DNA of 34,071 nucleotides, taken from NCBI GenBank assembly GCA_024680695.1, contig JAILBW010000196.1:1-34071 (forward strand), read 5' to 3'. The notes under the pieces were generated by a model. It made no database searches and was not told the origin of the DNA. It saw nothing but the letters and a program-made list of their open reading frames with translations. Below, in pieces: positions 1 to 34,071 of this stretch (position 1 is its first letter; every line of letters starts with the position of its first letter). The position numbers and the translations under genes were made by a program. This DNA comes from Bacteroidaceae bacterium. GTDB taxonomy: Bacteria; Bacteroidota; Bacteroidia; Bacteroidales; Bacteroidaceae.

Positions 1-249
1 ATGACCTTCAAGCTGGCCAACAACGAGACGGGCGAAGTGGTCGACCTGGACGACACGGTGACCTACAGCCTCATCAAGGGCTCGTTCAAGGCTCCCGTAG
101 TGCTCAGCGGCACGACTGTGACCGGCATCGAGAAGACGAAGCAGGCCGTGAACGACGCCGAGGAGGCTTACGACCTGAGCGGACGCCGCGTGGAGAAGAT
201 GCAGAAGGGCATCTACATCGTCGGCGGCAAGAAGGTGCTGAACAAGTAA
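1..249 (+). CDS. C-terminal fragment of a secreted/surface protein with a T9SS-like tail (5' end outside window)
   Basis: The frame is open from base 1 to the TAA at 247-249, giving 82 residues. The ATG at base 1 may be just an internal methionine, so this is treated as the end of a longer gene. The last 30 residues read AYDLSGRRVEKMQKGIYIVG followed by GKKVLNK. That is the short beta-rich tail common on exported Prevotella/Bacteroides proteins (YDLxGRRV...GIYIxxGKK), related to type IX secretion sorting domains. Nothing upstream can be judged, so the protein's role is unknown; export to the cell surface is inferred from the tail alone. A hairpin follows 17 bases after the stop. Confidence 0.75.
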   Translation: MTFKLANNETGEVVDLDDTVTYSLIKGSFKAPVVLSGTTVTGIEKTKQAVNDAEEAYDLSGRRVEKMQKGIYIVGGKKVLNK

Positions 250-265
250 AAGACCTCTCATGCGA

Positions 266-304
266 CTTGTTCCGGTTCCTCACCAAGAAGGGGACCGAGA
301 CAAG
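266..304 (+). terminator. Hairpin after the partial first gene
   Basis: Arms 266-279 and 291-304 pair as an imperfect 14-bp stem (CTTGT and CGGTTCC against GGGACCG and ACAAG, with two wobble pairs and one mismatch) around an 11-nt loop. A short T run (CCATTTTC) follows. It lies just after the stop at 249 and before the next start at 361, so it fits a terminator separating the two genes. The T tract is weak. Confidence 0.5.
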
Positions 305-336
305 CCATTTTCACTCCGTGTAAGTTATACCTTATA

Positions 337-348
337 TATAATATATAA
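337..348 (+). promoter_or_regulatory. TATAATATATAA leader 12-mer before the surface operon
   Basis: The 12-mer TATAATATATAA ends 12 nt before the ATG at 361. The identical 12-mer precedes the giant gene (2161-2172) and dnaA (21782-21793) at nearly the same distance. No canonical TAnnTTTG element was found in 250-360, so it could include a promoter here. The dnaA copy lies downstream of a good promoter, which favours a role in the untranslated leader. Confidence 0.4.
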
Positions 349-360
349 AAGTAACGACAG

Positions 361-2127
361 ATGAAAGCGAGTAAAGCCATTTGGATGCTGATGTTCATGG
401 CATGGATGCCCTGCGCATTACATGGCCAGAACATCGACCAGATCAAGAATGCCGATCCGTTGGTCATCACTGGTGCGGTAGGAACGCAAAACACCTATCA
501 CTACTCCAGCGGTACGAGATACTCTTCACCGCTGAATAACACCATCTATGCCAATCTGAACATCAGCATCTATGGCTTTGCCATGCCCTTCTCCCTGTAT
601 TACACGAACAACAACCTCGACTTCAACTACCCACAGATCTCCTTCAACCTGACCCCCTCCTACAAGAACTGGACGGGATACATCGGAGAGAGCTCGATGT
701 CCATGAGCAGCTACGTAATGAATATGTCGTTCTCGGGCGTGGGAATTGAATACAACGACGGAAAGCGATGGCGCGGAGGCATCTTCTACGGACGCCTCCG
801 CAAGGCCATCAACGATGACCCCACCGACCCCTTTGCCCGCACACCGCAGTACAAGCGCGTGGGATGGGGCTTCAAGGCAGGCTATGGCACCGGCAAGAAC
901 TACCTCGACCTCTACATGCTCTATGCCTACGACTGCCTGAACTCGCTCGACGAGCGGTGGCGGACGAGGATATCGCCGCAAAACGATGTCGTCGTCGGCG
1001 TGAAGGGATGCGTGACGCCCTTCAGCTGGATGAATTTCACGGCCAACGCAGCAACCAGCGTCTTTAACCGCGACACCCGTGCCGAACGGGTTGCCGTGGA
1101 AGGCTCCTTCGACAAGGTCTTCGACGTGCGTTACTCCACGTTGATGCGATTTGCCGGAGATGCCAACATGAACCTGTCGTTCAGCGGCTTCAATACGAGC
1201 CTGAGCTACCGGTTCATCCAGCCCGACTATACCTCGTTGGGCAACTACTACATGAGTAACAACTACCATTCGCTGGGCGTGACCACGAATGGTACCCTCT
1301 TCCGAAAACTCTCCCTTTCGGCAACATTCAACGGACAGGCCGACAACCTGACCAAGGAACAGATGTACACCACGAAAGGATTCATATATGGTTCGACGGC
1401 TGCCATCCGCATCGGTGAGCACCTGAGCCTCGCTGCCGGCTACAACGGCTACCTGCAGTGTCAGGGCGACGGACTCTGTGTGGTGAACGACACCACCGAG
1501 GTGCGGCGTGTGATGAACAGCCTGAACTTCACCCCCTCCTACAGCTACGACACCGAAACGCTGGGCCACAGCGCAAGCATCTCGGCCAGCTATACCGAGA
1601 ACAAGGACCTCAACCGCTTTGCCACAGGCGAGAGCGACGTGAAGACCACCGCATTCGGTGCCTCCTACGGCATGGACATCCATCCATGGGAACTGAACGT
1701 GGGCGTATCCCTCAGCCACCAGCAGTCGGATGGATACAAGACCCGCTATACGAGCGAAGTGGGTAGCCTCACCCTGAGCCGCTCCTTCCTTCAGGAAAAG
1801 AACCTCAGCGTCTCGCTGACAGGCACGATGGCCTACAACGAAGTGCGACGCCAGTCGAAGAACCTCTCGATGGGCGGCAGCTTCAGCCTGGGCTACACGC
1901 TGGCCAAGGTGCACGTATTCAGCGCATCCGGATCCTTCAACAAGTTTGGCGACGTAAACATCACCAAGACGCGCAGCAACCTCGACATGACCGACATTTC
2001 CGTCAGCCTCAACTACGCCTACACCTTCTCGCTGCTCACCATCAAGAGCAAGGCACACAAGCAGCAGGATGCCGAGAAAAGAGAGAAGGAGATGCGCGAG
2101 AAGGTGGAGAAAGCACTGAAAGAATAA
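361..2127 (+). CDS. Outer-membrane beta-barrel protein, first gene of the surface cluster
   Basis: 588 residues. The N-terminus (MKASKAIWMLMFMAWMPCAL, then HGQ) is a classical signal peptide with cleavage near residue 22. The rest is a succession of alternating hydrophobic/polar strands of about 10 residues with many aromatic ends (for example NTIYANLNISIYGFAMPFSL and VGWGFKAGYGTGKNYLDLYM), typical of an outer-membrane barrel. The last 30 residues are a charged helix rich in K and E (AEKREKEMREKVEKALKE), unusual after a barrel and presumably periplasmic. It is the first of six same-strand genes of exported proteins, 57 bp before the TANFOR giant. Inferred role: outer-membrane anchor or conduit for the giant protein. 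I do not recognise a named family. A 510-residue antisense frame across it is a codon-bias shadow. Confidence 0.82.
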   Translation: MKASKAIWMLMFMAWMPCALHGQNIDQIKNADPLVITGAVGTQNTYHYSSGTRYSSPLNNTIYANLNISIYGFAMPFSLYYTNNNLDFNYPQISFNLTPSYKNWTGYIGESSMSMSSYVMNMSFSGVGIEYNDGKRWRGGIFYGRLRKAINDDPTDPFARTPQYKRVGWGFKAGYGTGKNYLDLYMLYAYDCLNSLDERWRTRISPQNDVVVGVKGCVTPFSWMNFTANAATSVFNRDTRAERVAVEGSFDKVFDVRYSTLMRFAGDANMNLSFSGFNTSLSYRFIQPDYTSLGNYYMSNNYHSLGVTTNGTLFRKLSLSATFNGQADNLTKEQMYTTKGFIYGSTAAIRIGEHLSLAAGYNGYLQCQGDGLCVVNDTTEVRRVMNSLNFTPSYSYDTETLGHSASISASYTENKDLNRFATGESDVKTTAFGASYGMDIHPWELNVGVSLSHQQSDGYKTRYTSEVGSLTLSRSFLQEKNLSVSLTGTMAYNEVRRQSKNLSMGGSFSLGYTLAKVHVFSASGSFNKFGDVNITKTRSNLDMTDISVSLNYAYTFSLLTIKSKAHKQQDAEKREKEMREKVEKALKE

Positions 2128-2160
2128 AAGAACAATTAGAGACCTACCTATACATTATTT

Positions 2161-2172
2161 TATAATATATAA
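2161..2172 (+). promoter_or_regulatory. TATAATATATAA leader 12-mer before the giant gene
   Basis: Second exact copy of the 12-mer. It lies in the 57-bp gap between the barrel gene and the giant gene and ends 12 nt before the ATG at 2185. Having it inside the cluster suggests that the giant gene has its own translation enhancer or an internal promoter. Confidence 0.4.
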
Positions 2173-2184
2173 TAGGAACGCGAT

Positions 2185-5100
2185 ATGAGAAGATATAAGA
2201 TACTGTTGACCCTTCTGGCTCTCTGGACAAGCGCAACACGCCTCATGGCGCAAGACGTGGTCGTCACGGTAACCCCAGTACAGCAGGTACTGCCTCCGCA
2301 GCTTCTGCTCTATATGACCGACCCTGGAAAGTTCTTCACCATCAGCCTTACCAACACCAGTGGCGAGGACCAGGAAGTGTATCTGGGCCTCCAGCTACAG
2401 CATGTAATGCCCGACGACGGACTTAGCATCTCGACGCCCCCACAGTATCAACCCACGACCCCATTCTCAATTCCCGCCAACGGCAGCTACTCGCTGACGT
2501 CGGTGGACATGAAGAACCTCTTCAATCATATCCCGGCAAACGCCATGCAGATTCCCGATGGACTCATCGACGGATACATGAATGGCTCCTTCGGTTTGCT
2601 CCCCGAAGGCAACTATCAGGTGCAGTTCCAGGCCTACAAATGGAAATCGCCCAAATATCCCACCCCCGTAGCATGCAGCAACCCTCTGGGCGGCAAGGCA
2701 TCGTTCACGGTATGCTACAACGCATCGGCACCCACCTTCCTGACACCCGTCATCGGTGTGGGACAAGGCGACTTCACGGTGGCCGACGTGAGCATCCAGA
2801 ACCCGCAGTTCACATGGACACAGCCGGTGCTGACCTGCAATCCAAAGGCATTTACCTATACATACAGCATCCGATTCGTCGAGCTGCTCAAGAACCAGCA
2901 GCCCGACGTGGCCATGGACCAGAACCCCGTCGTCTATCAGCGCGACGGACTGATGGCCGCGATGTTTATCATGGACAACAACATCGTCAAGACAAAGTTC
3001 TCGACCGATAAGACCTACGTAGCTCAGGTGACAGCCACCGCACAGGGCGGCAGCGCATTGAACTACATATCGATCACGAACGAGGGCAAGAGCCCCATAC
3101 GCCTCTTCCGCCTCGTCGAAGGCAAGATAGATGACGGCAAGAAGGATGACGGCGGCGACAAGAAGGATGATGAGGAGGACGACAAGAAGGATGATAAGAA
3201 AGACCGCCACTTCAAGATAACCGAAGGCGACATCTCGGAGGAAGACCTTGCGGGCGCACTCTATAACTTCCGCAACCCCGACATCACTTCTCCCGATTTC
3301 CACGACGGGGAAGTACGCAAACACTACAAAGAAGCCGACCTTTCCGTGTCGTGGGATCCCGCATGGTATATAGGCGGCGAAGGCGAGAACCCTTACGACC
3401 TGAAAGTCGATTATACCGTTGAGCTGTTCAATGGCGGCGATGAGGCCGATACGAAAAAAACACTCGAGGGCAAGCCCATCTATACGAAGAAAGTCGGAGA
3501 GGAAACCACACTTGACATCCCTTGGACAGAACTGGAAGACAAGATAAATCTGAAGGATTACCTCGTGCTTCGCGTGAAAGCGAATTGCGAGGGTCAGGAA
3601 TCAGTGAAGTTCCATAACGACTCCATCAACGTGATGGACTTCACGCTATCAGAACACATTAACCCCAAATACTTCGAATGCTCCGCCACTGTTATCCTCG
3701 AAAACTTCAACATTACCACCAAGAAGGCCAGCGACTTCGAAGGCAAGGAGGTGGGATTAGGTGAGTATCAGCTCACCATCGACAAGATTGAGAGCGGCGA
3801 TGCAGAGAAAGGTTTCACGGGACGTGGACGTGTGAAGTGGGAACTGCCGATTGGCGCGGCCATGATTCACGTGAAGTTCGACACCCTGCGCATCAATACC
3901 GATGACGTAGTCATTGGCGGACTCGCCACCTCATACGCTGAACCCAAGATGACCAACTACGAGGCCGTGGAGAACATTTTCTCCGACCTCGGACTGGAGG
4001 ACATGCTGGCAAAGACAGGTGTACCATACGCCGACAAAGTCACTACGGGAGCCAAGAAGACCATAGCCGATAAGATCGACGGCCTGGCCAACTACTACTC
4101 GCTGGTGAAGAGTGCCGGCGGCATCGTCGACATCCTGAGTGGTGGCACCGCCAATGTCTATATGCCCATCTGCCTGCCTAAGGACAAGGTGAGCCAGCTC
4201 AACTCCTCACCAGTCGATATCCAGATCACCACCATGAAGTTCGCGCCCACGTGGGCCACGATGGACCTCATCGGTATTTTCACAATGCCCGACAGCAAGT
4301 GTCTGGCCAGCGACCTCCTCGTCTTCGGATGCCCGCGTCTTTGCGTGTCGCCCAACAGCCTCATTCCCGAGGCCGGCACCTTGGCACTGCTCGACAAGTT
4401 CACCGTCAAGGATCCCAATACCAACTACGAGTGCACCTTCAACGCCCCCAAGGATTTGCTCAAGCCCTCCGATGGTTGCTTCGTATCATGGAAGAACTAT
4501 AAGTTCGAGGCTATGGGCGTGGATGTGGACATGAAGATTCCCGGCCTGAAGAAGTACGACGAGAAACTTGACACGATAACCAACGAACTGCCCAACCTCA
4601 AGCTGCAAGGCTTCATTGCCAGCTGGGACGACTTCAAGATCGACGAGGTGACGATGGATCCCTTCGAGGCCGACGACCTGCCTGGCTTCACCTTCAAGGC
4701 CAGCAAGATTGGCTACGACCACTCCCTCTACAGCAACTGTGCAGCTATGGCAGGCTTCAAGTTCCCCGAAGGCTACAACAAGCAGGAAGGTGTGGGCGAA
4801 GCCAACTACAAGGAGCACGGACTCGACGGATGGGAAGGCCTCTATATCGGCGAGATTTCCATCGCGATGCCTAAGGGCATCACAGGCACCGACGGCCGTC
4901 TGAAGATTTCCGGCAAGAACATGCTCTTCGACCAGAGTGGTGTCACGCTCGATGCCGACCTCGAGGAACTCATCGGGGCTTCGGTGGGCGGTTTCTCCTT
5001 CGAGATCAACCGCGTGGGACTCACCTTCATCCAGAACGACTTTGACAACTGCCATATCGATGGCTCCATCACCCTACCCATTCTGAAGACGGAAAAGAAG

Positions 5101-8100
5101 GAGGATGCCGTCATTGGGCTCAATTGTCAGATACGAAAACAAATCGACGACAAGGGCAAGAAGGGCGATGAGTTTGTCTATGTCTTCAACACCAAGAGCC
5201 TCAACGGCAATTATATGCTCGACCTCTTCCTCGCCAAGCTGGTACTCGACGAGAAGCTTACCTACTTCCTTGTCGAGGCCGAGCCGGAGAAGAATAAACA
5301 GGGAGAAAGCGAGCTGAAGACGAAGTGCGAGCTGCTCATGGGCGGACGCATCGAGATTGGCGGCAAGGAAGTCATCGAGGACTGGTTGCACAAAGATTTG
5401 GGCTTCAAGCTTAGCCTGCCCGACATCCACTTCGTGGGCATGCGATTAGCCAACTGCAAGTCTTGGAAGTCGAAGTATGTGGACATTCAGGCGGATCTCG
5501 AGAAAGAACGCGCCGCACAGAAAAAAGACGCATTGGGCGGACTTTACTATGCCGGCAAGGAGATTCACAACGGAAAGAAGAACGACGGCAGCGATGCTAC
5601 CTTCTTCTTCCACACCGGCTCGTGGTCGCTGGCTTCCTACAAGAAGCAACTTGGCCCGTTCGAGTTTAGCCTCGAGGACTATACCATCAATAAGAAGATG
5701 AGCGGCAAAGACCTCGACTTAGGTCTTGACGTTACAGGTAAGGTGGCCCTCATCAAGGGCATCGACATCTCCGCTTCAGTCACCCTCTCCATCACTGGAA
5801 AAATTACGGGCATTGGCACCGACCTTTCGAAGATAGGTTGCGAGTTCGGCGGTGTCGAGCTTAACAAGATGGCGGTCGATGCCTCCTTCTGCGGTATCGT
5901 ACTCAAGGGCAGTGTCGAGTTCGACACGACAGGGAAAAATACGGATGTGGGCAAAGGCTTTGCCGCCTCGCTCGACATCACCCTGCCAGGCGACCTCTTC
6001 ACGGTGCATGGCGATGGCGGCTACTTCGACTACGACGGCGAGGACGGGCAGTACTCGTGGGGATGGGTACATCTGAGCATTGGCGGAAAGATTGAGCTCG
6101 GCCCCTGCGCCATTACCAAGCTGGGCGGCGGCTTCTACTTCAACTGCTCGCGCAACTCCAAGGGCGACGACCAGAAACCCAATAGAGTGGCTGGCCTCGT
6201 CGGTATCTTCATGGAGCTTGGCATGGCTTCGCCCGACGGCGAGACCATCAAGGGCGAACTGACGCTCAACGTCGTCTATAACCGCAAGCGAAAGTGCCTC
6301 TCAAACTTCACCATGACGGGTAACGTGAAGGCTGTGGGCGGTATCATCAACGCCAACATGACGCTGGTTTACGAGAACACCGAAACCGACCGCTACCTGC
6401 AAATCAACATCACGGCCGACGCCTCGCTCAGTGCCGAATCGATGGCCGGAGCGCTCGACTCCTTCGGTGCCAACCTCGGTACCATCAAGGAGCAGATGCA
6501 GAAGTTGGCAGGCAATAAGTTCAAGGATCTCATCACTGACTGCAAGCAAGGACTTAGCAGCAAGATTGGTGCGAAAGCCACCGATGCAGATGCCGACAAG
6601 AAACCCGAAGAGATTACGACGAAGGAGGAGACTCCCTCAGACGTAGCCTCGAAATCCAAGACCAGCAAGCAAGGAGGCTTGCCGAAGATGGGCGCCACCA
6701 TCTCGCTCGATGTGAAGATCACATGGCGTGCGGGCGGTACGAATTACAAGAAACCCAAGTGGCACGTATATTTGGGCGAACCGGCCGAGGACAAGCGATG
6801 CACGCTGACACTTATTGACTTTGAATCAGGCATCGTGGATTGCCATGTGGGTGCTAACGCCTATATCTGTGTGGGTAACGAGTTGCCCAACAACGGCGAA
6901 CTGCCGCCGCTGCCCGACAAGATTGCCAAGTTCTTGGACGGATCCAAGCATGGCGACTATCAGAGTGACAATGCTGCACAGGCACAGCAAGCACGCCAGG
7001 CAGGGCTCCAGGGCTTCAACGGCGAGATTTCCGGCGGTGTGATGCTGGGTGCCATGGCCTATGGCGATATTACTATTAACCTGGGCCTCATCGAAGGAAA
7101 GCTGGAGGCTATCCTGGGCTTCGATGTCTCCGTGGTGCACTACAAGAACGGCTATTGTGTGAACCTGGGCAAGGTGCCGGGCTACAAGGGATGGTACGGC
7201 AAGGGACAGCTCTATGCCTACCTTTACCTGATGCTCGCGCTTCACTTCAACCTCGGATTTGTCGATTATGACTTCAAGATTGCAGAAGCCGAGATTGGTG
7301 GCGTGCTGAAGATGGGCGGTCCCAGCCCCAACTACTTCCAGGGCAAGGCGCGCGCCAAGATAAGCCTCTTGGGTGGATTGTTCAAGTTCGACAAGAGCTT
7401 CGAGTTCGACTGCGGCCAGTATTGCCAGCTCTTCAAGGGCAACCCGCTCGACGACTTCATCCTCTTCGACGACTGTTCATTGGGCGACACCATCCGCACC
7501 AAAGGCTGGACGCAGGACAAGTCGGGCAAGACATCCGTCACTGCCGACATGCAGCCCAAGGTGAAGGTGAATGTCCGCACCCCGCAGTATGCCAACACGA
7601 AGGCACCCATCGGCGAGCACTTCCGCTTGCTCGACGAGAACGAGCTTGAACGCATTGCCGGCCAGTTCGGCGAGGGCTCGAAGGAATGGGAAGACAGTAA
7701 GATGCAGGCCAAACGCACCTTCGTATTCAGAGACTTTGGCGAGGTATGGCTCTTCGAGTACAGCAGTCCGTCGAACTATAGGAACCATTCTTCGGTGAGC
7801 GAGTCGGCAACTTTCCAGAAAAAGAAGGATCGTGCGATGGAGTACTGCGGAGCCGACAAGATGTACACCATACCTCTTGAGAATGGTGGCAGCAAGAGCC
7901 GTCGCTATCTTGATATGGCCAAACTGCGCTACTACCTAAAAGCTGGCAAGTTCTACCGCCTCGTGGCCGCCGGCTTTGCCAAGGAAATCCAGAAGGGTGT
8001 TGAGGTGGATCCATATACCTATTACAACCAGGGCAAGAATGTGGGCTACATTGCATGGATAAAATCTACCGAGTATTTCTTCCAGACGGAGAAGGAGGAC

Positions 8101-11100
8101 ATTGTCGATGACAAGGCACCCTTGCAGGACTATGTGGCCATTGCCTATCCGAGCAATTACAACCAGTTGCGTTCGCCCGAGTCGGATATCGATAAGGCGA
8201 CGGGAGCCGTGAAGCATATCAAGGCCTACCTCGGCGATGTGCAGGCACCCACCATTGCACTTACCGAGGATATCCGCACCAAGGCCTTCAAGAATGGCAA
8301 ACTCTACTGGCGTCTGCTCAACCCCATGGGCAAGCAGATTGACATCGTGGAGAATGCCTGGGTAGAAGGTAAAGACCCCAACGGCACAGCCGATGCCAAG
8401 ACGCTGAACATGGAACCCAAGCGCAAACTGAACGCCAAGGCGGGCGAGAAGTATATCCTGCAGTTAGATTACTATTCCCGCGAGTATAAGGCCGAGGACG
8501 AGTTCAACCCCGACAGCAAGAAGTGGCAGACCGTCGATACCACGCTGGTGAAACTCTATGTCGAAACACTCGCTTCGGAAAAGAACTGGCGCACCGGCAC
8601 CGGCACTGGCATCCGCAGTTGTGAATACGACCAGCCTTTCATTGCCCAAAAGGTTACAAGCACGACAATCGATCGACCCTACAAGGGTTCAAGGTATGAT
8701 ATCCAGATTCTGGATGGCTATTATTACACACAATGTCCTTTCACCTTCATCAGCTATATGAGCAACTACGTGTTCCCAGCTGGTTGGGAGATTACAGACC
8801 GCAGATTCTATGGAATCGAAGTGACCACCTCCGAGTCCATGCTTTTCCAGGATCCCAATGGCGGCGGCAAATATGAGGGTGTATATAACCAATTAGCATT
8901 TACACGTTCGCATGACGCATTCGATGCGATAAAGAATACCGTTATCTATACGGTGCCGGGAACCACGTGGAAGGATGCCTGGGGGGAGACACATTATGCG
9001 AGGCCCATTCAGTTCCCCCTGAGCAAGTATTGGCACGAGAACGGCTATGGCAGTTGGGACTATGTACACGACGTAGATGACCGCATCCTGCCCTATTATC
9101 CCACTACCACCATCAATACTGATTATTATGCCAAAGCGATCTTTGATGCGATTAAAAAGGTGTACTCACGCGTCAATTCCATGAACGTCGCCATTCATAA
9201 TGTAGCCGTCCAGGTGGAAAACTACCAACGTTATTGGGCACCTGGCAATAATAGCGAACAGGCCCGCCACAATGCAATCAATGCGAAAAAGGATAAATTG
9301 AAAGAATGGTATGCTAATCACCGAGGCACATATGTCAACGAGTCGGGCCAATATGTGCATGCCGTTGACGAAAACCACTCATTCTTCGTCCCAGCCTACC
9401 AGTTCCCAGTAATATGGGGTATCAGCGCTGCTGAAAAGATTAGCGGAGCTTACAAGGGCATGTCCAGTGATAACGACCGTGCATTGTATCCAGGCCAAAC
9501 GTGGAGCCGGTTGTCTGGAATGACATGGTATAAAGGCTATAGTGGAAAGTGGTGGCATTGGGAAGGCAGTCTGTGGACGAATAAGTCACAATGGACCTAC
9601 GAAGAGAAGCCTGCTCAGAAATGGGAGAGTTTCAAAATAGCCGAAGCAAAAGCGCTATTCAAGACGGCATACGTAACAGCGTACCGCGTAAATGCCTTCG
9701 ACATGAATAGCGGACATTACTATGCCGTAAACAATCTGCTGAATGGCCGCAGCTGGTTCAAGATCATGTGTAACGATCCTCTGACTGATAATCATTACGG
9801 TGGAGTAATAAGCGAAACCTTTGGCAACACAACAGGCACATCCGTGGGCACAGCAACAGGAACTTCCACCTCTGCTCAGAACGCGGAGAAAACTATTGAT
9901 AAGACGACCTACAGCACCATCTCCTCGTCCACGATGGAGAAATACATGAGACAGGTGAGCGAGATACACGACTCCTGCGAGGTGCTCTTCAATACGATGA
10001 AGAAGTATTGGCCGCGCTACGAGAAATGGGCCCAGAAACTTCCGAAGCCTGCCGACAATGCCGAGTATAATGCCAAGAGGGCCGTGTCGCAGTACTCCTA
10101 CGGCCCGAATGCCAGCCAGACGGTCATCACCAGGTATAAGAATAATGTGACGACCTACAACACGGAGGCCAAAAAGTGGCGCGACTCGGTTTACTTGGCA
10201 CTCAGATGTGTGAATCCCGATGGGCAGTGGTCGATGACAAGCCCCGTGACGAATAAGTACGGTAAGTTCCGTGCGATGACGAACATGGTGAAGAGCATCA
10301 ACTACTACATGGATCGCTTCATCACACCGCAAAGCGACACCAATACCGACCAGTACAAGCGATTCAAGAGTATGCAGGACGATGCGAAGAGCTGGAATTC
10401 ACAGACCACGGAATGGTACGACTCCATCTATGCATCGTGTTACAAATCGCAACAGACTTCCTCGGGTGTGATGAAGGGCTTCTGCAAGCAGTACATTGAC
10501 AAGATCACTTGGTCGGAGAACCATCTTAAGAAAATGACCCAGTCCAACTACGACAAGGGCCAAAAAGCATACCAGACGATCATCGACTACAAGAACGAGG
10601 TCATCACCGGCAACAACTGCATCCAGAAGAGAGCGCAAGCCGAGGTCAAGGCAGCAAACTCTACCCTTAGCGATGCGAGAGCTAATAATACAGCCATTTC
10701 GTGGGTGAACTCACTGACAAGAGCCAATACATTTGTCGCAAGACATAAGGAGGTGCTCAAGAGCCACCAGAAGGCTGATGATGTACTGAAGAGTCTAGGG
10801 GAGTATAACAAGACCATCAACAGGTATATGAAGTACATGGGCGGCGACGACGGTGAACACGGACAGTATGCTGTCTTCAAAGATATCTTCAACGAAGACT
10901 GTCGCAACTGTTACTACACAAGGCAATGGTATGACAACCTCAAGTCTGTGCGCGACAAAAACTCCGCAGACTCCACATCGATCGTGAATCAGCTTGCCAA
11001 GTTGCCCACTTACGAAGAGTCGGAGAAACTTATTGAGCAAGGCAAGCGTCTTGTCGATAAGTACTCTGGACGCAATCTCGATGCGGCCAACAAACAGCTG

Positions 11101-13242
11101 CAGCGCCTCGACTCGCTGCTCGGTGCCCTGCAGCAGCAGGAGAGCAAGTACGACAGCAAGGCCAACCGCCGCGCCCACTTCGACAATATGCAAAATCTTT
11201 ACCGCAATGCGAACGATGCCTATACGACCTTCAAGAAGGGCGACCTCTCCAAGATTGACGCCTGCATCGAGGCATGCGACAAATACGACGAAGAGCTGGC
11301 AGCATATGAGAAGTACCACAGCGACATGGTGGCTCTTGTGCAGGCCATCCCATCGAAGCCCACATCCATTTGGGAAGGGTTCAAAAAAGCAGGCTTCCCC
11401 AGTAGCCACGAAATCGTGGTGAATGCCAAGAAGAAGTGGAACGACGAAAACGGCCTCACAAATATCAGCAACTATACCGACGAGGTGAAGAAACTATACG
11501 ACCAAGCCGTAAAGGTGTTCTCGCCAAGCATGAACAACTACCGCAATCAGGCCGAGCGCTACAAGGAGGACAACAGTTCGCTGCTCACGAACGTAGGTCC
11601 CTTCGTGGTGAATGTGATGAAGTCGATGTATAACGCGGCCAAAACGACTACGGACGGTAAGAAGCTCGGCAACACGCAGACCTACTACGACAAGGCATAC
11701 GCCTACTATTCAAGGATGGGCAATTACAAGAAGTATGCAGATTCGAACTGGTCTTATTACGAGGCCCTGTTGTCGAATATGAATACATCGAACGACAAAT
11801 ACGAGAAATACCTGAAGGATTGCATCAGCAACTGCACGATGGCCTACGAGCAGATAGATGCAGCAAAGGGGTATTACAACGAGTCGTCGCCGTTCCTCTC
11901 GCAGGCTATTGACTCGCTGAAGAAAGCCGAGAAATATATGGCCATGATTCCCGTCGACAACGCGAATGTGGCCAACGCCAAGTCTTCCTACCAGTCGGCC
12001 AAGGTGAACTATGACAGGATTGTAGCCCACTATAAGCCTGCCACTCAGGATCTCGACTCCATCGCGAAGCTATATCGGACTACACTTCCCAACCGCTACG
12101 AGAAGGATATTGCACCGACGAAGCAGAAGGCCGAAGAAGCATTGGCCTATCTCGAGAAGAACAACAAGCCCGAACGACCTAAGACGATCTTGATACCCTA
12201 CTACCTGAAGGAGTTGAAGGCCATCCGGAACGAAGCAAGCAGCACGCTGAACCAGATAAAGAGCAGCAACGCCGCTTTCAACAAAAAACTCAGCACGTTC
12301 AAGACGAACTACAATAGCATGAAGTCCAGTTACACAACGTGCAATAAGTATACTTATAATGCGACGAACAAGACTTCGTACAAGAAGAACATAGACATGC
12401 TCGGCACCTATGTAACGAATCTGACGGAGAACTACAATGACTTGTACAAGACGTATAAGGAAGCATTGACGTTGTACAACGACATCCAGAAGAAGAAGAC
12501 AGAAGCCACGACTGCCAACAACTACATCCGCGCCAACGCTCCCAGTAACAGTGTGGACTATAGTACCTCCACAAACTACTATAATAGTTTCTCGTCGGAT
12601 ATCAGCAGCTGTTATAGGTCAGTGAAGGATATGTACGACCAGCTGATGGCGGCGAAGACGCAACGAGACGATGGCGCAAATTACAAGAAGCAGGCCTATG
12701 TGAACTACTATTACCGTCAGATGACATTCGTGTCAAAAGACATGCCCAACACGCTGAAGTCGGTGAAGTCGCTTTCGGAAAGCTCGACAGGCACCAAGAA
12801 AACGCTGGACACGAATTATAGCTCGATGAATACCGCATGGAACAATTACAGCAGTACGCCGAAGTTGAAGCCAAACAAGACAAGGCTCACCAACTACCTA
12901 AATAATTGCGAAACGTATGCCACAGCGGTAATAAACGGATCCAGTACGCTTGGCAAATATTCAAGCAACGGAAGGGTTTACTACAACCAGGCGCAAACTG
13001 ATTTGGAAAATGTCAATACCGGAGCCAACTACATAAAGTCCAATGCTGATCCGAGCAGTGCCGCCTACAAGAGCTACGCGTCTGTGGTCGCTAATATTCA
13101 ATCGACTGTCAAAAGCATTAACACGTACATTACGACGATACAATCGAATTATACGAATGGAGAAACAAAGAAGAGTTCTGCCATGACGATGAAAGATAAT
13201 GTACAGAAGGGCAGGAAGACCGTGACGAACATAAAGTATTAA
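2185..13242 (+). CDS. Giant TANFOR-type exported protein (3685 residues)
   Basis: The signal peptide is residues 1-22, with cleavage at LMA|QDV. Residues 24-310 match my memory of the TANFOR domain of Bacteroidetes surface proteins: a start with VLPPQLLLYMTDPGKF, then ISLTNTSGEDQEVYLGLQL, then LLPEGNYQVQFQAYK, CSNPLGG and FLTPVIG. Residues 313-342 are an almost pure D/E/K/G block. Residues about 345-1745 are beta-rich, with repeated strand-turn units (SVGGFSFEINRVGLTF, HLSIGGKIELGPCAITKLGG). Residues about 1750-2540 are aromatic-rich and mixed. A T/G/S linker near 2545-2560 leads into about 1100 residues of Tyr-, Asn- and Lys-rich predicted helix running to the end. No type IX sorting tail is visible at the C-terminus. 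Neighbours are a barrel (57 bp upstream) and an FN3 protein (17 bp downstream). Inferred role: long cell-surface fibre or adhesin. The reading frame is intact over 11 kb. Confidence 0.9.
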   Translation: MRRYKILLTLLALWTSATRLMAQDVVVTVTPVQQVLPPQLLLYMTDPGKFFTISLTNTSGEDQEVYLGLQLQHVMPDDGLSISTPPQYQPTTPFSIPANGSYSLTSVDMKNLFNHIPANAMQIPDGLIDGYMNGSFGLLPEGNYQVQFQAYKWKSPKYPTPVACSNPLGGKASFTVCYNASAPTFLTPVIGVGQGDFTVADVSIQNPQFTWTQPVLTCNPKAFTYTYSIRFVELLKNQQPDVAMDQNPVVYQRDGLMAAMFIMDNNIVKTKFSTDKTYVAQVTATAQGGSALNYISITNEGKSPIRLFRLVEGKIDDGKKDDGGDKKDDEEDDKKDDKKDRHFKITEGDISEEDLAGALYNFRNPDITSPDFHDGEVRKHYKEADLSVSWDPAWYIGGEGENPYDLKVDYTVELFNGGDEADTKKTLEGKPIYTKKVGEETTLDIPWTELEDKINLKDYLVLRVKANCEGQESVKFHNDSINVMDFTLSEHINPKYFECSATVILENFNITTKKASDFEGKEVGLGEYQLTIDKIESGDAEKGFTGRGRVKWELPIGAAMIHVKFDTLRINTDDVVIGGLATSYAEPKMTNYEAVENIFSDLGLEDMLAKTGVPYADKVTTGAKKTIADKIDGLANYYSLVKSAGGIVDILSGGTANVYMPICLPKDKVSQLNSSPVDIQITTMKFAPTWATMDLIGIFTMPDSKCLASDLLVFGCPRLCVSPNSLIPEAGTLALLDKFTVKDPNTNYECTFNAPKDLLKPSDGCFVSWKNYKFEAMGVDVDMKIPGLKKYDEKLDTITNELPNLKLQGFIASWDDFKIDEVTMDPFEADDLPGFTFKASKIGYDHSLYSNCAAMAGFKFPEGYNKQEGVGEANYKEHGLDGWEGLYIGEISIAMPKGITGTDGRLKISGKNMLFDQSGVTLDADLEELIGASVGGFSFEINRVGLTFIQNDFDNCHIDGSITLPILKTEKKEDAVIGLNCQIRKQIDDKGKKGDEFVYVFNTKSLNGNYMLDLFLAKLVLDEKLTYFLVEAEPEKNKQGESELKTKCELLMGGRIEIGGKEVIEDWLHKDLGFKLSLPDIHFVGMRLANCKSWKSKYVDIQADLEKERAAQKKDALGGLYYAGKEIHNGKKNDGSDATFFFHTGSWSLASYKKQLGPFEFSLEDYTINKKMSGKDLDLGLDVTGKVALIKGIDISASVTLSITGKITGIGTDLSKIGCEFGGVELNKMAVDASFCGIVLKGSVEFDTTGKNTDVGKGFAASLDITLPGDLFTVHGDGGYFDYDGEDGQYSWGWVHLSIGGKIELGPCAITKLGGGFYFNCSRNSKGDDQKPNRVAGLVGIFMELGMASPDGETIKGELTLNVVYNRKRKCLSNFTMTGNVKAVGGIINANMTLVYENTETDRYLQINITADASLSAESMAGALDSFGANLGTIKEQMQKLAGNKFKDLITDCKQGLSSKIGAKATDADADKKPEEITTKEETPSDVASKSKTSKQGGLPKMGATISLDVKITWRAGGTNYKKPKWHVYLGEPAEDKRCTLTLIDFESGIVDCHVGANAYICVGNELPNNGELPPLPDKIAKFLDGSKHGDYQSDNAAQAQQARQAGLQGFNGEISGGVMLGAMAYGDITINLGLIEGKLEAILGFDVSVVHYKNGYCVNLGKVPGYKGWYGKGQLYAYLYLMLALHFNLGFVDYDFKIAEAEIGGVLKMGGPSPNYFQGKARAKISLLGGLFKFDKSFEFDCGQYCQLFKGNPLDDFILFDDCSLGDTIRTKGWTQDKSGKTSVTADMQPKVKVNVRTPQYANTKAPIGEHFRLLDENELERIAGQFGEGSKEWEDSKMQAKRTFVFRDFGEVWLFEYSSPSNYRNHSSVSESATFQKKKDRAMEYCGADKMYTIPLENGGSKSRRYLDMAKLRYYLKAGKFYRLVAAGFAKEIQKGVEVDPYTYYNQGKNVGYIAWIKSTEYFFQTEKEDIVDDKAPLQDYVAIAYPSNYNQLRSPESDIDKATGAVKHIKAYLGDVQAPTIALTEDIRTKAFKNGKLYWRLLNPMGKQIDIVENAWVEGKDPNGTADAKTLNMEPKRKLNAKAGEKYILQLDYYSREYKAEDEFNPDSKKWQTVDTTLVKLYVETLASEKNWRTGTGTGIRSCEYDQPFIAQKVTSTTIDRPYKGSRYDIQILDGYYYTQCPFTFISYMSNYVFPAGWEITDRRFYGIEVTTSESMLFQDPNGGGKYEGVYNQLAFTRSHDAFDAIKNTVIYTVPGTTWKDAWGETHYARPIQFPLSKYWHENGYGSWDYVHDVDDRILPYYPTTTINTDYYAKAIFDAIKKVYSRVNSMNVAIHNVAVQVENYQRYWAPGNNSEQARHNAINAKKDKLKEWYANHRGTYVNESGQYVHAVDENHSFFVPAYQFPVIWGISAAEKISGAYKGMSSDNDRALYPGQTWSRLSGMTWYKGYSGKWWHWEGSLWTNKSQWTYEEKPAQKWESFKIAEAKALFKTAYVTAYRVNAFDMNSGHYYAVNNLLNGRSWFKIMCNDPLTDNHYGGVISETFGNTTGTSVGTATGTSTSAQNAEKTIDKTTYSTISSSTMEKYMRQVSEIHDSCEVLFNTMKKYWPRYEKWAQKLPKPADNAEYNAKRAVSQYSYGPNASQTVITRYKNNVTTYNTEAKKWRDSVYLALRCVNPDGQWSMTSPVTNKYGKFRAMTNMVKSINYYMDRFITPQSDTNTDQYKRFKSMQDDAKSWNSQTTEWYDSIYASCYKSQQTSSGVMKGFCKQYIDKITWSENHLKKMTQSNYDKGQKAYQTIIDYKNEVITGNNCIQKRAQAEVKAANSTLSDARANNTAISWVNSLTRANTFVARHKEVLKSHQKADDVLKSLGEYNKTINRYMKYMGGDDGEHGQYAVFKDIFNEDCRNCYYTRQWYDNLKSVRDKNSADSTSIVNQLAKLPTYEESEKLIEQGKRLVDKYSGRNLDAANKQLQRLDSLLGALQQQESKYDSKANRRAHFDNMQNLYRNANDAYTTFKKGDLSKIDACIEACDKYDEELAAYEKYHSDMVALVQAIPSKPTSIWEGFKKAGFPSSHEIVVNAKKKWNDENGLTNISNYTDEVKKLYDQAVKVFSPSMNNYRNQAERYKEDNSSLLTNVGPFVVNVMKSMYNAAKTTTDGKKLGNTQTYYDKAYAYYSRMGNYKKYADSNWSYYEALLSNMNTSNDKYEKYLKDCISNCTMAYEQIDAAKGYYNESSPFLSQAIDSLKKAEKYMAMIPVDNANVANAKSSYQSAKVNYDRIVAHYKPATQDLDSIAKLYRTTLPNRYEKDIAPTKQKAEEALAYLEKNNKPERPKTILIPYYLKELKAIRNEASSTLNQIKSSNAAFNKKLSTFKTNYNSMKSSYTTCNKYTYNATNKTSYKKNIDMLGTYVTNLTENYNDLYKTYKEALTLYNDIQKKKTEATTANNYIRANAPSNSVDYSTSTNYYNSFSSDISSCYRSVKDMYDQLMAAKTQRDDGANYKKQAYVNYYYRQMTFVSKDMPNTLKSVKSLSESSTGTKKTLDTNYSSMNTAWNNYSSTPKLKPNKTRLTNYLNNCETYATAVINGSSTLGKYSSNGRVYYNQAQTDLENVNTGANYIKSNADPSSAAYKSYASVVANIQSTVKSINTYITTIQSNYTNGETKKSSAMTMKDNVQKGRKTVTNIKY

Positions 13243-13259
13243 ATGAAACCTACAGCAAC

Positions 13260-15551
13260 ATGAAACGAACCAATAAGGCGATAGCCACCCTATTTCTATT
13301 GAGCATCCTGCTTCTCTTCGTACCATCGAGGGGACTGGGACGCGGCGGATATTCGTCATTTACGTCTGCGGGGAAGCCTGATGATGACACGACAAGCGTA
13401 GCCGACTCGGACTCCCTGCCCAGGCAGTATGGCCTCATTCAGGCCGGCATCTATCTGTTGGCACGCTCCTACGGCGACAGTGTGGTATTGCGGTGGGGTG
13501 CCGAAGACTACGTGACACAGCGCACCTTAGACGACGACGGAGTGATGATTGTACGTTACGACTATACGCCTGAGGGCAACGACCCCTTCTGCGACACGCT
13601 GATCACCGGCCTGAAGCCCTGGACACAGCAGCAGTTCGAGGCGACATACGCAAAGGACGACAGCGTTGCACAGATGGCAATGGGTATTATGTTCAGCAAA
13701 GGTGGACTGCGCCCCGACCAGACAAAGGCGGCACCAGGTAGCTTTGGCTCCCTGCTTGATATTTATCAGGACCAACAGACCAATCAAGCCTTCCGTATGC
13801 TCCTTGCCGAATGGCGCCGCGACCTGGCCGATCACATGGCAATGCGCTGGATTGACAAGAACGTGCGGCCGGGCCATGAGTATGAATACATCGTGCGTCC
13901 TGTGGAATACGACACCACGATGCAACTCATTATCGCCCCTGCCATCCTGACCGTGAAAAACGAGCGGTATATCAGGCCAGACTACAACATCGCAATGGGC
14001 GACACAATCGTCAGCCACTGCCAGTTACGTCTTTGGTGGGCCGACAACACCAATTCCAGCTTCGAGATAGATCGCCGCCGCAAGGGAGACGAAGAGTGGG
14101 AGCGCGTCAATAAGCTTCCCTACTGGAACATGCAGCCCGAGGTGGACGGACAGGAAATAGACAGCGATTCGCTCGACTGCTTCTATGGCGACATGGTGCC
14201 CGAGCCGGGCGACTATGAGTATCGCATCTTCGGCCACGACCCCTTCGGCGACCTGACCAAGCCCTCCCCCATTCTCAGCGTGCATGTACCCGACATGGAG
14301 GCTCCGCGTGCGCCCGAGCTGATACTGGTCGAGATTGACCGTCAGGACAGCACCGACCTCTCGAAGCAGGTGATGGCCACTTTCCATTTCGAGAAGGACA
14401 CCTTGGAGGAGGACTTCACGGGCTTCAACGTGCTCTACTACAACGAACGCCATACAGGTAAGGAATGGAAACAGCTCAACAAGGAGATGCTTGCGCCCAC
14501 CGATAGCCTCTTCACCTGCGACATGACGGGCTACAGCACTGGTATGGTGCTCGTGGCAGCCTACGACACGGCACATAACGTGGCCTACTCGCTGCCGCGC
14601 ATGGTGCAGATCAAGGACGTGAAGGCCCCGTCGCCCATGCGCAACTTCAAGGCCGAGTCGAGCATCGAGGATGGCACCATCACCCTGACGTGGGAACCCG
14701 ACACGCTCGACGACGACATTGAATACTACGAAGTGCTCTTTGCCAACGACACCACCCACTCGTTCATCCTGCGGAACGAAGGGAAGCTCACCGAGCCGCG
14801 CTACGTGGATACCGTGGCGATGGACGTGAACCAGAAGTATATATATTATAAGGTACGCGCAATAGACTACTCGACTAACCAGAGCGAAGACGTGATGCTA
14901 CAGGTGTTGCGCCCCACACGCCTCAAACCCCAAGTGGCCCACCTATTGGATTCCCGTACCGACTCGCTGGGTATCCACATGCAGTGGGCATGCAGCAACG
15001 AACAGATTATGGATCACCACGTGCTGATGCGCCGACTGAGGGGCGAGGAGAAGTGGGACACGCTGGGCATCTTCAATGCCGACAGCATCAAGGCTGCCGA
15101 GAATGTCCTGAACTATACCGACCAGCCGGGCTACAACCGCAAGCAGGACTATCAGTACTGCGTGGAGTCGTTCTCATGCTTCGGTATCTCCAGCGGACCG
15201 AGCCTGATATTCACCATCAGCTACGAGGGACCGCGCATCCAGCAGATACCCATCCATCTCGAGGGTGGCTACCTGTCAGAGAGCAAAGAGACTCAGCTCA
15301 CTTGGGTGATTAACGACGGTAAGCCCGTGGAGGGCGACTGGTATATCTGCATCTATCGCAAGGGACCTCGCAACGAACACTACGAGTTCCTCATCTCCGT
15401 GCCGTCCGACACGAAGGAGCGACGTTCCTCGATGCTGATGCCAGGACAGACTGAACAGTATTACATCAAGATACGTTTCGACGACGGACGCGAGAGTCGC
15501 ATCTCCAACGAAGTGACTATCCTGCGCCCAGCCCAAAACGATGCGCCTTGA
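13260..15551 (+). CDS. Exported multi-fibronectin type III protein
   Basis: 763 residues. A hydrophobic signal sequence covers residues 6-22 (KAIATLFLLSILLLFVPSRG). An N-terminal region of about 235 residues has no domain I recognise but contains YGLIQAGIYLLARSYGDSVV and LRWGAEDY. FN3-like beta sandwiches then follow, beginning near residues 240, 345, 452, 550 and 655. Their typical strands are visible: ITLTWEPDTLDDDIEYYEVL, KYIYYKVRAIDYSTNQSEDV and DYEYRIFGHDPFGDLTKPSP. The gene starts 17 bp after the giant gene stops, so the two are almost certainly co-transcribed. FN3 proteins next to TANFOR proteins are, as I recall, a recurring Bacteroidetes arrangement. Inferred role: extracellular or periplasmic binding partner of the giant protein. 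No enzyme motif is seen. Confidence 0.85.
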   Translation: MKRTNKAIATLFLLSILLLFVPSRGLGRGGYSSFTSAGKPDDDTTSVADSDSLPRQYGLIQAGIYLLARSYGDSVVLRWGAEDYVTQRTLDDDGVMIVRYDYTPEGNDPFCDTLITGLKPWTQQQFEATYAKDDSVAQMAMGIMFSKGGLRPDQTKAAPGSFGSLLDIYQDQQTNQAFRMLLAEWRRDLADHMAMRWIDKNVRPGHEYEYIVRPVEYDTTMQLIIAPAILTVKNERYIRPDYNIAMGDTIVSHCQLRLWWADNTNSSFEIDRRRKGDEEWERVNKLPYWNMQPEVDGQEIDSDSLDCFYGDMVPEPGDYEYRIFGHDPFGDLTKPSPILSVHVPDMEAPRAPELILVEIDRQDSTDLSKQVMATFHFEKDTLEEDFTGFNVLYYNERHTGKEWKQLNKEMLAPTDSLFTCDMTGYSTGMVLVAAYDTAHNVAYSLPRMVQIKDVKAPSPMRNFKAESSIEDGTITLTWEPDTLDDDIEYYEVLFANDTTHSFILRNEGKLTEPRYVDTVAMDVNQKYIYYKVRAIDYSTNQSEDVMLQVLRPTRLKPQVAHLLDSRTDSLGIHMQWACSNEQIMDHHVLMRRLRGEEKWDTLGIFNADSIKAAENVLNYTDQPGYNRKQDYQYCVESFSCFGISSGPSLIFTISYEGPRIQQIPIHLEGGYLSESKETQLTWVINDGKPVEGDWYICIYRKGPRNEHYEFLISVPSDTKERRSSMLMPGQTEQYYIKIRFDDGRESRISNEVTILRPAQNDAP

Positions 15552-15585
15552 GAATAGGTAAATGACAATAAAAACAGACGCGGAT

Positions 15586-16308
15586 ATGAAATATAGGCTA
15601 TCCAAACTAATTTGCTTCTGCCTCGTAGGCATGCTGACGGGCTGTGGTCTTATCGACATGGAGTTCGACCCCATCACACAGCAGATTATCAGCATGCAGT
15701 TCAACTACGACACGGTCTATGTGATGAAGGGCGACACGTTCTTCCTGGCTCCCTACATCTATCCCGACACGGTGAGCAATACCACCATGTACATGAAGAG
15801 TTTCGACGAGCAGGTGGTGGGTGTGCAGAATGACACCATCTTTGCCGCTGAAGAAGGCACAACACAGGTGGTCGCTGTCTCTGTGAGCCATGGCCTTGCC
15901 GACACCTGTACGGTCATCGTCCTATCGCGCTGGGATGATATTCTCGAACGCAAACGCGAGTTTTCCAACGACATGGTGGTCTATGCCCACATCCTCGTGG
16001 ACGGCTTTGCCCCAGGAAGCAAAATGATATTCGGTGCCTTCTGCGACGATGAGGTGCGTGGGCTGGCCGAACCTATGAAAGACGACCGCTCGCTCTACCG
16101 CTTCCGCATCTGGAGCGACGAGTTTCATGTGTCGGGCGACGATCCCGGCACCGAAGAGATTACCTTCCGCGGCTATAATCCCCGCACGCTGCAGATGACC
16201 ACCACCAATTCGCTCAAGATACGCTTCGACGGCGAATCGCACGGCACACCCAGCAAACCACTCGAACTGACCTTCAAGGAGTATGCGCCGGTGAACAAGG
16301 AGGAATAA
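15586..16308 (+). CDS. Small lipoprotein with Ig-like (BIG2-type) domain
   Basis: From the ATG at 15586 the protein has 240 residues and a lipoprotein signal MKYRLSKLICFCLVGMLTGC, lipobox LTGC, with lipidated Cys20. An upstream ATG at 15562 adds eight polar residues (MTIKTDAD) that would spoil the signal peptide, so the later start is preferred. Residues about 35-118 look like a bacterial Ig-like group 2 fold: TVYVMKGDTFFLAPYIYPD, VVGVQNDTIFAAEEGTTQVV and LADTCTVIVLSRW. A second beta-rich domain follows (YAHILVDGFAPGSKMIFGAF, then EITFRGYNP). It follows the FN3 gene by 34 bp and precedes a second lipoprotein. Inferred role: lipid-anchored accessory of the surface assembly. No named family is recognised for the C-terminal half. 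Confidence 0.8.
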   Translation: MKYRLSKLICFCLVGMLTGCGLIDMEFDPITQQIISMQFNYDTVYVMKGDTFFLAPYIYPDTVSNTTMYMKSFDEQVVGVQNDTIFAAEEGTTQVVAVSVSHGLADTCTVIVLSRWDDILERKREFSNDMVVYAHILVDGFAPGSKMIFGAFCDDEVRGLAEPMKDDRSLYRFRIWSDEFHVSGDDPGTEEITFRGYNPRTLQMTTTNSLKIRFDGESHGTPSKPLELTFKEYAPVNKEE

Positions 16309-16378
16309 TGAACCATTGACCATTAACCATTGACCATTGAACCATTGAACGTTGACCATTTACCATTGAACCATTGAA
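16309..16378 (+). repeat. Degenerate 7-bp tandem repeat, (ACCATTG)n orientation
   Basis: The gap between the two lipoprotein genes is filled by about nine copies of a heptad ACCATTG/ACCATTGA. CCATT cores begin at 16313, 16320, 16327, 16334, 16342, (16350 degenerate), 16356, 16363 and 16371, mostly 7 or 8 bp apart. The complementary heptads (GGTCAAT) lie at 18836-18866, so the intervening lipoprotein gene is flanked by this repeat in inverted orientation. Confidence 0.85.
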
Positions 16379-16390
16379 TTAATTATAACG

Positions 16391-18823
16391 ATGAAACGCT
16401 TTTCTTTTATACCACTGCTTCTGTTGTTCCTGATGGGCGGATGCACGCTGATGATGGACGAGATTCCCGAGGAGGGAAAGGAAGATGTCAATGTCGAGGA
16501 AGTCGGATTCGATGAGCCTTATACCCTCCAGACCGAGTTTGGCGATATCACCTTTCAGTACGGCGACAGCACCCGCGTGCTGCATCAAGAGGCGCTGAAC
16601 TATCTGGTGAAAGTGGAAGACGACAGCATCCTCTACTTCACCGACAACATTCCGCAGCGCCTGCTCATTCCCGTGGGGTCCTACGTATCGATGGGTTGCA
16701 ACGAATACCTGCGCCACGGTCTATGTTCGCGTGTGGATACCCTCACGCAGGTCAACGGCATGTATCGCATGGTCACTTCGCGTATGCCGAACGATGTCGT
16801 CTTCAAGCAGATGGATGTCGATGTATATATCGATTACGACCAGCAGATGGCCTACAACCCCTACGAGTATGCAGAGGAACAGGGACTCGTGAACGAACGG
16901 GGCGATACGGACACTGTCTTTACCGACTGGTCGCTCATGGGCGCCGAAGTGCTGGCACGCAAGAAGGCCGAGATAAACCGCCGCATCCAGGCACGCAAGG
17001 CACAGGAACGCATGTTGTTGCGCCAGCAGCAAGACACGTTCCCGCAAACCCGCTGGTGGTGGGATGACCCTGAAGAGGTGGAGAAAGGTGACGAGGGTGA
17101 CAAGGACTATAAACCAAAGGACGAAAGTGATGGTACGGAAAAGGAACAGAAAAAAGACATTACCATCTTCTCCATCACCACGAACCGCATCAAGAAGTTA
17201 TTCAATATCAGCGAAAGCGATAGCAAATGGAAGGGCAAGATTGAGGTGACTTACCACGAGAAGACCACCGTTCGCCATATCCAGAAGGTGTCGAACAAAC
17301 AGGACTACGTGAAGGATATCTATGACGAAAGTCCCTCAATCACCGCGCTCGTCAATATCGGATGGGAGAAAAGCCTGTTCGATGCCAATGAGACCGCCAC
17401 GCTCAAGAAAGCACAGGAGAAAATTTACGGTAAAATCAATGATGCACTCGAGAAGCGGAAGAGCAAGCTCAAGACCAAGAACTTCATGATTCATGTGCCG
17501 CTACCGGTTCCCCTGCCTGTCGAGTTCTTTATCCGCGTGTGTCCGAATGTCACACTGACGGTCGAGTTTGTGGGAGAATTCGAGATGACAAAGGAACTGG
17601 GCACAGCCCACAAGGTGGTGGAATACAAGGACGGTGAATTGATTGATAAGACATACGAGCCCAGCAAGAAGAAGAACAACTCGTGGAAGGTTACCAAACT
17701 GGATTTCTCGGGTATCTTCACCGCAGATGCCAGCATTGAGGTGCTGGCCGGCTTTGCCACTACCGGAGGCAACTTCGGCTTGGGCATCGGTGCGTCTGTG
17801 GGCATGAAATACACGCTTCAGAAGAGAATACCCATGACTCTCGAAGACGGCGGCAAATTCGAGTTTTATCTTAATCCGAAGATTAAGGCCTTTGCCCAGT
17901 CACCAGGCGGCGAGGAATGGGGCAGCATTGATGTTGATTTGGCGACTATCTCGCTGTTCGGTCCTAAAAAATATCCTTTCTATCCCAAGATGGACAGTCC
18001 CAGCGGCAGCTTCACCCTGGAAGGAGGAGGTAGCTTGTCGAATGCGCAGGCGGAAATAAAGGCGAGGTTTCGTGTGGCCGACCTGAATATGCTGCAGTAT
18101 TCCGGCACGAAGGGATACAAGATAACGGGCGCCTTCTTCCGCGAAATGGACGGCAAGGATTCCGAATGGGTGGGCATGCCCTATTCGGCGCAGAATCTAA
18201 GGGGGGAGAATGGCAAGTATTATGAGTTCTCCATTATTGATGCCGACTACAAGCCCGGATGTTACTATAGTTTCCGCCCCTATCTTGACGACAAGGAGGG
18301 CAATCGTTTTGTCACCGAGACTAATGACGTGATCTGCAAGATGAAAGGCGAGAACGCCGAATACCCGACGCTCGTCTTCTCAAGGTTCTATCAACACAAC
18401 TTTTCCAAGGACAAAGATGGCTACGAGAAATTTACCGTAAAGATGCGCGTCATGATGCTCAACATCGAGAGGCAGACCAACTGGAAGGAGTGGGGCGTTG
18501 AACTCTCGGTGAAAGGCTATTTCCGCGATGATGACTACGACCACAAGAAAGGAGATTTACGCGAGACGCTACTCGAGAAGAAGAAATTTCCTGTAAAGCA
18601 GCAGATAACAAAGAGCGATATCCTGCTAACATACAATATGGAGACGCCCGGCGACGAGGATATAGAAGTCGACGCGATGCTCTATTATACCGACAAAAAC
18701 GGAACTGACCATTATATTCACATGTCCAATCCAAACAATGAGATTCTGCGTATCACGGATAACATGGATGACTGGGAGTCAGACTACGAATCGAGCAGCG
18801 ACCAGAAGATCAACATCAAATGA
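16391..18823 (+). CDS. Large lipoprotein of the surface cluster
   Basis: 810 residues. The lipoprotein signal is MKRFSFIPLLLLFLMGGC, with predicted lipidated Cys18. Residues 50-150 are beta-rich (YTLQTEFGDITFQYGDSTRV, RLLIPVGSYVSMGCNEYL). Residues about 190-215 form a basic, Gln-rich helix (RKKAEINRRIQARKAQERML), followed by WWWDDPEEVEKGDEGDKDYK and a further charged, low-complexity stretch. Residues about 255-560 contain beta strands with a glycine-rich hydrophobic run (ASIEVLAGFATTGGNFGLGI) reminiscent of the giant protein's middle region. The C-terminal part (from about 560) looks like one or two beta-sandwich domains. It is separated from the previous gene by 82 bp of heptad repeats. I do not recognise a family; an accessory or structural role in the surface assembly is inferred from position and lipidation. 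Confidence 0.8.
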   Translation: MKRFSFIPLLLLFLMGGCTLMMDEIPEEGKEDVNVEEVGFDEPYTLQTEFGDITFQYGDSTRVLHQEALNYLVKVEDDSILYFTDNIPQRLLIPVGSYVSMGCNEYLRHGLCSRVDTLTQVNGMYRMVTSRMPNDVVFKQMDVDVYIDYDQQMAYNPYEYAEEQGLVNERGDTDTVFTDWSLMGAEVLARKKAEINRRIQARKAQERMLLRQQQDTFPQTRWWWDDPEEVEKGDEGDKDYKPKDESDGTEKEQKKDITIFSITTNRIKKLFNISESDSKWKGKIEVTYHEKTTVRHIQKVSNKQDYVKDIYDESPSITALVNIGWEKSLFDANETATLKKAQEKIYGKINDALEKRKSKLKTKNFMIHVPLPVPLPVEFFIRVCPNVTLTVEFVGEFEMTKELGTAHKVVEYKDGELIDKTYEPSKKKNNSWKVTKLDFSGIFTADASIEVLAGFATTGGNFGLGIGASVGMKYTLQKRIPMTLEDGGKFEFYLNPKIKAFAQSPGGEEWGSIDVDLATISLFGPKKYPFYPKMDSPSGSFTLEGGGSLSNAQAEIKARFRVADLNMLQYSGTKGYKITGAFFREMDGKDSEWVGMPYSAQNLRGENGKYYEFSIIDADYKPGCYYSFRPYLDDKEGNRFVTETNDVICKMKGENAEYPTLVFSRFYQHNFSKDKDGYEKFTVKMRVMMLNIERQTNWKEWGVELSVKGYFRDDDYDHKKGDLRETLLEKKKFPVKQQITKSDILLTYNMETPGDEDIEVDAMLYYTDKNGTDHYIHMSNPNNEILRITDNMDDWESDYESSSDQKINIK

Positions 18824-18835
18824 TGTACGATGCTT

Positions 18836-18866
18836 GATGGTCAATGGTCAATAGTCAATGGTTAAT
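18836..18866 (+). repeat. 7-bp tandem repeat, (GGTCAAT)n orientation
   Basis: Four heptads (GATGGTC, AATGGTC, AATAGTC, AATGGTT) with an exact 7-bp step run straight into the start codon at 18865. They are the reverse complement of the heptads at 16309-16378. If translation is assumed to begin at 18844, the repeat is read as MVNSQWL, which I regard as spurious. Confidence 0.8.
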
Positions 18867-19272
18867 GAAACAATTTTGTAACATACTCTTTATCATGCTG
18901 TGCTACAGTCTCTCGGCTGTAGCACAGCCGCGTCTCACCTTTCATGAAACGATGCTCGATGCAGGTACGCTCAGCGTGAGCCGCAACGATAAATGCACGG
19001 TGGTCTTCGTGGGAAAGAATACGGGCACACAGCCCCTCACCCTCGAGACGGCAGAAACCAGTTGCCCCTGCGCCGAAATAAAAATGCCCAAGAAAGCATT
19101 GAAGCCCGGCAAGGAGGCGAAAATCAAGGTGACATTCCATGCCAAGGATCTGGACGACCGCGGCGTGGTGAGCAACATCATCAGCATCTTCTACCGCAAT
19201 GCTGCCAGCAAAGCGGCGTCCTCCCGTTTGGACTTCACTCGAGTCCGTGTCCGCGCAGAACTGATAGACTGA
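18865..19272 (+). CDS. Exported DUF1573-family protein
   Basis: 135 residues from the ATG at 18865. The signal peptide is residues 1-20 (MKQFCNILFIMLCYSLSAVA, then Q). A start at 18844 would add seven residues encoded by the heptad repeat and is rejected. The mature part follows the DUF1573 pattern: hydrophobic strand VVFVGKNTGTQPLTLETAE, then TSCPCAEIKMPKKALKPGKE, then AKIKVTFHAKDLDDRG. The TSCPC segment corresponds to the family's TSCGC motif and KPGKE to its PGE turn. The fold is an Ig-like/ASPM-SPD-2-like sandwich, periplasmic or surface-exposed. It is the last gene of the six-gene cluster, 41 bp after the lipoprotein, and is followed by a strong terminator. Function within the cluster is unknown. 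Confidence 0.85.
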   Translation: MKQFCNILFIMLCYSLSAVAQPRLTFHETMLDAGTLSVSRNDKCTVVFVGKNTGTQPLTLETAETSCPCAEIKMPKKALKPGKEAKIKVTFHAKDLDDRGVVSNIISIFYRNAASKAASSRLDFTRVRVRAELID

Positions 19273-19325
19273 GGGGAGGAGACGAATAAAAGTTTAACGG
19301 ATAGAACGGATCATTCCCGCATTAC

Positions 19326-19380
19326 GAATCTCGCCGGATAACAGTCTTTTTCGTGTTTTTGGGCGAGATTCCCTTTTTTG
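19326..19380 (+). terminator. Rho-independent terminator closing the surface cluster
   Basis: Perfect 10-bp stem GAATCTCGCC (19326-19335) against GGCGAGATTC (19362-19371), loop of 26 nt, followed by CC and six T. It sits 54 nt after the DUF1573 stop and marks the end of the 361-19272 transcription unit. Confidence 0.85.
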
Positions 19381-19416
19381 CCAGTTAACAACCTATGATT
19401 GAGTATGTTGAGAGGA

Positions 19417-19462
19417 GGGAGTCAGTTTTGAGACTCCCTGAAAACTCCCTGGAAACTCCCTG
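19417..19462 (+). repeat. ACTCCCTG triple repeat (11-bp period) with hairpin
   Basis: ACTCCCTG occurs at 19433, 19444 and 19455, exactly 11 bp apart, within GAAA/GGAA spacers. An inverted copy GGGAGTC at 19417-19423 pairs with GACTCCC at 19432-19438 to form a 7-bp stem with an 8-nt loop. It lies just after the terminator in a noncoding stretch. Confidence 0.75.
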
Positions 19463-19483
19463 AATGCACCCGATAACCTCCAG

Positions 19484-19590
19484 CTTGCTGTCACATCTTC
19501 TCTTGCTTGCTGTCGTACCTTCACTTGCTTGCTGTCGCATCTGCCCCTGCTTGCTGTAGTACCTGCACTTGCTTGCTGTAGTGTCTGTCA
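19484..19590 (+). repeat. Five-copy repeat with exact 22-bp period, core CTTGCTGT
   Basis: CTTGCTG begins at 19484, 19506, 19528, 19550 and 19572, with every step exactly 22 bp. The consensus core is CTTGCTGTMGTAYCT. The same unit with the same 22-bp step recurs at 29962-30032. There are no variable spacers, so it is not a CRISPR array. 22 bp is not a multiple of 3, and the antisense frame through it is judged non-coding. Confidence 0.85.
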
Positions 19591-19732
19591 TGCTAAAGTG
19601 CAGCCTACTGAGAAAGCGGAATAAGTGCAGAACAACATCAGCAACAGGCTCGACAAGAGCACCTTCTTAATTATTACACCCCGCCTTTTGCTTTTTATCG
19701 CATTTCGATTCTCGTTTTTGTGCTTTTTTCCG

Positions 19733-19740
19733 TAACTTTG
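19733..19740 (+). promoter_or_regulatory. -7 element TAACTTTG upstream of the amidase gene
   Basis: TAACTTTG matches the Bacteroidetes housekeeping -7 consensus TAnnTTTG. The predicted start of transcription is about 30 nt before the ATG at 19778. No good TTG is seen at the expected -33 distance; a TTTTTG at 19715-19720 is too close. Confidence 0.55.
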
Positions 19741-19777
19741 CAACGGATTTTGTGGAAAAAGCCTTAGATAGGGAACT

Positions 19778-20524
19778 ATGACGAAGAGATATGCACTAAT
19801 GATAGCCTCGATGCTCATCGCTCTGAGCATGCAGGCTTTCACGCTGGTGATCGATGCCGGGCATGGTGGCAAGGACCCTGGTGCCCGGGGACGCAAAAGC
19901 AAGGAAAAAGACATCAATCTGGCCGTGGCCCTCGAACTGGGCCGCCTCGTGGAGAAGAACTGCTCTGACGTAAAAGTGGTTTATACACGCAAGACGGATG
20001 TCTTCGTCGAACTCGACGAACGCGCCCGCATCGCCAACAAGGCCAAGGCAGACCTCTTCATCAGTATCCATGTAAACAGCACGGCAGCCAAGGTGGGGCC
20101 TCAGGGCGCAGAAACCTACACCCTGGGTATGCACCGCGCAGCTGACAACCTGGAGGTGGCCAAGCGTGAGAACAGCGTCATCACGCTGGAGAGCAACTAT
20201 GAGCAACGCTACGAAGGCTTCGACCCAAAGAGCAGCGAGAGCTACATCATCTTCGAGCTGATGCAGGACCAGAACATGGAGAAGAGTGTCCGTCTGGCCC
20301 GACTCATCCAGCAGCAAATGCGCACAACGGCCAAACGGGTGGACAAGGGCGTATTCCAAGCCGGTTTTCTCGTGCTGCGCGCTACAAGCATGCCAAGTGC
20401 GCTGGTCGAACTGGGCTACATCAACAATCCCACCGAGGAGCAATACCTCTGCTCGACTGCCGGACGCGCGGCACTGGCCAAGAGCATCTACAACGGTTTC
20501 GTGCAATACAAGAAGACGAAGTAA
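19778..20524 (+). CDS. N-acetylmuramoyl-L-alanine amidase (Amidase_3)
   Basis: 248 residues. It hydrolyses the amide bond between N-acetylmuramic acid and L-alanine of peptidoglycan in the periplasm during cell separation and wall turnover. The N-terminus (residues 4-20, RYALMIASMLIALSMQA) is a signal peptide. The zinc site and catalytic residues of the AmiC/CwlV family are in place: His29 in DAGHGGKDPG, Glu43 in KSKEKDIN, His98 in FISIHVNS, and Glu211 in SALVELGYINN. The protein is a bare catalytic domain, without the SPOR or LysM-type tail some relatives carry. The MCE-family gene follows 15 bp downstream, so the two probably form an operon. A TAACTTTG -7 element lies at 19733-19740. Confidence 0.93.
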   Translation: MTKRYALMIASMLIALSMQAFTLVIDAGHGGKDPGARGRKSKEKDINLAVALELGRLVEKNCSDVKVVYTRKTDVFVELDERARIANKAKADLFISIHVNSTAAKVGPQGAETYTLGMHRAADNLEVAKRENSVITLESNYEQRYEGFDPKSSESYIIFELMQDQNMEKSVRLARLIQQQMRTTAKRVDKGVFQAGFLVLRATSMPSALVELGYINNPTEEQYLCSTAGRAALAKSIYNGFVQYKKTK

Positions 20525-20539
20525 CTCGTCGAAAACTGA

Positions 20540-21424
20540 ATGACTATGAAAAAAGAAGCAAAGATAGGACTCACGGGCGCCGTCGCCCTGGTGATTCTCT
20601 TCCTGGGCATCAACTTCCTCAAGGGTGCCAAGCTATTCACCACGCAGCAAACCTACTACATCCGCTTCAGCAACGCCAAGGCGCTGAGCAAGAACAGCAC
20701 CGTCTATGCCGACGGATACAACGTGGGACGGGTGAGCAATGTGCTCTACGACTACGACCATCCAGGACAGGTGCTGGTGGCCATCAGCGTAGACCGCGGA
20801 CTGCGCATTCCCAGGGGCAGCAGCGCACGCTTGGACGAAGCCGTGCTGGGTGGGTGTACGCTCAACCTGTTGCTGACGACCAATCTCACCGACGCCTACC
20901 ATCCCGGTGACACCATTCAAGGCTCGGATGCCAACGGACTGCTCTCAAGAGCCGCCGAGATGATGCCGCAGATAGAACAGACCGTCGCCCGAGTGGATAC
21001 ACTGTTGGCCTCGCTGAACCGCCTCGTGGGAGACTCCAGCATTCAGGCCATACTGAAGAATACCGAACAAGTCACCCACCACCTGAACCAGAGCAGCGCA
21101 CAGCTGAACCAGTTGCTCAAGAAAGACGTGCCGCAGATGACCACCACCTTCACCCAAGCCGGCGAAAATGTGGCCACACTGGCCAACCACCTCGACCAAC
21201 TGCAACTGCAAACCACACTCGACAGCGTGAATACCGCCGTGGGAGCGCTGCGCCAGATGATTGCACAGGCCCAAGATCCCAACGGCACACTCGGTCGAAT
21301 GATGAACGATCCTGCACTCTACAACAACCTAAATCACACGATTCAGAGTGCTGACAGCCTCGTCACAGACCTCAAGGCAAATCCAAAACGCTACGTCCAC
21401 TTCTCCGTGTTCGGAAAGAAGTAG
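20540..21424 (+). CDS. MCE/MlaD-family lipid-transport protein
   Basis: 294 residues. One N-terminal membrane helix covers residues about 10-27 (IGLTGAVALVILFLGINFLK). An MlaD/MCE beta-barrel domain follows at about 36-120 (YYIRFSNAKALSKNSTVYAD GYNVGRV as two adjacent pieces, and RLDEAVLGGCTLNL). A helical, Gln/Asn-rich region (about 140-250) then ends in a short tail. The layout is that of a substrate-binding subunit of an MCE lipid transporter, anchored in the inner membrane and facing the periplasm. The permease and ATPase partners (MlaE, MlaF) are not in this window. It is 15 bp downstream of the amidase gene; this amidase-MCE pairing is, as I recall, common in Bacteroidales. The start could be Met1 or Met3 (MTMKKE). 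Confidence 0.9.
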   Translation: MTMKKEAKIGLTGAVALVILFLGINFLKGAKLFTTQQTYYIRFSNAKALSKNSTVYADGYNVGRVSNVLYDYDHPGQVLVAISVDRGLRIPRGSSARLDEAVLGGCTLNLLLTTNLTDAYHPGDTIQGSDANGLLSRAAEMMPQIEQTVARVDTLLASLNRLVGDSSIQAILKNTEQVTHHLNQSSAQLNQLLKKDVPQMTTTFTQAGENVATLANHLDQLQLQTTLDSVNTAVGALRQMIAQAQDPNGTLGRMMNDPALYNNLNHTIQSADSLVTDLKANPKRYVHFSVFGKK

Positions 21425-21606
21425 CAGAGTGTCTCTATTAAAACTTTGTCCAAATTGAAGATGCGTTGAATTCTTTGTTACAGATGCATGCCATAAGGAC
21501 ATTATTTTGGGCAAGTTAAGAAACCGAGAAGAAGCAGGGAGCTCATCTCTCACCGCATAATACAATGCACTGAGATACAAGAAACTGCACACAACAAAGC
21601 GGATTG

Positions 21607-21615
21607 TTATTCACC
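21607..21615 (+). promoter_or_regulatory. DnaA-box-like site upstream of dnaA
   Basis: TTATTCACC matches the TTATNCACA DnaA box at 8 of 9 positions (last base differs). It lies 190 bp before dnaA in a 380-bp noncoding stretch. A single imperfect box could support autoregulation but is not enough to call an origin of replication. Confidence 0.25.
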
Positions 21616-21647
21616 TACAAATCGAACGAATGATTACATTTTGTATT

Positions 21648-21659
21648 TCAAACGTTTGA
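21648..21659. promoter_or_regulatory. 12-bp perfect palindrome TCAAACGTTTGA upstream of dnaA
   Basis: A perfect inverted repeat, TCAAACGTTTGA, lies 47 bp upstream of the -33 element of the dnaA promoter. Its position and symmetry would suit a dimeric regulator, but the protein is unknown. Confidence 0.3.
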
Positions 21660-21706
21660 GCTGCATTCTGCGCCCCTTCGAGCCGAAAATAACAAAAAGA
21701 AAAGAT

Positions 21707-21737
21707 TTTGCAGTTTCGAAGAAACTCCATACCTTTG
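21707..21737 (+). promoter_or_regulatory. dnaA promoter (TTTG - 19 bp - TACCTTTG)
   Basis: TTTG at 21707-21710 and TACCTTTG at 21730-21737 are separated by 19 bp, an excellent match to the Bacteroidetes primary sigma consensus (TTG at -33, TAnnTTTG at -7). The predicted transcription start near 21744 gives a leader of about 60 nt before the ATG at 21805. Confidence 0.75.
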
Positions 21738-21781
21738 CACTGCAAAAACGGGACTTTTTAACAGCATCCCGACAAAGTACA

Positions 21782-21793
21782 TATAATATATAA
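21782..21793 (+). promoter_or_regulatory. TATAATATATAA 12-mer in the dnaA leader
   Basis: Third exact copy of the 12-mer, ending 11 nt before the dnaA ATG. It is about 38 nt downstream of the predicted transcription start, so here it would be transcribed. It occupies the place where a Shine-Dalgarno site would normally be. Confidence 0.45.
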
Positions 21794-21804
21794 GTAGAAC
21801 AAGA

Positions 21805-23217
21805 ATGGCAGAGAGCCCACAAATAATGTGGAAACGTTGCCTGGACATCATCCGCAACAACGTGAACGAGCAGCAGTTCGAGACATGGTTCTCACCGCTG
21901 CAGTTCAAGTCGTTCGATGTGCAGACGAAGGAACTGACGGTCTATGTACCGTCACAGTACTTCCATGAATATCTGGAGGAGAAGTTCAGCCGACTGTGGC
22001 GTCCGGCCATCATCCGCATCTTCGGTTCCGAGACACGCCTGTTCTACGATGTCAATGTGGCCAGCGACGAGACCGTCCACATGGAGAGCGACAACACCAA
22101 CGCCGAAACACGGCAGGCCACGTCGAAACCCGCCAACCAGGCTCCCAGCACCCTGCAGGCCGTGGGAACCGCTCAGGATCTGGACTCGCAACTCAACACG
22201 AAACAAAACTTCAGCAACTTTATAGAGGGACTCAGCAACAAACTGCCCCGCAGCGTGGGACAGGCCATTGCCGAAGACCCCAACCAGCAAGCATTCAACC
22301 CCCTGTTCATCTTCGGCCCCAGCGGCGTGGGCAAGACCCACCTGGTGAATGCCATCGGCACGCGCGTCAAGGAACTGCATCCGCAGAAGCGCGTCCTCTA
22401 CCTGAGTGCCAACCTATTCCAGGTGCAATACACCGACTCGGTGCGTCGCAATACGTTCAACGACTTCATGCACTTCTACCAGAGCATCGACGTACTCATC
22501 ATGGACGACGTTCAGGAGCTCATGGGCGAAACGAAGGCGAAGACACAGTACGCATTCTTCCACATCTTCAACCACCTGCGACAGAATGGCAAGCAGATCA
22601 TCCTGACCAGCGACCGTCCGCCCGTGGCTCTGCAAGGCATGGAGGATCGACTCATCACACGCTTCAAGTGCGGCCTTCTGGCCGAACTCGAACGCCCCGA
22701 GGAGCAGCTGCGCCACGACATTCTCGTGAGCATGATACGTCGCGACGGTCTGAACATCCCCCAGGATGTCATCGACTACATCTCGATGAACGTCTCGGAT
22801 AGCGTACGCGAACTCGAAGGCGTCATCCACTGCCTCCTGGCCTACTCGGTTGTCTACAACCGCGACGTGGACATGGAACTGGCCAAAAGGGTGATAAGAC
22901 ACAGCGTCCGCACGGAGAAGAAGGCGCTCACGATGGAGCAGATTGTCGAATGCACCTGCGAACACTGCCACGTAAGACAGGAGGACGTCTATGGCAAAAG
23001 CCGCAAGGCAAAAATCGTGCAGGCAAGACAGCTGAGCATGTATTTCGCACAGCAGCTTACAAAGCTTACCACGAGCAAGATAGGCACACTTGTCGGCAAC
23101 CGCAACCATGCTACCGTAATCCACAGCGTGAAGACCATAGAGAATCTCCTGAATATTGACAAGGAATTCAGGAAAAGCGTGGAAGAACTGGAAAACAAGC
23201 TGAAGCACAGGAAATGA
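21805..23217 (+). CDS. dnaA: Chromosomal replication initiator protein DnaA
   Basis: 470 residues, the usual length. It binds DnaA boxes, forms an ATP-dependent filament and opens the origin; it also acts as a transcription factor. Domain I (1-90) carries the typical MWKRCLDIIRNNVNEQQFET WFSPL opening in two adjacent pieces. Residues 90-135 are a variable, polar linker. The AAA+ core has Walker A GPSGVGKTH at 171-179 and Walker B VLIMDDVQ at 230-237. Domain IV has the DNA-binding signature LVGNRNHATVIHSVKTI at 429-445; the usual GGRDHTTV is changed to VGNRNHATV, as seen in Bacteroidetes. The promoter is 21707-21737. The next gene overlaps the stop by 4 bp (ATGA), implying translational coupling. 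Confidence 0.98.
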   Translation: MAESPQIMWKRCLDIIRNNVNEQQFETWFSPLQFKSFDVQTKELTVYVPSQYFHEYLEEKFSRLWRPAIIRIFGSETRLFYDVNVASDETVHMESDNTNAETRQATSKPANQAPSTLQAVGTAQDLDSQLNTKQNFSNFIEGLSNKLPRSVGQAIAEDPNQQAFNPLFIFGPSGVGKTHLVNAIGTRVKELHPQKRVLYLSANLFQVQYTDSVRRNTFNDFMHFYQSIDVLIMDDVQELMGETKAKTQYAFFHIFNHLRQNGKQIILTSDRPPVALQGMEDRLITRFKCGLLAELERPEEQLRHDILVSMIRRDGLNIPQDVIDYISMNVSDSVRELEGVIHCLLAYSVVYNRDVDMELAKRVIRHSVRTEKKALTMEQIVECTCEHCHVRQEDVYGKSRKAKIVQARQLSMYFAQQLTKLTTSKIGTLVGNRNHATVIHSVKTIENLLNIDKEFRKSVEELENKLKHRK

Positions 23218-24464
23218 ACCTCAAGACACGTAGAAGTGTGCGCAAGTACACACAGCAGCCCGTCACAGACGAGTTGCTGAATCGTCTGTTGTCCGATGCC
23301 GCTCGCACCCAGACAATGGGCAACCTGCAATTGTACAGTGTCGTGGTCACGCGCGACGAAGCCATGAAACAACGTCTCGCACCCGCCCACTTCAATCAGC
23401 CGATGGTGGTCGAAGCTCCCGTGGTGCTCACCATTTGCGCCGACTTTCGCCGCACCTCCGACTGGTGCCTCCAGCGCGATGCCGTACCTGGCTACGACAA
23501 CATGCTTAGCTTCATGAATGCAGCCACCGATGCCCTACTCTACTGCCAGACTTTCTGCTGCCTGGCCGAGGAAATCGGACTGGGGCTGTGCTTTCTGGGC
23601 ACCACCATATATATGCCACAACTCATCATCGAAGCGCTCCAGTTGCCACAGCTCGTATTTCCAGTGGCCACACTCACCCTGGGCTGGCCCGACGAAACAC
23701 CTTACCCCACCGACCGTCTGCCGTTGGAGGCCTTCGTCCACACAGAGACATACCAAGCCTATACGCCCGAGCGCATCGACACCTTCTACACGCCCAAGGA
23801 AGCACTTGAGGAGAACCGCCATTTCGTTGAGATAAACGAAAAACAGACATTGGCACAGGTGTTTGCCGATATACGCTACAACAAGAAAGACAACGAGGCG
23901 ATGTCGCAAAATCTGCTCAATGTGCTCTATCAGCAAGGCTTCCTCAAGGACAGCGACCTGACGGGTTCCATCATGCCCATGATCGAGACACGTCCCGAAG
24001 TGCTCGAATGCGACGTAGTACGCTTTCAGAACCAGAAAGAGAAATGGGTGGCCTTCGTGGGATTGATGAACAACCGTCCTTACGAGATATTCACAGGCCT
24101 GATGGACGACGACGAGGGAATCTCGCTGCCAAAGAGCGTAACCACAGGGCGCATCATCAAACATGTGGACCGCGACGGACGGAAGCGCTACGACTTCCAA
24201 TTCGAGAACAAACGAGGTTACAAGACCACCGTCGAGGGCCTCAGCGAGAAGTTCAATCCCGAATACTGGAACTACGCAAAACTCATCAGCGGAGTCCTGC
24301 GCTACCGCATGCCACTGGACAACGTCATCAACCTCGTGGCTTCGCTACAGCTCGACAGCGACAGCATCAACTCATGGAAGACAGGTGTGGCGCGCGCGCT
24401 GAAGAAATACATCCCAGGCTCGACAGGCGATACGGGCGAGAAGACAGGCGAGGAAGAAGCCTAA
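23214..24464 (+). CDS. Nitroreductase-family protein fused to a class II ribonucleotide reductase C-terminal domain
   Basis: 416 residues. Residues 1-244 are a complete FMN nitroreductase-like protein: RRSVRKYTQQPVTDELL, ARTQTMGNLQLYSVVVTRDE, LLYCQTFCCLAEEIGLGLCF LG and TLTLGWPDETPYPTDRLPLE. From about 257 to 401 the sequence matches, from memory, the C-terminal domain of the adenosylcobalamin-dependent RNR (NrdJ) of Bacteroidetes: TRPEVLECDVVRFQNQKEKW, RPYEIFTG, FENKRGYKTTVEGLSEKFNP, EYWNYAKLISGVLR, LQLDSDSINSWKTGVARALK, KYI. The whole catalytic barrel of NrdJ is missing, as is the terminal CxxC pair; a GSTGDTGEKTGEEEA tail replaces it. It overlaps dnaA by 4 bp. Substrate unknown; the RNR part cannot reduce nucleotides alone. 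It could be a genuine fusion after deletion or an assembly join. Confidence 0.85.
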   Translation: MNLKTRRSVRKYTQQPVTDELLNRLLSDAARTQTMGNLQLYSVVVTRDEAMKQRLAPAHFNQPMVVEAPVVLTICADFRRTSDWCLQRDAVPGYDNMLSFMNAATDALLYCQTFCCLAEEIGLGLCFLGTTIYMPQLIIEALQLPQLVFPVATLTLGWPDETPYPTDRLPLEAFVHTETYQAYTPERIDTFYTPKEALEENRHFVEINEKQTLAQVFADIRYNKKDNEAMSQNLLNVLYQQGFLKDSDLTGSIMPMIETRPEVLECDVVRFQNQKEKWVAFVGLMNNRPYEIFTGLMDDDEGISLPKSVTTGRIIKHVDRDGRKRYDFQFENKRGYKTTVEGLSEKFNPEYWNYAKLISGVLRYRMPLDNVINLVASLQLDSDSINSWKTGVARALKKYIPGSTGDTGEKTGEEEA

Positions 24465-24491
24465 GAGCAAGTTTACAAGACAACAATCCCC

Positions 24492-24860
24492 ATGTTGCTG
24501 GACATTCACATCGACCGACTGCGCATCTACGCCCGTCATGGCGTACTGCCGCAGGAACAGGTGGTCGGCGCCGACTTCTATGTCAGCCTGCTGCTTCGAA
24601 TTGAGGCTGACGAAAAAGCCATTCGTCACGACGACCTCTCGGGAACCATCAGCTATGCCGACGTCATCGACACCGTGCGCCAGGAGATGCAAACTGCTGC
24701 ACGCCTGCTGGAAAGCGTAGCTCTCCGCATAGGAGAACGTCTGCTGGAACGTTTTCCACGAATTGAATCCCTCGACATCCGCATCGACAAGGAGAATCCG
24801 CCAACTGGCTCACAGAGTGATGCCGTCGGCGTCAGCCTCACACTACCCCAAAAACAATAA
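24492..24860 (+). CDS. folB: Dihydroneopterin aldolase
   Basis: 122 residues, the normal length. It converts 7,8-dihydroneopterin to 6-hydroxymethyl-dihydropterin and glycolaldehyde in cytosolic folate synthesis. Family features in order are: LDIHIDRLRIYARHGVLPQE (the conserved HGV near residue 16 with Glu20), VGADFYVSLLL, the DDLSGTISYADV block at about 47-58 (Asp-Asp-Leu...Thr...Tyr-Ala), LLESVALRIGERLLERFP carrying the active-site Glu, and IDKENPPTGS with the Lys that acts as acid/base. It lies 27 bp after the nitroreductase fusion gene and 11 bp before the ybjQ remnant, so it probably belongs to the dnaA transcription unit. Confidence 0.93.
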   Translation: MLLDIHIDRLRIYARHGVLPQEQVVGADFYVSLLLRIEADEKAIRHDDLSGTISYADVIDTVRQEMQTAARLLESVALRIGERLLERFPRIESLDIRIDKENPPTGSQSDAVGVSLTLPQKQ

Positions 24861-24871
24861 AACCCTTCATC

Positions 24872-25006
24872 ATGCTTCAAACCACTACACCTACTATTGA
24901 GGGACGGCCCATCCAGCAGTATCTTGATGTTGTCACCAGCGAGGCCATCGGATCCACCAATTCGATGCTTATGGTGGCAGCAAGCGGCACCGCCGTCATC
25001 ATTTAA
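24872..25006 (+). pseudogene. Internally deleted YbjQ/UPF0145 protein (44 residues)
   Basis: The short frame begins MLQTTTPTIEGRPIQQYLDV and ends SMLMVAASGTAVII. As I recall the family, these are the two ends of the YbjQ (UPF0145) heavy-metal-binding-domain protein, normally about 105 residues. About 60 central residues, including the IRDIVGGRSGxYE and GADAVVGIDxDYE blocks, are absent, and the frame is kept. The junction lies at EAI-GSTN (bases about 24941-24955). In full-length relatives, ETI-like codons occur on both sides of the lost segment, so loss between short direct repeats is a plausible cause. The remnant starts 11 bp after folB and ends 9 bp before the TonB receptor gene, so it may still be translated. 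A normal YbjQ fold is not possible. Confidence 0.75.
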
Positions 25007-25015
25007 CAATTAAAT

Positions 25016-27415
25016 ATGAAACAGACAAAAACCTGGCTGCTGATAGCTCTGTGGGCCATCGGCAGCAGCAGTGTGTTCGCCCAGACACTACGCGGCACCG
25101 TGAAGGATGCCATCAGCGGCGAACCACTTATCGGAGCCACAGTGAAGATTGCCGAGCTGCCCAACACCGGGGCCATCACCGACATGGACGGCAACTACCG
25201 CATCGAGATGAAACAGCCCGGGCGCTACACCGTCGAGGTATCATACATCGGTTATGAACCAGGCGTGCTGAAGGAGCAGCTGATTGTAGGTGCCAAGGAG
25301 AGCATCATTGATATTGCCCTGCACGAGAATAGCCAGCAGCTGAGCGAAGTGACAGTAAAGCCGCGTGTGAACAAGGAGTCCACGGTGAACCCCACAGCAC
25401 TGGTGGGCGGCGTGATGCTCTCGATGGAGGAGGCCACGCGATTCGCCGGCGGAGCCAACGACCCCGCCCGTCTCGTCTCAGCCTATGCCGGGATATCGGC
25501 CAGCTCGAACGGCAACGGCGTGTCGGTAAATGGCAATGCGCCCCAGATGATGAAGTACCGCATCGAGGGTATCGAGGTGTTCACGCCCAACCACTACAAT
25601 GATTTCTACGAAGCAGGATTCGGCATGGTGAGCGCCCTGAACGCCAATGTCATTGGCAACTCGGACTTCTTCACCTCGACGTTCAATGCCAACTACTCGA
25701 ACTCGCTCAGCGGTGTCTTCGACGTGAACATGCGTCCCGGCAACAATCAGAAGATAGAGAACATCCTTCAGGTAGGTACTGCATCGGAGGAACTCACCAG
25801 CGAGGGTCCCCTGTCAAAGAACGGTCGCTCCAGCTATATACTTAACTATCGCTACGGCTTCACTTCGTTGGCCGACAAGCTGGGCATCATCGATTACGAC
25901 ACCCAGTTTGACTTCCACGACTTCTCCCTCAAGCTGAACATGTCCACGCGCAAAGCAGGCACCTTCTCGGTCTTTGCCCTTGGGTTCATTGACGGAGCGG
26001 AGGACAAGGAACTCGACATCGAGGACATCCACACCATCTATGACGCTGTGCGCCAGAAAGGACACCTCTGGGGCCTGCTGGGCGGTGCATCGCACAAGAT
26101 ACACTTTGCCGACCGCTGGACGTGGCGCACCACGATGGCCTACAATGCCCAGCACATCACGGTGGACAACGACTACTGGAGCCTGCGCCGCAACGCCAGC
26201 GACGTGCTCACAACGCCCATTGCCTACACGGAGCCCAAGTCCGTGGTCCCCTACAGCCACCAACGGATGAACGAAGACCGCCTGCTGCTGAACACCGAGC
26301 TATCGGCCCAGATGTCGGCCAAATGGCTGATGCAGTTCGGAGCGGAATACTCGCAGCGCTTCTTCAACCTGGGCTACAGCTCCACCGACTATGTATATTC
26401 CCCCGCCCCATTTACCGACTGGGTAAAGGCCAAGGGCAACACCGGGCTGGGCAGCCTGTTCTGGCAGAACGTCATCAAGCCCACAGCCCGTCTTACCATG
26501 AACCTCGGTCTGGCAGGCAGCTATTTCGCATTCTCCGACGACTTCAGCGTGGAGCCTCGTGCCAGCATGAAATGGGAGCCCGACAGACGGAACTCTTTCG
26601 GTCTGGGCTATGGACTTCACTCAATGATCGAACGTCTGGATGCCTATTTCTATGAGGAAGGCGGGCGGCGCCTGAACAAGGACCTCGGTCTCACCAAGGC
26701 ACATCACCTCCTGGCCTCCTACATGTATCGCTTCAGCGACAACCTCAACCTGCGCCTCAGCGCCTTCTGGCAGTATGGTTTCGACACGCCGGTGGGCATC
26801 GGCGGCTCCACCTTCTGCTCCGTGAACCGCTTCCTGAACTACTTTGACGAAGCGATGGTGAACGACGGCAACACCCGCAACTACGGGGCCGACATCACTC
26901 TGGAGCATTACATGAGCCACGGATTCTTCGGCCAGGTGAACGCCTCGCTCTTCAAATCGGAATATCGTGCCCAGGACAAGGTGTGGCGCTCGCAGCTCTA
27001 CGACCGACGCTATACGGCCAAGTTCCTCGCCGGCAAGGAATGGATGGTGGGCAGCCGCAGGCAGAACGTGTTCAACGTCAGTGTGAAGTACGCCCTGCAG
27101 GGCGGGCTGCGCTACACGCCGATAGACCTCACGGCCATGAACGCCCTGCTGGATGCCGGACAGATACCCGAGGCAGAAATCTTCCAGCAAGACAAGGCCA
27201 TGAGCAAGCAATACAAGCCCGAGCACACGGTGGACCTGACCGTGAGCTACAAGATAAACAAGCGCAAGCGGAGCCACACCATCGCCTTCGAGGGTGTCAA
27301 CATACTGATGAACGAGACACCCTTTGCGCAGCGCTTCGACCTGAGCACCCGCACGGTGAAGACCGACAAGGTGGGCATCTCGCTGCCCAATCTGTTCTAC
27401 CGGCTCGACTTCTGA
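25016..27415 (+). CDS. TonB-dependent receptor with carboxypeptidase-regulatory-like domain
   Basis: 799 residues. The signal peptide ends near residue 22 (SSSVFAQ). Residues 23-110 are a CarboxypepD_reg-like sandwich: LRGTVKDAISGEPLIGATVK, then TGAITDMDGNYRIEMKQPGR, then YTVEVSYIGYEPGV. A plug domain follows (about 115-240: LSEVTVKPRVNKESTVNPTA, SVNGNAPQMMKYRIEGIEVF). The beta-barrel then runs to the C-terminal Phe (LPNLFYRLDF). It is an outer-membrane transporter energised by TonB; the substrate cannot be told from sequence and no SusD-type partner is adjacent. The start codon lies 9 bp after the ybjQ remnant, suggesting transcription with the dnaA-folB group. A regulatory N-terminal STN domain is absent. 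Confidence 0.92.
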   Translation: MKQTKTWLLIALWAIGSSSVFAQTLRGTVKDAISGEPLIGATVKIAELPNTGAITDMDGNYRIEMKQPGRYTVEVSYIGYEPGVLKEQLIVGAKESIIDIALHENSQQLSEVTVKPRVNKESTVNPTALVGGVMLSMEEATRFAGGANDPARLVSAYAGISASSNGNGVSVNGNAPQMMKYRIEGIEVFTPNHYNDFYEAGFGMVSALNANVIGNSDFFTSTFNANYSNSLSGVFDVNMRPGNNQKIENILQVGTASEELTSEGPLSKNGRSSYILNYRYGFTSLADKLGIIDYDTQFDFHDFSLKLNMSTRKAGTFSVFALGFIDGAEDKELDIEDIHTIYDAVRQKGHLWGLLGGASHKIHFADRWTWRTTMAYNAQHITVDNDYWSLRRNASDVLTTPIAYTEPKSVVPYSHQRMNEDRLLLNTELSAQMSAKWLMQFGAEYSQRFFNLGYSSTDYVYSPAPFTDWVKAKGNTGLGSLFWQNVIKPTARLTMNLGLAGSYFAFSDDFSVEPRASMKWEPDRRNSFGLGYGLHSMIERLDAYFYEEGGRRLNKDLGLTKAHHLLASYMYRFSDNLNLRLSAFWQYGFDTPVGIGGSTFCSVNRFLNYFDEAMVNDGNTRNYGADITLEHYMSHGFFGQVNASLFKSEYRAQDKVWRSQLYDRRYTAKFLAGKEWMVGSRRQNVFNVSVKYALQGGLRYTPIDLTAMNALLDAGQIPEAEIFQQDKAMSKQYKPEHTVDLTVSYKINKRKRSHTIAFEGVNILMNETPFAQRFDLSTRTVKTDKVGISLPNLFYRLDF

Positions 27416-27707
27416 TCCACATATAACAATAGCATAAAGAGAGCATCGTAATGAATGATTATACGCGGCGAGCCCAGGCTGGGAGGTTCGCTCATCGACA
27501 CAGAGAATGCTGGACAGCACACGAAGATATGCCACCGGAGCGAGTTGAGAATCACAGACTTCAGCTTGGTCATACATAGTGTCACAGTGCACAACTTGCG
27601 AATACAGCCGCATCAAAAGCACAGACAATATGCAAAGAAAAGGCAGGAAAGTGTCACCAAAACGTAAGAAAATGAACATAATTGGTACAACGTAAAAGAA
27701 ATATTTG
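27416..27707 (+). other. Noncoding stretch between the TonB receptor and carboxyltransferase genes
   Basis: About 290 bp without a convincing gene. A small interrupted inverted repeat (CCCAGGCTGGG within GCGA...TCGC, around 27470-27493) is present. The short open frames on both strands lack family resemblance and start signals. No tRNA, riboswitch or terminator with a T run was recognised. Confidence 0.4.
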
Positions 27708-27715
27708 TAACTTTG
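27708..27715 (+). promoter_or_regulatory. -7 element TAACTTTG upstream of the carboxyltransferase gene
   Basis: TAACTTTG matches the TAnnTTTG consensus; the same octamer is used before the amidase gene. A TTG at 27682-27684 lies 23 bp upstream, slightly further than ideal. The predicted leader is about 105 nt long. Confidence 0.6.
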
Positions 27716-27826
27716 CAGGGTGAGATGACGACATTGCGCCGCGAACGACAAAACACCGGAGAGGAGAGAGTGCGCCGCCAAAGCGCGTCAGCAACCAGGT
27801 GAAAGAATTACAGAACCATATACGAC

Positions 27827-29614
27827 ATGAAGAAAAAAATTAGGTTTAGCCTCGTGTATCGCGACATGTGGCAGAGCTCGGGTAAGTTCCAGCCCCGCAA
27901 AGACCAATTGGAACGCATCGCTCCCGCAATCATCGACATGGGTGTCTTCGACCGTGTGGAGACCAACGGAGGTGCATTTGAGCAAGTGAACCTGCTTGCA
28001 GGCGAGAACCCCAACGCAGCTGTGCGTGCCTTCTGCAAGCCCTTCAATGAAGTTGGCATCAAGACACACATGCTCGACCGCGGACTCAACGCACTGCGCA
28101 TGTATCCCGTTCCCGATGATGTGCGCGAACTGCAGTACAAGGTAAAGCACGCTCAGGGCGTGGATATCCCCCGCATCTTCTGCGGCCTCAACGACGTACG
28201 CAACATCATTCCCTCGGTAAAGTGGGCCAAGGCCGCAGGCATGACCCCACAGGCCACTCTCTGCATCACCACCTCGCCGGTCCACACCGTGGAATACTAC
28301 AGCGAAATTGCCGACCAAGTAATTGCCGCCGGAGCTGAGGAAATTTGTCTCAAGGACATGGCCGGCATCGGACAGCCTGCCCTGCTGGGCGCACTGACGA
28401 AAGCCATCAAGACAAATCACCCCGACATCATCATACAGTATCACGGACATAGCGGCCCAGGCCTCTCGATGGCCAGCATCCTCGAAGTGTGCAACAACGG
28501 AGCCGACGTCATCGACACAGCCATCGAACCCTTGTCGTGGGGCAAGGTACATCCCGACATCATCAGCGTGCAGTCAATGTTGAAGAACGAGGGCTTCGAG
28601 GTGAAGGAGATAAATATGAACGCATACATGCGCGCCCGTGCGCTTACGCAGGAATTCATCGACGACTGGCTGGGCTATTTCATCAACCCAGGCAACAAGT
28701 TGATGTCCTCGCTGCTCCTCGGCTGCGGACTGCCCGGCGGCATGATGGGCTCGATGATGTCCGACCTCGCAGGCATCCACGGCGTAATCAACAAGACGCT
28801 CAAAGAGAAGGGCGAGCCCGAACTGTCCACCGACGACATTCTCGTGAAGCTCTTCGACGAGGTGGCCTACGTTTGGCCGCGTGTGGGCTATCCTCCACTG
28901 GTGACTCCTTTCTCGCAGTACGTCAAGAACATCGCACTGATGAACCTGCTCACCATAGCTCAAGGCAAGGGTCGCTTCGTGATGATGGACGATGCCATGT
29001 GGGGAATGATTCTCGGCAAGAGTGGCAAGATTCCTGGCACCATCGCCCCCGAACTCGTAGAACTGGCCAAGAAGCAAGGCCGCGAGTTCACCGATGCCGA
29101 CCCGCACACCCTGCTGCCCAACGCACTTCCCGACTTCATCAAGGAGATGGAGGAGAAAGGATGGGAACGCGGACAAGACGACGAGGAACTCTACGAACTT
29201 GCCATGCATCCCGAGCAGTATCGCAACTACAAGAGTGGACAGGCAAAGAAGAACTTCCTGGCCGACTTGGAGAAAGCGAAGATTGCCAAGTTGCAGGCGG
29301 CAGGCGGCCCGAAGCTCACACCCGAGCAGATTGCCGAGTTCAAGCACGCAAAGGCCGACGCCATCGTGGCTCCCGAAAATGGACAGCTCTTCTTCGAAAT
29401 CACCGGTGACAGCGGCGTCACCCGCTGCATCGAACCGTTCATCGGACAGCAATACAAGGAGGGAGACATCTTCTGCTACATTCAGATGCCTTGGAATGAG
29501 ATTCGTCCCATCCCCGCCGGCTTAGGTGGCAGACTGGTCGACTTATCGGCAAAGCAGGGTCAGAAAGTGCTGAAAGGACAGACCATTGCCTGGATAGAGC
29601 GCGACAACAAGTAA
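27827..29614 (+). CDS. Carboxyltransferase (oxaloacetate decarboxylase alpha / pyruvate carboxylase subunit B type)
   Basis: 595 residues. The HMGL-like TIM barrel starts with SLVYRDMWQSSGKFQPR (Asp13, where RDAHQS is usual), followed by ETNGGAFEQVNLL. The carbamylated-lysine motif is CLKDMAGIG (Lys176) and the metal ligands are His206 and His208 in YHGHSGPG. The conserved carboxylase domain follows (VWPRVGYPPLVTPFSQYVKN). The family moves CO2 between biotin and pyruvate/oxaloacetate in the cytosol, often coupled to a sodium pump. Residues 543-595 form a biotinyl/lipoyl-like domain (YKEGDIFCYIQMPWNEIRP, KVLKGQTIAWIE). The AMKM site reads IQMPWNEI, so it has no lysine to biotinylate. A separate biotin carrier must then serve it, if it is active; none is encoded here. 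It is a single gene with its own promoter and terminator. Confidence 0.88.
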   Translation: MKKKIRFSLVYRDMWQSSGKFQPRKDQLERIAPAIIDMGVFDRVETNGGAFEQVNLLAGENPNAAVRAFCKPFNEVGIKTHMLDRGLNALRMYPVPDDVRELQYKVKHAQGVDIPRIFCGLNDVRNIIPSVKWAKAAGMTPQATLCITTSPVHTVEYYSEIADQVIAAGAEEICLKDMAGIGQPALLGALTKAIKTNHPDIIIQYHGHSGPGLSMASILEVCNNGADVIDTAIEPLSWGKVHPDIISVQSMLKNEGFEVKEINMNAYMRARALTQEFIDDWLGYFINPGNKLMSSLLLGCGLPGGMMGSMMSDLAGIHGVINKTLKEKGEPELSTDDILVKLFDEVAYVWPRVGYPPLVTPFSQYVKNIALMNLLTIAQGKGRFVMMDDAMWGMILGKSGKIPGTIAPELVELAKKQGREFTDADPHTLLPNALPDFIKEMEEKGWERGQDDEELYELAMHPEQYRNYKSGQAKKNFLADLEKAKIAKLQAAGGPKLTPEQIAEFKHAKADAIVAPENGQLFFEITGDSGVTRCIEPFIGQQYKEGDIFCYIQMPWNEIRPIPAGLGGRLVDLSAKQGQKVLKGQTIAWIERDNK

Positions 29615-29665
29615 TCGCAAAGAGAACAAACGCCCCACTACCCTTTCGAGGGCATAATCGAGTAG

Positions 29666-29700
29666 GAGGTGAACACCAGTCAAAGGTGTTCACCTCTTTT
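29666..29700 (+). terminator. Rho-independent terminator of the carboxyltransferase gene
   Basis: Perfect 12-bp stem GAGGTGAACACC (29666-29677) against GGTGTTCACCTC (29685-29696), 7-nt loop AGTCAAA, then TTTT. It lies about 50 nt after the stop. Confidence 0.9.
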
Positions 29701-29748
29701 CGTGTCCGTTAGTCCCATCATTCCACTTCACAAGTGTTTCCGCATACG

Positions 29749-29817
29749 TCAGTTCTTCAGCCCTTCGACCTTACAGATGAGGTTGTAGTAGCCGCCTGTC
29801 CAGTTATGCCTCTTTGC
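29749..29817 (-). pseudogene. Possible C-terminal remnant of a decayed gene
   Basis: On the minus strand a frame of 22 codons after an in-frame TAG ends in NWTGGYYNLICKVEGLKN and a TGA at 29751-29749. The composition is protein-like, unlike the surrounding repeats, but it has no start codon and I do not recognise the parent gene. Its upstream side runs into the GCCTACA repeat region. Confidence 0.2.
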
Positions 29818-29845
29818 CTACACCTTTTGCTTTGCTTACACCAAA

Positions 29846-29901
29846 GCCTACATACATGTTGCGATCAATCATTCAATTGATTATACCGCATGGATGTAGG
29901 T
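29846..29901. repeat. Hairpin with GCCTACAT / ATGTAGGT ends
   Basis: GCCTACAT (29846-29853) and ATGTAGGT (29894-29901) face each other and enclose a second matching pair, ATCAAT...ATTGAT. It uses the same octamer as the 286-bp palindrome at 30081-30366 and appears to be a smaller relative. A further GCCTACAC lies at 29816-29823. Confidence 0.6.
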
Positions 29902-29961
29902 TCCGCTGCAAAAAAATGAGAAAATGGTTCTGCGTCAATTTAGGTTGCAACAAATCATCTG

Positions 29962-30038
29962 CTTGCCGTCGCAACGTCTCCTGCTTGCTGTAGTATGAGG
30001 CTCTACTTGCTGTAGTATGAGGGTCCGCTTGCGCAAGT
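29962..30038 (+). repeat. Second locus of the 22-bp-period CTTGCTGTAGTA repeat
   Basis: CTTGC begins at 29962, 29984, 30006 and 30028, each step exactly 22 bp. Units two and three share CTTGCTGTAGTATGAGG. The core is the same as in the array at 19484-19590, ten kilobases away, and the period is identical. Confidence 0.8.
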
Positions 30039-30080
30039 TTCGTGGACACGTCTGGCCTATTTTGACGAAAATTTTTTTTG

Positions 30081-30366
30081 AAAATTGCCAAACAGCCTAC
30101 ATGCCTACATAAATTGCCTGTAAATTTCTGTAGTACAAAAGCTTGCAAAATTTCAAGCCTACATAAAGCCTACATAAAGCCTACATGATGCCTACATGAT
30201 GCCTACATGATGCCTACATACTTCATACATAAATGGGGAGGGAGTCCGAATGTAGGTTTTATGTAGGCTTATGTAGGCTTTATGTAGGCTTGGATTCGCC
30301 GCAATCCCTTTATACATGCGGGTTTCAAGAGATTTTATGTAGGCATGTAGGCTATATCGCAATTTT
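30081..30366. repeat. 286-bp palindromic element built from GCCTACAT units
   Basis: The terminal inverted repeats are 33 nt (30081-30113 and 30334-30366), identical at about 30 of 33 positions by eye; each contains the octamer twice head to tail (30095-30110; 30337-30352). The left half holds six GCCTACAT units at 30157, 30168, 30179, 30190, 30201 and 30212, exactly 11 bp apart. The right half holds reversed units at 30250 (last base changed), 30261, 30271 and 30282. There is no open reading frame of note. It could fold into a long cruciform or RNA hairpin and resembles a miniature inverted-repeat element, but no target-site duplication was found. Confidence 0.85.
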
Positions 30367-30503
30367 TGAGCGAAATTTTTCTTTTTGCGCCTTACTTTCC
30401 TGACTCTCTATGTCAAGCTAATCATTAGAATCCGCCTTCACTCAACATCCGGATGTGTAACCACATTGAGGGTAAACCCTGTGGCGAAGCAGATAGGAAT
30501 GCA

Positions 30504-30543
30504 GAGTCGGGAGTTAGGGGCAACTAATCCTAACTCCCGACTC
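30504..30543 (-). terminator. Perfect 15-bp hairpin downstream of kbl
   Basis: GAGTCGGGAGTTAGG (30504-30518) pairs perfectly with CCTAACTCCCGACTC (30529-30543) around a 10-nt loop. It starts 17 nt after the kbl stop on the minus strand, a place suited to termination or mRNA 3'-end protection. There is no T run on the minus strand, so strict intrinsic termination is uncertain. Confidence 0.55.
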
Positions 30544-30560
30544 CACACTCCCTGCCGTAT

Positions 30561-31748
30561 TTACTTGAGTACACCCAACTCGCGGCCCACCTTGATGAAG
30601 GCCTCGATGCAACGGTCGAGTTGCTCGCGATTGTGGCCGGCAGATATCTGGACGCGGATACGCGCCTGTCCCTTCGGCACGACGGGATAATAGAAGCCGG
30701 TGACGTAGATGCCTTCGTCCTGCAGTCGGGCTGCATAGACCTGGGACAACTTGGCATCGTAAAGCATGACGGCGCAGATGGCGCTCTGCGTGGGTTTGAT
30801 GTCGAAGCCGGCACCCATCATCTTCGCGCGGAAGTATTCGACATTCTCCACCAGACGGTCGTGAATCTCGTCCGACTCCTTCAGCATCTTGAACACCTCG
30901 AGCGAAGCGCCGATGATGGAGGGAGCAAGCGAGTTGGAGAACAGATAGGGACGCGAGCGCTGACGCAGCATGTCGATAATCTCGCGTCGGCCTGTGGTAA
31001 ATCCGCCCATTGCACCGCCAAAAGCCTTGCCCAGCGTGCCGGTATAGATATCGACTCGTCCGTAGGTCTGGAAGAACTCACTCACTCCGTGGCCCGTCTT
31101 TCCCACTACGCCGGCCGAATGGCTCTCGTCGACCATGACCAGTGCGTCGTACTTCTCGGCCAGGTCACAAATCTTATCCACCGGAGCCACATTGCCGTCC
31201 ATCGAGAATACGCCGTCCGTCACGATGATACGGAAACGCTGAGCCTGAGCCTCCTGAAGGCATTTCTCCAGTTCGGCCATGTCGGCATTAGCATAGCGGT
31301 AACGCTTTGCCTTGCACAGGCGTACTCCGTCGATAATCGAAGCATGGTTCAAGGCATCGCTGATGATGGCATCCTCCTCGGTGAAGAGCGGTTCGAAGAC
31401 CCCACCGTTGGCGTCGAAGCAAGCGGCATAGAGTATGGTATCTTCAGTCCGGAAATAGTCGGAGATCGCCGCTTCGAGTTCCTTGTGGATATCCTGCGTG
31501 CCGCAGATGAAACGCACGCTCGACATGCCGAACCCACGACGGTCCATCATTCGCTTGGATGCCTCGATAAGGCGCGGATGGTCGGAGAGTCCGAGATAGT
31601 TGTTGGCACAAAAGTTAAGCACTTCCTTACCGGCTACCTGAATAGCCGAATGCTGCGGGCTCTCTATCAAGCGTTCTTCCTTGTAAAGTCCTGCATCACG
31701 AATCTCGGCCAGCGTTTGGCAGAGATAATCTTTCATCTTTCCGTACAT
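30561..31748 (-). CDS. kbl: 2-amino-3-ketobutyrate CoA ligase (glycine C-acetyltransferase)
   Basis: 395 residues, close to the E. coli enzyme. It is a PLP-dependent alpha-oxoamine synthase that cleaves 2-amino-3-ketobutyrate with CoA into glycine and acetyl-CoA in the cytosol, the second step of threonine breakdown. Landmarks in order are: KEERLIESPQ, NFCANNYLGLSDHP, SVRFICGTQDIHKELE, the cofactor stretch VMVDESHSAGVVGKTGHG, the Schiff-base lysine Lys241 in TGTLGKAFGG, SRPYLFSNSLAP, and RIRVQISAGHNREQLD near the end. The start MYGKMKDYL is kept because it lines up with the E. coli MRGEFYQQL opening; Met5 is an alternative. It is divergent from the threonine dehydrogenase gene, with its own promoter at 31777-31807. 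Confidence 0.96.
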   Translation of the reverse strand: MYGKMKDYLCQTLAEIRDAGLYKEERLIESPQHSAIQVAGKEVLNFCANNYLGLSDHPRLIEASKRMMDRRGFGMSSVRFICGTQDIHKELEAAISDYFRTEDTILYAACFDANGGVFEPLFTEEDAIISDALNHASIIDGVRLCKAKRYRYANADMAELEKCLQEAQAQRFRIIVTDGVFSMDGNVAPVDKICDLAEKYDALVMVDESHSAGVVGKTGHGVSEFFQTYGRVDIYTGTLGKAFGGAMGGFTTGRREIIDMLRQRSRPYLFSNSLAPSIIGASLEVFKMLKESDEIHDRLVENVEYFRAKMMGAGFDIKPTQSAICAVMLYDAKLSQVYAARLQDEGIYVTGFYYPVVPKGQARIRVQISAGHNREQLDRCIEAFIKVGRELGVLK

Positions 31749-31776
31749 ATTATATAATATTTAAGGTTTACGAGTA

Positions 31777-31807
31777 CAAAAATACAGAAAGTTGACAGAA
31801 GGACAAA
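31777..31807 (-). promoter_or_regulatory. kbl promoter (minus strand)
   Basis: On the minus strand, TTTTG (complement of 31803-31807 region, CAAAA at 31804) is followed after 19 bp by TATTTTTG (complement of 31777-31784). This fits the TTG / TAnnTTTG consensus with ideal spacing. The predicted leader is only about 22 nt and contains an AT-rich ATATTATATAAT stretch directly before the ATG. Confidence 0.65.
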
Positions 31808-31912
31808 ACGACTTCTATACTTTTTGTGCCGAGACGATGCAAAATGAATAATTATTTTGTCCAAACAGCAAAAAATAAAGGGAAGTCACATCAAATATTA
31901 AGAATTATTCTG

Positions 31913-31920
31913 TATTTTTG
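31913..31920 (+). promoter_or_regulatory. -7 element TATTTTTG before the threonine dehydrogenase gene
   Basis: TATTTTTG matches TAnnTTTG and lies 35 nt before the ATG at 31956. No clear TTG is seen at -33. It points away from the kbl promoter, so the two genes share a divergent control region of about 207 bp. Confidence 0.5.
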
Positions 31921-31955
31921 TGGAACAAAAGCTAAAAAACTAAAATAGACAAACG

Positions 31956-32912
31956 ATGAAGAATGTTTTGGTGGTCGGCTCGACGGGACAGATAGGGTCC
32001 GAGCTTACAATGGCGCTGAGAGCGCGGTATGGTAATACGAATGTCGTTGCTGGCTACATCCCCGGCTGTGAGCCGAAAGGCGAATTGGCTGAGAGCGGAC
32101 CTTTGGCAATTGTTGACGTAACAGACGGTAAGACCATCGCCGAAGCCGTTGCACAACACCGTATCGACACGATTTACAATCTGGCTGCGCTACTCTCCGT
32201 GGTGGCCGAGTCGAAGCCCCGCCTGGCTTGGCGTGTGGGCATCGACGGCCTATGGAACATCCTCGAAGTGGCACACGACAGGGGATGCGCCGTATTCACC
32301 CCCAGTTCGATAGGTTCTTTCGGACTGGAGACTCCCCACGACCACACGCCACAGGACACCATCCAGCGCCCGCGCACCATCTACGGCGTATCAAAGGTAA
32401 CCACCGAACTGCTCTCCGAGTGGTTCCACCACAAGTATGGCGTCGATACGCGCTCGGTGCGATTCCCTGGCATCATTTCCTACGTGACCCCTCCTGGCGG
32501 CGGCACCACCGATTATGCCGTGGACATCTACTACTCAGCCGTGCGCGGCGAGACGTTCGTATGCCCCATCAAGGCGGGCACACGCATGGACATGATGTAC
32601 ATGCCCGACGCACTGCGGGCTGCCATCGAACTGATGGAGGCCGACCCGTCGCGGCTCACCCACCATAACGGCTTCAACGTTGCGGCCATGAGTTTCGATC
32701 CCGAAATGCTGCGCGAGGAGATACGTAAACATGTGCCTACGTTCAAGATGGTGTACGACGTAGACCCTCTGAAACAAGCAATTGCCGAATCGTGGCCCGA
32801 CGTCATGGACGACAGTTGCGCCCGCAACGAATGGGGATGGCAGCACGAATACGACTTGCCTCGCATGACGGCCGACATGCTCGAAAAACTCCGTGCCCGG
32901 CTCGACGCATGA
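31956..32912 (+). CDS. L-threonine 3-dehydrogenase, epimerase (SDR) type
   Basis: 318 residues, the usual length for the short-chain, epimerase-like threonine dehydrogenases rather than the zinc-dependent Tdh. It oxidises L-threonine to 2-amino-3-ketobutyrate with NAD+, supplying the substrate of Kbl. The Rossmann glycine motif is VGSTGQIGSEL (Gly8, Gly11, Gly14). Further features are NLAALLSVVAESKPRLAWRV, the catalytic Ser region TPSSIGSFG, the YGVSK pair (Tyr143, Lys147), and the family-typical RSVRFPGIISYVTPPGGGTT DYAVDIYY in two adjacent pieces. The C-terminal WPDVMDDSCARNEWGWQHEY is also characteristic. It is divergent from kbl; the pathway pairing makes the assignment firm. Confidence 0.94.
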   Translation: MKNVLVVGSTGQIGSELTMALRARYGNTNVVAGYIPGCEPKGELAESGPLAIVDVTDGKTIAEAVAQHRIDTIYNLAALLSVVAESKPRLAWRVGIDGLWNILEVAHDRGCAVFTPSSIGSFGLETPHDHTPQDTIQRPRTIYGVSKVTTELLSEWFHHKYGVDTRSVRFPGIISYVTPPGGGTTDYAVDIYYSAVRGETFVCPIKAGTRMDMMYMPDALRAAIELMEADPSRLTHHNGFNVAAMSFDPEMLREEIRKHVPTFKMVYDVDPLKQAIAESWPDVMDDSCARNEWGWQHEYDLPRMTADMLEKLRARLDA

Positions 32913-32986
32913 CATCATTTTTTGCCATTACACAGCACCGAAAGCAGAAAAAAATGTGTCAAAAATAAAAATAACTGGCGAAACAC

Positions 32987-33017
32987 TTGGCGAATGCAAT
33001 GGAAATACATATATTTG
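32987..33017 (+). promoter_or_regulatory. Promoter of the GLUG-repeat surface gene
   Basis: TTG at 32987-32989 and TATATTTG at 33010-33017 are separated by 20 bp, a good Bacteroidetes primary-sigma match. The leader would be about 76 nt, ending at the ATG at 33100. Confidence 0.65.
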
Positions 33018-33099
33018 CGGTGTATAATGACAAAAGTGCAGGGATATTCTTTGTTTTACAACATATTAACCTAACATCAATTTAACTAAATCACTATTT

Positions 33100-34071
33100 A
33101 TGAAAAAGAAACTGATTTCTCTTTTCTTGATGGCGGTAATCGGTGCAACACAGTTTGCAACGGCTCAGGATCTTTCTGCCTATGACGGCAGCAAGGACAA
33201 TCCTTTCCGCATTGAAACAGTGCAGCAATTCTGCTCACTAGCCAGCTATCTGAAGTCGGGCCAGATGAACTATATTGTTCTGGAGGCCGACCTGGATATG
33301 AGTGGCGTGACAGACTGGAAACCCCTCTTCAACAATGGCGGGGATTATCCATTCTTTGATTTCGACGGAAAAAACCACGTCATCCGCAACCTCACCAACA
33401 ACATGCCCGGAGCGTATGACTACCCTGGCATCTTCGGCGTGCTTTGCGGTAACGTGCGCAACCTTGGCGTGGAGAATGCCGACATCACAAGTACCGGCGG
33501 CACGGGCATCATCGCTGGCTATCTGAATCACAGCCAGTTCAATGGGCAGCCCTGCTACGTCGAGAATGTATGGGTGACAGGTAAGGTGACTGCCAGCGGC
33601 TACTGCGGTGGCATGTTCGGCAATGTTGCAGGCGAAAGCCACTTCTACAACTGCTACACCAACGTGGAGGTGAACGGCTCGACCGACCTCACTGGCGGCA
33701 TCATCGGCCGCGTACGCGGACAGGTGGATATGGTGCAGGTATATGCAGCTGGCAGCATCAACAAAGGCGGCGGCATCATCGGCGGCGGCTTCCAGGACGC
33801 TACGCCCGAGGGTTCGTACAAGCACATCATTGTATGGAACAACACAGAGAATAACTTCGGTCCCGTACGCGAAGACGGCGACAATCTGGTAAGAGTGTTC
33901 TACTACGACGGCACCAACTTTGCCAGACTTCAGCAGGAAGTTGTGGCATGGGACAGCCAGGTATGGACCTGCGGTATGGGCGAGGGTGAATATCCCACCT
34001 TTGCAGCTCCCGCCGGACTCCAGATTGTGGACGGCTACTACCTCGTAAGTGATGCCGACCAACTCAACCAA
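33100..34071 (+). CDS. Surface protein with GLUG-type repeats (3' end outside window)
   Basis: The frame is open from the ATG at 33100 to the last base, 324 codons without a stop. The signal peptide is residues 1-22 (MKKKLISLFLMAVIGATQFA, then TA|QD). The mature part starts AYDGSKDNPFRIETVQQFCS, then LEADLDMSGVTDWKPLF. This is the standard opening of Bacteroidetes GLUG/beta-helix surface proteins (dGtkenPy.I.t.e.l..la). GLUG-like units follow: PGIFGVLCGNVRNLGVENAD, GGMFGNVAGESHFYNCYTNV, GGIIGRVRGQVDMVQVYAAG and GGGIIGGGFQDATPEGSYKH. A new unit seems to begin at the edge (GYYLVSDADQLNQ). Likely a right-handed beta-helix adhesin or exoprotein; a sorting tail like that at 1-249 may lie beyond the window. 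The antisense 277-residue frame is its shadow. Confidence 0.88.
   Translation, partial: MKKKLISLFLMAVIGATQFATAQDLSAYDGSKDNPFRIETVQQFCSLASYLKSGQMNYIVLEADLDMSGVTDWKPLFNNGGDYPFFDFDGKNHVIRNLTNNMPGAYDYPGIFGVLCGNVRNLGVENADITSTGGTGIIAGYLNHSQFNGQPCYVENVWVTGKVTASGYCGGMFGNVAGESHFYNCYTNVEVNGSTDLTGGIIGRVRGQVDMVQVYAAGSINKGGGIIGGGFQDATPEGSYKHIIVWNNTENNFGPVREDGDNLVRVFYYDGTNFARLQQEVVAWDSQVWTCGMGEGEYPTFAAPAGLQIVDGYYLVSDADQLNQ

Follow-up and report, generated by a model that had tools for sequence, protein, structure and literature searches.

A Nitroreductase Joined to the C-Terminal Domain of a Class II Ribonucleotide Reductase and the Retention of This Domain Without a Detectable Barrel in Bacteroidales

The Fused Gene and Its Neighbours

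The window, namely, the whole stretch of 34,071 nucleotides that was analysed, stems from the genome of an uncultured Bacteroidales gut bacterium and harbours, between dnaA and folB, an open reading frame in which a predicted nitroreductase (NTR) is joined to the folded body of the C-terminal extension of a class II ribonucleotide reductase (RNR), NrdJ. This body is hereafter named CD. The features of the locus are the following:

21805..23217, forward strand: dnaA, the 5' neighbour, an open reading frame (Pfam Bac_DnaA, 181 bits)
23214..24464, forward strand: the fused gene NTR-CD, an open reading frame of 416 residues, nitroreductase plus NrdJ C-terminal domain
23214..23951, forward strand: NTR domain, NfsA/NfrA-like nitroreductase (residues about 1-246; PF00881, 58.9 bits)
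23952..23984, forward strand: linker (residues about 247-257), of low model confidence, with pLDDT below 50 at 251-256
23985..24419, forward strand: CD, the folded body of the class II RNR C-terminal extension (residues 258-402), six strands and then helices, with one cysteine
24420..24464, forward strand: acidic unstructured tail (pLDDT below 50 at 404-416) and stop codon, at the place where NrdJ has a six-cysteine tail
24492..24860, forward strand: folB, encoding dihydroneopterin aldolase, the 3' neighbour (PF02152, 97.7 bits)

The ATG of the fused gene overlaps the TGA stop of dnaA by 4 nt (ATGA), an arrangement found in 16 of the 18 fused loci measured; the start lies 35 nt behind the dnaA stop in L063 and 26 nt in L186. 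Because of this overlap, dnaA and the fused gene are probably co-transcribed and translationally coupled. The folB gene is the usual one downstream of nrdJ or CD: when a typed locus had a folB match (87 loci), it was on the same strand as CD and at most 300 bases away in 86 cases, and no match to it was found in the fetched stretch of 10 further typed loci. Near folB, the window also contains a 595-residue open reading frame (27827-29614), which we take to be carboxylase-like, and a frame sharing its N-terminal start is likewise nearby in two relatives (L160 and L187).

Identity and Predicted Structure of the Two Domains

The initial annotation had read the protein as a whole nitroreductase followed by an orphan NrdJ domain, devoid of the barrel and of the final CxxC pair, and profile searches bear out this anatomy. 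With regard to the N-terminal part, Pfam Nitroreductase (PF00881) matches residues 3-158 over its entire length (positions 1-167 of 167) with 58.9 bits for a cut-off of 23.5, while the score on NCBIfam PRK10765, the oxygen-insensitive NADPH nitroreductase, is 104 bits and thus below the cut-off of 223. Among solved structures, the best relatives of a profile covering the NTR residues are 3eof, at the top, NfrA1 and NfrA2. Furthermore, of the 94 positions that show conservation among unfused NTRs (71 rows), 85 do so among the fused ones as well (20 rows). Judged by its sequence, this half is a whole NfsA/NfrA-like nitroreductase domain.

The C-terminal 172 residues match 186 out of 198 genomes in a sample of the order, with a best E-value per genome of 1e-25 to 2e-80 when the window's own is excepted. 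Among the matches listed, identity ranges from 52% to 76% in frames of 793-1351 residues, save for G143 (333 residues) and the window's own genome. Two long CD-bearing proteins of relatives are NrdJ according to NCBIfam TIGR02504 (583 and 585 bits, cut-off 400). Since these two long proteins score as NrdJ and matches extend across the order, the resemblance between CD and NrdJ is not due to chance. At the phylum level, CD was found in 3 of 60 genomes besides that of the window, in each case within a frame of 858-900 residues. The barrel profile PF02867 has no match in the 416-residue protein, and residues 245-416 hold a single Cys (C266), so that the final CxxC pairs of the six-cysteine tail are absent. 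Homology to NTR ends at about residue 246 and homology to CD begins at about residue 258 (23952-23985 in the window), the linker sequence in between varying among fused loci. The range first assigned to the fusion, 23900..24464, therefore covers CD, but starts slightly inside NTR.

The model of CD by itself, of fair confidence (pLDDT 84.9, pTM 0.79), shows six strands followed by helices. The AlphaFold model of the fused protein comprises two confident domains, whose relative placement is of low confidence (pTM 0.58). Foldseek and VIA searches with the CD model gave no clear PDB fold match, and IscU was not among the matches listed by either. In the viral library, a phage RNR entry was matched to CD with a probability of 0.96 and TM-scores of 0.45/0.52, but with an E-value of 0.21 and at rank 24. 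Some of the weak fold matches are PUR-alpha or other nucleic-acid binders, within what is expected by chance. A role as Fe-S scaffold of the IscU kind was rejected, since at least two Cys and an Asp are required and CD carries C266 only.

Distribution of Fused, Complete and Stand-Alone Forms

The genome sets used for the genus, the family and the order are samples, and most of the named genomes are metagenome-assembled, many of them being incomplete. Out of 120 relatives listed for the window protein, 119 have 409-420 residues and cover at least 96% of it, the remaining one having 366 residues; the fused cluster P0003 represents 100 contigs. The fusion is common and old. This shared length and coverage argues that the NTR-CD fusion is no join error, and, together with the low dN/dS reported below, agrees with the earlier view of a maintained gene as opposed to a fresh assembly join.

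In the genus of the window, CD is present in 114 of 121 genomes, and in all 16 of those with a completeness of 90% or more and little contamination. The two-part layout, whose occurrence in other isolates the initial annotation had proposed to look for, is common there: the 116 CD genes comprise 58 fusions, 34 NrdJ, 23 short stand-alone CDs and 1 other form. Sorted by frame, the 116 places are 33 of NrdJ length, 23 short (168-300 residues) and 60 of middle length, and the NrdJ and short counts rest on frame length except where the locus was read, as were 14 of the 23 short ones. Reading 45 of the 60 middle-length loci gave 44 NTR-CD fusions, all with dnaA on the same strand within the fetched stretch, and one NrdJ truncated at a contig end. 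Among the other 15, including that of the window, 14 have NTR in the CD frame and one is different (G405/L189). Two of these 14, one with NTR interrupted near its start (L187) and one cut at a contig end (L188), were typed as fusions by hand, L188 being outside the later sets. The match of one short CD (G480) contains an internal stop, and three contigs occur twice among the loci (L061/L180, L100/L158 and L111/L163).

Several unusual forms were noticed. In L189 (4990-6306), CD stands behind an N-terminal part of about 280 residues that is neither NTR nor barrel. P0239, a protein of 325 residues listed for a single contig of 1676 bases, has CD joined directly to FolB. The fused protein P0016 changes midway through CD to a sequence resembling that of short CDs, by recombination or as a metagenome chimera.

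Outside the genus, at least 15 short CD frames, 6 of which were read, occur in five other genera of the family (g157, g151, g148, g160 and g159). A short CD is also carried by two isolates, Xylanibacter ruminicola D31d (L105) and the Prevotellaceae bacterium HUN156 (L108). Unfused CDs occupy the nrdJ site, usually with folB downstream. Out of 47 upstream frames compared with a profile of the NrdJ N-terminus, 8 match at E < 0.001. The matches differ in length: L154 reaches 5e-31 (profile positions 4-81), L170 4e-17 (3-65), L162 9e-10 and L166 3e-9 (both 3-35), and four more are weaker. These remnants indicate that the barrel was excised there within nrdJ, with differing endpoints. The start codons of L154 and L170 are unsure, because part of the remnant precedes the first ATG. 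CD is missing in 4 of 131 good genomes of the family, and hence it is not indispensable. The NTR-CD fusion is thus one outcome among several, CD also persisting alone in many genomes after RNR loss.

Ribonucleotide Reductase Complement

A second RNR in the genome had been an early concern, and the window's own assembly, with a completeness of 83%, gave no PF02867 match. The search was extended to 61 genomes, including five NrdJ controls as well as G290, G333 and G247. The barrel was detected in none of 53 genomes having only fused (25) or short (28) CDs, 17 of which are at least 90% complete and one (G206) is given as 100% complete, and it was detected in all five controls, in G290, in G333 and in G247, where NrdJ is in pieces on two contigs. 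Likewise, neither the two isolates with a short CD nor four named fused genomes gave a PF02867 match, while both of the corresponding NrdJ controls did. In G290 (L180 and L181) and G333 (L182 and L183), the NTR-CD fusion at dnaA is accompanied by a full NrdJ at another place, and the CD of that NrdJ is not the nearest relative of the fused CD; re-acquisition or a binning error may account for this.

Class III RNR, NrdD, was found in 60 of the 61 genomes, all 27 fusion-bearing ones among them, the one without a match being G457 (85% complete, short CD). Complete loss of barrel and CD does occur: 11 of 12 CD-less genomes at the order level, and 9 of 10 CD-less genomes tested in the family, are also devoid of the barrel.

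Cysteine Tail, Conservation and Selection

The cysteine tail is present in 30 of 30 NrdJ, in 3 of 47 unfused forms and in none of the 20 fused ones, two hand-reassigned rows included; L189, with its other N-terminal part, is counted among the unfused forms. The three unfused CDs retaining the tail without a barrel are L154 and, from genus g157, L167 and L168; in the latter two, an NTR gene follows downstream in the same orientation. That the tail was mostly lost with the enzyme while CD was kept points to two separable functions, re-reduction of the RNR active site for the tail and another one for CD.

Pairwise dN/dS values for CD, which are rough since synonymous change is often near saturation, amount to 0.014-0.065 for the fused form (6 of 9 pairs computable), 0.027-0.074 for the unfused form (8 of 10 pairs) and 0.007-0.035 for NrdJ (6 of 7 pairs), five fused or unfused pairs having no usable dS. 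CD is under strong purifying selection, and in the fused and unfused pairs for which both could be computed, its dN/dS is lower than that of NTR. In these pairs, CD values exceed those found for CD within NrdJ two- to threefold, and some constraint on CD has therefore been lost. Of the 98 CD positions that NrdJ conserves, 62 show conservation in every one of the three forms, and 36 are relaxed in one form or more.

Origin of the Fusion

The arrangement usually seen in relatives is dnaA (forward), NTR (reverse), nrdJ (forward) and folB (forward), although dnaA is sometimes not close; the neighbourhood of NTR, nrdJ and dnaA described in the initial annotation is thus real. In fused loci, dnaA, NTR-CD and folB all read forward. 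NTR is on the strand opposite to nrdJ in 25 of the 26 NrdJ loci holding both, the exception being L082. Twenty further nrdJ loci were fetched, 18 from other families and 2 from the same one; NTR adjoins nrdJ in 10 of the 20 (8 of the 18 outside the family), on the opposite strand in all 10. It is also opposite to the unfused CD in 43 of 45 loci containing NTR.

This orientation speaks against the proposal that an in-frame deletion joining the two genes is the simplest origin, because NTR must have been inverted before or with the joining. A plain deletion between neighbouring NTR and nrdJ that left an inert, functionless remnant is very improbable: the two genes are indeed neighbours and share a strand in 1 of the 26 NrdJ loci (L082), but the opposite strands in the other 25, the strong purifying selection and the retention of CD on its own speak against it.

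In the better-supported tree, which was built from NTR and DnaA and covers only the 57 loci having both, five of them NrdJ, the fusions fall in two spots in all bootstrap trees, and a single fusion lineage is obtained in 0%. Nineteen fused rows group with the window, and the fusion of Candidatus Physcousia equi (L063) is placed among short-CD relatives with a support of 100/100. The CD tree also sets L063 apart and requires two changes for the fused label, the NTR-only tree requiring three; in both, the well-supported branches force only one origin. From these phylogenies, two origins of the fusion appear likelier, one gain plus one reversal being a possible alternative. There may be two or three fusion lineages, since the join of L186 with the L062 group was flagged as a meeting of long branches. 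In one of the two lineages, the loss of the barrel probably preceded the fusion, given that the closest relatives carry short CDs.

Function of the Retained Domain

Many relatives keep CD without class II RNR, which suggests that CD has a job of its own. Starting from what is observed, namely, the anatomy of the protein, its maintenance, its gene context and the absence of a detectable barrel, we consider with a probability of about 0.6 that the window encodes a maintained NTR-CD protein in which CD, kept without a detectable class I/II barrel, would fulfil a binding or assembly role apart from ribonucleotide reduction, with NTR as its partner. This role would already have been present in the NrdJ of the ancestor. 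NTR, the long-standing neighbour of CD, is probably its partner, and in the fusion the putative flavin reductase would carry CD. Nitroreductases of the NTR family are dimeric, and a dimeric NTR would display two copies of CD in the fusion; for this reason, CD may act as a targeting or regulating module, which would bring the reductase to a target or regulate it.

More tentatively, the folded part of the C-terminus in class II RNR may be an independent module with a second job predating the loss of the enzyme, lineages of the family having repeatedly deleted the B12-dependent barrel and the redox tail yet kept the module beside, or fused to, a flavin reductase as physical partner. Where relatives still possess RNR, this reductase may donate electrons to CRD-type class II RNR. 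A somewhat more doubtful reading, of the Rosetta-stone type, makes NTR the partner of class II RNR by way of CD, and perhaps its electron donor, the old NTR-CD complex having been kept for another acceptor after barrel loss. It is in keeping with the divergent position of NTR beside nrdJ in 10 of the 20 fetched loci, with the fusion to CD in two lineages, and with the glutaredoxins and thioredoxins that, according to excerpts of PMC5704485, were tested and did not reduce a CRD-type class II RNR. However, the other 10 loci have no NTR beside nrdJ, the modelled placement of NTR on CD is of low confidence, and NTR and CD remain although redox cysteines and barrel are gone in the fused and most unfused forms, so that their present job is not RNR reduction.

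That CD now serves NrdD, the sole remaining RNR class, e.g., as an assembly or effector module, is unlikely. The presence of NrdD in all but one of the searched genomes, and in every one with a fusion, says little, because class III cannot be dispensed with in a genome devoid of class I/II RNR; moreover, fused and short CDs are not paired with one kind of NrdD, but co-occur with all three score ranges (about 1e-195, 1e-100 and 1e-78), and the P. copri NrdD described in excerpts of PMC11226230 uses formate and its own ATP-cone. A precedent for an action of CD in trans on a separate barrel is NrdJb, which serves NrdJa in Pseudomonas aeruginosa and represents the same region on its own gene (excerpts of PMC5704485 and PMC9669993), but the absence of a barrel in 53 of 53 and 6 of 6 genomes, and of the dithiol-exchange cysteines in most forms, contradicts this idea and makes it very unlikely here. 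As for an assembly or binning artefact, the probability is close to nil: most named genomes are indeed metagenome-assembled, but 119 of the 120 listed relatives, from several sources, agree in length and coverage, 44 of 45 further genus loci are fused, and the short CD without a barrel recurs in isolates (L105 and L108). The reading that we retain is thus that of a CD with a binding or assembly role of its own, for which NTR would be the partner.

Comparison with Known Systems

The C-terminal domain of class II RNR and the nitroreductase are each already known; the literature searched contained no description of a C-terminal body of class II RNR that is retained in the absence of RNR, be it by itself or joined to a nitroreductase. 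In Stackebrandtia nassauensis, this domain supports higher oligomers of the class II RNR with dATP/dGTP, there are hints of a further nucleotide site, and a native reductant was sought and not found, as stated in excerpts of PMC5704485. The role of the folded, 'IscU-like' part of class II C-termini is described as unreported in excerpts of PMC9669993, dating from 2022. The lineages that keep CD without the enzyme, and mostly without the redox cysteines, represent a natural experiment on the function of the domain itself, and they point to NTR as a candidate partner. They also call for caution in annotation, since some CD proteins of about 200 residues are named 'ribonucleoside-diphosphate reductase alpha chain' at their source, so that a genome devoid of class II RNR would seem to have one.

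CD is homologous to the folded part that directly precedes the cysteine tail in the CRD of dimeric class II NrdJ, as far as described in excerpts of PMC5704485, from which the window CD differs by having neither an attached or genome-detected barrel nor the six-cysteine tail, and by its fusion to NTR. It shares with the 'IscU-like' domain, located directly before a zinc finger in excerpts of PMC9669993, the folded alpha+beta character, but has one Cys only and no IscU-type Fe-S site. Weak matches to TSCPD (PF12637) were obtained in 45 of 50 alignment members (best 2.4e-6), whereas the window CD, with 15.6 bits, is below the gathering cut-off of 22.8 and lacks the letters TSCPD. Compared with the NfsA/NfrA nitroreductases (3eof, NfrA1 and NfrA2), NTR has the whole domain and most conserved positions, but carries an extra C-terminal domain and scores below the PRK10765 cut-off. 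Finally, like NrdJb of the split class II RNR of P. aeruginosa (excerpts of PMC4520616), the window CD comprises the C-terminal part of NrdJ and is encoded separately from the barrel; unlike it, NrdJb needs NrdJa and mediates dithiol exchange, whereas the window CD has neither a barrel nor a redox cysteine pair.
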